A stretch of DNA of 64,000 bases from Cercospora beticola. Taxonomy: Eukaryota; Ascomycota; Dothideomycetes; Mycosphaerellales; Mycosphaerellaceae. Position numbers and translations under genes: made by a program. This document shows positions 1 to 64,000 of this stretch, piece after piece. The notes beneath the pieces were generated by a model. The model was not told the DNA's origin. It saw nothing but the letters and a program-made list of their open reading frames with translations, and searched no databases. Within the stretch, counting starts at the first letter, position 1. The number at the start of each line of letters is the position of its first letter. The stretch is from contig NC_088935.1 of NCBI RefSeq assembly GCF_033473495.1, positions 3,906,001 through 3,970,000 of the forward strand, read 5' to 3'.

Positions 1-1
1 T

Positions 2-862
2 TCGTCTGGCAACGTCCTTCTCGAACGCTTCGGCATGACTGAGGTTGGCATGGCACTCTCTTGCGGCCTCGCAGACGTCGACCGTATCGACGGCAGTGTC
101 GGCTGGCCCCTCCCCTCCGTTCAAGCCCGTCTCGTGGACTCCGACACTGGCGATATTATCACCAGCGTCACCAAAGAAGGCGAAAAAGAACATCCAGGCG
201 AAGTCCAATTGAAAGGCCCCACTATCTTCCGCGAATACTGGCGCAATCCCGAAGCAACGCAAAAAGAGTTTACTGAAGATGGATGGTTCAAGACTGGCGA
301 CATTGCGATCCGAAAAGATCTATCCCACATTGATGGAGCAGGTACCGGCCAGAGCGGATCTTGGGCGACTGGACCCGCATACTTCATTCAAGGCCGTAAG
401 TCCGCCGACATCATCAAGACTGGTGGTGAGAAGGTCTCTGCATTGGAAATCGAGCGCGAACTCCTGTCTCTTCCAGAAGTCGAGGAATGCGCCGTCGTTG
501 CCTTACCCTCGGAAGCCTGGGGCCAGAAAGCTGCGGCCGTCGTCGTATTGTCTGAACAAGGAAAGACTGCGGGCAAAAAGCGGAAGCGAAGAAACTCTGC
601 CACCGGTGAGCAAGAGGAGACGTCGGAGTGGAGTGCGATGGATATGAGGAGGGCATTGAAAGACAAGCTGGTGGCATATAAGATTCCCCAAGATATGAAG
701 GTCGTTGAGAAGATCCCAAGAAATGCCATGGGCAAGGTTAACAAGAAGGAGTTGGTGCCTAAGGTATTTGGCGACTTGGAGAGGATAAGGAGGAGGAGCA
801 TTAGTCTTGCGGAGGAGAAGGCGTTGCAGAAGGCACTGGAGAAGGAGAGAGCGAGGTCGTAA
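2..862 (+). CDS. Acyl-CoA synthetase (AMP-dependent ligase), 3' part
   Basis: The frame is open from the window edge, so the gene is 5' truncated; about 286 C-terminal residues are visible. ANL-superfamily enzymes activate an acid as acyl-AMP and then transfer it to CoA. Visible core motifs, in order: FGMTE near the edge (A5), WFKTGDIA (A7), GRKSADIIKTGG at the hinge into the C-terminal domain (A8), and PRNAMGKVNKKEL near the end (A10), which carries the catalytic lysine. The layout resembles the malonyl-CoA synthetase/ACSF3 branch, but the substrate-binding half lies outside the window, so the substrate is not settled. A lysine/arginine-rich insert (AGKKRKRRN) interrupts the C-terminal domain, and the tail is a charged helix. 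The next gene starts about 750 bp downstream on the same strand. Confidence 0.85.
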   Translation, partial: SSGNVLLERFGMTEVGMALSCGLADVDRIDGSVGWPLPSVQARLVDSDTGDIITSVTKEGEKEHPGEVQLKGPTIFREYWRNPEATQKEFTEDGWFKTGDIAIRKDLSHIDGAGTGQSGSWATGPAYFIQGRKSADIIKTGGEKVSALEIERELLSLPEVEECAVVALPSEAWGQKAAAVVVLSEQGKTAGKKRKRRNSATGEQEETSEWSAMDMRRALKDKLVAYKIPQDMKVVEKIPRNAMGKVNKKELVPKVFGDLERIRRRSISLAEEKALQKALEKERARS

Positions 863-1614
863 GTAGGGGAGAAAATTCCGGGAGCGAATTGGAAGGACGA
901 TGCATAGTTGATATAGATGTGGGCATTGGCCTTGGATGAGATGGACATAAGTATCAGTATAACTTAATCATCGCTATCATGAGGAAGAACGGCTGTTCTC
1001 CACCATACTTCCACAGCTTCCTTACTTGAGCTCGGCTTTCAGGCGTATCCGACCTCGTGCAGAGCACAACAGCTATTCCTTCGCATCTGGTAGGCGGAAG
1101 ATCAAGGCCTCGTCGCCAACCACCGGGTTCCGACGAGCCTCTACCCAACTTGTGTAACAGATTCGCAAGGCTGAGACGAAAGACATTTGCTGCCAAACGA
1201 ATGTAGACCCTGAAACGCCACGCGTCGATCCTATTTTTGGTTGGTCTTGGCGGGAAATCTGGTGTGGCTAAGCTATGCATGGCGTAACAACAGACGACGA
1301 ACGCCCGACCACTTCAGCCTTTCCAGCCTTTCTTCTCGTTACAGACCACTTTCCTTTCTTTCGCTTTTGGTATTGCGGCGCGAGGAACAGTAGCACCATC
1401 CATTGTATATTGGCTGCCAGGTCGCCGAATTGGAGACTGGCGTTCGTTTGAATCCGCGACACATTTCACGAATACGTACCGGCAAGAACGATTTACGAGG
1501 CTGAGGACGAAAGACGAAGATTGAAGACCCAGAAGACATAAGACAAGTTCAAGATTCGGAGAGACGAAGTCGAAAAGACCCTTCGAAGTTCGTACGACCG
1601 GAAGTTCCTTCCCA
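863..1614. other. Intergenic, no gene seen
   Basis: The short open frames here overlap on both strands and lack family signals. The last 150 bp before 1615 are rich in GAAGA/AAGAC runs and probably hold the 5' UTR and promoter of the M50B-like protease gene. Confidence 0.5.
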
Positions 1615-2575
1615 ATGGCTCCCTCAGCTCTCCTTCCATCCCTCGATCCAGATGGCTTCCCAATCTTCCAGCCCGAGACGATCCAGTCGCAGCATCACCA
1701 CCTTCTACGACGCGACCTTTCCGTCAACCAAACGCAAGCCGTCACTGTCGGAATCATAGGTGTTTATGTGGTGGTCATCGCGCTGTTATGGAATATTCCT
1801 TATGTGAGGAATGTGCTCTGGCCGTTTAAGGTATTTCTTTGCCCTATAGGCTGAGCATGCGCGAAAGAGAAACGTGTTGCTAATCAGTGGTGATGATAAT
1901 AGATGCTGACGATCGCCTTTCACGAATTTGGTCATGCTTTCGCAGCGAAATTGACTGGTGGCAAAGTCGAATCCATCGAACTGAATCCGAACGAAGGCGG
2001 CGTGACGAGGATGCGAGGCGGGAAAGGAGCGATCACTGTATGTCAACAAGACGCTCGTGGCGTCAAAGTCAAGTTCTGAACTAACAAACGCGCAGCTCCC
2101 CGCAGGCTATCTCACCTCCTCCCTGATTGGGGCTCTCCTAATCTTCGCCGGCTTCAACATCGTCGCCTCCAAAATCGCCTCCTTCGTCCTCGCAGCCTGT
2201 TTCCTCTTGACTCTATGGTGGGCTCGCAAAGACTGGCTTACGATCATCACGATACTTCTTGCTACCGGCCTCCTAGTGGCCTGCTGGTTCATCGCTCACG
2301 CCCAAGCTCTCCGTTTCGTGGTGCTCTTCATTGGAACCATGTCTTCACTTTACAGCGTCTGGGATATTTGCGACGATTTGATCTTGAGAAAGGTCAATTC
2401 TTCTGATGCGGTGCAGTTTGCGAAGCGCTATGGTGGGAGCTCGAGGTGCTGGGGCGTGATTTGGAGTTTGGTGAGTGTGTGCTTCATGGCCGTGGGGATC
2501 ATCGCGGGGATTGCGGCTTTCAGGCAGGATTGGAAGCAGCAGGAGAAGGATTCGAAGGGCTTTATCCCGACGTGA
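1615..2575 (+). CDS. Peptidase M50B-like membrane metalloprotease
   Basis: Three exons: 1615..1830, 1903..2037 and 2096..2575, all joining in phase 0 with GT-AG borders, giving 276 aa. Exon 1 ends with a hydrophobic helix (about residues 42-60). Exon 2 starts with MLTIAFHEFGHAF, the HExxH zinc site inside a membrane segment that typifies site-2-protease-like M50 enzymes. Exon 3 encodes at least four more hydrophobic segments and a short charged tail. This matches the short fungal and bacterial 'M50B-like' families of intramembrane peptidases, although few members have known substrates. The second intron has a gaactaac branch site just before its acceptor. Neighbours give no functional hint. 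Confidence 0.85.
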
Positions 2576-2832
2576 GAAGAGAGGAATGAAGAGAGGCGCC
2601 AGGGATTTGAAAGTATAAGACCCCTCTTTCGAGGGCACTCTACCAGGGACTCAACTCGTACCAGAACGTACCAGGAGTGTGCAATCAAAGCTTGTCTATC
2701 CGGCCTCTGGTCTTGACGAAGTCTTGGACTCACTCTGGTTTACGCTCCGCGCCTCAAATACGCCCGTCCCCGCGCTTGTGGAACCCGGGCGCCTGATCAG
2801 TGGCGCCTAATCAGTGGACTTCAAGTGTAGCG

Positions 2833-3545
2833 ATGATTGCAGACACGAGAAGAATATTCGTACGTCTGCCTCGCATCCGGTGTACTTTGCTTAACACTCC
2901 TGGCTTCTGGTCTACGAGATGGTACCCTACTCGACCAGGAGGAAATCAACTCGCGTCCAACACCCATCTCGGGACGCCTTTTCATACTGATTCTTTACTT
3001 CGACGCGACTGCGACTGGGGCCGTCCTTGTCAATGTGTTGATTGCCGGGAAGAAGCCGAGCAACGAGAAAACGAACGCAGAGAAGCTGCTAGAGTACCGA
3101 TATGCCAAGTCTGCGAAACATCCCCTACAGCGCATGTATCATTTGGAGATCCGGTGTGGGCAATTGGCAGAACTGGCTATACTTCCTTCTGTGCTGAATG
3201 CTGGAAGAAAGCTGCTGAGAAAAACAAGGAAATAGAAGAAAGGAGGGAAAGAAAAGAGCAGCAGCGGATGAAATCCATCAAAGGCATGTCGAAAGCATGT
3301 TTCAGAGAGTGAGAGCAGTTGAGTCGACAGAGCAGATCCCCATCGCATACGCAGTCGACAAGTATGTGCGGACGGCAAAGATTTCAAACTCTCGTCAATG
3401 GTGCCAGAGAGACGTGATATCGAATTTGAGAGAAGATCTGGAAGTTGTCAAGGTGCGCAATAGGTGGATGTGCAGCAAGCAGAGAGCTGATGCCATGGAT
3501 TTCAGGATGTTCGTCAAGTGGGGGCACTCCAGGCATATGGAATAG
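2833..3545 (+). pseudogene. Cys-rich unknown protein, copy 1 (frame broken)
   Basis: I do not recognise the family. The first frame runs from an ATG at 2833 to a stop at 3312. It encodes three short Cys clusters (PCQCVDC, ICQVC, FCAEC), likely zinc ligands, followed by a Glu/Lys/Arg-rich helix. From about 3280 the similarity continues in another frame, to 3545. That second part (RVRAVESTEQIPIAYAVDK, then LREDLEVVK and WMCSKQRADAMDF) aligns plainly with the end of the gene at 4008-4829. No intron of plausible size fits at the switch, so a frameshift is the simplest reading. A possible GTACGT donor at about 2869 means the 5' end could also be spliced. Confidence 0.45.
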
Positions 3546-4007
3546 GTATATTGCTCACCGGACACCAATCACAACGTGTCTTCGAGCCCTATAACAGCAA
3601 GGAATGGTGGTGAATTTAACCCTAAGCGCACTCCGCCTCAGCTCGTGCAAAAAGACTTGCAAGTTGTGACTGAGATAGGTGTGCAATACAACAGACGCAA
3701 TGGAGGTCTCATTTAACCAAATGTGCAAACGCCGCGATTCACCAAATAGAGGCACGTGAGAAGAGAGTCGATGATGATGGCAATGACCATAATGAGTGCA
3801 GTTAGGAGAGGACGGCCAAGGGTCGAGTACGTGTAATGCATCCTCATCTGATCAGTCAACCGAGATCGAGAGTGGAGAACCAGGATGTGTAGCTCGCGGT
3901 TGTGGAACATTGAAAGCTTCAAACCTTGGTCTGTGCTTTTACGCACGCTGTCCGATGTTGTTGGTTGCACATGAACATGGTAAACAACAAACCGATTTGC
4001 CATTACA
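3546..4007. other. Spacer between the two related Cys-rich genes
   Basis: No supported gene. Short frames on both strands overlap and show no family signal. The stretch probably holds the 3' end of copy 1 and the promoter of copy 2. Confidence 0.4.
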
Positions 4008-4829
4008 ATGGCAACTTCCATTTTCCAAGGCGGACTCCTCTGCAATGGCTACGTCAAATCAACATATAGGCCTTTTTCACAAGCGCAATGGTCCTCGGTG
4101 TCCTCGCATTGGCAGCCCAGGAGAGCTCTTCATATCATCTATTACGATCCCAACAAATGCTCAATTCAGAAGGATCATGCTGGTGATGGAATCTGTGATT
4201 TCTGCAACATCGGTTCCATAGAGGATGACAACGACAAGCTCAGCCCAATGTATCACGAAAGATATGGCGCAAAACGTTCTTGCTCTTAGTGGCGACAATA
4301 CTACTCCGATCTGGATCACATTCAACCCCACTTCAGAAGGTATCTGCGAGAAAATCCAGACCTCAAGGACCGACTTTCTAGCATGTTGGAAAGTGTAAGG
4401 GCAATCGAATCAAGAGAGCAAGTTCCGATAAAATACGCAATCGACAAGTCCGTAAGTCACAAGCCGGAAATAGAAACGATGCACCATCCACAATGGCGTC
4501 AGACCAACTTGATCAAGCTACTACAGGAGGACTTGCAAATCGTCAAACGTTCGAAGGGGTGGAAATGTAATAAGCACAGGGTTGATACCATGGACTGGTT
4601 GCTCTGGTCGGACCCGCATGCATGGAAAGAGAAAGAACGGGAACGAGAACAGGAGCAACTTTACGCGTCTGGGAAGAGCCCCTACCGAACTGTGGCCGAA
4701 GCTACCTATCACTGGTTCAGAGAAAGGGGCTTTGACATCGGCTGGCGTCCAGACGACCAGCCCCAACGAAAAAGACACTGTAACACCCTTATTGGAGACG
4801 CTGCGACAGTGGGAAGCTTTTCAAGATAG
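4008..4829 (+). pseudogene. Cys-rich unknown protein, copy 2 (in-frame stop)
   Basis: A single reading frame runs from the ATG at 4008 to 4829, broken once by a TAG at 4287-4289. The part before the stop has a small Cys cluster (GICDFC). The part after it reads without a gap into a region alignable with copy 1: VRAIESREQVPIKYAIDK versus VRAVESTEQIPIAYAVDK, LLQEDLQIVK versus LREDLEVVK, and CNKHRVDTMDW versus CSKQRADAMDF. It has an extra C-terminal 65 residues starting with a run of Glu/Lys/Arg. A 41-nt GT-AG segment (4249-4289) could in theory splice out the stop, but it is unusually short and has no clear branch site. Two neighbouring homologues, each with one disruption, suggest decaying tandem duplicates. 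Function unknown. Confidence 0.45.
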
Positions 4830-5091
4830 TCCGAATTCGGTATCTTGCTCACACGCTAAAGGGCCGTTACGGCACGCGTTGACGCAATAGGGTGTTCTGG
4901 TGGTTCGAAACACTGGAACGACTGCCTAATACCTAGATGACCCTCTACGACTGTACGCATAGTATGTTTCTGACGGCGTCACTGGTCGTTCCTCCGATAC
5001 TGCAGGGGTTGGACACAATGCCAGAGGGAAAGCTGTGCGACAGTGGATGGAATTCTACCTGGAACGACCGCTCCAACAACGAAGCAACCTC

Positions 5092-6501
5092 TTATGACCT
5101 GTCCATTCCCCTCGCCTTCTCTGTGCCCTCGTTCTCATCATCGTCACCGACAACCAATCCATCCTCGCCCTCCTCATCCTTTCCTCCCTCCCACCTCGTG
5201 GTAACAATCCATCTCATCTTCTGCGTAGCCTCTTCTTCCTTATCCTTCTTCGGCTTACCACTTTTCTTCTCCTCTTTCTCTACTCTCTTCTCCCTCTCCC
5301 TCGCAAACTTCTTCGTCTCTTTCTCCAGCTCTTTCTCCAGCCTTTCCTCTTCCTTCTCAAATTCCCTCAGAATCCTCTCTCGATCCCTTTCAGAAAGATC
5401 CTCTCCTCTCCTCGCCAGTTTCGTCTGCAGCTTGGTTCTTTCTTTCTCCAGGAGAGTATCTAATTCGTCGAGTCTCTCAGCAGCTTTTCGAGAAGAGTTC
5501 TCCGCTTCACGCTGTTCTTTCGTCCGTTTCTCAATGGCTTTCTCTCGTTTCTGAACTTCCTTCTTTTGTTGTTTTGATGCCATACGCTGCGCTTGCATTG
5601 TGCCCATCTTCGCAAGAAGATTGGTCGGCGGAACGAGGGCGGGAACGTTAAACTCCAGCGGAGCAACATAGCCTTCCAAGGCGCGCATACGTCGTGTTCG
5701 AGCGTCTTCTTGCGGCACCTGATGACGACTTGGGCCTGCATGATGCTCTTCCTGACCTCCACACTCCAACTCCTCCACCACCCTCGGCGGTAACTTCAAT
5801 TGTGCCGCACCGGCTTCGCCACCAGAAGCATAACCCACACGACCCAGCATCTCTTTCGTCCCGCAGATCTTCACAAACCAACCCTTAGGCTTCCAGAATT
5901 TCTCGTTCGCCAGCTTCAGAAACTTTCTGGATCTTGCAAGACTCGCTGCAGCACTACTCAGTCCCGCCGCGATTTCCACTCCCATGCCAACCCAGGAGAC
6001 GATCGGAAGCCAGTATAAGTTTCCCATTATTTCTCCGGCAAGACCGACAGACTCGAGAGCAGGATTGGCGACCCACACGGAGTTGAGATTGTCGAGGAAG
6101 GCGAGAAAATCTGTTTGGGAGATTTGAGAGGTGGTTTGGAGGGAAGGAGGGTATGATCGGACAAAAGGGGAGTGAAAACTTCCTTCCGAGGAGCGCGCCG
6201 TCTGGGGAATCACGATCGGGATATCTCTTGGCGCTTGAGCCAGCTGATGCTGCTGACGGGAGTCATAGCAGGAGAGTGCGTTGAGACTGTTAGGCCCAGA
6301 GCTTGATGAGGGTGACGGTATGATCGGTCTCCGCGGTATCGTTCCTGGGCTGAGTTCCATGTACGGCGGTGGTGGGTTCATGCTTGCGTCCATCACGTTC
6401 TGGGACGATGCGAATACCGTTGGAGCATCTCTTCCATTCTCTCGTGTCCCCTCTCGTTCTGTGTCGTAAGGTCTGACAATCTGCAGCAAAGATCTAGACA
6501 T
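5092..6501 (-). CDS. Conserved fungal coiled-coil protein, function unknown
   Basis: Single exon of 469 aa. The open frame extends to 6510 at a TTG; the ATG at 6501 is the first usable start. The N-terminal 120 residues are Pro/Ser-rich and disordered. Around residues 130-220 lies a conserved fungal block beginning QTDFLAFLDNLNSVW, followed by a Gly/Ala-rich hydrophobic stretch (about residues 150-190) and FWKPKGWFVKI. I recognise this block from other filamentous fungi, but no function is established that I know of. Residues about 310-430 form a long, highly charged coiled coil rich in Lys/Glu/Arg, and the tail is acidic. The hydrophobic block suggests membrane association. Confidence 0.75.
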   Translation of the reverse strand: MSRSLLQIVRPYDTEREGTRENGRDAPTVFASSQNVMDASMNPPPPYMELSPGTIPRRPIIPSPSSSSGPNSLNALSCYDSRQQHQLAQAPRDIPIVIPQTARSSEGSFHSPFVRSYPPSLQTTSQISQTDFLAFLDNLNSVWVANPALESVGLAGEIMGNLYWLPIVSWVGMGVEIAAGLSSAAASLARSRKFLKLANEKFWKPKGWFVKICGTKEMLGRVGYASGGEAGAAQLKLPPRVVEELECGGQEEHHAGPSRHQVPQEDARTRRMRALEGYVAPLEFNVPALVPPTNLLAKMGTMQAQRMASKQQKKEVQKREKAIEKRTKEQREAENSSRKAAERLDELDTLLEKERTKLQTKLARRGEDLSERDRERILREFEKEEERLEKELEKETKKFAREREKRVEKEEKKSGKPKKDKEEEATQKMRWIVTTRWEGGKDEEGEDGLVVGDDDENEGTEKARGMDRS

Positions 6502-7259
6502 CGTGGCCAAAGTGCTTCATTCTCAGGTAGAAGATGTCGAAATCATCGAACTCGACGTCTTGAGTATATATCTTTCGCCCATCATACCAGGCGGCAGTGA
6601 CGTCGCTGCGTGATGAACGCAAACGAGCAGGATCGATCATCCTTCTCAGCTGCTGCATGCCCAGTGCATCGCCAATAGCTGAAGGATCTTGGCGTGCAGG
6701 CCAGCGGTGTATGGTTTTGCAGCAAATGTTCAAGAGCGCTGAGTCTTCGCGTCGAACACAATCTTGTAAGGTCCTTACACAGCGTGGCTCGTGAAACGTC
6801 GTTCGATCATTTGATTGGTGCCCCGGACGCGCTGCATCAAGAAGGATCAATTGTGTGCGCGGGCACCGCGGAGGTGGTAGGCGGTACAGCGACCTGTCAG
6901 TATGCTGGACAAGGTTTGATAATCGGAGGCGACGAGTTCTGTTGATTGCTGCGCCTCATACAGTGTTTGAGCCACGACGCCGTCGAGTCTGTCTGTCCAT
7001 GTCGATAAGACGCGTCTTCTGCCTTGACACTGGTCTGTTGCGGTGAAGGATGCACATCCCGGAGATCCTGTATCTTGGCAAGTCGTCCGTGGAAGCAGTT
7101 GCTTCGCTCTTTGCAGGAAAGAGGGCTAGAGACATGTCAACATATTTACAAGAGATATGTACAGATCTATCTCTATAACTCCGACACTTGTGTATCCAAA
7201 ACTTCATGTTTCCAGGGTATCATCACATCATTATGCAATCAGTTGGACAGAGATCGCCT
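6502..7259. other. Intergenic, no gene seen
   Basis: No convincing coding sequence. It holds the promoter of the coiled-coil gene (minus strand, left side) and the 3' flank of the flippase gene (minus strand, right side). Confidence 0.5.
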
Positions 7260-10200
7260 TTACGACCACCATAACCACTTTCTCCTCCTCGTCGCTTTCT
7301 CACTCCCCTGCTCGCTCTCATCAATAACCATCTGCAAATCCACGATATCATCATCTTCGTCGTCCTCGTTCCTCGCCATCCTCTCCAGTTTTGCGCGGAT
7401 GGCCGGGTCCTGCTCCATCTCCTGCCAAAGCTCTAATTCCAGATCTTCCGCATTTCCATTTCGATTGCGATGCCATTTCGTGAACTTCCACGGCGGCCAA
7501 CACCTCGCCAGCACCAAGTTTCTCTTCGCAGCAGCATACACCCACTCCATCGTACATAGCACTCCAAATGCCAGCAAAAGTGTCAGCCACCACATTGGAT
7601 CCTGGCCAAAAACGTACTGGAATCCGCCTTTGACGTTGTAAGGACTGATGTTGTTCCCGTAGACAGCCGACATGAAGCCATTCCACGCCCACCAACCGCC
7701 AACAGTGACGAAGAAAGATACCGCAACGATGAGAGTCTTATAATGCGCTTCAACGACCAGACATTTCCAATTCGTCCAAACGATGCCAAGACTGAAGCAC
7801 AAATCTCCAAGTGCAAAGAGACCAGTATCGCCCATGACATTGTAGCGACCATAGGAAACCCAAGAGACGAACCAGACGATAGTACCTTGCACACACGCGT
7901 GAAACATCCACGCGACGTACATTCTCAGGTTCAAGCTGCGGTTGCGCTGCCCGTGCACGTATAGCTCCGGTATAGCTAGCAGAGTATCCGGACGAAGGTC
8001 CTGCTCGAAAATGCCTGGCACGATAACGCACAAGCTGGTGAAGAGGGTATTGAGGACTGTCAATGACCACATCTCGTAGAGAGAAGTACCAGTAAACCCA
8101 GCGTGTTCGCAGAAGTATGCTTGCATCAGGTAGAAGAACATTTCCTTCCAGAAGGTCAGGAGGATGAATTTGGCTGTGCGGATGTATTGGTAACGGCCGT
8201 GGACGAGAAGGAGACGCTGTAGGAAGCGGAATTGAGCGATGCTGAAGTCGGCGACGCGTGCAGCTTGCAGACCTTCCTTGCCTGAGATACCAACACCAAC
8301 ATGCGCACTTTGCAACATTGCGACGTCGTTGGCACCGTCTCCTATCGCCAACGTCAGGCCTGGCAGCCGAGCGCGGATGCCTTTGACGATGTCGGCTTTT
8401 TGCGATGGCGATGCGCGACAGACGATGACGGAGTCGACGTTGGCGATGAGGGTCGTAAAGAAGATGAGACGGAGCTGCGTGTCAGTGTCAATGACTGCAA
8501 GAGTTTGCCCGTCCACAACGACCACTCGATGACTGTCGGTCTCGTGTACAATCTCGCTCATCTGTCTTTGGAGATCGCCCTTGGTGGTGTCCAAAATGTA
8601 GATCAGCGAAGCAGGCTGACAGATACGGGCCGAGTGAGCAATGTTGATAGCCGTCTCGCGTTTGTCGCCTGTCAGCATCCAGATGCGAATGTTGGCGCGC
8701 TGCAATCTATCGATCGTTTCGGGCACACCGTCCTGTAGCTTATCCTCGATCGCGGATGCGCCCAACAAGTCCATGCCTTGTTCAATAAGCTCGCCGGCAG
8801 CCTCGATACGTTCTTGCCTGCTTACAAGAGAGGTTGTTGCCTCCTTGTACACTTTGCTCCACGTCTGGTACTCGTCCGAATCCACATAGTTGTGAGCATA
8901 GAGGAGAGTTCGCAAACCCTCTGTAGCAAAATCATCGATGTGTTGGAAGCATTTCGAAAACAGCGCCGCATCATCCGTGCGTTCCGCAGCTTGTAAGTCA
9001 TCCTGAAGGCTACCAGGATCGAAGCTGATTTTTGGCACCTCAAGCGTTGCTCTTCCTATAGCCATGGACGGTCGAAGCTCAGTTGACTTCGCACGATCGA
9101 TCGTCATTGATGGACGAACATCCATTGAGCTTCGATTGCGCAGAAGACTTGGTCTACCGCCAAGACTGTTCCGGCCTTCCTGCTGCATACTCTTCCGGAG
9201 CTGTTGCCTGCCAATATCCATACTGCGACGAACTTCAGCCGATTTGCGCACCGCCAGCTCTGATTGACGCAATCGTGGAATGATTGCACTGTCGGCGCCC
9301 TTCGTGACGAGCCAGATCTTGCCATCAGGACATCGTACAACAATGCTCATACGCTTCCTCTTGCTGGTAAACTCAATCACCTCCAAGATCTCGTACGCTT
9401 CCCTTGTCTGATCCGAACCAGTGCCGACCAGAAGCTCGATACGCTGGGAAGAGCGGTTCACAAGCAAATGGCCGAGCTCTTGTGCAGCACGAACGAGTGC
9501 CACTTCATCCGGTGATGAGGCCTGGAACTCAATTTTGTCGTCTTTGACCTCAGGTAGGGCAGTGTGACAGAGCGCCATGCCGAGAATGAACTCTTTCGCC
9601 TTGCGTGCCATATTCGAGTGCGGATCATTTGAAATGAGCTGCATCAGTTCCGTGGTAGTTCTTTGTGCTTGCCAGTATTGCCGGATCGACCTCCTCGACA
9701 GAGCTTGCGAAGGTCGCGGGTCGTGTGCAACAGAAGTTGAGCGCGATGTCATTTCTCGAGTTTCAACAACCAGTCCCGGGCCAGGCTTCTCGCTGCAGTC
9801 CGTGGAGATCTTTGAACTGCTGCTTTCGGTGCTTGAAGGCGACGAGTCCAGTCCATGTGTCCACACAATGCCGCCAATGCTCATTGCGCGGAAGTTCATG
9901 ATGTTGTCCGTGAGTGTTCCGGTCTTGTCAGATAGAACATAACTGATCTGGCCCAAATCTTCAAGTATCGTATTCGTGTTGCAGCTCATTGGCGTATTCG
10001 AAGTCTCGTCGAACATTTCCACATCACTCTGTACCATGAGCCTCTGCCCAACTTTGACAATCTCCAAGCTCACGTACAGAGCGAGGGGAATGACGTTGTT
10101 GAACATGATGAGGAAGCCGATGATGATCTGCTGGAAGCCCGGCGCAGCATCATTGAGATACCAAGCGCCGGTCTCAAAAGAGTCGTGCCATAGCAGATAG

Positions 10201-11390
10201 CCGCAGGATAACCCTATAGAGAGCACAACAACATAGAAGATGAGCGTGAGGACTACCTGGTTCGCATACCTCTCCAGTCGAGGAGTCTTCGCGGCCGCGT
10301 GGTGATTCGAGTTCATGCGGATCTTGCACTCCTCGCCAGTGTTGATCACCAATGCATAGATGTAGCCAGTGTTCCGGAGCACGCTGCCTCGGAAAACGAC
10401 TTCGTTCAGGGTCAACGGCATGGACTTCCCGTCAATAGTAAGCTTGCCATTGAAATCGTACAGGTCTTTGTTTGGGTCTTCCACGCGTAGGTCCGCTTGA
10501 ACATGTCTCAGATCAGTGACACTCCCGCATCTGTTTAGCAAATCCGGCAGAGCTTGCTTGCTCTTCAATGTTGTTTCGCCATCCAGTGCCATGGTCTCGA
10601 TGAATGCTATGCCATTCTCGCCATTGCTGTACAACAGAATGACGTCTGCAGGTACGGGCTCGTCACGCCTGAGCTTCAGAATGTCGCCAACCTTGATATT
10701 ATGCCATCGAGTCTTGCAATCCCATGTCAGCTCGTCGTCTTCATCTTGCTCTTTCTCCAAAATGGGCCCCGCATTGCGTGTGCCAACCCATCGCAGCACA
10801 GACAGCTCGGAGATTGACCTCGTCAATGGCCTCCTTGCCTCTTCTTGTTTGTCCACATGCTCTTTCGGACGCAGAACCCTAGCAAGCTTGTTGTTCTCCA
10901 CCTTGTCCATGCGGTGTCTGCACCAGTCATCGTAGCCCTCTTTCAAGATCGTGATGAGTATGAAGAAGGTCAATGGCAGGATCGTGGTGTAGTTTCCCGT
11001 GGTACTTAATCCAGGGATTGCTTGAGGCACGCCAATGCAGATGAAGTAGAAGTTGTGCAGCCTCGTCGCCTGGAAGAAGAACTGCTTAGGCACAAAGTCC
11101 CAGATGGTGTAGCGACTGGATCGGATGGTATTCGATAGAAAGGCATGTCCCCTCCGCTCATCCAGCAGCGGCTTCTCATGGAACGCCCGCAATGGAACAT
11201 GTCGGCCATCCTTGGAGGGAGGAAGTGGTTTCTGGCGCAGTAGGAGCTCGATGATGTATCGTTGGTAGCACAACTCGGCGGGCTCGGCGACGTGCTCTCT
11301 GAACCATGTCGTGCCCTTCTCGGTGCATCGTGCTATCCTCCCAGGCCTGTCGTGGCCAACACCACCACCCTGGCCGTCCGCGCGTCCCAT
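7260..11390 (-). CDS. P4-type phospholipid flippase, Dnf3-like
   Basis: Single exon, 1376 aa from the ATG at 11390; the frame reaches 11522, but only through a TTG. P4-ATPases flip phospholipids to the cytosolic leaflet in Golgi, endosome or plasma membrane. Motifs: N-terminal SSRYTIWDFVPKQ, actuator DGETTLK at about 270 (most relatives have N where this has the first T), IPLALYVS in TM4, phosphorylation site DKTGTLT with Asp at about 488, TGDKRET at about 907, and hinge GDGANDV at about 1017, then six C-terminal membrane helices. The N-terminal signature and the long nucleotide-domain insert favour the Dnf3 class over Drs2, Dnf1 or Neo1. The insert (about residues 708-801) has repeated Arg/Ser motifs. 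The C-terminal tail is acidic and then basic. Confidence 0.9.
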   Translation of the reverse strand: MGRADGQGGGVGHDRPGRIARCTEKGTTWFREHVAEPAELCYQRYIIELLLRQKPLPPSKDGRHVPLRAFHEKPLLDERRGHAFLSNTIRSSRYTIWDFVPKQFFFQATRLHNFYFICIGVPQAIPGLSTTGNYTTILPLTFFILITILKEGYDDWCRHRMDKVENNKLARVLRPKEHVDKQEEARRPLTRSISELSVLRWVGTRNAGPILEKEQDEDDELTWDCKTRWHNIKVGDILKLRRDEPVPADVILLYSNGENGIAFIETMALDGETTLKSKQALPDLLNRCGSVTDLRHVQADLRVEDPNKDLYDFNGKLTIDGKSMPLTLNEVVFRGSVLRNTGYIYALVINTGEECKIRMNSNHHAAAKTPRLERYANQVVLTLIFYVVVLSIGLSCGYLLWHDSFETGAWYLNDAAPGFQQIIIGFLIMFNNVIPLALYVSLEIVKVGQRLMVQSDVEMFDETSNTPMSCNTNTILEDLGQISYVLSDKTGTLTDNIMNFRAMSIGGIVWTHGLDSSPSSTESSSSKISTDCSEKPGPGLVVETREMTSRSTSVAHDPRPSQALSRRSIRQYWQAQRTTTELMQLISNDPHSNMARKAKEFILGMALCHTALPEVKDDKIEFQASSPDEVALVRAAQELGHLLVNRSSQRIELLVGTGSDQTREAYEILEVIEFTSKRKRMSIVVRCPDGKIWLVTKGADSAIIPRLRQSELAVRKSAEVRRSMDIGRQQLRKSMQQEGRNSLGGRPSLLRNRSSMDVRPSMTIDRAKSTELRPSMAIGRATLEVPKISFDPGSLQDDLQAAERTDDAALFSKCFQHIDDFATEGLRTLLYAHNYVDSDEYQTWSKVYKEATTSLVSRQERIEAAGELIEQGMDLLGASAIEDKLQDGVPETIDRLQRANIRIWMLTGDKRETAINIAHSARICQPASLIYILDTTKGDLQRQMSEIVHETDSHRVVVVDGQTLAVIDTDTQLRLIFFTTLIANVDSVIVCRASPSQKADIVKGIRARLPGLTLAIGDGANDVAMLQSAHVGVGISGKEGLQAARVADFSIAQFRFLQRLLLVHGRYQYIRTAKFILLTFWKEMFFYLMQAYFCEHAGFTGTSLYEMWSLTVLNTLFTSLCVIVPGIFEQDLRPDTLLAIPELYVHGQRNRSLNLRMYVAWMFHACVQGTIVWFVSWVSYGRYNVMGDTGLFALGDLCFSLGIVWTNWKCLVVEAHYKTLIVAVSFFVTVGGWWAWNGFMSAVYGNNISPYNVKGGFQYVFGQDPMWWLTLLLAFGVLCTMEWVYAAAKRNLVLARCWPPWKFTKWHRNRNGNAEDLELELWQEMEQDPAIRAKLERMARNEDDEDDDIVDLQMVIDESEQGSEKATRRRKWLWWS

Positions 11391-12203
11391 GGTCGCCGTC
11401 TGCCGCCGCTGCTGGCCGTCCAGTCTGGGGTTACTGCAGCAGCCGGAGCATCTTCCGTCTTCCGTCGTGTCCTGCAACGAGCGTGAGTGGTCCAAACGAG
11501 TGACACCGAGGGTATTGAGCAAGAAGAAGAAAGAAGGATGGAGTAGGAGGAGGTAAGAATGGAACTGGCGCGTCTCACTGCCCGCCTCAATTGCCTGGCA
11601 TTGCCGCCACGACTCGCTTACAGCAGACTACAATAGTGGCACCCGGTGGCATGCGTTCTCCGGCTTTCGCTTCTCCACACACGTTTGCAAGATCTGAAGC
11701 GTGTTCCACTTCATCTTCCATCATTGGGTAGAGAGTGCTGCCGTCGGCTGTCTTGAGAGTCCAGACCACATCCGCTAGTGACAAGACTCTGTCGAACACG
11801 CTGATGAAGAGCTAGACTGCGCCAAGATGACAGCCACAGCAGCACCTCGGCGGTTGTGGCAGCGGGAGCATTCAGCCTCATGCCAGCCGCAAGTGCAACC
11901 ACTCGAGTACAGATATGAGGCCATGCGGATGAGAGCAGGACTGTAGGGCACACACTGTATTACAAGATCTTTGTGGCCGGCGGCGTGAAGATCTTTCCAG
12001 GCCAAAATCATCCGGCAAGCTTCACCAATGAGCTTGCGCAGTGAACGCCGTGATCAGCCTCAGCTCAGCGGCCAAGGAAGCTGAACAAGGACCATGGCAG
12101 CGACGTCTGTACGAGCGGCAAGTTGTTGATCATAAGACGCGCGACAGTCCATCCTGTCCCACCCTGCAACCCAGCCAGAAAGCCCCACCAGCGACCAGCC
12201 AAA
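11391..12203. other. Divergent intergenic region
   Basis: It lies between the start of the flippase gene (minus) and the start of the small gene at 12204 (plus). The overlapping short frames show no family features. It probably contains both promoters. Confidence 0.5.
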
Positions 12204-12737
12204 ATGCAAGACACACAGACAGCAAACGGCAAAGAAACCAGCCAGAATGAGCAACCCATCCACATACGCATCGAGCAGATCATCCGCGCTGCCTACCACG
12301 CCATCAACGAACGCGACTTTGCGCCCACCTCAGAGCCCTGGCAGAGCAGCTTCTCCCCCAATTTTGCCGATGACTGCAGCGGCATTCCGCACGATGCCAG
12401 AGTCTACATCGCCAAGCAGTACCCTGGCGACATGTCCGACCTCGATATTGACCTACACGTCTCCAAACTCGTGACAAATCTCCAAGCATTCTTGCACGTC
12501 GAGCAATTCCTTTCCAATGCCTGTCCGGAATATCGCTATGAAGTTGGCGAGGAGATGCAGGTTTCTGTTATCCGGAAAGCAAAGTATGCTTCTGTCATTG
12601 CACATGTGCATATGCTTGGACTCCCGCCAGGAACCAGAAGACCGAGTGTGACGTTGTTCGAATTTGAGAGGGATGCGGATGGAGGTTGGTGGTGTGTGAG
12701 GAGTAAAAATATGCCGGGGCTGCATCAGATGGATTGA
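12204..12737 (+). CDS. Small NTF2/SnoaL-like hypothetical protein
   Basis: Single exon, 177 aa. The ATG at 12204 has AAA before it, a good start context; the open frame upstream begins only at a TTG. The first 20 residues are polar. The body has the alternating helix/strand look of a compact alpha+beta cone fold: a first helix near IEQIIRAAYHAINERDF, then later strands YRYEVGEEMQVSVIR, YASVIAHVHMLG and SVTLFEFERDADGGWWCVR. This is the usual pattern of polyketide-cyclase or SnoaL-like proteins, assigned by look only. No signal peptide or membrane segment. Function unknown. Confidence 0.65.
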   Translation: MQDTQTANGKETSQNEQPIHIRIEQIIRAAYHAINERDFAPTSEPWQSSFSPNFADDCSGIPHDARVYIAKQYPGDMSDLDIDLHVSKLVTNLQAFLHVEQFLSNACPEYRYEVGEEMQVSVIRKAKYASVIAHVHMLGLPPGTRRPSVTLFEFERDADGGWWCVRSKNMPGLHQMD

Positions 12738-13804
12738 TGGGAGTTGTGCTCGCACAATAACTCCGCGCTGGGCGTTCGCACTCTGAGCGTCCACTGTTGA
12801 AAGAAGCGAGCTCGACGTCGCTTGCAAAACCGGTTTCGCCGGTCTTGCTTTGCTACACCAAGACCAGCTTTACTAAAAGCACGCCCACAGCGACGATCAT
12901 CATGACCAAAATCCGGGGCCCCGGACTCGTCCTTCTCGTCCGCCAAACTGCAAGTCCGCTCTGTTGATTTCTCGCTTAGAACCAGCTAGGCTGTGGGCGA
13001 GTGAATCCGGCAAAGATCACATTGGCTTTGACTTCATCCTGCGTTGTTCCTACAGTGCAAGCGACGCCTTGGCACATATTGCTAGCAGACTAATGAGAAA
13101 AGCAAACGCTACGGAAAATTTCTCCACACACCCGACGAGCACCTCAGCTTATCGGAGTCATCTACGAAGGATGCAAGCTGCATAGGATCTTCGACCAGGT
13201 CTTGGCGTTCCTCGATTGGTGCATTGGTCGATAGCTTAACAGCATTGCTTCGCCTGCCTGTTTCGGCTTGGGCAGTTTCAGCCAGAGGTAGGTTCTTCCA
13301 CCATCCAGCAAACGTTATGAGAGACATCTGACTACTGTGCATACAGAGCTGGTCGAAGGATATGTATGAGACACGGGAACTCTGGCTGACGACCAACGAT
13401 TATGGTATCGATCTGCCTCCTCGGTCCGGCGAAGGAGATGAAGCAGTTTCATACCAAGACCAAGGATACTGGAGAGGTGGAGGGAAGAGCGATCACCAGC
13501 GCGACGAGTGATATCGTTCGTGCAAAGCAGAGACACCACCACGGAGTATCATGTCGCACGAATGGTACAGGTCTCCTGTCGAAATGCCCAGCGATCTTAC
13601 ATCGTCGCTAAGACAGGCGGTGACAGATCAATGGCAAGTCTGGACAGTGTCAGCAACGACATCTCAAGTATAAAGACTCACTACCACGTCCATAGATGCG
13701 CACAGCAAGAAAGAACAGAAGCTCCAAGTTGCATCATCAAAGACTCAACTCTCCACTACTATTCCCCTTCTCGCTCAGCCTTCACCTTCCAAACATAACT
13801 CATC
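12738..13804. other. Intergenic, no gene seen
   Basis: Several sub-100-residue frames on both strands, none with recognisable content. The last 100 bp before 13805 are CT/CA-rich and look like the 5' UTR of the secreted protein gene. Confidence 0.5.
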
Positions 13805-14326
13805 ATGCGCCTCTCTCTCCTGGCCACCTACCTTCCCTTCGCCTCGGCAGCCATAACCTGGAATCTCGTCAACCGCAACCCCAACCCCAGCCCCGACGAA
13901 GCAGACGCCTACGACCGCATCACATCAGCCATGAACGCCGCGCTCTCTCGCTGGGCCATACACCCCCGCATCACCAAATCCCTCTCCGTCAGCTACGTCC
14001 CCGGCGTCCCCACCGCAGACGCCAACTACGCGGGCAACATGCGTTTCGGCTCTGACCGAGCTTACATGACTGAAGGAACAGCATTGCACGAGATCGCTCA
14101 TACTTTGGGAATCGGACAGACGGGCGCATTCTTCGATCGTTGCGAGAGAAACGATTGGCCTGGGGCGACCAGATATTTGCAGAGTGTGGACGGGCCGGAT
14201 GCGAGGCTTTCGTGCTATGGGCAGCATGTTGGGCCGTATGGGTTGAATTTTGATAATGAGTTTAGTGAGACGGCGTTTCAGAGGCATGTGGAGTTGATTG
14301 TGGCTATGTTGGATGATGGGATGTAA
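13805..14326 (+). CDS. Secreted putative zinc metalloprotease-like protein
   Basis: Single exon, 173 aa. The ATG at 13805 is preceded by ATC and opens a short signal peptide (MRLSLLATYLPFASA). A zincin-type motif, LHEIAHTLGIGQTG, sits near residue 97: two His and a Glu of HExxH, with the Gly of the metzincin HExxHxxG pattern, but no third His at the usual place (Gln or Thr instead). Two Cys follow (FFDRCERN, LSCYG), which could pair. Small, secreted and possibly enzymatic, it fits the profile of a fungal secreted protease or effector, but no substrate can be inferred. Codon choice in the 5' half is strongly C-biased at third positions and relaxes later. Confidence 0.75.
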   Translation: MRLSLLATYLPFASAAITWNLVNRNPNPSPDEADAYDRITSAMNAALSRWAIHPRITKSLSVSYVPGVPTADANYAGNMRFGSDRAYMTEGTALHEIAHTLGIGQTGAFFDRCERNDWPGATRYLQSVDGPDARLSCYGQHVGPYGLNFDNEFSETAFQRHVELIVAMLDDGM

Positions 14327-14690
14327 ACAGGTGACGTTTTGGAGATATTTCGGGGGACTTGGAGTTCGGACGACTGATGGAGGAGTGGAGGATTTGAGTC
14401 ATGATCACTAGTTTGTGGAGTGTGTTTCGTAGTTTTCTGCTATTCCTAACGACTTGCTACGACGCTCGACGACTGTTTCACACACCTGTTTTGAACGTTT
14501 CATCAGCCAAAATTAGCTTTCCTCCGGTATCTTTCCATCATGGCATATTTGGCGAGTCTTCTTCGCGCTGAAGCAAGTCGGAGTGTAGGATTTGCTCCAA
14601 GGCGCGCGGATGGATCATTCCCCCAAATTTCATTCTCACATGTCCTCAAGACCTCCCCATACAATTTACTCCATGTCCTCCTTCTCTGCG
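14327..14690. other. Convergent intergenic region
   Basis: It lies between the stop codons of the secreted protein (plus) and the PPxY tail-anchored protein (minus). No gene is seen; it probably holds both 3' UTRs. Confidence 0.45.
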
Positions 14691-15359
14691 TCATGAACGT
14701 CCTGGCCAATGGTGAAGAACAGAGTATAGCGCCAGAATGATGACCACTAGTACCCCGATTAACACCATCGACACTTCGAGACTGTGTCGGCGAACACTTT
14801 GCATGAAGCTATTGCTTCGTGCTCCACTGCCATGACTGGTACGTTGCACTTCGATGTCTTCCCAATAACGTTGGAAGCGAGTGTTCTCTGAGCGTTCGAA
14901 TGGGTGGCCTCTGTTTCTGTCAGGCTGGTCACTGCCGTCGTAGCGTGGTGGCCGGATCGTGTTGGATCCACTGTCAGTGCTCGGTGTCTGAGGAGGTTCT
15001 TGGTGCGTCGATGCCTGATTGTGGCTGATATTGGGCTCCTCTGCGGCATTATAAGGTGGCGGCGCGTTGTCGTGGTGTGTTGCGTAGGCCGGAGGCGGCA
15101 GCGCAGGTCGCGAGTGCACACTTGATCCGTGTCCTCTTGGACATAGTGTTGGGCTGCGCGGGCGGACCGTGCGGCAATAGTCTGATCGCATGTCCGCTTC
15201 TTTGTTCTTACTGCGTCCTCGGTGGTATAGCAGCAAGGTCTGGCGATGTCCGCTTCGCGTGAGGGACGTATACAGCGCTTGAAGGCCGACCGCACGGAAG
15301 CCGTGCTCGCATTGTCGTCCGTACTTTCTCAGGTCTGCGACAAGGTTCTCGAGTCCCAT
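14691..15359 (-). CDS. Tail-anchored, proline-rich PPxY protein
   Basis: Single exon, 222 aa from the ATG at 15359; the frame continues upstream only to a GTG at 15452. The middle is disordered and rich in Pro/Ser/His/Asn, with PPPAY and PPPYN, the latter matching the PPxY motif read by WW domains of Nedd4/Rsp5 ubiquitin ligases. The last 35 residues contain one strong membrane helix (VSMVLIGVLVVIILALYSVL) followed by a short luminal HHWPGRS tail, so the protein should be tail-anchored with its bulk in the cytosol. Such architecture is common in Rsp5 adaptors, but that role is inference. Its start lies 89 bp downstream of the LYRM2-like gene's stop, on the same strand. Confidence 0.55.
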   Translation of the reverse strand: MGLENLVADLRKYGRQCEHGFRAVGLQALYTSLTRSGHRQTLLLYHRGRSKNKEADMRSDYCRTVRPRSPTLCPRGHGSSVHSRPALPPPAYATHHDNAPPPYNAAEEPNISHNQASTHQEPPQTPSTDSGSNTIRPPRYDGSDQPDRNRGHPFERSENTRFQRYWEDIEVQRTSHGSGARSNSFMQSVRRHSLEVSMVLIGVLVVIILALYSVLHHWPGRS

Positions 15360-15448
15360 GGTGAGCAGGTCAATGGAGACCACAATCGTGGACGCCGGGG
15401 GCCGGTGCTTCCGAGGTGATGATTGATTTATGGAGCAGGAAGAGTCCT

Positions 15449-15871
15449 TCACATAGCATTCTGCTCAATGTATCGACTCATGGAGTCAAGCTGCGTCTTA
15501 CCAGTTGACACAAGGTATCGAATATGTTGCTGCAGCGACAATCAGCGTTGTTCTTAAGAGACGGTTATGGCTTGGCGAGGTAAAGTTACCAGATCATCGA
15601 CGTTGCGGTATCGCTCGAATTCATAACGAGCATACTCCCGCATCTCGCGGCGAGTCGGCATTGACGGCGGGATCTCTACGCGGATATAAGTCCAAGACAC
15701 TTCGGTGTATACATGTCTGCTGTACTTACTGTTGATAGTCCGAATGCACTCTCGCCATAATTTGATGACTTTTTGCCGTTGGAGAAAGTGCTCCAGCGTG
15801 AGCGTCTTGCCGGAGAAGCGCACTGCTCTGTCAGGCGATACTGTGGCACATCGCCGCAGCGTGGAGTACAT
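15449..15871 (-). CDS. LYR-motif protein, LYRM2-like
   Basis: Three exons on the minus strand: 15730..15871, 15590..15675 and 15449..15529, giving 102 aa. Introns are 54 and 60 nt, with GTAAGT...TAG and GTAACT...CAG. The spliced product reads SGKTLTLEHFLQRQKVIKLWR, then NKIPPSMPTRREMREYARYEFERYRNVDDL, then IRYLVSTGKTQLDSM. This matches the LYRM2 branch of the Complex1_LYR family, small mitochondrial matrix proteins that work with acyl-carrier protein in respiratory-complex or Fe-S assembly. The classical LYR tripeptide is replaced by KLWR. The basic, Arg-rich N-terminus fits mitochondrial import. Frame agreement across all three exons supports the model strongly. Confidence 0.88.
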
Positions 15872-16069
15872 AACGGCCAGAAACACAGCAGACTGATGAG
15901 TTGACCGCGAGTTCTCAAAGGAGATGAGGTTTTGATCTCGTCGTCATTGTCGGAAGCTGCTCGTGTCGAGACCGCGATGGGCCGAGTCTTGGCGAACGCG
16001 TCTTCCGATTCTACGCGTCAAGCACGACCTTGAAGCTACACCACCATCGACATCTCGCCACTCGGCGCA
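15872..16069. promoter_or_regulatory. 198-bp divergent promoter (LYRM2-like / NAT4)
   Basis: The two start codons face away from each other across 198 bp, so this space must serve both genes. I see no obvious TATA box. The arrangement suggests co-regulation of two housekeeping genes, but expression data would be needed. Confidence 0.5.
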
Positions 16070-16786
16070 ATGGGCAAGCGGAAGAGTGCAGATGAGGTCG
16101 AAAACGAGCCCTCGTCTGGACAGATCGCGTCGCGCGGTCATGGCATAATTGAAGCTGTCAATAAGTTATCCGAGCAAGACTTCAAGGCAGCTTACCTCGC
16201 CGAAGAGGACTGGTCACAGCTTGCGAACGTTGACAGCAAATTTCATTTTGCGAAGACTTTGAGCCAGGACGAGTTGCAAAAGTGCTTCGACCTCATCGAG
16301 CGGACCAGTCGCCACGACTACGAGCCGAGTAGCTTCGGATGGCACCCGAAGCGAAAGATGCGTGAGATGAAGGAGAAAGAGATGAAGTACATCATTTTCA
16401 AAGACTGTCCGCCTCAAGACTCGTCTGAGGCCGGGATAAGTGGCTTTCTTAGCTTCATGCTTACCCATGATTCAACGCCATCAGTCCCTGTGCTGTATAT
16501 CTACGAGATCCACCTCGATAACGGCACAAGAGGCAAAGGACTTGGTAGATCTTTGATGAAAATGGCCGAAAACATTGCGAAGAGAGTGGGAGTGGAGAAG
16601 GTCATGTTGACTTGCTTCAAGAGCAATGTGAAAGCACGCGCGTTCTACGAGTATCTGGGATATGAGATGGATATTTGCTCACCCGAAGACCGCAAGACGA
16701 GGAACAAAGTCGTTAAGGTTGACTATGTCATCATGAGCAAGGACCTGACGAGTCCGGATATTCGGGACAACGAAGACAGTGATTGA
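16070..16786 (+). CDS. N-alpha-acetyltransferase NAT4/Naa40-like
   Basis: Single exon, 238 aa, ATG at 16070 in the context CGCAATGG. Naa40 acetylates the N-terminal serine of histones H4 and H2A. The N-terminus MGKRKSADEVE, with a basic stretch, resembles other Naa40 proteins. FGWHPKRKMREMKEKEMKY is the family's conserved segment before the GNAT core. The acetyl-CoA site appears as RGKGLGRSLM around residue 160, followed by KVMLTCFKSNVKARAFYEYLGY, typical of the GNAT C-terminal half. Length fits the family. Divergent from the LYRM2-like gene. Confidence 0.9.
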   Translation: MGKRKSADEVENEPSSGQIASRGHGIIEAVNKLSEQDFKAAYLAEEDWSQLANVDSKFHFAKTLSQDELQKCFDLIERTSRHDYEPSSFGWHPKRKMREMKEKEMKYIIFKDCPPQDSSEAGISGFLSFMLTHDSTPSVPVLYIYEIHLDNGTRGKGLGRSLMKMAENIAKRVGVEKVMLTCFKSNVKARAFYEYLGYEMDICSPEDRKTRNKVVKVDYVIMSKDLTSPDIRDNEDSD

Positions 16787-17319
16787 GGCATAGGCACGAA
16801 TGGCTTTCTTAAGCAGACTCTTCTCGACACATCGCGATACGAGCCAGAAGCTCGAAACAAGACGGCGCGCTCGCGATGTTCTTGCTCAGAAGTCAGTCGT
16901 TTCACGCGGAGTACAACGACGCTGCAAGCTGTACACAGCGTTACTATGAGGCTGAGGCCCTGCATCGCCCGTGTGCAGTTGTGAACCTGCGTCGCCAGTC
17001 CGAGGCGATGTGGACGGGATTATCTCATGACAAACGTGAGCATCAACCCAAGCCTCAACCATTTGAACTACCAGCTCGGAACTTCTCGATATTGCGAGAT
17101 GAACTTATACAAGATCAACACCAGTATTCGTTGTTGTCGAATCTTGCGGTCTTGGTAAAACGGATGGCCAATCTTGAGTGGACGTTTGTCGATCGGCAGA
17201 AACGCTCGAGATAAATCTGTGCCAATCTCAACGAGAAGCAGCCATATACTCGACTGACGGAACATCAGGTGCTCCCAGAAGCGGTCTGGTCGTCGCAGGT
17301 CTCGCTCACGAGTGGCAGT
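16787..17319. other. Intergenic, one weak open frame
   Basis: It contains an ATG-started frame of 112 codons (16876-17214, plus strand) with no recognisable domain and average composition. I do not call it a gene. The right part is the presumptive promoter of the DHA2 transporter. Confidence 0.4.
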
Positions 17320-19038
17320 ATGGCTGAGAAATCCGCGAATGTTAGCGTCCAGGCTGCATCGGTCCTTCACGAATCGACCCTGATTTCGAGCTCCTCAGAG
17401 CAACGCACAACCCACTATGCGTCTGGCATCAAGCTCGTTCTGACAACAGTTGGACTCGGCTTGACGATTTTCTGCATTGCACTCGACAGTACCGTGAGTT
17501 TGACCACGGATCTAGTGCTGTTAAGAGTACTGACTTTGCCCTGTGCAGATCATCGCGACCGCCATACCAAGCATAACTGACGATTTCTCCTCTATCAACG
17601 ACATCGGCTGGTACGGGTCGGCTTACTTTCTGACTACATGTGGCTTTCAGCTTCTCTTTGGCAAGCTATACACCTTCTTCTCCCTGAAAGTGGTCTTCGT
17701 TGTTGCACTTTCTCTATTTGAGATCGGTTCCGCGATCTGCGGTGCAGCGCCTACGAGCACCACATTCATCATCGGCAGAGCTATTGCAGGATGCGGATGT
17801 GCAGGATTATTTTCAGGCGCGCTGCTCATCATCGCGGACACGGTCCCTCTGCGATCAAGACCGACGTATACCGGCCTCCTGGGGAGTGCGTATGGTATCG
17901 CCTGCATCATCGGTCCTCTTTTGGGGGGCGTCTTCACAGACAAGCTTAGTTGGAGGTGGTGCTTCTGGATCAACCTTCCTGTCGGAGTGGTGACAGCCGT
18001 GTTCATCATATTATGCTATCGACCCGCCACGAATGCCGCCAATGTCCTGCCACGAGGATGGAAACAAGCTGCCTTGCAATTCGATCCCTTGGGGACACTG
18101 GCGTTCCTTGCCATGGTCGTCTGCCTGGTTCTAGCCTTACAGCTGGGTGGAACAAGGTACGCATGGAGCAACGGTCGGGTCGTTGCCCTACTGGTTGTCT
18201 TTGCAGCTTGTCTGATCGCGTTCGTACTTCTCCAGGCCAGAGGAGGGAGTGGCACCACCATTCCACTCCAAATATGCACACAGAGAACGGTCGTGGCCAG
18301 TGCACTGTTCTCCTTCTTCGTCGGCGGGAGTTTTTTCATTCCGGTGTATTTCATCCCCGTCTGGTTCCAGGCCGTTCGAGGGACAAGTGCTTTCAGTAGC
18401 GCCATCCGGATTATTCCACTTCTTCTTTCATTGATTGTCATGTGCATCCTGAGCGGCAGTCTGACGACACTCTTCGGTTACTATACTCCCTTGCTCTGGC
18501 TTTCTGCGGTCCTGCTCAGTATTGGCGCTGGCCTATTGTCCACGTGGGAAGTCGATAGCTCGCGGACGGTGTGGATCTGGTATCAGATTCTGTTCGGATT
18601 GGTATGCTGATTTGTTCTGAGGCAACGACCAAAAGCTGACATGTGTGGACTTAGGGCGCCGGCGCGGGCTTGCAGCTACCACTGATGGCGGTGCAGAATG
18701 TGCTTCCCGAGGACTTGATGCCCATTGGAACAGCGATGATCATGTTCAGCCAGACTTTTGGTGGCGGAATCTCTGTGTCCGCTGCACAAAACGTTTTCAC
18801 AAATCTATTGCTCGAGGAGCTGGACCCGATTTTCCCGAGCCTTGACCGATCAATCATTCTTTCTTCGGGAGTCACGAATGTGCAGGAGTTAGTCCCGGAC
18901 AACCTCTTACATGCTGTGCGGTTGGCTTGCAATACCGCGACGACCACGACCTTCGTTATTAGCATCGTCATGGCTTGCCTAGCGGCTCCAGCTGCGCTTG
19001 CAATAGAGTGGAGGAGTATGAAACGGAGCAATATCTGA
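17320..19038 (+). CDS. MFS drug/metabolite exporter, DHA2 (14-TM) family
   Basis: Three exons, 17320..17493, 17549..18601 and 18655..19038, with clean phase-0 junctions, giving 536 aa. DHA2 proteins are proton antiporters that export drugs, toxins or metabolites across the plasma membrane. Family marks: ATAIPSITDDFSSINDIGWY after TM1, GRAIAGCGCAGLFSG, motif C-like GIACIIGPLLGGVF, and WRWCFWINLPVG after TM6. About 14 hydrophobic segments are visible and the C-terminus is short and basic. The gene ends 51 bp from the stop codon of the DHCR7-like sterol reductase (convergent), which makes it a candidate member of the sterol gene group. DHA2 genes are also common singletons, so this link is inference. 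Confidence 0.92.
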
Positions 19039-19089
19039 CACTCGGCCTGCCTTGCGAGGCTACATGTCTCAAAAGAACCTCTATATTGA

Positions 19090-20673
19090 TCAAAACACAA
19101 ACGGGACTATTCTCCACTTGACTACCTGACAGTATTCATCCCAAGCGCTACCATATTTGGCACGACATCTGACCTCGTCACGAAAGCAACGATGGACCAC
19201 CATGGCAGTCATTATTATTGCTTCAGCATAAGGGAAGATGTGGCCAGCTCCGCAGACGATGCACGAGGCCCACGTATACACGCTCGAACCAAAATAGTTT
19301 GCGTGACGAGCCCAACCCCAGAATCCTACGCAGTTATTGTCAGCTCGAACGTTTGGGTCTAGCTCGACAGCATACCTGAGCACAACAGCAAGGACTGGTG
19401 AATTTTGCCGTCGGAGGTACGATACTGCACTCTTAGCACCTCGACCTTCTTGCCCCATATCTGGTTCTCTCCGTCGGCGGCACGCGATGAGCTCTTCTGA
19501 TCATCGACCACGTGTCGCATGTACCATCCGATCAGAAACAAAACAGTCAATGCGAGACATCTTTTCGTAGGCAATTCGACGGGATGCGTCATCAAGTATT
19601 GAGTCTGCAGTGTCCAAAGGTGAGGCATCATCGCTGCAAATCCATAAATGCTGTAAAATGAGAATCGTTCATACGATCCATCAAGCGTTTCGAAGAACCT
19701 ATCAGTATGAGCGTTTGGACATCTTCATGGCGCAGCGAAGACGAAACTACGGACCAATTCTCGTACCAAAAATACTCGACAGTGATGGTCATTCTGAAAG
19801 CAACGGCCAGAGCCATGGACGCTGTCATCTTTCCATGCTTCTCATACTGCAGCGCAGCGAAAGATAGGTCACTGTATCTCAGTCAGCCCCCAATGGCATC
19901 AATCTTGAAGAACATGCACACTCACATTAGTGACCAGGTCAATATACCTCCTGTCCGACTGGCGTTGAAGTGTTTCCAGTCGAAAAGCTGGCCGGAACGT
20001 GGATGCAGCTCGCCTCCATTGAAAAGGTCATACCAAAAATATCCTTCTTTCAATCAGCTTCTGGCTGATCGAGAAGTGGGATTGTCTTACCAGTCAGAAA
20101 CGTCTCGCTCTCAAGATCTGGCGAAATTCGAGCTTTCAACCAAAAAATAGCGACTAGGGCTCCCGAGTACAAATTCGCGGTGGCAAGAAGCGGACCCCAA
20201 TTGTTTGCAATATAGGTTGGATCGATGAGCGACAGATACGAGCAAGCAGCTGCCACGACGATGGACACCGACCAAGCTGCAAGGCCGTTCAGCCGATAGA
20301 GAAGACGACGGCCTCCTACCGTCCTTGGTGCCGCATGCAGAGGCCCAGGAAGAAACGCATAGAGCACCGCTTGCCAGCCTACATATCCCAGATAGACCGC
20401 AATTGTACTCGCAGTCGGTCGAGGGGTTCTGCTGGCGAAGAACGATACTGGACCTTCTTCCATGAGAGACCTCACAGCGATTTCGAGAGATGCATCGAAA
20501 TCTTGATAGGCTATCTGATAGAAGGCCAGAAAGAGAGGAGATCCTGTCACCAACAAGAAGCTTGCGATCTCGTTGAACAACATGTGTTGTCCGCCTTTAT
20601 CTTTGCCATCCTTCGTGGGAAATGCAGGATCCGCAAGAGCATCTTGTCGTGTCTCGGTTGTGGTCTGTTGCAT
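19090..20673 (-). CDS. DHCR7-like delta7-sterol reductase (ERG4/ERG24 superfamily)
   Basis: Five exons on the minus strand: 20091..20673, 19926..20043, 19755..19871, 19376..19698 and 19325..19090, total 458 aa; all phases agree. The exon 2 acceptor could also lie 3 nt upstream (AAGAAG). Enzymes of this membrane family reduce ring or side-chain double bonds of sterols with NADPH. Blocks in order: LLYRLNGLAAW (124-134), FNGGELHPRSGQLFDWKHF, FWYENW, LQTQYLMTHPVEL, IWGKKVEVLRVQY with TSDG, GFWGWARHANYFG (381-393) and HRCFRDEVRCRAKYG (425-439). The SGFWG-ARH-NY and HRC-RDE-RC--KYG wording, and the ADG-IWG-K block, match DHCR7 rather than ERG24 or ERG4. The Asp that usually follows NYxG is Ser here (NYFGSS). 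The promoter is shared with the C5-desaturase gene. Confidence 0.85.
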
Positions 20674-21199
20674 CGCGGGTTGAAATGCTGGTGGAACGAT
20701 GAAGATCTGCAAGATCGAATTGTTGTCGGGTCTTCAACATTTCCTGGCTTTCGCAGCATTTCTACCCCTGGCTTCACGGCTTGACAGAAATCACTGCTGG
20801 AAGCATAGTCTCGCTTGTGGGCACGACATCTGCACACATGATAATCCACATGTGCAGTAGGGCTGACCAAGCTTTGGGTGGTTGGGAACGTACGGATGCG
20901 TGGAGTCATTCCCCGGCTACCAGGTCTTGATGCAGGTCGTTGACCGCTAGAACATCCGTCGATATGCCGGCATGGACATGCTCGTTGCTTGCCTCCGCTA
21001 TCGCTGGCGAGACGCTTGCTTGCTTCTCGAAGGTGATGAACTGTGGCTCATTGTAGGCACGTATCCAGAGCCAAGACAAGACGTTGACAGATGGTATCAT
21101 CCGAGCAAGAAGAGCGACCTCTTGGCTGCGAAGAAAGTTGAGTGATGCACAACCAGACACGACTCTCATGTGTTTCGTCCACTTTCGTTCGAATACATC
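20674..21199. promoter_or_regulatory. Shared divergent promoter of two sterol genes
   Basis: These 526 bp separate the starts of the DHCR7-like (minus) and ERG3-type (plus) genes. At 20847-20854 lies CACATGTG, an E-box palindrome of the sort bound by bHLH factors, which include the fungal SREBP-type regulators. It forms part of a looser inverted repeat (20830-20857: ctgcacacatg ... catgtgcag). An 87-codon minus-strand frame (20906-21169) lies inside; it has an ATG but no recognisable content, and I take it as chance. Confidence 0.5.
20830..20857. promoter_or_regulatory. Imperfect inverted repeat with CACATGTG E-box
   Basis: Arms ctgcacacatg and catgtgcag flank 8 bp; the right arm contains CACATGTG. 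Its position in a two-way promoter of sterol genes makes it a candidate binding site for a bHLH regulator. Binding is not shown by sequence alone. Confidence 0.3.
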
Positions 21200-22295
21200 A
21201 TGGATCTCGTCCTGGACTTGCTCGATCCCATTGTTCTGGACTCGGTATACGCCAGCGCAAGGTCTTCATTGAAATTACGGGCCTGCCAAAGTGCTGACGA
21301 GCAAGTGGACGTGTCTTTTGCTTTCACAGGGAATCGCACTCTAGCCAGCACTCCATTATGTGTTCTGGCCTCTGACTCCAGTATCTGGCAACGTAACGAC
21401 ATCCGGCGACAGAGTATCAGCATCTTCCTGTTCACGCTGTAAGAGAAAGACTCTTGTCAACCTCACCACCTTCCTCGTACTGAGAACGACTCTAGCATCT
21501 CAAGCTTCAGCCTCTATCTCATCCTAGGCACAATCTGCTACCACCTGAACTTCGATCGGCAATGGAGAAACGACCCCAAATTCCACAAACATCAAGTCCG
21601 AGAAGAAATCACAGAATCTCTCACAACACTATTCTGGCTCAACTTCTTCACTGTCCCGATATTTCTCGGCCAGATTCACGGTTTTGCGAGGATCTATCCC
21701 TTCGGCGAAGCCAGTCTCACATACGAGATACTGCAGTATCCATTGTTCGTCCTGTTCAGTGATGCCGGGATGTATTGGCTGCATCGAATGTTCCACGTTC
21801 CAGTGCTCTTTCGGTGGATGCACAAGTATCATCATTAGTACGAGAGCCTTCTCCTAAATCATGATGGGAGGATGACAAATGCTGACAAGGCGACTCAGTT
21901 ACGTTGTGCCGACGCCCTTCGCTGCTCACGCTTTCCATCGCATCGAGGCATATATTATGAGTCTACCGATCTATGCCTTCAGTTACATACTGCCAATGTC
22001 GAATGTTGCACAACTGGTGGTTTTCGTCTGGACTTTTGCCTGGACTTTTCTGATGCGTGAGTACACTTCTCGTCTATGACAGTTCTGACATTGCTTATGC
22101 CTACTAGATGATAATCGGGATCAATTCCATACAGTCCATCACAAAAACGTCAACTATAACTTTGGCCAGTTCTTCTCGTTCTTCGATTGGTTGTTTGGGA
22201 CATATTGGGATCACAGCGACTTCTTTGCCGGTAGAACTGAGAAAGAGAAAACGAGTTCTTCTGCCGTTCGCAGGGAAGGAAAGGATCGTTCATAA
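21200..22295 (+). CDS. C5 sterol desaturase, ERG3-type
   Basis: Four exons, 21200..21438, 21496..21837, 21899..22056 and 22108..22295, giving 308 aa. Splice phases agree throughout; the exon 2 acceptor was chosen among three in-frame AGs because it restores the family's spacing. ERG3/SC5D enzymes are ER di-iron enzymes that introduce the C5 double bond into delta7-sterols. The N-terminus MDLVLDLLDPIVLDSVYA matches ERG3. The three His boxes are HRMFH (176-180), HKYHH (189-193) and HTVHH (254-258), with VPTPFAAHAFH between the last two. It is shorter than typical ERG3 (roughly 350 aa), mainly at the C-terminus, which ends in a Lys/Arg/Ser tail. It is divergent from the DHCR7-like gene and convergent with the DHCR24-like gene. 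Whether this is the only ERG3 or a second copy cannot be told here. Confidence 0.88.
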
Positions 22296-22871
22296 AGGTC
22301 CGGTTGAACCCACTCCTGAACAAAATAATCTTGCTACTCTCAAAGTGAATGTGTCAATTATCATCCAAATCACGTACAAAGGCAAGCGGCGTATACTTGC
22401 GTGTTCGTATCATCCAACTCATGCCGACATCGCTCCGGCATGTCTTGTTTCACAAAATTGCCCGAAGCGGGCACTGCACAATATCGCGCAAGCAACCTGG
22501 TTTCGTGGAGAATGGTCAGAACCGACGAGTTGGAAGAAGTCGCAGCTCGCCCCGTTGACCGCCATAATGGTACCGAAGATCGTCATTGTCACAAAGGAAG
22601 GCATTGCAGCCTGCTTGCAGGACCCTGCAGCCCTGAAGATGTAGGTCATACATGACACAGGCACTCAGCCGTGGTATCTACGCTTGAAGATCTGCTCTAT
22701 GCGGTCATCATCGCGAGGCGACACGGAAGAGATAGCGACTACACCGTGTATACGAAACTTCTGCGCAAGAAAGGGTGGGATTGTGCCTTGCAAGTGCACG
22801 TCGTAAAATTTGATTCGAGCAGGCTAGATAGTTATGGCTATGTCGATATCTCAGCGTTCAAAGGCCCGAAT
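22296..22871. other. Convergent intergenic region of the sterol genes
   Basis: It lies between the stops of the C5 desaturase and the DHCR24-like reductase. Open frames exist on both strands but have no family features. It is probably the two 3' UTRs plus spacer. Confidence 0.45.
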
Positions 22872-24506
22872 TCAGTCCTGCTTAATGCTATGCTCGCCCG
22901 ATGAGGCAAATGCATCGCTTCCTCCATGTGCAGAGTCCCGTCTATGAGCTTCCCGCGAAATTTCGGGTGGAGCAGGTCTCGACGCTGCAGTCGGTAACAA
23001 GTATTCAGCTGCAACAATGCATTGCAACCAGCCATACAAGCCCTTCACAGGCCACACGTCCCAGACGGAATGCAAAGCCTTGCCGATCCATGTCTCCTTG
23101 TCGAAGGGCAATCTCTCATCATACTTGTCGACAGGCTTGACCTTCTCGTAAAGATTCGGCAACTTCGAAGCATGGTATTTGGCACGCAGTTGATCTCGTC
23201 CTCGGCGATCGAATATGTGCCAGAATTGCTCTTCAGTGTAGAATGTGTGAGCGTACAGCCACTTTTGCCCCCCACAAGCTTGGATCTCAGACTCCAGTGC
23301 TTTGTTCCAAGCAATGGCTTGTGCAGGATCTGTAGAACCTTGACCCCAGATTCCAAAAGACATCATCATGTCTTCCGTGGGAGAAGTGGATGCTGAGTCG
23401 GCGAGGAGGCCCTGTGTCGTCCCATTCGAGTCCCCTCCCACGCGTAGCGGACAGAGCCAGATTGGGTATTGCTTGAAATTTTGGTCCAGATAGTCAAAGA
23501 AGTTCGAGGCTTTGCTGTATGGAACGGCGACATCCTGGACAACATACTCCCGAGCAAGATCACTTCGGTGCAGTGCATGATACATAAGTCGCGTGCGAGA
23601 ATATTGATCCAGTAACCAGCGGCTCACACGGTTGAAGGGTACAGCGAAATAGCGATAGGTATATTTACCCATCCAAAAAGCTCCTCGATCGTAACGGAAG
23701 AGGTAGTCGCGAATCGGTATGATCTCGGTCCAAGACCTCTCCTTGATACTTCGATTCTCGGCGTTGATGTAGAACCACTGATCTCGCGGCCTGAAATACC
23801 TTGTCACTTTGGCATCAGCATCGATGTTCGACACGAGCTTGCCGAGACACAGGACACCTCTATCGCGTGCAAAGAACATCGCGTCAAGGTAGTGCAGGTC
23901 TTGTTGTTCTTGCACCAATTTCACGGTCTCCATAGCTTGCTCCATGCTGTCGACTTTCAGATATGTCAATTCGACATTTGACTGTGCTGGAATGAGTCGA
24001 ATCGTCAATAGTGTGACAATTCCTAGTGTCCCAAACGAACACGCCGCTCCATGGAACAAGTCCGATCGAGTGGTGTCCGACGCAGTCACGACTTCGCCAT
24101 TGCCCAAGACCATCTCCACTTCTTCGACAGTTCGATAGAAGAGTCCGTAGCGAAACGAGCTGCTTTCACCTGAACTACCTGAGAAGCCGCCGCCGACAGT
24201 AATACCAGGAAACTCCATGACAACTGGCGGAAGCAAATCGTGCTGCAATGTATGTTCGACCAAGACATCCATCGGCACGTTGGGCTGGGCATAGACAAGC
24301 CTTCGTTCGGGATCGACGCCCAGCACGGAGTTCATCTTGCTGATGTTGACGAAGTTGCCTTCGCGGAAAGGCGATGTGCGAGTACTGTTGGTAGACCCAT
24401 GATAGATGCGGAATGGAATCTCTGCGGCGTGGAAGTCTTTGACCTTCCTGGAGACTTCTTGGACAGCTTCTCGATGGTCCTCGTAGCCTGTCAAAGCGGC
24501 AGCCAT
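22872..24506 (-). CDS. Delta24-sterol reductase, DHCR24/DIMINUTO-like FAD enzyme
   Basis: Single exon, 544 aa from the ATG at 24506; the frame upstream reaches only a GTG. DHCR24/DWARF1 proteins are FAD- and NADPH-dependent reductases of the sterol side-chain C24 double bond. The N-terminal FAD-binding (PCMH) domain shows YHGSTNSTR (35-43) and GITVGGGFSGSSGESSSFRYG split across 101-121. The C-terminal half has family marks YVVQDVAVP (321-329), YPIWLCPLR (347-355) and WLYAHTFYTEEQFWHIFD. Unlike animal and plant homologues it lacks an N-terminal membrane anchor; a hydrophobic patch near the C-terminus (LYGWLQCIVAAEYLLP) may serve instead. Related FAD proteins occur across ascomycetes, so sterol activity is inferred from the family and the two sterol genes beside it. 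Confidence 0.82.
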   Translation of the reverse strand: MAAALTGYEDHREAVQEVSRKVKDFHAAEIPFRIYHGSTNSTRTSPFREGNFVNISKMNSVLGVDPERRLVYAQPNVPMDVLVEHTLQHDLLPPVVMEFPGITVGGGFSGSSGESSSFRYGLFYRTVEEVEMVLGNGEVVTASDTTRSDLFHGAACSFGTLGIVTLLTIRLIPAQSNVELTYLKVDSMEQAMETVKLVQEQQDLHYLDAMFFARDRGVLCLGKLVSNIDADAKVTRYFRPRDQWFYINAENRSIKERSWTEIIPIRDYLFRYDRGAFWMGKYTYRYFAVPFNRVSRWLLDQYSRTRLMYHALHRSDLAREYVVQDVAVPYSKASNFFDYLDQNFKQYPIWLCPLRVGGDSNGTTQGLLADSASTSPTEDMMMSFGIWGQGSTDPAQAIAWNKALESEIQACGGQKWLYAHTFYTEEQFWHIFDRRGRDQLRAKYHASKLPNLYEKVKPVDKYDERLPFDKETWIGKALHSVWDVWPVKGLYGWLQCIVAAEYLLPTAASRPAPPEISREAHRRDSAHGGSDAFASSGEHSIKQD

Positions 24507-25431
24507 GATTCCGAATTTCACTTTTGTGGTCCAGGTTCAGTTGGGGAGAGTTGTTCAATTTGTAGCGTCTAGAACATGACGTGGCGCTCGACGGGTGCTA
24601 CATTCACAGACGCAGCACCCGCAGTTTGCTGCATTGGGCAATGCGAAGCCATCGTGCGACTTCGGCCGCCTACTTTGGGAGGTCAGTATTCCATGCATGT
24701 TCCAAATGCTTACCGCCGTTTGGTATCAACCCAGCGGTGTGAAGTTTGCTCTCCATGCTGTATCAGGCGATTGCATAACACGCGTGCGTTAGCGAATAGC
24801 AAGTGGCACTGGAGGTCGAACCAACATATAAACCAAGAGATAATGGCTTATCGTACAACCAGTCCTAGAAACTTCGGAGCCGCGATGACGTAGAACAGTT
24901 GAAGTAACCACGCTAGCGCGTCGGAAGTGAAGTGTGTTCAATGGTATGCAAAGGACGCAGCTGTGGGAAGGAAGAAGGAAATGTTGATGCCCAGAAAGCC
25001 TGGGACGGAACGGCAGAAAGTTTCCCCTCGCGTCACCCTATGCTGCAACTTCCAGATCCAATCCAGAGTAATCGCGTCCAGGGCGGAGGCCTGGAAGCAT
25101 GATCTGTCATTCATCGACTCTCAAGCAATTGAATGTAGCGCCCTCTGGAGACCATCGTTCAGCCATGTGCAAGCGATCAAGAAAAGGTCGTGAAGGTCAA
25201 ATTAGCAACATAGGACATGGCACCTTGAGGAGAAAAGCGACAAAAACGTGCAGTCCCAATGTGGAAAGTCACAGTCAAGAGACGAGGCAGCACATTGGGG
25301 AGTATTGAATCGGTTCATGGTCACTTCACTGCCAAAACAAAAACCTTGAACTCATGGGTATCTCATGCTCGTACTTTTATCTACGCCCTCACTCAAACTC
25401 AAACGCCAAAACAATCAATTCGCAAGAAAAC

Positions 25432-25433
<2 letters not shown>

Positions 25434-25463
<30 letters not shown>
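25434..25463. repeat. Poly-C tract, 30 nt
   Basis: An uninterrupted run of 30 C on the plus strand, about 450 bp beyond the stop codon of the coiled-coil gene. It is the longest homopolymer I noticed. Such tracts mutate and assemble poorly, so its true length is uncertain. Confidence 0.9.
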
Positions 25464-25465
<2 letters not shown>

Positions 25466-25544
25466 GCCATCATCTCTCTCACTTGCCACAAACAAACTGG
25501 TTCGGAAGGAAACACTCGCTGATAGAAACGCAACAGCTCACAGA

Positions 25545-25710
25545 TTCGATGTACAGGTGCTCAAGGCGACGCTCCCATCAAAAATCTGGAACTTTGCAGG
25601 ATTCATAATGTATGATTTTCTGTGTTGTTTTCAAGTGTTGCACGACGAAAGAAACTCTTAAGAGTTCGAGTTCGATGTACAGGGGCTCACGGCGCCCTCC
25701 CATCAGCAAT
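25545..25710. repeat. Pair of ~40-bp imperfect direct repeats
   Basis: Two segments starting at 25545 and 25671 share ttcgatgtacag, a GGCTCA-like centre, and ctcccatca with matching spacing. They lie 126 bp apart in the 3' flank of the minus-strand coiled-coil gene, perhaps a local duplication. Confidence 0.6.
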
Positions 25711-25916
25711 TCTTGAGTTCTTCGCGTGTTTTTGTGTTGTTTTGTGTTTTATTGTCGGGCAATGAAGATGGTGGCTTGTATGTGTGTTTCTGAAGTTGTG
25801 CAGGGCAAGACGCTGGTATTGCGGCATTCGTCGTTCGCAAGTTCTTCGTCATCCAGTGATTTTGTGATGTGTCGATGATGGCTTTCATGCGATCCTGAAC
25901 AAAGCTGTTTGCTTTC

Positions 25917-28900
25917 TCAAAACCGTCTACGCTGTGCTGGGTGAGAATTGGAGTATCGAGACTGCGAGGCCCAGTTCGATGGACCCGAGAAGCCATACGG
26001 CTGGCGCGGAGGCTGAATCGACGTGCTCGTATGGTTGGGAGACCGGTACTGAGGCTGAGAGGGAGCCTGGTACTGAGCCTGATGATAGGTCTGATACTGA
26101 GGCGGATGAGGAGACTGGAATGGTAGCTGAGGTGGAGCCCAGTGTTGGGGCTGATAAGGCGCCTGATACTGAAGCTGTTGAGGAGCTTGGTACTGCAGCT
26201 GATGAGGAGCATGGTACTGAATCTGACGAGGAGTCTCTCGTGTATCCGCATGGGTAGATCGGAAGGACAAGTTCTGAGCCTGTCTTGGCATGCTAAATGC
26301 GCTGGATGTACTCGGCGAGCTGACTGAGCTCGATTGACCAAGGGCTTGTTGCGAAGCCTGCGTCAGTGTGTTCGTGGACTCTGATGTGGACACCGCAGCA
26401 CTTGGGTCCATGTTAGCGGCTGCGTTCAGAATAGAGGACTGTGTAACGTCGTTGTGTTTTCGCCGCTTTTTCTGTCCCTTCTTCTGCTCGATTACATTGC
26501 CACGACCGCCGCGAGTGTTGCCATAGAACCATTTCGGAATTATGCGTTCGTCGCTGTCGGTCGCTGTGTCGTTGTCGGCAAGCGTCGGGAGACTGGCTGT
26601 GGGCGACGTTGGTCCATTTGTGCCAGTCGTGGCCTCCTTCGGTGTGATCGTTGGCTCTACTGTATTGTCGGTAGCATCAACAGACTCAACATCCTCGACG
26701 TGTGTTCGATAATAGTCGTACTCGTCGTCCAATTCGCCTGGGGCATCCTGATCTTCGCCTCCATCAGGTTGTGAGTCGCCATATTCGCCATCGTTTTTCG
26801 CTTGGCTGTCCGGTACTCCAGCATCGTTGCCATCACTCTTCTTGGACTCATCATCATCGTGCCCGCCCTGATCACCTTCATCTTCGTCTGGTTTCTGGTC
26901 ATCATCACCATCATGACCGTCCTGATCACCTCTATCGTCTTCTGGCTTCTGGTCATCATCACCAGCATCGTCCTGGTTCGTGTTCGGACGGCCGTTTCTC
27001 CAGCGATCAAGCCAGAGTTTGCTGTACTTCAGGATAAGACAGAGAGTGCGAAGCTCTTTAGCGATATGCTCGGAAGTGAATGTCGCTCCATCAAGGGCTG
27101 ACTGCTGCTCTGCTGCGGCCTCCGCGAGCTCTGCGAGCTCTGCGAGCTTGGCCTTGTGCGCACGTTCGAGTTTTCCGTAATGATATAGGCCATTCTTGTG
27201 TTCCTTGTCGATTGCCTCCTGCTGAGCTTGCTCGCAGTATTGCCGCAACTGGCTCGGACTCATCGCTTGCTGTTTCGCCTGCTCAAGCTCCTTCCTGAGA
27301 TCAGAAATCTTTGTGTTTCGATGTGCGAGGGCTTCCTGATGCTGCTGAACAGCACCATTAGCCTTCTGCAGAGCTTCTTCCTTCTCGTCCAAGGCCCGTT
27401 GCATCTTGCTGTCGTCTCTCAACTTGGCATTCTCCGCCTCCAGTTCTTTGACCCTCCGAGAAGCCTTGAACCAGCCGCTTTCTGCAGGTGCTTTCGCATT
27501 TCGGGCATCCTCCAGCTCGCCCCGCAATTTGTTGACGGACTTCTGGCTACTTGTCAGGTCACGATCCTTTTGTAAAAGCGTCTCCGCGGAAGAATGCTGT
27601 TTCGTCAAAAAGCCCGACTTCTCCGCGTCCAACTTGTCAGCTCTCTGTCGCTCAACCTCGAGAATAGCCCGGTCTCGAGATAACTCGTTCCTAAGCTGAT
27701 GACTGGCATTCTCCTCTGTTTCCAGCTTGCCTTTGAGATCCTTGTACTTCTTCTTCAACGAGCTGTACTTCTGCGCGACCTCAGAAGTATCGCCTGCGTT
27801 TTCAATGGTCTCACGAGCGGCGGAAAGCTCATATCGGACCTTCTCCAGTTCGTCTTCATCAGCTTTGCGCAATTTCTCAGAATCCTCCAGCTTCTTCTTG
27901 AGCTGCTCTACCTCGTTCTGCGACAAATTGAGCTTCTCTTTGTCCAGCTGGGCACTGCTGCGTAGCTCCTCAAGCTTCTTATGCGCAGAATCACGTTCGT
28001 TCTCAGCGTCCATGAACTGTTTATACACTTTCCAGTAATCGTTCTCCAGCTGCTCCTCTACGCCGAGCGCTTTCGCTTTTGCATCAATTGCCTGCTTCTG
28101 AAGGTCTGCAATTTCCAGCTCGAGACGCTCATTGGTATCCTGGAGCACGGAGGATTCTTTCTGCACGGAATCAAGGCCTTCCTGAGCGAGCTTAAGCTTC
28201 TCTTGCAGGTTCTGATGGACGGATTGTGCGTCCTCCAGCTTGACTCTGTCTGCATTTGACTGCTGTTCGAGCACCTCAATGCTGCCTTGAGCCTTAGCGA
28301 GCTGTGATTGGGAGGAGTTGAGCTGGTTTTGAGCACTGAGAAGCTCCTCACGAAGCTCCTCGTTGGTAGATTGCTCACGTCCCAGGTTCCACTCCATGCC
28401 ATCCAGCTGCTTCTGGAGCAACTTCTGCTCGGTCTGAGCATTGGACTGCTGTCTCTTCAGCTTCTCTTCGAAGCCCTTCTGTTGAGACTCCGCGAGCTCC
28501 CGGGCGCGGTCGAGGTGCTCAGTCGCAACCCACTTCATTCTGCCGACATCATATAGATCCTTTTTCAAGGCGGCATTCTTGTTCGTGAGTTCGGCATTCT
28601 CAGTTTTGACAGAGGCAAGCTCGGCTTCACTGGCCTGAGCGGCCTCACCAGCCTTGCGAGTGAGTTCCTGCCGCTCGGCATCGAACTCGTCCCTCCGCGA
28701 ATCCATCTCTTTCTGAAGCGCCTGCTGTGCCTCAACCAGCTTTTCGTTCTTGCCAGTCATTTCAGAGACGCGAGAGTGAGCTTTATCACATTCTGCGGTA
28801 CTGGCATCGAGCTCGGCCTTGAGGTGATCGAATCGAGCTTGAACAGACAACAAGTCGTTCCGAGCCTTCTCGGCGGCAGCCTTAGCATCTGCTTCCGAGT

Positions 28901-29402
28901 TCTTGGCCTTGGATTCAGCCTTCTTGAGAGAGTCGACGGTGAGTTTCAGATGGTCGAGTTGGTGCTTGTTTTCAGCTTGATCAATGTCGAGAAGTGCCTC
29001 ACGTGCCGCTTGCTGTCCGTGCTCCTGGTCATCGATGGCGGCGTCGAGCAGATACTCTCCATGTCGATTGGCACCGGTGACGTGAACGCGCCTGAAGAAG
29101 AGGAGGCCAGAGATGAGGAGCAAGAAGAAGATGAGGGTCATCAGCCAAGAGGGGAAGGTAGTCGTGGATGGAGGGGAAGAGATTTCGGGAATGTAAAGGG
29201 TCGGATCCATCGTCGAGAAGAACTCGGGGATGGTAGTCGACGGCGCAGTGATGTCGGCAAAGGGTGCGCCCTCTCGCGGCGATGGCAGCGGAGCTGCAGA
29301 GGACTTAGCAGCGTCCGAAATCCTCTTGGTCTCTGCATCCTGCAAACGTGAAGCGATAAAATGGATGAGGCAGGTAAGCGGGAAACCGAAGATGCCGCTC
29401 AT
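25917..29402 (-). CDS. Membrane-anchored long coiled-coil protein with acidic and Q/P-rich tail
   Basis: Single exon, 1161 aa from the ATG at 29402 (context CCAAGATGAG); the frame extends to 29615 only through a GTG. I do not recognise the family. A hydrophobic N-terminus and one strong membrane helix (WLMTLIFFLLLISGLLFF) lie in the first 110 residues. About 650 residues of coiled coil rich in Ala/Glu/Lys/Gln/Leu follow, then an acidic repeat region built on DDDQKPxDDxGDQxGHD, and a C-terminal 170 residues rich in Gln/Pro/Tyr with repeated QYQAP-like units. The layout resembles a membrane-tethered scaffold or golgin-like tether, but that is by analogy. No introns are seen. Confidence 0.75.
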   Translation of the reverse strand: MSGIFGFPLTCLIHFIASRLQDAETKRISDAAKSSAAPLPSPREGAPFADITAPSTTIPEFFSTMDPTLYIPEISSPPSTTTFPSWLMTLIFFLLLISGLLFFRRVHVTGANRHGEYLLDAAIDDQEHGQQAAREALLDIDQAENKHQLDHLKLTVDSLKKAESKAKNSEADAKAAAEKARNDLLSVQARFDHLKAELDASTAECDKAHSRVSEMTGKNEKLVEAQQALQKEMDSRRDEFDAERQELTRKAGEAAQASEAELASVKTENAELTNKNAALKKDLYDVGRMKWVATEHLDRARELAESQQKGFEEKLKRQQSNAQTEQKLLQKQLDGMEWNLGREQSTNEELREELLSAQNQLNSSQSQLAKAQGSIEVLEQQSNADRVKLEDAQSVHQNLQEKLKLAQEGLDSVQKESSVLQDTNERLELEIADLQKQAIDAKAKALGVEEQLENDYWKVYKQFMDAENERDSAHKKLEELRSSAQLDKEKLNLSQNEVEQLKKKLEDSEKLRKADEDELEKVRYELSAARETIENAGDTSEVAQKYSSLKKKYKDLKGKLETEENASHQLRNELSRDRAILEVERQRADKLDAEKSGFLTKQHSSAETLLQKDRDLTSSQKSVNKLRGELEDARNAKAPAESGWFKASRRVKELEAENAKLRDDSKMQRALDEKEEALQKANGAVQQHQEALAHRNTKISDLRKELEQAKQQAMSPSQLRQYCEQAQQEAIDKEHKNGLYHYGKLERAHKAKLAELAELAEAAAEQQSALDGATFTSEHIAKELRTLCLILKYSKLWLDRWRNGRPNTNQDDAGDDDQKPEDDRGDQDGHDGDDDQKPDEDEGDQGGHDDDESKKSDGNDAGVPDSQAKNDGEYGDSQPDGGEDQDAPGELDDEYDYYRTHVEDVESVDATDNTVEPTITPKEATTGTNGPTSPTASLPTLADNDTATDSDERIIPKWFYGNTRGGRGNVIEQKKGQKKRRKHNDVTQSSILNAAANMDPSAAVSTSESTNTLTQASQQALGQSSSVSSPSTSSAFSMPRQAQNLSFRSTHADTRETPRQIQYHAPHQLQYQAPQQLQYQAPYQPQHWAPPQLPFQSPHPPQYQTYHQAQYQAPSQPQYRSPNHTSTSIQPPRQPYGFSGPSNWASQSRYSNSHPAQRRRF

Positions 29403-30009
29403 CTTGGCGGCGGTTCGAGTGGTGTGCCAGACAAGGCGGAACAGTGCTCGATGTCGAGTGGTGCGAAGTCGATGTGTTGTTCGGCGATGTCTGGGGAGCA
29501 AGTTGGAGGAGAGAGGGAGGGCAGGTAATAGAAACGCGAGGGTGGGGCCCGCTAGTGGAAAGTGTGTTGCTTGGCGCCGAAGTGAAGACTGAAGTGAAGA
29601 CTGCAAGGTAAACACTGGTCAAGCTTCACGCGCGTTCACCGCGCGTTGTACAACGGCTTTGCTCTTGCAGCACTAGTGAAGTAAAATGTTACGTGCTTTG
29701 TATTTATGCCATGATGATAGCCACATATATCGCAGATTCGGTCGCGCAAAAGTATCTTGAAGGCGCGCTGCGCGCGAATCGCTGATGTCTCTCGAGGCAC
29801 GCATGTGCTCCAAACTTCTAGATGTCGCTCTGGGGGAACTGGCACGGCAAAGGGTTTCTGAGACGTGTCAGCGCCTTAAACAAAGCGATGGAACAAAGAA
29901 AGAAAATCGCATTCTAGAAGAGTACCTAGCATTCTTTCTTAGCAACAGTGAACGGCCCACGTGAATTTCTGCTTGGCAAAAAAGAAAGTCCAGTCGGCAC
30001 AAAAAAGAT

Positions 30010-30099
30010 TGGAGAAGGCCAGATTCGAACTGGCGTCCCAAGGAGACAACCGACTGATGATGCATTCGGTCGTGCGAAGAAGACTTATCCAATGTCCCC
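30010..30099 (-). other. tRNA-like relic with intact T arm
   Basis: Read on the minus strand, the 3' part has a perfect T arm (GCCAG-TTCGAAT-CTGGC, a good B box), a 7-nt acceptor 3' strand CTTCTCC and then ATCTTTTTT, a Pol III terminator. Upstream sit a possible long variable arm (GTCTC-CTT-GGGAC) and a 5-7 bp stem (ACCGA/TCGGT), but its loop is 12 nt. No normal D arm or matching 5' acceptor strand is found. It looks like a degraded class-II (Ser/Leu-type) tRNA gene or a tRNA-derived element. Confidence 0.35.
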
Positions 30100-30229
30100 T
30101 ATGGACATGGTGCTTTTGATCGCTACATGCTTAATGAATGCATCTTATCGAGTATCGAGCCGGTTGATCGTGTCGATTGCAGAAGGTGTGGTGCATTAAG
30201 CGACCCCTCCTAGCATGCAACGACCCGAC

Positions 30230-30268
30230 TGCTGAAGGCACCACTAGGTGCACCTGGTGCCTTCAGCA
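30230..30268. repeat. Perfect 14-bp inverted repeat (hairpin)
   Basis: Arms tgctgaaggcacca (30230-30243) and tggtgccttcagca (30255-30268) flank 11 bp; the self-complementary aggtgcacct (30246-30255) lies inside. The foldback would be very stable. No open frame or gene end is adjacent, so a terminator role is not evident; a remnant of a small inverted-repeat element is possible. Confidence 0.75.
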
Positions 30269-32837
30269 GCACCTGGATCTTACCATTGGACCACATCCCC
30301 TTTGATTGGATGCTTGGACACAATTGGAGGTGAATGATAATCATTGACCGGAATTCGGAACAAAGCGCTGGCCTTGAAGCTGCACACAAAGAACCTGTGC
30401 TCGACGACAGTAGCTCGGACCAGAGCGCACGCGAAGGCCAGAAGGACTGCAAGAGGATCCCTCAACATCTGAACTGGTACTGGCTTGCTTACAAGGGACT
30501 CGAGGATGTATGTCGATGGTCGAAGCTGTGATCAAGTGCAGGGCTATTCATTGTCTTGAGATACGAGTGGTAAAGGCTTGAACGACTGCATGATTGTAAG
30601 CCGAACAGGACCATAGAATTGTCAGACCTGTAGAAGTTCCTATATCAAGAAGACTTCAGCCTGTGAGTATCAATATTGTCTGCCAATGTGCTACACGAAA
30701 TGAAGCTTGCCTTGCATGTAGAGCATCGACTGCTGTAAAGCCAGAGCCAACATTAAGGCACTAGCTTGAATCAGCATCTTCGCGCCAACCTCCTGTGCTT
30801 TCTGGGTTCTTCATGAGCGATTCATCATAGTCGCCAAGCAGCGTACAGAGGCTCTTCGTTCTTTTTTCCGTTGCATGATCCTTACCACACGCAACATAGC
30901 TCGGCTAGGACGCAATGAAATGCTTGGCCGCGGAGCAGGACATGCAAGACTGCGCAGAGTATTCGCCAGCTCAGTTGCAACGGCGTTGCATGATGTGCGT
31001 CGACTTGCAGTGAGCGGAAGTGGCGGCGTTGAAGGACGTGAAGTCTGCATCCAAGCCGGGCCATGTGGCAAGAGCCGGAAGCTCCGTCTTCATGGTCTAA
31101 TGCAATCGCAGCAAATCGACCGATCCGAGCTCCTCTTTGCTGTACAGAGTATCTGAGCATTTGCATCATTCAATACGCTCACAGCCAGTCCACGTACCAT
31201 GGCCTCCAAGCCGTTTCTCGTTGTAACTCACCGAACAAGTGGTGTCCACTGCATCGTCTCAATGTTCGGAAGCCAAATCGCCGAAGCCACGCAGTCCGCA
31301 TCCCTGTCCATGTTCACCGCAGTTCATGCCATCAGATTTCTCCACAGCCAATGGAGCTCTGCTGTGAGACGTCCCGCATAGCTCTTGAAACTTGCCTGCT
31401 GTCTAGGATATGAACCCAATGCGCAGCTTTGCTGGAGCTAGACGTGTAGCATGCCAATAGGGCATCAACAAGCTTACAACACTGCTGCTGGCCATCATGA
31501 TGCCCAAGCATCAACGTGTTTCGGTCAAAAAGTACCGCTTGCGCGGAGGTGTGCTCTCCACGAAGTGATGTGGTGAAATCTCATGCGGGCGCAAACTTAC
31601 GCGGCAGAGAGGCTGGGCAGGATTTGGAGAGAGCTCCACATCAAGCTCATGAATGGGACGAGGATTGATTGAGTCTTTTACAAGCGTAGAACGAGACCGC
31701 GGAGCGCGGATGTGACTACCTGTAGAAACGCCGCTCGCATTTCTCGATAGAACACGAGATGTATGGGACTGGAAAGCTGCAAACTTGGCTGCACGATGCA
31801 TTCTGCATTGTGTTCGGCCCAGGTTGTCTTCTCGAAGCTCGGCGTCAGGCTGTCAGCTGGCGCCGAGAGCGCGCTTGGAACGATTTCGGCTATTGTGGAG
31901 ATTTGAAGCCGGCAGGGCTGGGCAAGCAACACATCGTTCGGCAGCTCATTAGCAGAACATAACGGATGGACTGCGAAGTAGATGCGAAGATTGCAACAAC
32001 GTACGTCCATTCTCAGCGCGTTTCGTGAATCCGGTACCCAACGTGGCAGGGAACAGATCAATGGTTCGAGCTTGAGTGACGTGGAGGATCTTGAAGCTCT
32101 ACCGCAATAGACTTCCGGGTATGCATGCATTGCGCACTACTGAAAGCCCAAAAAGTTGGCCATGAAGGAGACTTGAACGCGATATTGCAATATTTCGCTG
32201 CCACAGCACAATGTAGACGCCGGAATGGTGACAGCGGCCAGGTGCGACCTGTCAGATACGAAAGACTGTCGTGTCGCGTTGCTCTTTCTTGGTGGTGCCG
32301 GTTGTCAGACGTTCCTGGCGGCAGAGAGGAACCCACCAGGGTCGGAAGCCGCACGGACAGAGCTCCACGACGCTAAATGCAGCATTACACGAGCCATGTC
32401 CTGCACCACTCGCTTCTGTACACGCTCCGTCCTCCTTCGCGATTGATGCGAGAAACGCAGCACCTAACGTGGCGCCGTTGCTCTTCTCGTGAGCACTGGA
32501 ATGCGACTTGGACCGGACCAATTCCACACTCGCTTCGCCTTCAACTTCACGACACCATGACTGCCGCGCATCATTCGTGAATACAGTCCAGGAACAATCA
32601 GCTTTGCGAACTCCACTGCCTCTCCGCCCAACGACTCCCTCGCGCCGACCGCTGTACCGCACGACAATAGCCTCGCGACAATAGCAGATCCAGAGCTCCA
32701 AGAGACACCACACCAACTCAACCACGATCGAATATTCCTATCGCCGACCTGCCCACAACCTCACCCGCAACGGCGTGGTGTACGCCCTAAAACAACATCC
32801 CGTCTAACCCTGCGCATCGCCGCGCTCATCCTCCACA

Positions 32838-35800
32838 ATGATCCCTCGAATATGGCCTGGCCTGCTGGCCTTCCTCCTTCTGTGTGTCCAAAATGTGGGT
32901 GCCGCCGACTACTGGTTCAATTACCAGACGGGCACGGGAGAAACAATAGTCCTCAACGACAACCGCCAGCCAGCACTCTATACTAGGAATTTTGGAGATT
33001 GCCTTGGCAGCAGCACAATCAATGTCACCCGCTTCGATGTCGCATACTACAAGGACAACATGACAATCCTCTGGCACATGGCTGGCGAGACGGGTGTGAC
33101 CAACGACAGCATCATGATGAGCATTGGAGTTTACGCATACGGAGAGAATCGATACGAGCTCATCTTCAATCCTTGCGATGCCAATATCGACAGCTTATGT
33201 CCCCTCAATGCCAGTCTGCCGATCGAGGCCACCACCATCATTCCAGTCAGTGCCTCCGATGTGGCTGCCATCATCCCACTTGCTTTGACGATTCCGGACT
33301 TCGAAGGAGAGGCCATTTTGCGCATCTTTTCGAACACCACGAGACAAGAGATTGCGTGCTACTCGGCCGTGGTGACAAATGGAGCTTCCTTCAGCCATCC
33401 TGCAGCTGTGGGCACGGTCTTGGGCTTGTTCACACTCGTAGCTGTGATCGCCTCTTTTGCGACTGCCATCTATGGAGAAGCTGTGCCGACCATGAGACTA
33501 CACTACGCGCACTCGCTTTCAGTGGGCGTGGTTTTCGCAGTCTGGCAGCATATCTTCTTCTCTGGAGCTCTGTCCGTCAACTGGGCATCGGTGCTTCCTG
33601 CTTGGTGGAGCAATTTTGCATGGGCTGGCGGCATGATCTATACCGAGAGCATGCAGAGCAACCTCAACAGCTTCATTGGCAATGACCTGGGCAATACGTC
33701 CCAGGTCGGCGCAGCACAATCCGGATCCGCGACTCCTAGCGTTGGCGGCGGATTCGACATCAGCGCCATTTACCGCAGAGCTCTGTACGCTGGTATCAAG
33801 CGAGCGGCAGATCTACCCCACGACCTCCCTGCAAAGATATATGGTCGTCAAACAGAGACAGGCGAAACATCTTCCACGACCAGCTTTTCCGATAGACGAG
33901 ACGGCTATCAGTGGTATGGCGATCCGGTGCCAAACGGTCTGCCACTGCCGGGCAATTACTCTGGCTTCGCTGGCACGCTTGGGTACGAAGGCATCTCTGC
34001 CAGCACTGCGTTCTTGACTGGCTTCCTCTGGTTCCTCATCATTCTCGTCATACTCGTTGCCTCAGTCATAGCCTTCAAGTGGACTCTCGAAGGGCTGATC
34101 CGCATCAAGTGGATCAAAACAGATCGACTCAAGTTCTTCCGCGATCGTTGGATTGGCTACAGCGCTGTTGTTGCACTGCGCATCTGCTACATTGGCTTCT
34201 TCGCCATGATGTTCTTGTCCATCTTCCAATTCACCTACCTCGCTGGCAGTGGCGCGCAGGGTATCGCCGCGATCGTGTTCATTGTGTTCTTCATCGGCAT
34301 GCCGCTCGCCGCTGGGTATGCGGTGTGGTACAAGAAGGCTATGCTGGGGTCTACATCCGGAAAGGTGTACGAGCATAAGATACTCATGGGCAAGGTTCCG
34401 TTCCCAGTCGACCTTGGCAAGAAGGGGCCAGAGCAGACTGCTGTCGAGCTCCAAACCAGCGAGCCTGGCCATGCGCATTCCGAAAGCAAATCTAGTACGG
34501 TGCCGATCTGGAAGCGCATAGCTTCGACCGAGAAGACACGTGAGGCGAACGACACGAATGGAAAATCCCGCAGCATTCACGATGATGACGACTACATCAA
34601 GAAATTTGGTTGGCTGGCTGCTCGGCTCCGGCGTACACGCTGGTGGTTTTTTACCGCGTGGCTGTTCTACGAGTTTATCCGTGCTGTCTTCTATGGAGGC
34701 GCATCAGGATATTCACAAGCACAAGTTTTCGGTCTGCTCATTGTGGAAGTCATCGCCTTTGGACTGATCATCTGGATGAAGCCATACGAAGGACAGCGCT
34801 TGAATGTGTTGGTGGTGTACTGCCTGGGCTTCAGCAAAGTGGCCACGGTGGCGCTTTCAGCGGCTTTCGATGTCAAGTACAATCTGCCTCGCATTCCTAC
34901 CACAGTCATTGGCGTCGTCATCATCGTAATTCAGGGCATACTCACGATCATCACGATGATTGCGATTGTGGTCGGAGCGATCAGCTCGTGGATGTCGATC
35001 AAGCGAAACACCGAAGACTTCCGACCTCGTCGCTGGTATGGGATGCGCGAGAAGTACTTCGATCACCTGGACCGGACGGTTAATGACCTTCCCCGACCTC
35101 CCAAGGTGAAGAAGCCCAAGAATGTCGAGCCTGAAGAGGTCAAGGCCGGCTTCGAGATGAAGAACGTCAAGCGGGTGGCCAAGATCGAAGACGAGGATCC
35201 AGAATTCCAAGGCGACATGGCAGCAGACCCGAATTCAGCCTACATGAGCACAGAGGATCTTTCGTCAACCGCATACGGCAAACGCGCAATGACGCCGCTC
35301 AACCGCAGTCGTGCCAACAGCAGAGCCGCAAGCATCAAGAGCTTTAGCTCGACAAATCTGCCGTATGGCGCAAGATCACACCGGCCAAGCTGGAGCACAC
35401 GAGACTTCTCGCGCGCAGGTTGGGAGCACGATCTTGATGAGAGCCAGACTGCAGGCGGTGACGATGCGATCGCACCTGTAACACCGAACAAGCGGCACAG
35501 CGGAGCGTTCTCGACGAAGCAGCCTTCGTTGCGTCCGATGACTAGCAGCAGCTCGTTACGTGTCGGCGCCGAGGTCAGCAGCACCGATGCCATTGGCGTC
35601 GTCCCAGCACCTACTGTTCGCCCTCGTGCTGGCACAATGGGCTCAGTGCGAAGTTCTCGACGCCTGTCAGGAGGCTTCCACGGCACTGATCATCTCGAAA
35701 TCGAAGTGCCGCCGATACCATCGCAGTACTCATCGCAGCGAAATTCGTACATGTCGCTCAACGCCGACGCTGGCGAGTCGAGCTCGAAAATGAGCACCAA

Positions 35801-35933
35801 CTATCAGCAGAATCTCGCGCTAGCGAGAAGTACCCCGGTTCCTCTTACACCCGCCCAGGAGCATGAGGAGTGGGATTTGAAGCTTACGAAGACAAATTCG
35901 AATGCGAATACGAAGAAATCAGCCCCACAATAG
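32838..35933 (+). CDS. FLC/TRP-like membrane protein (ML-like + TRP domain)
   Basis: Single exon, 1031 aa; ATG at 32838 in ACAATGAT. The N-terminal signal peptide (WPGLLAFLLLCVQNVGA) leads into an ML-like luminal domain of about 150 residues with several Cys and N-glycosylation sequons (NVT, NMT, NAS, NTT). Then comes the TRP-like membrane domain with about nine helices, including HPAAVGTVLGLFTLVAVIASF, FAWAGGMIYTESMQ, WYKKAMLGSTSGKVYEHKI and WWFFTAWLFYEFIRAVFYG. The cytosolic tail (about 280 residues) is Ser/Arg-rich and likely phosphorylated. This is the architecture of yeast Flc1-3 and fission-yeast Pkd2, linked to haem/FAD import, calcium signalling and cell-wall integrity. Which of these roles applies is not visible from sequence. 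Confidence 0.92.
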   Translation: MIPRIWPGLLAFLLLCVQNVGAADYWFNYQTGTGETIVLNDNRQPALYTRNFGDCLGSSTINVTRFDVAYYKDNMTILWHMAGETGVTNDSIMMSIGVYAYGENRYELIFNPCDANIDSLCPLNASLPIEATTIIPVSASDVAAIIPLALTIPDFEGEAILRIFSNTTRQEIACYSAVVTNGASFSHPAAVGTVLGLFTLVAVIASFATAIYGEAVPTMRLHYAHSLSVGVVFAVWQHIFFSGALSVNWASVLPAWWSNFAWAGGMIYTESMQSNLNSFIGNDLGNTSQVGAAQSGSATPSVGGGFDISAIYRRALYAGIKRAADLPHDLPAKIYGRQTETGETSSTTSFSDRRDGYQWYGDPVPNGLPLPGNYSGFAGTLGYEGISASTAFLTGFLWFLIILVILVASVIAFKWTLEGLIRIKWIKTDRLKFFRDRWIGYSAVVALRICYIGFFAMMFLSIFQFTYLAGSGAQGIAAIVFIVFFIGMPLAAGYAVWYKKAMLGSTSGKVYEHKILMGKVPFPVDLGKKGPEQTAVELQTSEPGHAHSESKSSTVPIWKRIASTEKTREANDTNGKSRSIHDDDDYIKKFGWLAARLRRTRWWFFTAWLFYEFIRAVFYGGASGYSQAQVFGLLIVEVIAFGLIIWMKPYEGQRLNVLVVYCLGFSKVATVALSAAFDVKYNLPRIPTTVIGVVIIVIQGILTIITMIAIVVGAISSWMSIKRNTEDFRPRRWYGMREKYFDHLDRTVNDLPRPPKVKKPKNVEPEEVKAGFEMKNVKRVAKIEDEDPEFQGDMAADPNSAYMSTEDLSSTAYGKRAMTPLNRSRANSRAASIKSFSSTNLPYGARSHRPSWSTRDFSRAGWEHDLDESQTAGGDDAIAPVTPNKRHSGAFSTKQPSLRPMTSSSSLRVGAEVSSTDAIGVVPAPTVRPRAGTMGSVRSSRRLSGGFHGTDHLEIEVPPIPSQYSSQRNSYMSLNADAGESSSKMSTNYQQNLALARSTPVPLTPAQEHEEWDLKLTKTNSNANTKKSAPQ

Positions 35934-36724
35934 CGTTGTGGCTCGACCGTATGGGAGGCCTCCTTTGAGGGGTATCCGACTACGAGTCTTAATAGTGACT
36001 ACAGTCGTCCCAGTACGGCTCTTGATTGGATTTGAAGCGAATCACGTTCTTGGACACAATTGGGGCGAGGATCCAACAGACTTTCCACCTCCAGCATCTT
36101 TTTCGACATGGCGATTGGCGTATATGGGTGCGAGGAGGAGAGATCTCGCACCCCGGGTTTTCTGCATTTCACATCTGAGGCGGCGGCGGCGGCGACGTCG
36201 CCTTGTCCCACTCTCTGAATATATTTCGACAGATCGAGGAACCAGAAGTCTTCCTCACAGCATGGCGCAGCACCTTTCTCTGGAGCGCGCAACAACACAG
36301 CACATCGAGTGCTCTGTTCCTTTATTTCGTAGTTTTAATGAGAATATGAGGTTGACAAAAGGGGATGGCGCAGGCTGAGGGGTTTTGAAGAAGGGAACTT
36401 GTCCTGGTCCGCGCCACTACCACGGTATAGATGCGATGAGTATGACGAAGGACAAAGTCGACTCAGAAGACATCAGGGATGAGAGGAATGACGAGGAAAA
36501 GGCCATTGTGGCAGAGAAGGTAGAAACAGACCTGAGCAATCAAATTATTTGGATATCTTAGCTGTACTCCCTTCCTCTACTCAAGCTCTCAATATGTTCT
36601 TGGGCGTGTCTAGATCTCTTTCAATCCTCGCGATTTATATCGCTCTAATTTGATATGAGCTGTCCGAGCAGGAGATGTTGGCTCCGCACATATACGAGAC
36701 CTGTATTGTTGCATGAGATATCGC
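35934..36724. other. Convergent intergenic region
   Basis: It lies between the stops of the FLC/TRP-like gene and the F-box-like gene. A short CGG-repeat (36179-36196) is present. No gene is seen. Confidence 0.5.
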
Positions 36725-37881
36725 TCACGGCATCGCCCTCCAATTCCGCATCGCACCCACGACACTATGCAACATATCATGACTCGCTCCACTGAGCGTC
36801 GCTTGGCGGAAATCTTTCAGTATTGCTCTCCTGGTTGAGAGATTTCTTGAATTCGCATGTTGTTCTGACGTATGGTGATTCGTCACGGCGAAATCCTCCA
36901 CGAATTCGAATTCAAGTATTATCACGCGACGTTGTTCGCGAAGCGTGATTGTTGTATCGCCTATGGAGAGCTGAATTTGGAGATGGATCTTCGCATCTGC
37001 GGCGAGGAGGAGTTGGTTGGGGATGGTGTTAGTGCGGGAGTAGATGTCTTCTTCTACTTGAGGAGCTTGTGGTGATGTTGAGAGTGGTGGATCTTCAATA
37101 TCACGATGAGGTGGTGAAGAAGACCAGGGATTTTCGGTGATGGGGATTGTCGAGTCCGTCGTTGAGGGTATTGTGAAAGGTATGAGGGGCACGATGGCGT
37201 ATTCGCTTGTGAGTCGTTCGATGACTTTTGGGGGTTCGGTCTCGGTGTCAATGGAGGAAGAGTTGTTTGGCTTGACGATGTGAAATTGGGCAAGTCCGAG
37301 ACCCATGGAATGTAATACGAGGAATATGTCTTTAAGTTCGCGAGATGCGAAGCGTATGTGGATGGGGCGGAGAACATAAGTCGTCCGATTCGATGGTTCT
37401 TGGTCATTGCGAGGGCCAAGATCGCCCAGTTCGTCTTCGCCGGAGGACGTGTCATGATTGCGGTACCATTTGTGATCGATATCGCCAGTAGAAAAGATTC
37501 TTCGTGTCGCGCTGAGGCCGTGGATGGTGAATTGGAGCATGTGGAGGTCCTATTTCATATATTAGTAGGTATTCTTGGGACTTCTAGCAATGCTGCACTT
37601 CCCCAAACATTGATTCTCTCGATTCCGCACACAGTTTCCGGACCCAAGACCCTCATCCATTTCGTTAGAGGCGTTGCAGGTCCATCATCGAGGTGCGCGT
37701 TGAAGCTGGTGAGGGAGTGGAACATCGCCAGTGTTTCAAGACGGATCTGGCGGCAAGTCTTGGTCAATGCATGTTGACAGCTGTTGTGCTGTAGCATCAC
37801 AGCGTATCTCGAGGCGAAGACATGTTCGTAGATTTGATTTCTGAGCTCGGGCGAAAGGCGGTAGAGGGGTGAGAGTTCCAT
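36725..37881 (-). CDS. F-box-like fungal protein
   Basis: Two exons on the minus strand, 37609..37881 and 36725..37549, joined by a 59-nt intron with a TACTAAT branch site, giving 365 aa; both exons are in phase 0. The donor (GTTTGG) is the only one I found that keeps the frame. The N-terminus LYRLSPELRNQIYEHVF, followed by ALTKTCRQIRLETLAMF and LTSFNAHLDDGPATPL, is the widespread fungal F-box-like module found in large, fast-evolving families. The rest is low-complexity Ser/Thr/Pro in the middle and poorly conserved in look. Role unknown; F-box-like proteins may recruit substrates to SCF ubiquitin ligase. Confidence 0.65.
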
Positions 37882-38529
37882 GGTGATAGGATATTGTTGG
37901 ACCAGATTCGAGGCTCTGTTGCACTTCCAAAATTCTTCGTCCTTAAGTCATATAAAGTTTCACTGAGTAGACTGCAAGTAGTGTTAGTGACGAAGTCAGC
38001 CGTTGACGATGGGCTGGATTGCGAGAGGTGAGGTGAGGTGCTCTGCCTGAGAGGGGCAAGTGCTGCCGAGCTGTGTAAACATTGAAGTCAAATGGCAGCA
38101 TGCAACCAACGAAGGCAGATAATTATTGTGGTCAAGACTCCAAGTCATTCTTAGCGCCACTGCGTTTGAGCATCGATTTGTCTACACTGTCGTGATCGAG
38201 CCCACCCTTTGCATTAAGGATGAAAGACAAATTATACTTGTGGCGGAAGATATGCACTGAGCTGGAGTAGAGCTCGACTGCGGCTAATCGCCAGCTCCGC
38301 AAGAACGATGAGGTCAACTTAAAGATGAGTGCGAGAATTGAATCTCCTCGATCTGTCACAGAAAGTAGGAAGTGTCGATGTTGCAGAAGAAGGACAAGTA
38401 GAAGCGGATGAGTGTGACGAAAAGCATCACAAGCTTGGACCCAAATCTGCCGGCCGGATGCCGAAGCCTCGACTTCGAGCTTTCACAAAGCTTCACCTGT
38501 ACGATTCTCTCGCATACCTTATACCAACC
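37882..38529. other. Divergent intergenic region
   Basis: It separates the F-box-like gene (minus) from the thioesterase-like gene (plus). The coding frame of the latter runs upstream without a stop to 38329 but has no better ATG; one alternative ATG in this frame (38459) would add 24 residues. Confidence 0.45.
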
Positions 38530-39570
38530 ATGTCTCCTCCTCGCCTTCTCGTCTCACGCGCAACGCGGCCTTACCTCTCTCCTCGCTATCGACACCTCAC
38601 CCGCCGCCATGCCTCCACAACCCCGATCGCCCAAAAGCAACAATCCTTCTACCAACGCTACCGCTCCCCACTCACCTGGTCCAGCATCGGCATCGGCCTA
38701 GGCCTCATCCTCGGCGGCGTAGCCACAAACTTCATCGCGCCCCCTCCGATGCCCCAACAAGGCACGCACGAAGACAACGTCCTCATCGCAGACCTCAACA
38801 AGCGCATCGACGAAGAATTCAAAGTCAAAGTTCTACGAGGGAAATGTTTGGGAGTCTCCAAACAATTGAAAGGACAAGAAGGTGGATGGGTGGAAATTGT
38901 GCCGCCGATTACGGCGCCTGGAATCGATGGAAAGGCGGAGGGAGTGGGATTGTTGCCGTTTCATGATCGGTTGGTTGATGCGTTACAAGGTGCGAAAGGG
39001 TTGGGTGTGGAGAGAGTATTCTGGGATCGGGATGAGAAGAGATTGGTTGCGATTGTGTGGTTTGGAGGAGCTTTGTCTGGTTGGCCTGGTGTTACGCATG
39101 GTGGGCTATTGGCCATTGCGATGCAAGAGAAGTTGGCATTGGCAGGCAGTTTAGCAGATGGAGGTGACCGAAATGTGAACTCTGCTGTGAAGCCGCAGAG
39201 ACTGCCTGGGACTGGCAATCATGCTACATTGCAGGCACCGACCGCTATGCCTGATGAGCCAGCACAGATGAGCATTGATTATGTCAAGCCGACGTATGCG
39301 AACAATTTCTATGTGATCCGCGCGCAGCCGGCATGGGCGAGTCCGGACGATGTGAGATTGCCTATACAAGAGCATGAGTGGTTTGCGGTGTTGCAGACCA
39401 TGGACGGGAAGCCTTGCGTGAAGGCTACGGCGAAGTTCTCGCCGAGGTCGGAGTTGGAGAGAGTCGAGGAGAAGGTGAAAGAGGCTGTGGGCGGGTGGAG
39501 CTATTCGGAGTTCAAGAAGTGGATGTGGCCGAGTAGGCAGGAGGAAACATTGGGAGAAGCTGCGGGATGA
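38530..39570 (+). CDS. Mitochondrial hotdog-fold (THEM4/PaaI-like) thioesterase-like protein
   Basis: Single exon, 346 aa from the ATG at 38530 (CAACCATGTC). The start is chosen because it opens a classic mitochondrial presequence rich in Arg/Ser/Leu with no acids (MSPPRLLVSRATRPYLS). A membrane helix (SSIGIGLGLILGGVATNF) follows. The hotdog-fold signature GVTHGGLLAIAMQEKLAL lies near residue 190, then a long insert, then NNFYVIRAQ and the strand EWFAVLQTMDGKPCVKATAKF. This resembles the UPF0644/THEM4 group of acyl-CoA thioesterases attached to the inner membrane. The substrate is not determinable. Confidence 0.78.
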   Translation: MSPPRLLVSRATRPYLSPRYRHLTRRHASTTPIAQKQQSFYQRYRSPLTWSSIGIGLGLILGGVATNFIAPPPMPQQGTHEDNVLIADLNKRIDEEFKVKVLRGKCLGVSKQLKGQEGGWVEIVPPITAPGIDGKAEGVGLLPFHDRLVDALQGAKGLGVERVFWDRDEKRLVAIVWFGGALSGWPGVTHGGLLAIAMQEKLALAGSLADGGDRNVNSAVKPQRLPGTGNHATLQAPTAMPDEPAQMSIDYVKPTYANNFYVIRAQPAWASPDDVRLPIQEHEWFAVLQTMDGKPCVKATAKFSPRSELERVEEKVKEAVGGWSYSEFKKWMWPSRQEETLGEAAG

Positions 39571-41870
39571 AGAGGACAGTGAGAAGTTGTGGTAGCATGC
39601 CAATGCCGTTTAGCTTGCACCCCGCGCGATATCGCAGCACGATGCCGGCTTTCATCATCGAGTCTTCGACATGAGAAGAGGCCAACGATGAAAGTGGACG
39701 GCACTAGCGCCGGTTCTGGTCCTGCTTTTCGCTGAGTCACGATCAGCTGGGGAAGGAACATATGGTCGAAGATCCTTTGGGAGGCAAGCTCTGCCACTGG
39801 ACACCTGGACGTGAATCTGGCCGCTCTTTCAACCTAGTTGCAGACAGCGAAGTGGAACATCGCAAGCAACGAAGGTCGTTGCTCTCTCGCCGCAACGCGA
39901 TCATGCGACTATCTCGCTTCGCGAGACAGAGTGCCGTGAATACGTCTCGTGAACGCAGAGATACGGAGGGCGAGGAAGTACGTGTTGATTATGGTCACGA
40001 TTTTGCTGCCGGCGGAAGCCATCTAACCAGTGCAGAGTCAATAGTCGCCAACAGCACCAGTGGCAGGCCTTCATAAGATATTCCTCCCAAACAGCGACTG
40101 CCATTGGTCGGCTCACAGCAGAGATGCGTATCGCCTTCGTGGTAACGGCTGGGAGCGGAACCTCTGCTTCATACGGACAGAGAGCCAGTCTTCCTGCATG
40201 ACATTTAAGCATGATGAGAACCGTAAGAGAGAAACTCAAACTATAAGTTGAGCCTCAAACATATGTTCACCGCATGCAGCCATTGGGAAGAGCGGACGAG
40301 GTGGCGATTCCATTTGGAGCGATCTTATAGCAAAGTGGACATCGGCACATTCGCGCCTGGACAGCTAGCCATGCCATCTGATGGCTTGCAACCCATCCAG
40401 GTCAGTAGTTGCCTTTGAGGTACATATAAATAGTCAATCACAAATCTCACAGATCGTAACTGTCAGTGCGACTGGCAATTCCTCGAATACTCCTTCTCGT
40501 GGACATTCACAATTGCGATAGCAATCTCGCTTGGTACCCAGATAAAAGTCGCTGCAAGGACGGAGCACGTGGTCATCGCTCCATTCTGTTCATATTCCAT
40601 CAAGTCCATCGGCTATATACTTTGTTTAGCTGCTCGTACTACGATGGCCGGTGATTAACATGCGCAAGCCACATCGAGACCTCCAACGGCCTTCCTCGTT
40701 GAGCTCGGGCTCCCTTGGACTTTCGTAATCCTGGCCCTCGGTTATCTGGACCCTCCGAGAGCACGAGGTCAGCAGAGAGAGTCAAACTCCTCACGCCTCG
40801 CCACGCGTCCGCTGGTTCTCATTTCGACGATCACAACTAACGGCGACGCTACGAGCGGTTTTGTTCAGATTGAAAGATTCATCAAGCTGAGACGCACGGC
40901 GCACATGGTGGCAGATTTGGCTTTTAACTAACTCCTTCAGCTGTGAAGGTCCTAAAGTCGTGACACGTCGGCGGGCGCGTGTCGTTGCACAGGCAGAGAT
41001 CCCGCCGACCATGGCCGAGGGCAGAGCCACCGGGAGTAGTATCGCAGTCCAGTCGTACAGTGACAAGTAGATGGCAGCGCGTCGCAGAGGAGGCAAATGC
41101 GATGTGTTCGACGATGGCGTGCGTTGATGGTCCAGGTGCAGTGGGGCAGAAGTGTCTCCCCGGTTCTGTGAGCGTGAGTGGCCAATGGTCTGGGATGCGA
41201 GCTGCTGCGTTCCCGCCCATCCCCACAGCCCAGAGCTCCCGTGCTTGCTGTTCTTAACCTGAAGAGAGCCCGCCTGGAGCGTGAATTCCCTTTTCAGTCT
41301 TCCCTAACTCCATCTGGTATCGAAGTCGAAACAAATAAGCAGTCTGAAGTTAGCTCACTGCCTCTTCCATCCACCCTTTACCTGCGCAGGGCTGCCAGCT
41401 TGCTGCCTCCAGATCCGCGCTGCACGAATCCGCCGGGCGAAGCTTTTTGCTTGCTGCTGCTGCTCTGTTTCGGCGCGCTCTTTTGCCAGCTGCGCGTGTG
41501 GGTGGGTTTTCTCTTGCGACGAGGGAAGCGGCCGCTCGGAGCCACAACTGCACATTCCGCCGACCAGCCACCCTGCGACTCTCTGCAACTCACGAACTGC
41601 ACGCCGCTGCGACACCGGACTTTCCGTTTGCGTCGCCGACACACTCTCGACGTTCATCTGCTCTGTATCGCTGGGCCCGTCGGCACGCGCTGAGGTAACC
41701 GTCGCCCTGCAGCCAGTAGAAGCGGCGATCGAGACGCGGCCTCAAATTGCTTGGCACTGCCTGCCCATCAACCCTTCCAACACAACTCGGCCTTCCCGCC
41801 TCGTCTGCGGTCCAACTCGCTCGAACGGGCGTAGCTTGTACTTCCAAAAACGACAACCACCGACTTCACC
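39571..41870. other. Intergenic 2.3 kb, no gene seen
   Basis: Short frames on both strands overlap one another without family features. The 700 bp before 41871 are pyrimidine-rich on the plus strand and probably form the long promoter and 5' UTR of the MADS-box gene. Confidence 0.5.
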
Positions 41871-42651
41871 ATGTCGGCCGAAGGCGTGCAAGACCTCAAC
41901 ACCAACAACAATGACGAGCACGAGCAGGAGGAGCTCGAGAACGGCGCGTCTGAGAGCCGCGGCGTGAAGCGACAGCGCACCTCTGCCGCCGCCGACGACG
42001 ACGACGATGACGATGACAAGCCTGGTCGCGAGCGCCGCAAGATCGAGATCAAGTTCATTCAGGACAAGTCGCGTCGGCACATCACCTTCTCGAAGCGCAA
42101 AGCCGGTATCATGAAGAAGGTGCGCCTCGTCCATCATCCAAACCATCGAGCGACGCGTCGCGTCCATCGAGTTTCATCGCACTGACATTGCATCCCAGGC
42201 ATACGAGTTGTCGGTGCTCACAGGCACCCAAGTACTACTGCTTGTCGTGTCCGAGACCGGTCTGGTCTACACCTTCACCACGCCCAAGCTCCAGCCGCTG
42301 GTCACGAAGCCCGAAGGCAAGAACCTGATCCAGGTATGCATCCACCATGTTGTCCTCCCGTCTCACGCGTGCTAACTGCAATAGGCATGCCTCAACGCTC
42401 CAGAACCTGCCGACTCTAATGGAGTCGATGGAGAGTCCGCCGTCGACTCACCCGAAGAGCAGCAATCCGCACCTCCGCCAATGCCTCAGTCGATGCCACC
42501 CCAAGGCATGCAGCAACGACAGCCTCAAGCGCCCTACATGACCGCCGATCAACAACAGGCGTTGCAGTATCAAGCATATCTGCAACAGCAACAGGCGCAG
42601 CAGAGCGGATATCCCATGCCGCCTCAGCAACATATGCAGTCTCGGGGTTAG
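41871..42651 (+). CDS. mcm1: MADS-box transcription factor MCM1
   Basis: Three exons, 41871..42119, 42199..42333 and 42385..42651, in phase 0, giving 216 aa. The MADS domain (from about residue 55) reads RRKIEIKFIQDKSRRHITF, then SKRKAGIMKKAYELSVLTGTQ, and is followed by the SAM-like extension YTFTTPKLQPLVTKPEG typical of Mcm1/SRF. Intron 1 splits the MADS box after IMKK, a conserved position in fungal MCM1 genes. An acidic run of eight Asp precedes the domain. The Gln/Pro-rich tail ends at TAG (42649-42651), but the same frame remains open for 54 more codons (see findings). Mcm1 partners with mating-type and developmental factors to control mating, cell-cycle and virulence genes. Confidence 0.93.
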
Positions 42652-44025
42652 GAGGCTCCAGATTTGTCACAAAGCAACCAGGAATACCAGGACTACCTTG
42701 GGCGGCAAGTGCAAAAGCCGCAGGAGCAACACGCTGCTTCTGCTGCCTCCGGCACGACGCAGCAGACCAATCCATTCCCGAATGAATGGTCGGGTCTGCA
42801 ACAACACCCAAGTTGAGCATACAATTCGGCAGAGCAAAGACGGGAAAACAACACGATAGGACGACACCGAGAAGATACCTTTCCATCATCTTGGTATCAC
42901 GGCGTGGGGCATGGGACACAAGACATTACGGGCATGAATACCGGTACGGGCGGCAGATATGACTTTCTTCATTCAGATGCGGATGTGTGTGTATGGTGTG
43001 TGTGTTGCTGTTTGTCTGGTTTTTCACTTGTTGTTATTTTCTCAAAAAAGAACAACGGGGGGAAAGAAATGCATAAAGCGTCCCTAATGGCGGACTGAAT
43101 TGTACGGATCGGACGATTATGCCTTTTCTCTCGACTCTTCTCATCTCTCTCCTCCAGCACCAGACCATCGACGAGACAGAAGCTTTTGCAACCAGTCAAT
43201 GATGATCTCAGCGAGGCTGAGAGCAAAGCGAAATGGGATGATATGTGAGAATGATGAGAGCAGGCTGAGTCGTTGCTGAGGGAATATGTAGAGTACATGA
43301 AATGCAAACTGTGATTGAAGTATATCTCTATCTCTTTCCAATTCATTGTATTCTCCACTCTTTCCTGGCTGGTTCAATGACTGCTGCCACGCCGTGTTCT
43401 CGCGTACAAGATCTGTTTCACGCTCTCCGCACTGTCTTTCAGCAATGCTTGATACCTCGGAGCGAAATGCTGCCGGCCCCAGTCCCACACGTCGGAGAAT
43501 AGATCATATTGTACACCTCTCGCAATCCACATGTGGCGATCGCCTGTGGCAGTCGGATCTCTCTGTGGCACTGCGGTAATGTATCACCCGCGATGCTGTG
43601 CGACTCGTGGCTGATACTTTTGTTCTTCTTTGCCGCCCGGCGAGGAGTCCGGTTGTTGCACTACAGCTGGGCGGAACACATCGGATCGTCTCGGGTTTAC
43701 GTCACTTGGGATCTTTGCTTTCGTTTATGTGGCGACCGGATATTCTCTTCTTCCTGGAGGTAGGAGGTGGCGGAAGCGTTGAGCCGGCTGGCGGAGGCAA
43801 TGATGCGTCGAAAGAGGTGGCGAGGTCGAGGGACTGAAGCGTTCGTCAAATATTATGCCAAACGCACAGAGGCTCCCATCCTTCGAGCCCTGGCTGGATG
43901 GAGGAGAGAGTGTTCTTGTGCACTCTGGAGCTGGAGGATTCCTGAATCGCGTGTGAAAAGTAGGATCCCCTTCCTAGACATTCTCTTTCCAGCCCTCTGA
44001 GGTTCCAAGCGTGACGAGGTCTTGT
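42652..44025. other. Intergenic; begins with an in-frame Gln-rich extension of MCM1
   Basis: Bases 42652-42813 continue the MCM1 frame for 54 sense codons up to TGA (42814-42816), with a Gln/Pro/Ser-rich composition like the MCM1 tail. Beyond that no gene is seen. Confidence 0.5.
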
Positions 44026-44395
44026 TCAACTCGTCCTCGTCCTTCCTTCCAGAGTACCTTGCATCCCTGTCGCAGTTTTTGCAGCAGAGGATTTGGGATC
44101 TATTTCTTTTCCATTCAACTTGTCTATCTTGGCTTGCAGGTCATCTTTGGTGCGCTGGAGTTGAGCGCGCATTGTTTCGAGCTGGGCCAGCTTTTCAGTT
44201 GTAGTTGCTTCGTAGGCTTTTTGTCTTTCCTGGGAAGTTGTTAGAAGAGAGTACGAGGATGTATACTATTGTGAAGGTTTGTACTTGTTTGTATTCTTGC
44301 CGCATGTTCAGGCCTGCGCCGTACCAGGCTCCCGTGGCTGTTATGGCTGCTACAGAGCCTGTGAGGGCGTAGATGCGGGCTTTATTTGCTACCAT
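44026..44395 (-). CDS. Small single-pass membrane protein with coiled coil
   Basis: Two exons on the minus strand, 44285..44395 and 44026..44229, with a 55-nt intron (GTACAA...CCCAG), giving 104 aa; phase 0 throughout. Residues 9-30 form one membrane helix (YALTGSVAAITATGAWYGAGL), preceded by a short basic N-terminus. Residues about 35-85 are a charged coiled coil (EKLAQLETMRAQLQRTKDDLQAK). The shape resembles small mitochondrial inner-membrane assembly factors, but I cannot name the family. It is divergent from HSK3 across 207 bp. Confidence 0.65.
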
Positions 44396-44602
44396 CTTTG
44401 CTGCGAAGAGGAATTGGTATACGGAACGAGTTCTGGTGATGAACGGGAATGAGATGTGTATGGCTTGGCATCTCTGGTCGTCGCTGCTCGGCTGACTTGC
44501 CCGTGTTTGTTCTCGCGCGCAGAAGTCGCGTCTGGCGCAACGGACATCACGTCTTCGCATAAACATCAACAAGAACAATACACCAAGTCTGCGACTTTCA
44601 AA
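44396..44602. promoter_or_regulatory. 207-bp divergent promoter (small membrane protein / HSK3)
   Basis: The start codons of two short genes face away from each other across 207 bp, so this interval must contain both promoters. Confidence 0.5.
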
Positions 44603-44979
44603 ATGTCTTCATCCCATCCGACGAGGACACCAGGACATACGCGTTCACAGTCGAGCGCTCGGCTTTCGACTGTTCCCACTTCCGCTTCCAAGTCTCGTCA
44701 GCTTTCGCATTTGCATTCCCAGCTGGCGCAGTTGACGGCGAATATGTCGGATCTGGAGAATTTGCTGCGAATGACGGCTGTACAGGCGGAGGGTATGAGA
44801 GTACTGGGCGGATATGCTGGAGGAATGTGAGTATTATGCTGTTATCAGGAAGTGCACAGAGGGCCTTGTATGGATCAGCTGACCCATTTTGTTGTAGGTT
44901 CATGGCTGCCAGCAAAGTTCTCGGAGAGGAAACAGTGCAAGGTGGCAGTGCCTCCCAAGATGCCAGTGGTGGAAAGTAA
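44603..44979 (+). CDS. hsk3: DASH complex subunit Hsk3
   Basis: Two exons, 44603..44826 and 44898..44979, with a 71-nt intron (GTGAGT...TTGTAG), giving 101 aa. Hsk3 is a small subunit of the DASH/Dam1 ring that couples kinetochores to microtubules in fungi. The core reads QLSHLHSQLAQLTANMSDLENLLRMTAVQAE, then MRVLGGYAGGM and FMAASKVLGEE across the splice site, which is the family's whole conserved region. The N-terminal 35 residues are Ser/Thr/Arg-rich and probably disordered. The ATG is preceded by TCAAA. The gene is too short to be seen without splicing. Confidence 0.9.
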
Positions 44980-45281
44980 CGGGTTCGGTATCTTTACAAA
45001 TGCGCTGCTCTCAACTGGCTGCGTTGACGGTGGAACTACAAAGGGCGCCTTCTTGTTAGACGCACGCAAGCTATCTTGGCTCTCAATTTGCGAGTGAGAG
45101 AGTCTGGCATAGATGGACAGTGGCTGAGAGCAGGAACGGTCGAGACTCAACTAAACGTGCCACGTCTGGCTTCACTTCAGTCGGGAATTAGGTGTTGTGT
45201 CCGTGCCGCTCTCACGACCGTCTTCCAGATGCTTGCGACGAGACGCGACGTTACAGATGACGCAAATACCAGCGCGACACA
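44980..45281. other. Short intergenic spacer
   Basis: 302 bp between HSK3 and the next same-strand gene. No gene is seen; it holds the HSK3 3' UTR and the downstream promoter. Confidence 0.45.
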
Positions 45282-46892
45282 ATGTACTCGAGCACACCAA
45301 CAACCATGGACCTCAGAGGCCAGGCCGCAGCATGGACACCTCAACATGAATCGGCTACGCAGTACTTGGCTGCAGGGCGACGACAATTCCCCAGTGAAGC
45401 CCCAAACAACCAGACTCTTGGGATGGCCCAGACGACTTCGTTATGTGCCAACCAGGGCCATCCATACAGCACTAATGGGTTCGCCCCTGCCTTCCCCTCT
45501 CCACCCGCGTCACAGCATGAGAGCACAGCTCCTCAGCATGCCATCAATCTTCAACAGGACCTGGTCAATCATTTGCGGGATGACAGGGATCGTCTAGTCA
45601 ATGATAAGGAACGACTCGTTTCCGAGAAGAATGCACTGCTCGACGAGAAGCGTCTGCTGGTGGAAGACAGGGAACGAGCAGTGAAGGCAACCGATGAGTT
45701 GTTGAGCTCGAAGACTAGACTTTGGCAAGATTACTACAACGATGTCAAGTCTCGCGACGAAGAGATCGCGAAACTGAAAGAAGGCCATACTTCACTCGAG
45801 CGGGAGCTTGGCGTCCTCAAGAAACAGAACAGACGTCTTGCAAGGGAGCTAGATGAATTCATGGAGAAAGACGAAAACGGCGTAGGACCTGAGGACGATC
45901 TGCAGAGCAAGGGCGAAATCAAGTTTGAGTCGGGTTTGGAAGCAGAGCCAGTACCGAAGGCCAGGAAACAAGCGCGAACTTCTTCCTGGCTCGAAGGTAT
46001 CACACAGCCAGAGCAGGCTATGACTGAGTCACGAAAGCAGATGGAAGAGCTGTTCGGAGGAAGACACTCAGACACCGCAGTCAACGATTGTGATACTGCT
46101 GGTGAGCCGCCAACAAAGAGGACAAGGTTTTGTGCGCCCGATATGGTTCACGAGAACCACGAGAAAGGTGACACATCTCCACGACATGTGCAATCTCCCT
46201 GCGTACGGCCGAGTCTGGGTCAGACTTGTGATCTGATCTCCGATCCGCCAACTACAGAGCAGCAAGGTGCTGCAGAGCTGGTCGGAAATCCGGCGCTTCT
46301 GGCTCCACTGCCTCAGCTCCGGCTGCTTGAAGCAGCGCCGCAAGATCCACACGACGCAACTGGACTTTCGGAGAGCTTGAGAAAGCTCCAAAATAACTAT
46401 TTGGGTCCTATGGCTTTCACGATACGACCAGCTATCCGACACAACATTGCAATCAAAGGTTATGGCCAGCTCCAGGAATTGAACATAATAGTTCTGGATT
46501 CAATCTCCGAGACAATGAGCATGTTACAGCAAAAAGTCCAGCAGGGCAAGCGGCCCAAGTCGCCGCGCTTCAAGAGCACCCAGGGGTGCTGCTGGTCATG
46601 GACTCACTCATCCAGCCATTGTTTGTGGACTACAGATCATCCGCGTCTGTTCGCTTGCAGGAGTTGCTTTCAAGCTCAGCGTGCTTGTCTGCTTTGGCAA
46701 GGCGATGGCGTGTGGGATATCTTGCCGCTGCCGCCTAAAGTTAGGAAGCAAAATGCGGCGCATACGGATCATGAGTATTGCATTTTCGGGCAGCGTGTTT
46801 CGTGGGGAGACTTTGGGGAGTTTGCGCCGGTGTGGGAGCCTTCCAACAGAAAGGAGACAACTACTCAGTCAACTGTGACCAGCCAGACGTAG
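45282..46892 (+). CDS. Coiled-coil protein with C-terminal Cys/His/Trp-rich module
   Basis: Single exon, 536 aa; ATG at 45282. Residues 1-85 are polar and disordered. Residues about 85-205 are a strong coiled coil (DRDRLVNDKERLVSEKNALLD). The middle is acidic and Ser/Pro-rich with a short basic patch (PTKRTRF). Residues about 430-500 hold a compact module with CCWSW, ACRSCFQAQRACLLW and DILPLP; the spaced Cys and His could bind zinc. I have a vague impression of this module at the end of other Dothideomycete proteins but know no name for it. It could be nuclear; function unknown. Confidence 0.65.
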   Translation: MYSSTPTTMDLRGQAAAWTPQHESATQYLAAGRRQFPSEAPNNQTLGMAQTTSLCANQGHPYSTNGFAPAFPSPPASQHESTAPQHAINLQQDLVNHLRDDRDRLVNDKERLVSEKNALLDEKRLLVEDRERAVKATDELLSSKTRLWQDYYNDVKSRDEEIAKLKEGHTSLERELGVLKKQNRRLARELDEFMEKDENGVGPEDDLQSKGEIKFESGLEAEPVPKARKQARTSSWLEGITQPEQAMTESRKQMEELFGGRHSDTAVNDCDTAGEPPTKRTRFCAPDMVHENHEKGDTSPRHVQSPCVRPSLGQTCDLISDPPTTEQQGAAELVGNPALLAPLPQLRLLEAAPQDPHDATGLSESLRKLQNNYLGPMAFTIRPAIRHNIAIKGYGQLQELNIIVLDSISETMSMLQQKVQQGKRPKSPRFKSTQGCCWSWTHSSSHCLWTTDHPRLFACRSCFQAQRACLLWQGDGVWDILPLPPKVRKQNAAHTDHEYCIFGQRVSWGDFGEFAPVWEPSNRKETTTQSTVTSQT

Positions 46893-48009
46893 TACAAGTA
46901 GCGTGCCGATGTATGGAGATCAATACTATGAGTTCACGTATGGTCTAAAGACGATGAAAGCTCCGGTGTTAACATTCCAGACATTGGTTGGCAAGGGAAG
47001 GACCAGGGATGCGCTGAAGATATGCTTTGCTTGACCGCGGGTCACTTCTCTCCTCCGTCCGGTAGACAGGAAGGGCAACTGACGGACCTTCCGGCATCAT
47101 TCAAGACGTCACCCGGATGTGAAGTTACATGGCACTTTGAAGAGTGTTCATGAAGCAATGGAGCTACTTTCTACGATCTTTTCTGGAAAGCCTCTTCGAA
47201 TGTGTGCGGACAGTAGACAGAAGTGTAGAAAGCAGGAAGAATATCCAAATTCTGAATGGTTTCTGGCGGGAGAAGACTGCTTCGCTAACAGAGTTTTTGT
47301 GGTTGACTATCTTTCGTCGGGCTTTCTGGACACTTGCGCGTTGGAGCTTTGTCAGATTGCGTTTCCAGAGGAGGTCGGCGAAGAACAAGGCCGAGGACAA
47401 ATATTGTTTTGGGAGATACAGGACCAAAATCGTAGTCAAGTCGAATCTATCTCGAATGAACACTTGCTTTCTGACTGCTTTGTTGTCTAATGCAGAACAC
47501 GTTCGACTAGAGTACGGAATCGGCACGTTTAGATCTTTTCCCGAGCTTGAGCTCGGATCGTACGTTGTGCGAGACCTGGGGGAAGTCGAAATGGTGGATG
47601 CCGATCGCTGCATCGAGGCTGGTGTATTTGCTTTCGTACCGCGGGCGGCGGAACGCCATACTGATTCGGGAATGATTTTATAGGAAGTGAATCGCGTAGA
47701 AACAAAGCGTCGCTGACGGTCGAATGGTATGCAGTTTTCGTGGTGGACGTTTGAGAAGTGAGATGCATGGAACAAACTAGTCGTTGTGAAAGTCTTTGCT
47801 GAATGGCACCAGTCATTCATTCATATCATTGAATTTCATTTTCATAATCATAGCATACATACATCCACTTCATGTCATGCCCAAAATTTACATCTAAATC
47901 TTTCCGTGATTCTCCCCTTCCCTCTTTCCGCAACCAGAATTGATTATCACAAACACAAAGCGCCAACGCTATGCTTTCTCAAATCTGCCGCGAGCCGAAC
48001 CTCAGAGGT
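46893..48009. other. Intergenic, competing open frames on both strands
   Basis: Frames of 112-219 codons overlap at 47119-47820 on both strands; none has an informative motif, and the longest lack good ATG contexts. I do not call a gene. The right end is the 3' flank of the permease gene. Confidence 0.4.
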
Positions 48010-49464
48010 CTATGAGTAGGACGAAGAGTCGCAAGTAAAACTGCTCCGCACCTCACCAGAAGAATACTGATGTCTAATATCCTCCACACTAGCATAAGTT
48101 CCCGCACCGAGAACAACCATTCCGATGATCAGAACAATAACATTCGTCACGGAAAGTGCGATGTTTTTCCATCCTTGGTACCACTTTCCTTCCTTGATGA
48201 GTTGGAACCAGAACAGCGCTGGGAAGTAGAATGTGAAGCCCGAGATGAAGAGGGCGGAGATCAGACCGAGGAGGGCGTTGAAGAAGGGGATTGCTTCAGC
48301 GATGATCCAGCCGATGATGGTGATGATTGCGATCAGGATGGTCCAGACGAGCCAACCTTTCTTGTTGTGGATGTATCGGATTTCGGAGTTGGGGAAGGCG
48401 CGTTCGATGATGTAGCGGCCGACGACTGTGCCGTTGATACTGCCGGAGATGAAGATGACGGGGAGGGCGACGCCGAATGCTACGCGGGAGACGGTGAAGC
48501 CGGCGGAGAGGAGGGCTGGGGAGCTGACGGATTGGCCGACGAAGGCGTAGATGAGGGCTCCGGTGAGGGTGTAGATGAAGATTTCGGTCAAGCCGAGAGC
48601 CCAGATTGATTTGACGAAGTCGGTCGGGGTGTGCATTTCGGACATGAAGCTGAATTGGCAGACTGCGAAGGAGTAGGCGAAGATGATGTTGGTGGTTGAT
48701 AGGAAGGCTTGGTAGAAGGTGGTGCCTTCGGCTGGCCAGAGTTGCCAGTCTACGGCGCTGAGACCGCCTGGTTGGCTGTGGGCGTTGACTCCAGTGGCGA
48801 TGATGGTGATGAGAATGGCAGCAATGATTGACACGAAATCGATGTAGCCCAGAATCGCGACATCGTGAAAGGTTGGCGGAAGTGCCACGATGAACAGGAT
48901 GATTGCCGAGACAACGGAGAAGACCAAAGCGCAAATCCCTGGCTCGTTGATGATGCGAATGAATGCGATCGTTCCGGTCAAAGCGTGAGATCCCACAAGC
49001 AATACCAAGAAGAGCACGAACATGACCGAGGTCAACTCATACCCAAACCTCCCCCAGATGAGCTTCACAGCATCGGCATAATGCGCCACGTGAGGATGCT
49101 TCAGCTTCACCTGTCCAACAACATACGATGTGTAGATCGCGACCAGGCCCAGACCGACAGTCATGATGACCCCAGGAATCATGCCGAGCGTCGCAAAAGC
49201 TGAGGGAACCGAGAGTGATCCTAGCGCAATAGCCTCGACGATCAGACAGATTGTTAATCGCTGCCAGCTGAGTCTCTGGAATTTGGCCTGGCCTTCATGT
49301 ATTGTGACTTGCTGGCCCAGTTGGTTTTCGGCGTCGTACTTTTCGATATCCTTTTGGCTGCTGTCTCGCGGTGATGCGCTGCCACTTCCAGCCATGTCGG
49401 TCTGTGCCTTCTCCTCGTAGCCGCCATCGCGGACAACGCCATAGTCCGTCATGCCCGTGGACAT
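48010..49464 (-). CDS. Amino-acid permease, AAAP family (MTR-like)
   Basis: Single exon, 484 aa, ATG at 49464. AAAP proteins such as Neurospora MTR import neutral aliphatic and aromatic amino acids with protons. After a 65-residue polar N-terminus come about eleven membrane helices, starting RLTICLIVEAIALGSLSVPSAFATLG, which is the family's first-helix signature with the unwound GSLS region. Later marks are FAYSFAVCQFSFMSEMHTP and NKKGWLVWTILIAIITIIGW. The C-terminus is short and Ser-rich. A second in-frame ATG five codons downstream is possible. Codons at third positions are strongly G/C in the 3' half. Confidence 0.9.
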   Translation of the reverse strand: MSTGMTDYGVVRDGGYEEKAQTDMAGSGSASPRDSSQKDIEKYDAENQLGQQVTIHEGQAKFQRLSWQRLTICLIVEAIALGSLSVPSAFATLGMIPGVIMTVGLGLVAIYTSYVVGQVKLKHPHVAHYADAVKLIWGRFGYELTSVMFVLFLVLLVGSHALTGTIAFIRIINEPGICALVFSVVSAIILFIVALPPTFHDVAILGYIDFVSIIAAILITIIATGVNAHSQPGGLSAVDWQLWPAEGTTFYQAFLSTTNIIFAYSFAVCQFSFMSEMHTPTDFVKSIWALGLTEIFIYTLTGALIYAFVGQSVSSPALLSAGFTVSRVAFGVALPVIFISGSINGTVVGRYIIERAFPNSEIRYIHNKKGWLVWTILIAIITIIGWIIAEAIPFFNALLGLISALFISGFTFYFPALFWFQLIKEGKWYQGWKNIALSVTNVIVLIIGMVVLGAGTYASVEDIRHQYSSGEVRSSFTCDSSSYS

Positions 49465-51435
49465 GGCGATGCTTGTGGTGCTCGATTTGGCAGCTGCAGT
49501 GAGAATGATTCCCGATGTATCAGTGGTCGTATGCGATTAGTTGGAGATGAAGGCAAGGAAGTGGCGGCTGGAGACAAGAGTTCAGACGACGCAGCAATGA
49601 TCAAAGGCAACGCAGGGCGAGATGGGGCGAGCTTTTAGAGCAACAAGTGGGCCTCCGTCCGACACGCCGCTGGACCTAAGAATTTGGGTGTGTCATTAGA
49701 ATTCGGGTTAGCAAGAGTATGAAACCTGCCGATGCTCAGTGCGCAAAAACGCGACCCATACGAATGGGACGAGTACCACCGCGAAAGATACGGGTCACGA
49801 ATCATCGTCATGCGTGTCATAGTTTTGCTGGGTGACTTATTGGAGTAAAGATAAGCACCTTTCTTCGACCTGGGAAGTGGTGGTCAGAGTGAACTTTACC
49901 GCTGCTGCTCAGCGGCTTTCGTGTGGCCGTTGGTGACGGAGGACAGGGTGGAGTTGCACTGGAAGAAATTTTACGTTCAAATTACTGGACCGTACGTCAT
50001 AAATAAGCCGTTCAAGCCCGTCGAGGCGACCAGAAGCAGTCAGCTGGGCGGCTTGGGTGAGGCCAGGAATGGGCAGAAGAGCACTTCCAAGCCGCTGTGG
50101 TCAGTACCAAGCACTCTTGAGTGCTGACAGCCGCTAAGCTTGGTATACCAAGACCAGACATGCTGCGAGAGAACACCACGATAGGTGCGACGTCTGCGAA
50201 TGGTGAGAATATCGAATCACGAAATACCATCACTCACCGCGAATCTGGCCGTCCAACCCCGAATCGCCACTCCAGCTTTCCATCTCCAGATCCATGTCTG
50301 CGCAGGTCGATGCATGGTGCGTGGTCCCATGGTCTGCAGAAGCAGAAAAGTGTTCGTGCTCGTTGCATGCAATGCGCGCGCGCGGCCCACGCGGCATTCC
50401 GGGTCCTTCGGCCCACCCGGCCTACCGCTTTCGGCCACGCCAGCCGGACTAGAACCCTCTCTTGCATTTTTTCTCAAGTAACATCTGCTCACTAAATTCC
50501 ACTTCCCCATGGACTTCCCTGTCCTCGATGACAATGCTGCTTCACGTCAAGAGATGGAAGATGTCGCCTCACTGGTTAATAAGCGATCGCAGACACGAGA
50601 AGGATCCGGATGGGTTGCGGAGGCCGAAGTTGCGAGGGCTTGGCGAGGGCGAATGATATCCTTGTGAAGTTCGGGCTATTGATCTTGCGACTTTTGAGAC
50701 ATCGTTCTATTTGTCAGTTGTGTCTCTATGACTTGCCGCTTTGGTGCGTCCACTGGTCAGAACGTCGTTCACTTCGGATCCGAAAGGACTTCTGCACACA
50801 GATCAGACTTCAACCGACAATATGCCGCCTTGACTTTGACGCCCTTCAACACGGGCAGCTGTGAGACAATTACTATTCCAAGAGCTCCTGATCTAGGTGA
50901 TGATAGATGACAGACAACATGCTGCCACTGTTCATTAATTACAATTGATAAAGTCCTCCCAGAAGAAACTCGAAGCGCGTGGGCGCCGATGTTGTTACCC
51001 AACGCCAAGATATGCCAACGAGGTATGGGTAGTCTCTTCTATGCCGAAGCGATGTGAACCGAATATAAGCGACACAGATCTAGGCGTGATGGCTTATGTC
51101 CTTCTGCTAAGCCGACGTCGTGAAAATGCGTTGCCCGGGAAAGGTCGTATCCATGCTGACAGCTCGAAAACTTCGGTGCAGGATTGCTTTGTCGGCTGCC
51201 TGTATCGCAGGTATATCGATGCTCACCGACGTTGACAAAGCCAGTAGAACACATACTCCTCCACGAAGGTCTGTGGACCAGAAGAAGCCTTCAAGGCTGC
51301 GGACATACCAAAGATATATCTTCGCCTCTCCTTCCCGTGACTCCACTCCGATGCCGTTAGCTATCCAGTGGCTTCCTGCCATAAACACAATACCTGCCAA
51401 ACAGTCAGAACTCGTCCCCATGAAACTCAAATCTC
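49465..51435. other. Intergenic ~2 kb, no gene seen
   Basis: Short overlapping frames without recognisable features. The first few hundred bases on the left should hold the permease promoter (minus strand). Confidence 0.5.
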
Positions 51436-52621
51436 TCATACTAACATCGGCCAATAAGAATGTATCTTCGGATTCGCAATATCCTTCCTCACAGTCGAAA
51501 GAAAAATCAACGTCTCCTCTCTCGACCACCCCAAAATATTAGTCCACAACCTCAACGTAAACCCCTCCAACCCCGCAAGGAAATTCACCTTCGTCATCGA
51601 CCCAAGTTTTTTATACCATTTATCCTTTGGCCAAGTGCCCACAGGCCATTTAAATTGCAATTCGGTGACATCTTCGAATCCTTGATTGATCATCCATTGT
51701 TTATATTTGCTCGGTGCTGTGGTATCGAGGTTTACGTGCGAGCAAGCTTCGAGTTGTCTGTCGTTCCATTCTTGGAGAGCGGTTCCGTCCATTGTTCCGT
51801 CGTCTGCGAGGAAGGGCATTTGGACGTCTGTCATTTCGAGCCAGCCGCCTGGGTTGAGATTCTCGTAGGCTTGTCTGATGACTGCGGGAAAATTCTTGCT
51901 GCAGCCGAGCAGGGCTCGGCCGTGGATGAAGTCGAACTTTTCGACGAAACTCCACTACAGGTGAGATGATGTAAGCACGTCTCTCATGTACGATAGGCTT
52001 CTGGGAGGCGAGGAAAGAAGGCACGAGATTGTGCAGCTGCAAGACTAGACTTACGTCTTCATCCATATCATCAATCTCGAACCTGCAATTCGGCGGCACG
52101 AAAACAGGTTGGATAGGACTCAAATCAGTCCCTAACACTTGGCAGTCCGGATGCTCATCTGCAAAATCGATAGCCTATACAGACTTCGTCAGCATAGCCA
52201 TCACCACCTCACAATCGTGGCTTACCCAAATACCCGTCCCAGTCCCCAAATCCAGAGCTCGTCGGATATCTTTGCCAATGGGTGACTGATACAGCTTATT
52301 CCGAAACGTATACAAAAAAGTCTCATGCTGTAAATCCGATCGATCCTGTTCTCGTTCATCTTCGGGTAGCATATATTGACTGCCGCTGAGGCCAGTGTAG
52401 CGATGATAGCCTCGTCCATTTTCTATCACGCTTTCGAGTAAGCTGGCTCGTAGTGATTGCGTGAGAGATCCCTCGTCTTCGCCTAATGCCGAGTCGCCAT
52501 CACTGCTGTCATCAGTCCCGGCCGCGACGATGAAATTCGGCGGCGCGATGACCAGATCAGCGTCAACGAATTCGTCCTCTTCTTCTGGGACATCATGTCC
52601 TGCATACTGTGGATTATTCAT
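51436..52621 (-). CDS. LaeA-like SAM-dependent methyltransferase
   Basis: Three exons on the minus strand, 52226..52621, 52055..52174 and 51436..51954, all phase 0 (introns 51 and 100 nt, GTAAGC...TAG and GTAAGT...TAG), giving 344 aa; the frame upstream of 52621 reaches only a TTG. SAM motif I is [10 protein letters not shown] joined by splicing to [47 protein letters not shown] and LNPGGWLEM follow as in LaeA-like proteins, and the end has [15 protein letters not shown]. The N-terminal 70 residues are acidic and disordered. LaeA-type proteins include global regulators of secondary metabolism, but fungi carry many paralogues, so this one may act on a different target. Confidence 0.9.
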
Positions 52622-54349
52622 GCCCAAATGCCGAGGAAGTATGATTCTTTTGAGTTCTGACTAGGGTTCTCTGGCCAAGTTGTTGGATACTTCTTGTTGG
52701 GCACTCGAAGAGCAATTGGGGCTTTATCGGGAAGCTATTTTTTACTCCAGCATAGCCTCGAAACTCTCTGAACAGCGCTGCAGCATGGTATAAGGTTTCC
52801 TTCTCTCACCTTATGTTATCTTTCTCACACCACGATGTGTAATCAGCGCGCTGCGGCACGTCCCCGTTGCTGACAAGGGGCTATCCTGGCCTCGTGATCA
52901 AAACCGCTCTGGTTTCCTCTGCCGGATCTTCTTCCCGTCTCTTAGTTCACTTGTGGAGATGGCATCATTGTTGAAAGTTCTTGGGCATATAAGGAAGAGG
53001 ATTGTTGCATTGCGTGTGATAGCCGTTGGCGTGGCCTTCGCGATACCAAAATCCTCGCATCTCTGGGGTTTACAGGGACAGGGATCATATACTGTCTTTG
53101 TCCGCACAACACTTTTTGCAGGAGTCCTTTCGATGCATTCTACACACGAGGAGTATCGCATGTTCGTGGCTCATCTGAGCAAAACAGTTCTTCGACTCCA
53201 CCATCTGATCGAGAGAAGGTAAAGGTCCGAAGCTAGTGAGCGGAAGTCCACGGATGTCGCGAATAAGGTGAATATATCCTGGGCATCATCAGCAATGACA
53301 TGTGATGTCGGATCGAACTCGAGGGCTGCAGATATCGAGAAGCCCTTCTTCAATAGGACTTTCCGATAGGGCCAAGTCAGCATCTTGCACTGGACTTCGA
53401 CTATAGAGGGCGATCGTGGACTGCAGCGTGCGATTAGCAAGTTCGACGAAGTGCAGAGGCCATAGATGCACACAGGTAGCTCTTACTGTCAAACGCTGTT
53501 ACAGCTAACGTCATGGAGTCGATGCTCACCTGGTCCACATCCGCTCGTCACAAGACAGACATCACACTACGTGCGACTCTTCGCAACAATGACAGTTGTC
53601 TTCGAGAGAAGTCGATGCAATTCTTATGAGGCATCCCATCCATACGAATCAGCCTCGTTGATCGAGCTCCCCCTCAAGCTGGTCTGCTAAAAGCGCTCCT
53701 GTCTGGAATTAGAGCAAGTCGGAGGTTCATGCGATTTCGCGCCTGGAGGACTCCATTGCTGTGGCTGTTCCGTCGTGTAAGGTGATTCTGCGGGTTCTGT
53801 TCTTCCGAAAGCTGAAGTCAAAATAAAAATGTCGTTGAGCAGGTCCCCACCTGCTCCACATTCGGCAGGTCCTCCCTTCTAATCCAGAGGAACGTACTTC
53901 CCGTTTTCTGGTCGTGAAAGTGCCTACGACACAATTTCATCAGAGGCAAGAACAGAGGAGCGAAGGCACATGAAGGTCATGATTTCAGGATCATGTGCGA
54001 AAATTCGCGTCACTACACATTACTATTACGACTCATGCTGCGCTATACATTATTATCTGCCTTGCCAGTAGCACACACCAAGAAGCAATCATTATTGTAG
54101 CCTTTCTTCCTGCATGTGTCCCAATTGAACATGTCGATGCTCACTCCTCCTTCGGCGGATCGATGTACTGCTTCTTACATTTCTTGCTCCATTTTTCCTT
54201 GGAACCTGGCTGTTTAATACATTTCTCGTTCCAAGCGCGCTGATGTCCTGTTGGATCGCCGTCGGTACAATAACGAGGAGCTCTGACCTTCTTTGGCAGC
54301 CACTAGAAAAATCGATCAAAGTCAGCATGTGTCTCAATCTGCAATACGA

Positions 54350-54620
54350 TGACGCCTTCTGCTGTTGGTACTGTGAATGTCTTGCCGGACAACGCACGTT
54401 GTCGTCCCCCGCTCTTTGCACTGTGGATGCATCGCCGGACAACAGAGGTTGACAGAACGCACTTTGACGCCCTCGATTGTTTGTACCGTGAATGTGTCGC
54501 CGGGTAACAGGCGTGGACACAATGCATATTGACGCCCTCGGCTGTTCGTACTGTGAAGTTGTCGCCGGACAACAGACATTGACACGACACACGGTGACGA
54601 CCTCGACTGTTTGTACGGGT
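54350..54620. repeat. 65-bp degenerate tandem repeat
   Basis: Units begin at 54400, 54465, 54530 and 54595, spaced exactly 65 bp, with a shorter unit (50 bp) from 54350. The shared core is tgacgccctcg, then ctgt-cgtactgtgaa, then gtcgccggacaacag. The last unit is truncated. The unit length is not a multiple of three and no gene spans the array, so it looks like a minisatellite. Confidence 0.8.
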
Positions 54621-54915
54621 CGCCAAGGACTTCTCTCTCACAACCAAAGTGACTTGCTGTGGACTGGGGTGTGCTGGACAGAGGCAAAGGCAAAGATGGG
54701 GGCAGGGCATTACATGACCCATCTATCCTCGGTCAGGAGCACTCTGGTACAGTGACTTCGACGAATCCAGATCGCATGGGCTTGTCTCTGAGACAGATCT
54801 CCGCAACATTTCTTTGCATCTCCGTGCCTCGATGCGCAGAGTTATCCCTTCCGCCAGAGAGAGCGCTCAGACGAGCAGTGCAGCTACGCAACGCGTGGTA
54901 TCTCGAGCAAAGCTG

Positions 54916-55359
54916 GCGACACATTTTCGTTCCAAGGCTAGACGAAGGAGCAGAGGTCTCCCGCTCTGCTTAGAGAAAGCTGTACTTGCGGCCATGTCTC
55001 AGAGCGATATCTGAGACGAATTTCTGGCCGTGGTCAGCCTCGTAAGCTTGGCAGGCTCTGTTCTGCCGGAGAAGAGTGCTCTTTCTGGTGATTATTTGGG
55101 GCACTACCAAAGCTGTCGGCGCAAGACAGTAATCGCTCCTTGGAGACCCGGCAGCACACTTTCGTTGCAAGGCCAGGCGAAGAGGCAGGGATCTCTCGCT
55201 CTATTCAGAGAAAGCTGTATGTGCGGCCTTGTCTCAGGGCGATAGCTAAAACGAGTTTTTGGCCGTGGCCAGCCTCGCAGGCTGGGTTCACTGGGTTCTG
55301 CTAGAGAAAGGTGTGCTTTCTGGCAATCGGTATGGTCACCAACAACTTTAGCGGTGAAC
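54916..55359. repeat. Diverged tandem duplication, ~236-bp period
   Basis: Copy A (54916-55121) and copy B (55151-55359) align over about 200 bp; shared blocks include agagaaagctgta, ggccgtgg, cagcctcg and gtgctttctgg-like. Most differences are transitions (C/T, G/A). A weaker third copy may begin near 54795. No open frame is preserved in both. Confidence 0.7.
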
Positions 55360-57702
55360 GGCGGTCGTCTCTCAAGGCATACCCACCCGTCATCATTCCT
55401 CCCGCGAATTTCTAGCAGTAATAAGAGACCGGCATACTGAGTTCCGAAGTGTACCCTTCGTTTCGAGATTGTGAATCTGCATTATGTGGCAATCCAGCAA
55501 TGTAGCACCCGTCCAAAATTTTCCATTCTTCCTGCAGGGAGCTTGTTTGCCAATATGAGAAAGAGCATAGGCTGTTCCGAGCGCTCACTGAACACTGCCC
55601 TGGGATGCGCAGTATGCCATCGTTTGGGTACATTCCTCATCGCCCTAAAACAGGACATCGACCACTGTTCCTTTCCTCGCATGAGGTGCATCTTGAGTTG
55701 ATGGTGCGACCGGCAGCAGTCGGTAGCAAGTAATACTCCGCTTCACGGCTCTCGACGGAGTGGGCAGCTAGATTGGGCGAGGAGGAGTCGCAGAACCGAG
55801 TGCTACCATCTGCTCTATACCAGTACAGCCTCCGGCGAAGCCGAGATTCAATCCTGTCGAACAGCACAGCGCATTCCGTGTTCTTTTCGCGAAGGATTTG
55901 TCGGGTCGAACAAGGTCCTTCTTGACGATATCTGTAAATAATACCCAGACTGGATGTGCATAAGTTGTGCTTCGCTGTGGACAGTCCTACGAGCGACAGT
56001 AGGTTTTACTCCTATCGAGAGGGCCGCATGTGGAAGACTACAATCGAGAGGCGCTGGAAGGTAGGCATCTGCGCAATGCTTTTCATCAGTGGATATCAGC
56101 TCACATTGTTTAGTCCACTTCGCCTGCAAAGGTGATAAAATTGGCGGAGACGTGCGGTTAAACAAGCTCGAGTGCCACACCTTCAAAGAGCCGCCGGATG
56201 CTGCTGCTGGTGTGAAATACTTCCTGCCGACCGACACTCAACGTTGCCAACAACCGCGAGATCCGGCCTGGGACCACAAGGATTGCGAGAAGGGCAATGG
56301 GAAGCTCGTTTTTCGTGAGTTTAACGGACCCATTGGTGCTGATCACGCTGACGCCAGCAAACATCTCCGGCGCGAACTCAACCGAGGGATACGTCGCTCA
56401 GAGATTTTGCCACATCGCTTCCTACATCAAGTCATTTATGGTCGGACCGTGTCTTGGGCATTTCAGTGAACCAGAAATTAATGGCTAGCGTCGAACGCGG
56501 GAAGGAGCTCGAACGGAGGCCTGAGTCGAGAGATCCATCTGCATCTTGGAGCACTGAAGATAGACGGCGATGCAGTTGATGCGAAATGCGAGTTCTAGTC
56601 GTGTTGTGTAAATGATAGAAATAGCCAGGTTGGCAGCGAGCAGCAATCAGACGGAAATTGCTCCGGCATCATGTGACGCGAATCTTACGAAGTTCTGATT
56701 GGCCACGAACCTCCAGTAGCATGCAACCTTCAGATTGATGCGACTCTGAAGTGCTTCCCAACTCTTCATGTCTGTTCTACAATTCGACCTTCCTCTGGAA
56801 AACTCGATACACGTTCATCGTGCTAGCCCGAGAATTTCCGAAACATGTTGGCACCTACCACACCCCCAATTCGAAGAGCAGAAGAAGTATCGACCGCGCG
56901 AAGCAGACGAACACGCGACACCTTCATCGCGACACGCATAAATAGGAGGCATACGAGTCTTGACCTCAAACGGCGTGGTCTGCGTGATCTTGAACTTCAT
57001 CATGAGCAACTTCCAAGAACACGTTGCACAAGTTCTCCTCGACTAGGTGCTCGCGCACTAGATGCGTTCCGACGTCGACCGAAGCCCTGATTTCAATTTG
57101 CAACAGACTACCTAGTCACTGCGCCTCGTACAGCCCCTCAGCCTCTCAGTTCGCACTAGCCCTCGAAGGTGTTTCTCTATGTGCAGGCTATGGGTAACCA
57201 CCTGACAAATGCTTGGCACGATCTAGACCGTATTGGTGCTGTACAACCTGGCCATATCTCGGATCTCGAAGCATAGACTGTCGAATGCTAGCACCCATAA
57301 ATTCCAGACTCTACCTACCACCCTACTAGCGAAGGCCAAGTAAAGTCAATCCTTGCTAGACTACCTACATCCGGTATGGAACTTGCCCAAGCCATTCTAC
57401 AGTACTTCAAGCAATCAACACTCTACCGGAAAAACGGGCAATGCTTTGCCTGCATGAAACAAGGAGGGAGATCTAGTCTCGTATAGGCGTAGTAAGCCCC
57501 GACTACAAGAACGCGACCTTGGTATTCTCGCGGCTTCAATGCATGGAACAGCCACATCACGGTAGTATCGGCTCACAGAGAGTACATATTCTCGTTGCTC
57601 GGACTTGCCTCTCCCTCCGGCACGAACACCGCAAATCTGCCATTTCACAACCACGCCCAACAATTCCTCCTCTGCTATCTTAACCAATCGCTGCCTTACA
57701 CT

Positions 57703-58195
57703 ATGCAACTATCATCAATCCTCGCCCTCGTGGCCGCCGCTGCCGGTATTGTCCATGCTCAAGATGGCTGGTACGAGAAGCACCAGGACGACCAAGTGCG
57801 AGCATGCTCAGGCAAAGGCATCGGTGCCTCATGCCGATACGTCAGTCTATCCGCTCGTGCGAAGCAAGCATCTAGAGGATCAGTTTTCACTAACGACGCT
57901 ACGTTTTACGAACAGGTTGCCGATTACATTTACGATGGATATGACGGCGACAGATACCACGTGGTCTGCGACGGCGCGTCGCAATGCGCGTCGCGCAGTG
58001 GAGAGCTCAACGATGACAGCCAGGGCGGCATCAACCAGAATGTACGTATCAATTGCTGCCCCTACCAGCGGTCCCTTTTTGTAGATGAGACAGAAAAGCT
58101 AACAGTAGTGTGCACATGGTCAGATGTGCCAGACATGCCCTGCTTCTGGTTGCTGCACGGAAACTAACTTGGGAACCTGGGTTCACTACGATTAG
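57703..58195 (+). CDS. Small secreted cysteine-rich protein
   Basis: Three exons, 57703..57840, 57916..58041 and 58109..58195, giving 116 aa. Intron 1 (75 nt, GTCAGT, branch CACTAAC, acceptor CAG) is a multiple of three and has no stop, so an unspliced reading is also open. Intron 2 (67 nt, GTACGT, branch GCTAAC, acceptor TAG) moves the frame to one ending CQTCPASGCCTETN. A clear signal peptide (MQLSSILALVAAAAGIVHA) precedes a mature chain of about 97 residues with nine Cys. Such proteins in plant-associated fungi are often effectors or antimicrobial proteins. I recognise no named family. A toxin role is neither shown nor excluded. Confidence 0.72.
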
Positions 58196-58290
58196 TTGGC
58201 CAGAATTCTGGATCAGACATGATTGTCTCGAAGGAGCATGTGAGGAACCCCTCGATCCTCTAGTTATATCATAGCCCAAGCTATACTTGC

Positions 58291-61200
58291 TCAATCGCCA
58301 CTGTCCCACTGGCAGAAGCAGCCTCCAGTCCCGCCATCTATCCCACTCCCCTCATTCTTACTTTCCTTGCTTCTATTTTCTTCTTCCTCTGCATCATCGT
58401 CCCGTCTCTCCAATCCTTCCTCTTTCTCGCCCGGCACCTCACCTCCATCGACCAATTTCCCTCCCACACCACGATCCTCCCAAATCCAACTTTTCACACT
58501 CGAATCCACGATCTCTGTTTCCTCTTCAATGCCATAACAATACACCGCTTTGTCCTTCGCAGATAAACCACCATGTCTGTCAATCGTGACAGTAACATGG
58601 TATGGGAAACTTCCGGGGAAGCTCATAGAGTTCGCAGTCGATGACCCGGCTACAGTAGAGCCGTTGGTGGAGGAGGAGATTGTCGCATTGTTGAGAAGTC
58701 CTCTTCTCGTCCAGATTTTGATCGAGAGTCGGGTTTGAGAGAAGGTGCAGACTGCGGATGCGGAGGAGAGCGGGACGTTGGTTGTGATATTATTATTGTT
58801 CGAGGTGTTCCGAGATTGAGAAGAGCCGGAAGACTCCGAGTTGTCGATGTAGATGGAGCGATCGAAGTAGGTATAGAAACTGTAGTGCTCAGTGTCGAGC
58901 CCTCGATTGTAAAGTCGGAGCGGTTGAGCAGTGACAAAAGGGTAGAGAGTGGAGTCTCCGGGTTTGCCATCGAGTTTGACAGCGGCTTTGGGTATGTTCG
59001 ACGCAGCGGAAGTGTCGATCTTGATCTTTTTGTCATCATCGGGGTCGTCGTGATCATCATCATTACTTGCAGATGTAGTGGGATAAGGGTAGCTGAAGTT
59101 AGAGCTACGCTTGAGCAACTTCGAGCTCGGCTGAAGCGCTACAGCATCGAGCAAGGAGATGTAGAAAGGCGTCTCCTCTCCGTCATACGGCTCGCTAACA
59201 TTGTCGGTCGTACGTCCAAGGTACTTCCGATCGTCGTCACCGGGTGGCGCCGGCAACGAGGCGAAGACATAATCCTTCCAGCTACTCCTCTTCGCAAGCT
59301 TGCTAGTCGTCATATTTTTGGAGCGAATTTCAAGTCGAAAGTTCGGCAGATCACCAGTAGCCGCTGAAGATGGTGCTGAGCAAGACCAAATCGGACCTTT
59401 TACACAGGTGTCTCTGGACTTCTTCATCTTTGGCTGGATTATCGTGCTGACGCCAATAGGTATGGCAGGGAATCCCGTCAAGTTCAGCCATGAAGCCTCA
59501 ACAGCCACATCGCTGTGCTTTTGAGGGACGAAGATGACCAGGAGAATGATGAGCACCAGTAGAAGAACACCCGCGAAGAGCGAAAGCAGCCAGATATGCC
59601 GCCTGTACCAAGGTGGTCTCGGTTTGTCGTCTCCTAGGCTGCGAACAGTGAGCTGGCCAAATCTGTCTGTCACCAACTGTGGTCGCTCTTCCACATACAC
59701 AGGTGGCGGGAACAGCTCGTTCTTCCCACCATCGCTAATGCCAAGCCCGTAAGAATCCTGTCTGGTGTGGGTGACTCGCATTCTCGTGACACTCTTGGGC
59801 TCTGGAGGGCTGCGAGCAGGTATGTATTCTTCCTCCTTGTGAAGCAGAACAGTTTCATCCAGAGCACTTGGAGTTGGCGCGCGTGATACTGCGATCTGTT
59901 TCTGTTCCCCAAAGGATGAGGTTGGTCCAATAGGCATACCGAGGTGGGCTTGTTGGATTTCTGGTGTTGCTGAGAGTGGTGACATGAAAGAAGTGTCCGT
60001 CGTCTGTGTCATGCCGCGAGCAGGAGTCGATCTGACCACTGGAGGAGTCCGGAGCTCGTCAGCAGATGGTGTTGTGAAAATTGCCCCTTTGGCGCCGCTC
60101 ATTGCTGGCGGCGAAAGGGTTCCTTCTGGCGGAGTCTTATCCTGTGTCCCTTGTGCGGTATTCTTGACATCGTCCGCATCTATTGCGTCAGATGAGTGGC
60201 CATCTTTTCCGTGTGGCGACGTATACACGCTCTGCGAAGGAGACCATCCAGGCGAGACCATGCTCCTGTCCTGATCCTCCTGAGGATACCAGCTCGGAAA
60301 GCGACGCGCAATGTCAAAGTAAGCTGCAGCAAGCCCAGTGCTCGGAATGAAATACATGTCAAACGACTTCGGAGTTCCATGCAACGCTGCTGGAGAAGTC
60401 AAAGATCGCTGCGGCACCTTTTCACTCATCGACACAGTCCGACCTTCGCATGGCGCCGAATATCGAGCGTCTCCCCTCGCACGACTAGCTTCACTTTCCA
60501 TGACTTCTGGATCCGCTTCTCCCATAGCTGCAGCGTCATGCAAAACCGGCGTGCGCTCCGCAATGGGTGGCGGAGAACGCCAAAATGACTGAATTGTAGA
60601 TTTCGCAGAGAAAGGCGAGAGGATTGTCCACCAGCCTTTGCTGCGACGAGGTGTAGGGAGACCAGGAGTCGGAAGAGGACATGGCTTCTCAGTAGCCTCC
60701 AAAGGTGAGACATCCTCGAATGTAGTTGTCGCAGTCACCGCTGAGAACCGTGACTTGAGACCCGCTGATCCAGTGCCTGTGAAGGGAAGAGGTGGAACTG
60801 GTGGCGCTGTCGACGTAGACATGCAATTAGTGTAGCGAGAGTACACGCTCGAAGCCGGGCGTCGTCCTTTGACTTGCTGGGCCTGCGAGCTGCGAAACTC
60901 ATCTCGAGCTGGTGTAATGACGATCCTGGGCGTGGCGACTTCCAGTCCATAGGCCGCTTCTTGCTCATCCGCTGCAGCACGATCAATCTTCAAAGGTTCC
61001 GGTTTTCTCGAGGCCGGGCCTCTCTTCGAATACAATCCACCGATACCCTGTCCATCTTGCACTGCTGGCGTAGCAACTGCTACATCGCCACGCAGGCTCC
61101 GCACGGAAGGTTGATGCCCTTGCAAACCAGTTGCAACCACCTTCTCGGCACCAGCATACACAGGCGTCTTGCCACCCAGCTGACCAACCTCTACCGCCTC

Positions 61201-61365
61201 AGTCCTCGCATGCGACTCTTCAAAGCTCACAAACTTCAACTCCGGGATTCGTGATTCGTAAGGAAAGACCGTCTTCTGTACAGCGCATGTCGTATCGATG
61301 CTGAGTTTGCCGCGCGTAGCCTTCTTCTTCTTATTATGCGATGCCCGTGATCGCTGGCCGAACAT
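58291..61365 (-). CDS. Large single-pass membrane protein with disordered cytosolic region
   Basis: Single exon, 1024 aa, ATG at 61365. The N-terminal 590 residues are Pro/Ser/Thr-rich and disordered, with several SP/TP sites. One strong membrane helix (HIWLLSLFAGVLLLVLIILLVIFV) sits near residue 600, after PPWYRRH. The C-terminal 400 residues, probably outside or luminal, contain conserved-looking strands (ASWLNLTGFPAIPIGVSTII), Asn sequons and paired Cys (VCTFSQTRLSIKIWTR, YCYGIEEETEIV). Fungal homologues are often labelled 'glycoprotease family protein', but I see no protease motif, so I would not assign that activity. It lies 95 bp from the end of the secreted protein gene (convergent). 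Confidence 0.75.
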   Translation of the reverse strand: MFGQRSRASHNKKKKATRGKLSIDTTCAVQKTVFPYESRIPELKFVSFEESHARTEAVEVGQLGGKTPVYAGAEKVVATGLQGHQPSVRSLRGDVAVATPAVQDGQGIGGLYSKRGPASRKPEPLKIDRAAADEQEAAYGLEVATPRIVITPARDEFRSSQAQQVKGRRPASSVYSRYTNCMSTSTAPPVPPLPFTGTGSAGLKSRFSAVTATTTFEDVSPLEATEKPCPLPTPGLPTPRRSKGWWTILSPFSAKSTIQSFWRSPPPIAERTPVLHDAAAMGEADPEVMESEASRARGDARYSAPCEGRTVSMSEKVPQRSLTSPAALHGTPKSFDMYFIPSTGLAAAYFDIARRFPSWYPQEDQDRSMVSPGWSPSQSVYTSPHGKDGHSSDAIDADDVKNTAQGTQDKTPPEGTLSPPAMSGAKGAIFTTPSADELRTPPVVRSTPARGMTQTTDTSFMSPLSATPEIQQAHLGMPIGPTSSFGEQKQIAVSRAPTPSALDETVLLHKEEEYIPARSPPEPKSVTRMRVTHTRQDSYGLGISDGGKNELFPPPVYVEERPQLVTDRFGQLTVRSLGDDKPRPPWYRRHIWLLSLFAGVLLLVLIILLVIFVPQKHSDVAVEASWLNLTGFPAIPIGVSTIIQPKMKKSRDTCVKGPIWSCSAPSSAATGDLPNFRLEIRSKNMTTSKLAKRSSWKDYVFASLPAPPGDDDRKYLGRTTDNVSEPYDGEETPFYISLLDAVALQPSSKLLKRSSNFSYPYPTTSASNDDDHDDPDDDKKIKIDTSAASNIPKAAVKLDGKPGDSTLYPFVTAQPLRLYNRGLDTEHYSFYTYFDRSIYIDNSESSGSSQSRNTSNNNNITTNVPLSSASAVCTFSQTRLSIKIWTRRGLLNNATISSSTNGSTVAGSSTANSMSFPGSFPYHVTVTIDRHGGLSAKDKAVYCYGIEEETEIVDSSVKSWIWEDRGVGGKLVDGGEVPGEKEEGLERRDDDAEEEENRSKESKNEGSGIDGGTGGCFCQWDSGD

Positions 61366-62301
61366 CTTGTACTGTGTTCCTCGAAATCAAAACGAATGAC
61401 CAAACAACGGCGCCGGCGCCTTCTGCTGTGCTTGTTGCCGTCCGATCTGGGATAGTGCCACTGGCTTCCAATGAGAATAGGAAAACGCAAGTAAAGACAA
61501 AGAGAAGCGAAGCCAGCCCGCACCCAAGGAAATCGCAGAACAGACAAAAGAGAGAAGAAACGCGCAATCTGAACGTGATGTAGATGAGAAAGAACAAAAA
61601 GGACGGAACAAGAAAGAAAAGCCAGGCTGCAACACCAATGCCTCGTCCTACCATTCTGCCATCTCATTTAGCAACCACGCGCAGTGGTGCGCCCACAATA
61701 CTCGAGACCAATGCGTGGAACCAGTGCGAACCAGAGTCTCGCCTCTCGTCTCAAGCAACAACCGCCCACCGCGCAAATTGTGTCTCCATTGTGGAACCTT
61801 GTAAACCTGCCGTGTCAGAGATCCGGCTTGTGTTGAGAGTTGCGAAAATAGTAGAAAAGTCATAGCGAGTCTGAAAGTCCAGGTGCTGCAGCGACGTCCT
61901 GCCAATCAAGCCGCAGTTGTGCGACGAGCGTAAGCGCCCGTCGAGATTGATTTGCCGCCCGCGCGACAACATCAGCCGGAGACGATGGCGGAAGCTCCCC
62001 GGTACTATCCTCGTTGCGAGACCTCATCGACTCTGGTCTCAAGCAGGGGCGACGCGGTGGACCGGTGGAGGCCATGTTGGCAGAGATGATTGAAATGGTG
62101 TCAAAAGGTGCTGGCTTCCAGTCTCACCCCGGAATGATCTGACTAAGCAGTCACGTGCGCGTCGTCTTGTCTTCCAAGGTTGTTTGAGCGCTCTTTTGTT
62201 CCTCTAGTACTACCTACACTGGGGACTGATCTGATGTCTGCTTTCTACTTTCCCGCCTCCTTTGCGCCATGTATTCCACCCAGATCATGCGTATAGTGTC
62301 C
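61366..62301. other. Intergenic, one weak small open frame
   Basis: A minus-strand frame of 71 codons (61860-62075) starts in good context (CCAACATGGCC) and encodes PPSSPADVVARAANQSRRAL. It might be the first exon of a small gene, but I found no second exon. Otherwise no gene is seen. The left part is the promoter of the large membrane protein gene. Confidence 0.4.
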
Positions 62302-64000
62302 TTAATAATTGAGTTCACCCGTGCCTTCACCCTTGTCTGCATCCAAGTCTTCGTAGCTGCGAAGACTGCGGCCAACGACAGCTTCATTCGGGCCCATGGT
62401 AGCGGCACCGCCTTCCATCATGCCCATCGGACGACCATTGCTCATGGACGGACCACGGCCTCTGCCATTGCGAGCATATGGTCCGGGCATGCGATATCCG
62501 CCGTTTTGCATGAAAGCGCGATTGTTGGTGCGCATCGGCCCAACGCCTGCAGCCCCGGGTGCCCAGACACCTGGCACACCCATCGCTTGTCCAAACATGG
62601 CCGGCATGCCGGCGGCACCAGCGGCCATTGGGAATCCCATTGGGTATTGCTGATTCAGCTGGAAACCTCGCGGCGTGCCGGTTGGAGCATTGTTGTTGAG
62701 TGGGAAGTGCCCGTTGGAGTTTGCATCGCTTCTACTAGGCGCGATGTGTGCCGGATCGACCACGTATGTGTTGACGAGTTCGACTTCGTTGCGAACGCGT
62801 TCATGGAAATCAGCGTGACGTTTTTCAACGTGCTTGCGCCAGAACTCTACGCCTTTGAACAGTTTGGTACATTCCGGTACCTTGCAGCGGAACTTGTTCA
62901 CATCTTCTTGAAGGACGAACTGTGACGAGTGTTAGTATTACGGGTAGGCACTGGGTAGCTTCCCTGCTTACCTTGGCCAGCTCCTTTTCGACGCCCTCTT
63001 CCACAGGTGTGCCTCCAAGCTTGCGTATGTTGACGTTGTCGGGCTCAAGAATCTGCAGGATCTTCTCCTCGAAAGTCTTCACCCAGTTGTAGGCGCGTTG
63101 TAGTTGCTGCGTCGTCTTCATGTTCGGCTTCATGACCCCCTTCCTCTCCTCCACGGGGCTTTCTTCCTTTATATCCATGTCTTGCTCATCGTCTCCTTCT
63201 CCTTTGCCACCGGCCTTCTTACGAAGTGGAAAGGCTTCGCCAGATGCACTGGCACGCGCAGTCTCTTTCGCGGCCGAGGTCAAGCTTGCCCTTGGTCTTC
63301 GTAAATGACCACCAGGACATTTGCGCTGCAGCTCGTGCACTGAGTCGGACTCGAATACGCAGAAGAAGCAGAAGTTGTAGACCCGGCGTAGGTACTCGAC
63401 CAGAAGATCCAATTTCTTCTTCTTTACAAGCAGCTCCTCGTCGTCTGATTCGTCTTCATCGATCACACCCTCGTCATCTTCTTCGCCCTCCTCCATCTCC
63501 GCGTCCATGGCGTCGGAATCTTTTGGAGGTTTGGATTGCACTTCAGGCTTCAGCACACCACGCTCTGACAGTTCATGAACTCGCTCCTCAATCTTAGCAA
63601 CGCCAAAGATCTCATCACCAAGCTCATTGTCAAGCTTGCGAACGAGACGTGTGGCTAGCTCGAGATCTCGTGCAATGCGCTCGGATGCGGAGAACAAGTC
63701 CCACAGTGCCTTCTTCCGCGGAGCATCCGGTGGACGGTGGACACCACAGTGTACGGTGAAGTTGCCACGCTCCGGGTCCTCTATGGTTTTGCCATTGATC
63801 TTTTCCAGAGCTTTCTCGCTGGGCGTCTTCGGAGCATTTGTAGCCTCAGTGCTCGCAGCTTCACCCTCCTCGCCCTCGGTAGGTGCGGCTTCCGCTTGCG
63901 GCGCTTCTGCCTCAGTTCCATTCTCATCTTCCTCTGGAGCCGGGTTCAACATGATCCAACCCATCCTGTGGCACTTCTTGAGTGGGTTCGGATCGGAGAG
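62302..64000 (-). CDS. ARS2/SERRATE (Pir2-like), 3' part
   Basis: Minus strand, 5' end beyond the window. The frame is open from 64000 (reading LSDPNPLKKCHRMGW into IMLNPAPEED) to 62972; a 52-nt intron (GTAAGC...CACAG) leads to the last exon 62919..62302. About 549 residues are visible. ARS2/SERRATE is a scaffold for the nuclear cap-binding complex in RNA processing and silencing. Visible marks: VHCGVHRPPDAPRKKALWDL, the long acidic insert, YLRRVYNFCFFCVFESD, CPGGHLRRPR, then FRCKVPECTKLFKGVEFWRKH, the C2H2-like finger, and a Gly/Met/Pro/Arg-rich tail. The ATG at 63964 is internal, not the start. Confidence 0.9.

Follow-up and report, generated by a model that had tools for sequence, protein, structure and literature searches.

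What do three sterol-type genes that stand side by side in Cercospora beticola, the leaf-spot fungus of sugar beet, produce? The original prediction read them as a delta7 reductase, a C5 desaturase and a delta24 reductase that together would lead to delta5 sterols. Within the window, the 64,000-nucleotide stretch of DNA analysed here, all three genes, denoted DHCR7L, ERG3L and DHCR24L, were found adjacent as predicted and with intact gene models (Table 1), and their reading frames stay open across GT-AG introns. DHCR7L has five exons (20673-20091, 20043-19926, 19871-19755, 19698-19376 and 19325-19090) and encodes 458 aa; its third intron begins with an unusual donor, GTCCGT, and the same junction is found in public proteins of C. 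beticola, C. kikuchii and C. berteroae. ERG3L has four exons (21200-21438, 21496-21837, 21899-22056 and 22108-22295) and encodes 308 aa. Pfam domains agree with these assignments: ERG4_ERG24 in three six-frame stretches of DHCR7L (80, 40 and 34 bits; cut-off 27), FA_hydroxylase in two of ERG3L (46 and 36 bits; cut-off 31, with a single exon scored alone falling below it at 26 bits) and FAD_binding_4 in DHCR24L (65 bits). Because DHCR7L and ERG3L diverge from one 526-bp stretch, expression of both from a single promoter is possible; none of the SRE-like patterns tried matched in this intergenic stretch. The MFS gene is convergent with DHCR7L, and its membership of the cluster is putative.

Table 1. 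Features of the sterol-type locus in window coordinates; codons were located by hand from the exon table and the window sequence.
Feature	Position	Strand	Basis or remark
MFS transporter gene, 536 aa, two introns (17494-17548, 18602-18654)	17320..19038	+	putative cluster member
DHCR7L, divergent DHCR7-family gene	19090..20673	-	gene model, tree, ortholog model vs MaSR1 4quv
Glu415 codon, clade-typical (Tyr in canonical DHCR7; MaSR1 position 384)	19222..19224	-
Ser394 codon, place of predicted catalytic Asp (MaSR1 Asp363)	19285..19287	-	ungapped alignment
Ile263 codon, place of predicted catalytic Tyr (MaSR1 Tyr241)	19784..19786	-	ungapped alignment
Intergenic, divergent, 526 bp, possible shared promoter	20674..21199	.	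between DHCR7L and ERG3L
ERG3L, divergent sterol C5-desaturase-like gene	21200..22295	+	gene model, His boxes
DHCR24L, FAD-dependent DHCR24-like, Mycosphaerellales paralog	22872..24506	-	one exon, 544 aa

Active-site residues of a DHCR7 relative

Phylogeny confirms that the reductase is DHCR7-like and not a member of the ERG24/ERG4 group. In a tree of 56 rows (52 of the 120 listed matches, the window protein and three further proteins of the same genome), DHCR7L belongs to a separate Pezizomycotina clade of 28 rows (100/100) with a long stem (0.73). This clade is nested in the DHCR7 family, Mortierella alpina branching outside it (99/95), and the fungus's own ERG24 and ERG4 fall outside the family, in a tree that holds no animal or plant DHCR7 and in which both of these branches are long. 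The delta7-sterol reductases of the DHCR7/DWARF5 type include the M. alpina enzyme (PMC10629195). Several fungal classes retain members of the DHCR7L clade, many of them under the public name 7-dehydrocholesterol reductase. Aspergillus and Chaetomiaceae are among the carriers.

The residues predicted to be catalytic put this name in question. In the accessible text of PMC12489058, Tyr241 and Asp363 of MaSR1 form the predicted catalytic pair, a role derived from modelling of Delta14 enzymes and, for DHCR7, a prediction. A comparable DHCR7 pair was modelled as binding the substrate hydroxyl rather than as catalytic in the available portion of PMC4709189, where D409E in Xenopus DHCR7 lowered campesterol by 86.7%. 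Compared with canonical DHCR7, the DHCR7L clade has exchanged Tyr241 for Ile or Val (22/22 readable rows, 6 unread), Asp363 for Ser (25/27, with one Thr and one Ala), Tyr279 for Trp (28/28) and Tyr384 for Glu (24/26 readable), all in MaSR1 numbering. Canonical DHCR7 rows carry Tyr at 241 in 17/17 and Asp or Glu at 363 in 17/17, Delta14-type rows keep the predicted pair (10/10 at each position), and the fungus's own ERG24, ERG4 and second DHCR7 all have Tyr/Asp. The wider search gives the same division: among the 120 listed matches, 37 carry Trp279, with Ile or Val at 241 in 29 of 29 readable cases and, at 363, Ser in 29 of 32 and Thr, Ala and Asp once each; four further matches have Ile at 241, their other positions being unread. 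The other 79 listed matches show Tyr (69), Phe (8) or Lys (1) at 241, with one unread, and Asp or Glu at 363 in all 77 that are readable. The eight Phe-241 matches are also the eight lowest-scoring of the 120 listed (P0113 to P0120) and could be proteins other than sterol reductases.

The cofactor side has been left intact. Residues W352, R356, R395, D399, K406 and Y407 of MaSR1, which are taken to line the NADPH site, are all retained in the window DHCR7L; across the clade, R395 and D399 are present in 26/26 readable rows and W352 in 25/26. For this assignment we relied in part on a residue list in the accessible portion of PMC12489058. The sterol reductase fold is kept, judging from the modelled structure of P0001, the C. 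kikuchii ortholog, compared with MaSR1 4quv (TM 0.94 by target, rmsd 2.3).

Both predicted catalytic residues are absent from the clade, and therefore family membership alone cannot imply delta7 reduction, an activity that had been assigned to DHCR7L from likeness. Loss of the pair with retention of fold and cofactor-side residues, in a protein kept by several fungal classes, would also suit a pseudoenzyme, that is, a non-catalytic binder of sterol or NADPH that acts as a helper or regulator of ERG3L or of the ordinary sterol pathway; the conserved Glu384 and Trp279, however, look more like a new active site than like decay, and we give this explanation little weight.

The DHCR7L–ERG3L pair and the place of DHCR24L

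ERG3L likewise departs from its canonical relative. Its three His boxes are intact in the window protein (HRMFH, HKYHH and HTVHH). The His of the AFHP motif is retained in 7/21 readable ERG3L rows, Cercospora among them, and replaced in 14/21 (by Asp in 11 and by Asn, Glu or Gly once each), the His of PYH has become Tyr in 21/22 readable rows, and the loop ahead of the third His box counts 4 residues against 13 in the fungus's own canonical ERG3, all in comparison with one canonical and one canonical-like ERG3, which limits how defining these features are. Since the Cercospora protein retains the three His boxes and the AFHP histidine, C5 desaturation may yet be its activity.

The two genes recur together. 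Of 24 ERG3L matches, 11 share a contig with DHCR7L, and in four other species the two carry consecutive locus tags, so that the adjacency goes beyond chance. Over 12 species, the protein distances of DHCR7L and ERG3L are correlated (Mantel r 0.75, with 0 of 9999 permutations as high), as is also expected from common species history alone. The pair is not obligatory, because some genera show one gene without the other: a word-based search, which can miss relatives, found no ERG3L in Orbilia, Arthrobotrys, Verticillium, Hirsutella, Thozetella or Ramularia, all of which have DHCR7L, and a search of the same kind gave two Ophiocordyceps ERG3L matches with no Ophiocordyceps DHCR7L among the 120 listed matches. 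DHCR7L and ERG3L are linked in other ascomycetes; for DHCR24L, the only linkage seen outside the window is in Ramularia, where DHCR7L and a close DHCR24L lie on one 1.6-Mb contig.

DHCR24L itself resembles, along its whole length, proteins that bear the name Delta(24)-sterol reductase and is placed in the fungal DHCR24-like family, in line with its original assignment. The genome has three other DHCR24-like genes; DHCR24L is 45% identical to the C1 copy, to which 105 of the 120 listed DHCR24-like matches are closer than to DHCR24L. Its clade is present in Pseudocercospora, Fulvia, Dothistroma and Lecanosticta, four genera that do not appear among the 120 listed matches of the DHCR7L search. 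It is quite conceivable, at somewhat less than even odds, that DHCR24L, and perhaps the MFS gene as well, are mere neighbours and that the cluster consists of the pair only; the number of DHCR24-like genes, the four genera and the size of the shared Ramularia contig, the sole other linkage seen, all favour this, which is compatible with the other readings. Against it, a sterol-type FAD reductase adjoining two sterol-type genes is improbable by chance, and Ramularia does carry both genes on one contig.

A possible accessory sterol module

Another contig (C9) of the same genome encodes an ordinary DHCR7 that has both Tyr and Asp, and canonical ERG3, ERG4, ERG24, ERG6 and ERG2 are also present in the genome; the window genes therefore form an extra set, and the cluster is not the sole candidate route to delta7 reduction, given that the C9 protein has both residues. 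That the three genes are a working delta7 reductase, C5 desaturase and delta24 reductase, converting the fungus's own or host sterols to delta5 sterols (brassicasterol, campesterol or cholesterol-like products), appears unlikely to us. The family membership of DHCR7L and DHCR24L, the DHCR7L–ERG3L linkage, the intact His boxes of the window ERG3L and a parallel in Phytophthora (PMC8984297 and PMC8211186, as far as accessible) point towards such a pathway; the replacement of both predicted catalytic residues and the presence of an ordinary DHCR7 and a canonical ERG3 in the genome argue against it.

With the predicted catalytic residues swapped, DHCR7L may therefore catalyse a sterol step other than the obvious one. 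We favour, at about one chance in two, a two-gene module in which a neofunctionalised DHCR7L and a diverged ERG3 paralog make an accessory modified sterol, patchily distributed across the Pezizomycotina and adjoined in Cercospora by a DHCR24-like FAD gene. ERG3L would oxidise a sterol or steroid, and DHCR7L would reduce the product, or a neighbouring group, with NADPH and without the Tyr/Asp pair, perhaps by means of the clade-typical Glu and Trp, or on a substrate that does not make the customary contact through a 3-hydroxyl. As a further step, DHCR24L may reduce a double bond in the side chain. The outcome would likely be an accessory modified sterol rather than bulk membrane sterol. A bolder version, possible but doubtful, makes DHCR7L a new type of NADPH-dependent reductase that works without Tyr/Asp, its clade-typical Glu and Trp acting on a sterol that ERG3L has oxidised, for example to a keto or enone form, in an undescribed ascomycete steroid pathway retained by several fungal classes.

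Should the name 7-dehydrocholesterol reductase be wrong, a range of ascomycete genomes would encode an enzyme under a false name and a sterol step that has gone unnoticed; sterol biosynthesis is a major target of fungicides. A natural reductase without the supposed catalytic pair also offers a direct test of mechanism in the DHCR7/ERG24 family, a question that bears on Smith-Lemli-Opitz syndrome as well.

Relation to known systems

Homologs of dhcr7 and DHCR24 in ascomycetes, including three DHCR24 paralogs, are already reported for Fusarium in the available part of PMC9605146; the recurrent gene pair with an altered reductase site is new. With DHCR7/DWARF5 delta7-sterol reductases, DHCR7L shares the ERG4_ERG24 domain, its nested position in the family, the cofactor-side residues and the fold; it is 36.7% identical to the C9 DHCR7 over 425 columns, and its clade differs in the long stem branch and frequent linkage to an ERG3 paralog. 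ERG3L resembles ERG3/SC5D, here the fungus's own canonical ERG3, in its N-terminal start and three His boxes (31% identity over 353 columns), whereas its loop is shortened, the PYH His lost and the AFHP His mostly replaced across rows. FAD_binding_4 and full-length similarity are common to DHCR24L and the DHCR24/DWARF1-like FAD reductases, from which it stands apart as a Mycosphaerellales paralog distinct from the C1 copy; reduction of a side-chain double bond is what it may do, on this likeness. A parallel is Phytophthora, a sterol auxotroph that retains ERG3 and DHCR7 homologs and whose P. capsici DHCR7 converts ergosterol to brassicasterol in yeast, according to the accessible parts of PMC8984297 and PMC8211186. 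In both cases plant pathogens have retained the same two families together, but the fungal pair comes on top of an ergosterol gene set, and its predicted catalytic residues are altered.

Gene models and their setting

The gene models bear out the original prediction of three sterol-type genes side by side, here denoted DHCR7L (a divergent DHCR7-family gene), ERG3L (ERG3-like) and DHCR24L (a DHCR24-like FAD gene). DHCR7L and ERG3L are transcribed divergently and separated by 526 bp, an orientation read in the window's own genome only (36.07 Mb, 10 contigs). DHCR7L shows 100% identity to a public C. beticola protein, P0002, across 83% of its length; the public model does not recognise the last intron and so ends early, at 385 aa. 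The same intron was overlooked in C. berteroae P0003, and both models consequently lose the final exon with its conserved cofactor-side residues. An MFS transporter gene, convergent with DHCR7L and a weak match to TRI12 (trichothecene efflux family), could be a candidate exporter of a product.

Features of the window
Feature	Position	Strand	Description
P-type ATPase gene	7260-11522		phospholipid-translocating
MFS transporter gene	17320-19038		intact
DHCR7L	19090-20673	minus	five exons, 458 aa
Region of overlooked last intron	19090-19375		
ERG3L	21200-22295	plus	four exons, 308 aa
ERG3L exon with AFHR	21899-22056		
DHCR24L	22872-24506	minus	one exon, 544 aa
Run of C	25434-25463		30 consecutive C, intergenic
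TRP-type channel	32838-35933		ML-like domain

Family position and predicted catalytic residues of DHCR7L

In a tree of 56 rows (52 of the 120 reductase matches listed, the window protein and three other proteins of its genome, with animal and plant DHCR7 left out), DHCR7L belongs to a clade of 28 rows (support 100/100, stem 0.73) with members from Cercospora, Ramularia, Bipolaris, Orbilia, Arthrobotrys, Chaetomiaceae, Verticillium, Thozetella, Hypocreales and Aspergillus. The clade is nested in the DHCR7 family: it joins ordinary ascomycete DHCR7s at 98/96, and together these join Mortierella alpina P0040 at 99/95. A characterised delta7 reductase is described from M. alpina in the available part of PMC10629195, to which P0040 was matched by species only. 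The ERG24 and ERG4 proteins of the window's genome lie outside this family, and the earlier description of the reductase as DHCR7-like, as opposed to a member of ERG24/ERG4, holds in this tree. The structure predicted for the C. kikuchii ortholog (mean pLDDT 92) resembles 4quv, the structure of the sterol reductase MaSR1 (TM 0.94 by target, rmsd 2.3).

Modelling predicts Tyr241 and Asp363 as the catalytic pair of MaSR1 (PMC12489058, partial text). Xenopus DHCR7 Y278 and D409, which we infer to be the same positions because their spacing of 131 is that of DHCR7L residues I263 and S394, were modelled as holding the substrate hydroxyl, and D409E lowered campesterol by 86.7% (PMC4709189, partial text); as excerpted, the two papers give the pair differing roles. 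On tree rows, position 241 is Tyr in canonical DHCR7 (17/17), in the Delta14-type group (10/10; our grouping by name and tree) and in the genome's own ERG4; the same 17/17 and 10/10 rows carry Asp or Glu at position 363. Among the 28 DHCR7L rows, position 241 is Ile or Val in all 22 that are readable (6 unread) and position 363 is Ser in 25 of 27 readable; the phmmer alignment of DHCR7L with 4quv has no gaps near either position. Tyr279 is replaced by Trp in 28/28 and Tyr384 by Glu in 24/26 readable rows, while R395 and D399 are kept in 26/26 readable and W352 in 25/26. Among all 120 matches listed, 37 bear Trp279. Of these, the 29 readable at position 241 all have Ile or Val, and of the 32 readable at position 363, 29 have Ser (Thr, Ala and Asp once each); four more matches have Ile at 241, their remaining positions being unread. 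The other 79 carry Tyr (69), Phe (8) or Lys (1) at 241, with one unread, and Asp or Glu at 363 in all 77 readable. Phe is confined to P0113-P0120, the eight lowest scores among the matches listed. These proteins, of ~360 aa and the most distant of the matches listed, have Glu at 363, and one is named Myxococcota.

Because the predicted catalytic site is altered, plain delta7 reduction by DHCR7L is less likely; such reduction keeps some probability, since the Tyr/Asp role rests on modelling. The best argument for the original prediction of a delta5-sterol pathway is the analogy with Phytophthora, sterol auxotrophs that have retained homologs of both ERG3 and DHCR7; the DHCR7 of P. capsici makes brassicasterol (PMC8984297 and PMC8211186, as excerpted).

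ERG3L and its linkage to DHCR7L

ERG3L is 31% identical to the genome's canonical ERG3 over 353 columns and has all three His boxes, but the loop ahead of the third is 4 residues long, compared with 13. At the AFHP His, 21 ERG3L rows are readable (three relatives unread; own ERG3 and the canonical-like P0144 left out): 11 have Asp, 7 keep His, and Asn, Glu and Gly occur once each. Tyr takes the place of the PYH His in 21 of the 22 readable rows. ERG3L of the window retains the AFH His, followed by Arg (AFHR; Pro in C. berteroae, AFHP), and Cercospora ERG3L could therefore still be a C5 desaturase. The structure predicted for the C. berteroae ortholog (mean pLDDT 83) gave no match to solved structures at E <= 0.001.

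Outside the window genome, where ERG3L and DHCR7L matches were paired by species name and length of contig, 11 of 24 ERG3L matches share a contig with a DHCR7L match (C. berteroae, C. zeae-maydis, Corynascus sepedonium, C. novoguineensis, Aspergillus bertholletiae, Chaetomium fimeti, Thermothelomyces fergusii, Ilyonectria, Cladobotryum mycophilum, Bipolaris maydis and Cordyceps militaris). Adjacency was read from locus tags in five of these species, the tags of both genes not being given for the remaining six: four pairs are consecutive (CBER1_06941/06942, VTI28DRAFT_9283/9284, VTH06DRAFT_6584/6583, BM1_04763/04764) and that of C. zeae-maydis is not (115644 and 52803). Counting against the linkage, a word-based search, which can miss relatives, found no ERG3L match in Orbilia, Arthrobotrys, Verticillium, Hirsutella, Thozetella or Ramularia, all with DHCR7L. 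DHCR7L and ERG3L protein distances correlate across 12 species (Mantel r 0.75; 0/9999 permutations as high), for which common species history alone could be a sufficient cause.

The sole further linkage of DHCR24L seen is in Ramularia, with DHCR7L on one contig of 1,595,711 bp. Its clade (14 rows, 100/100, in a tree with 31 of the 120 DHCR24-like matches listed) takes in Pseudocercospora, Fulvia, Dothistroma and Lecanosticta, genera that do not appear among the 120 reductase matches listed. Of the 120 DHCR24-like matches listed, 105 score best against the genome's copy on contig C1 (4847912); the remaining 15, among them the protein of the window itself, score best against the window copy.

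We read the DHCR7L/ERG3L pair as a putative neofunctionalised sterol-modifying module; no earlier description of such a pair with an altered reductase site was found among the titles listed by an open-access library.

Ordinary sterol genes and known gene sets

The window genes are extra to an ordinary sterol gene set. The genome also holds ERG24, ERG4, canonical ERG3, ERG6 and ERG2, with three EBP-type matches and, the window copy counted, four DHCR24-like genes, in a survey that left out CYP51, ERG5 and other steps. An ordinary DHCR7 on contig C9 (2390000-2393500), with Tyr and Asp both present, is, judged by family, the likelier delta7 reductase of C. beticola. For Fusarium keratoplasticum, the excerpted text of PMC9605146 reports ebp1, dhcr7 and dhcr24_1 to 3, with table counts of zero for dhcr7 with and without voriconazole; finding homologs of DHCR7 and DHCR24 in an ascomycete is thus nothing new in itself, and the C. 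beticola set resembles this Fusarium set.
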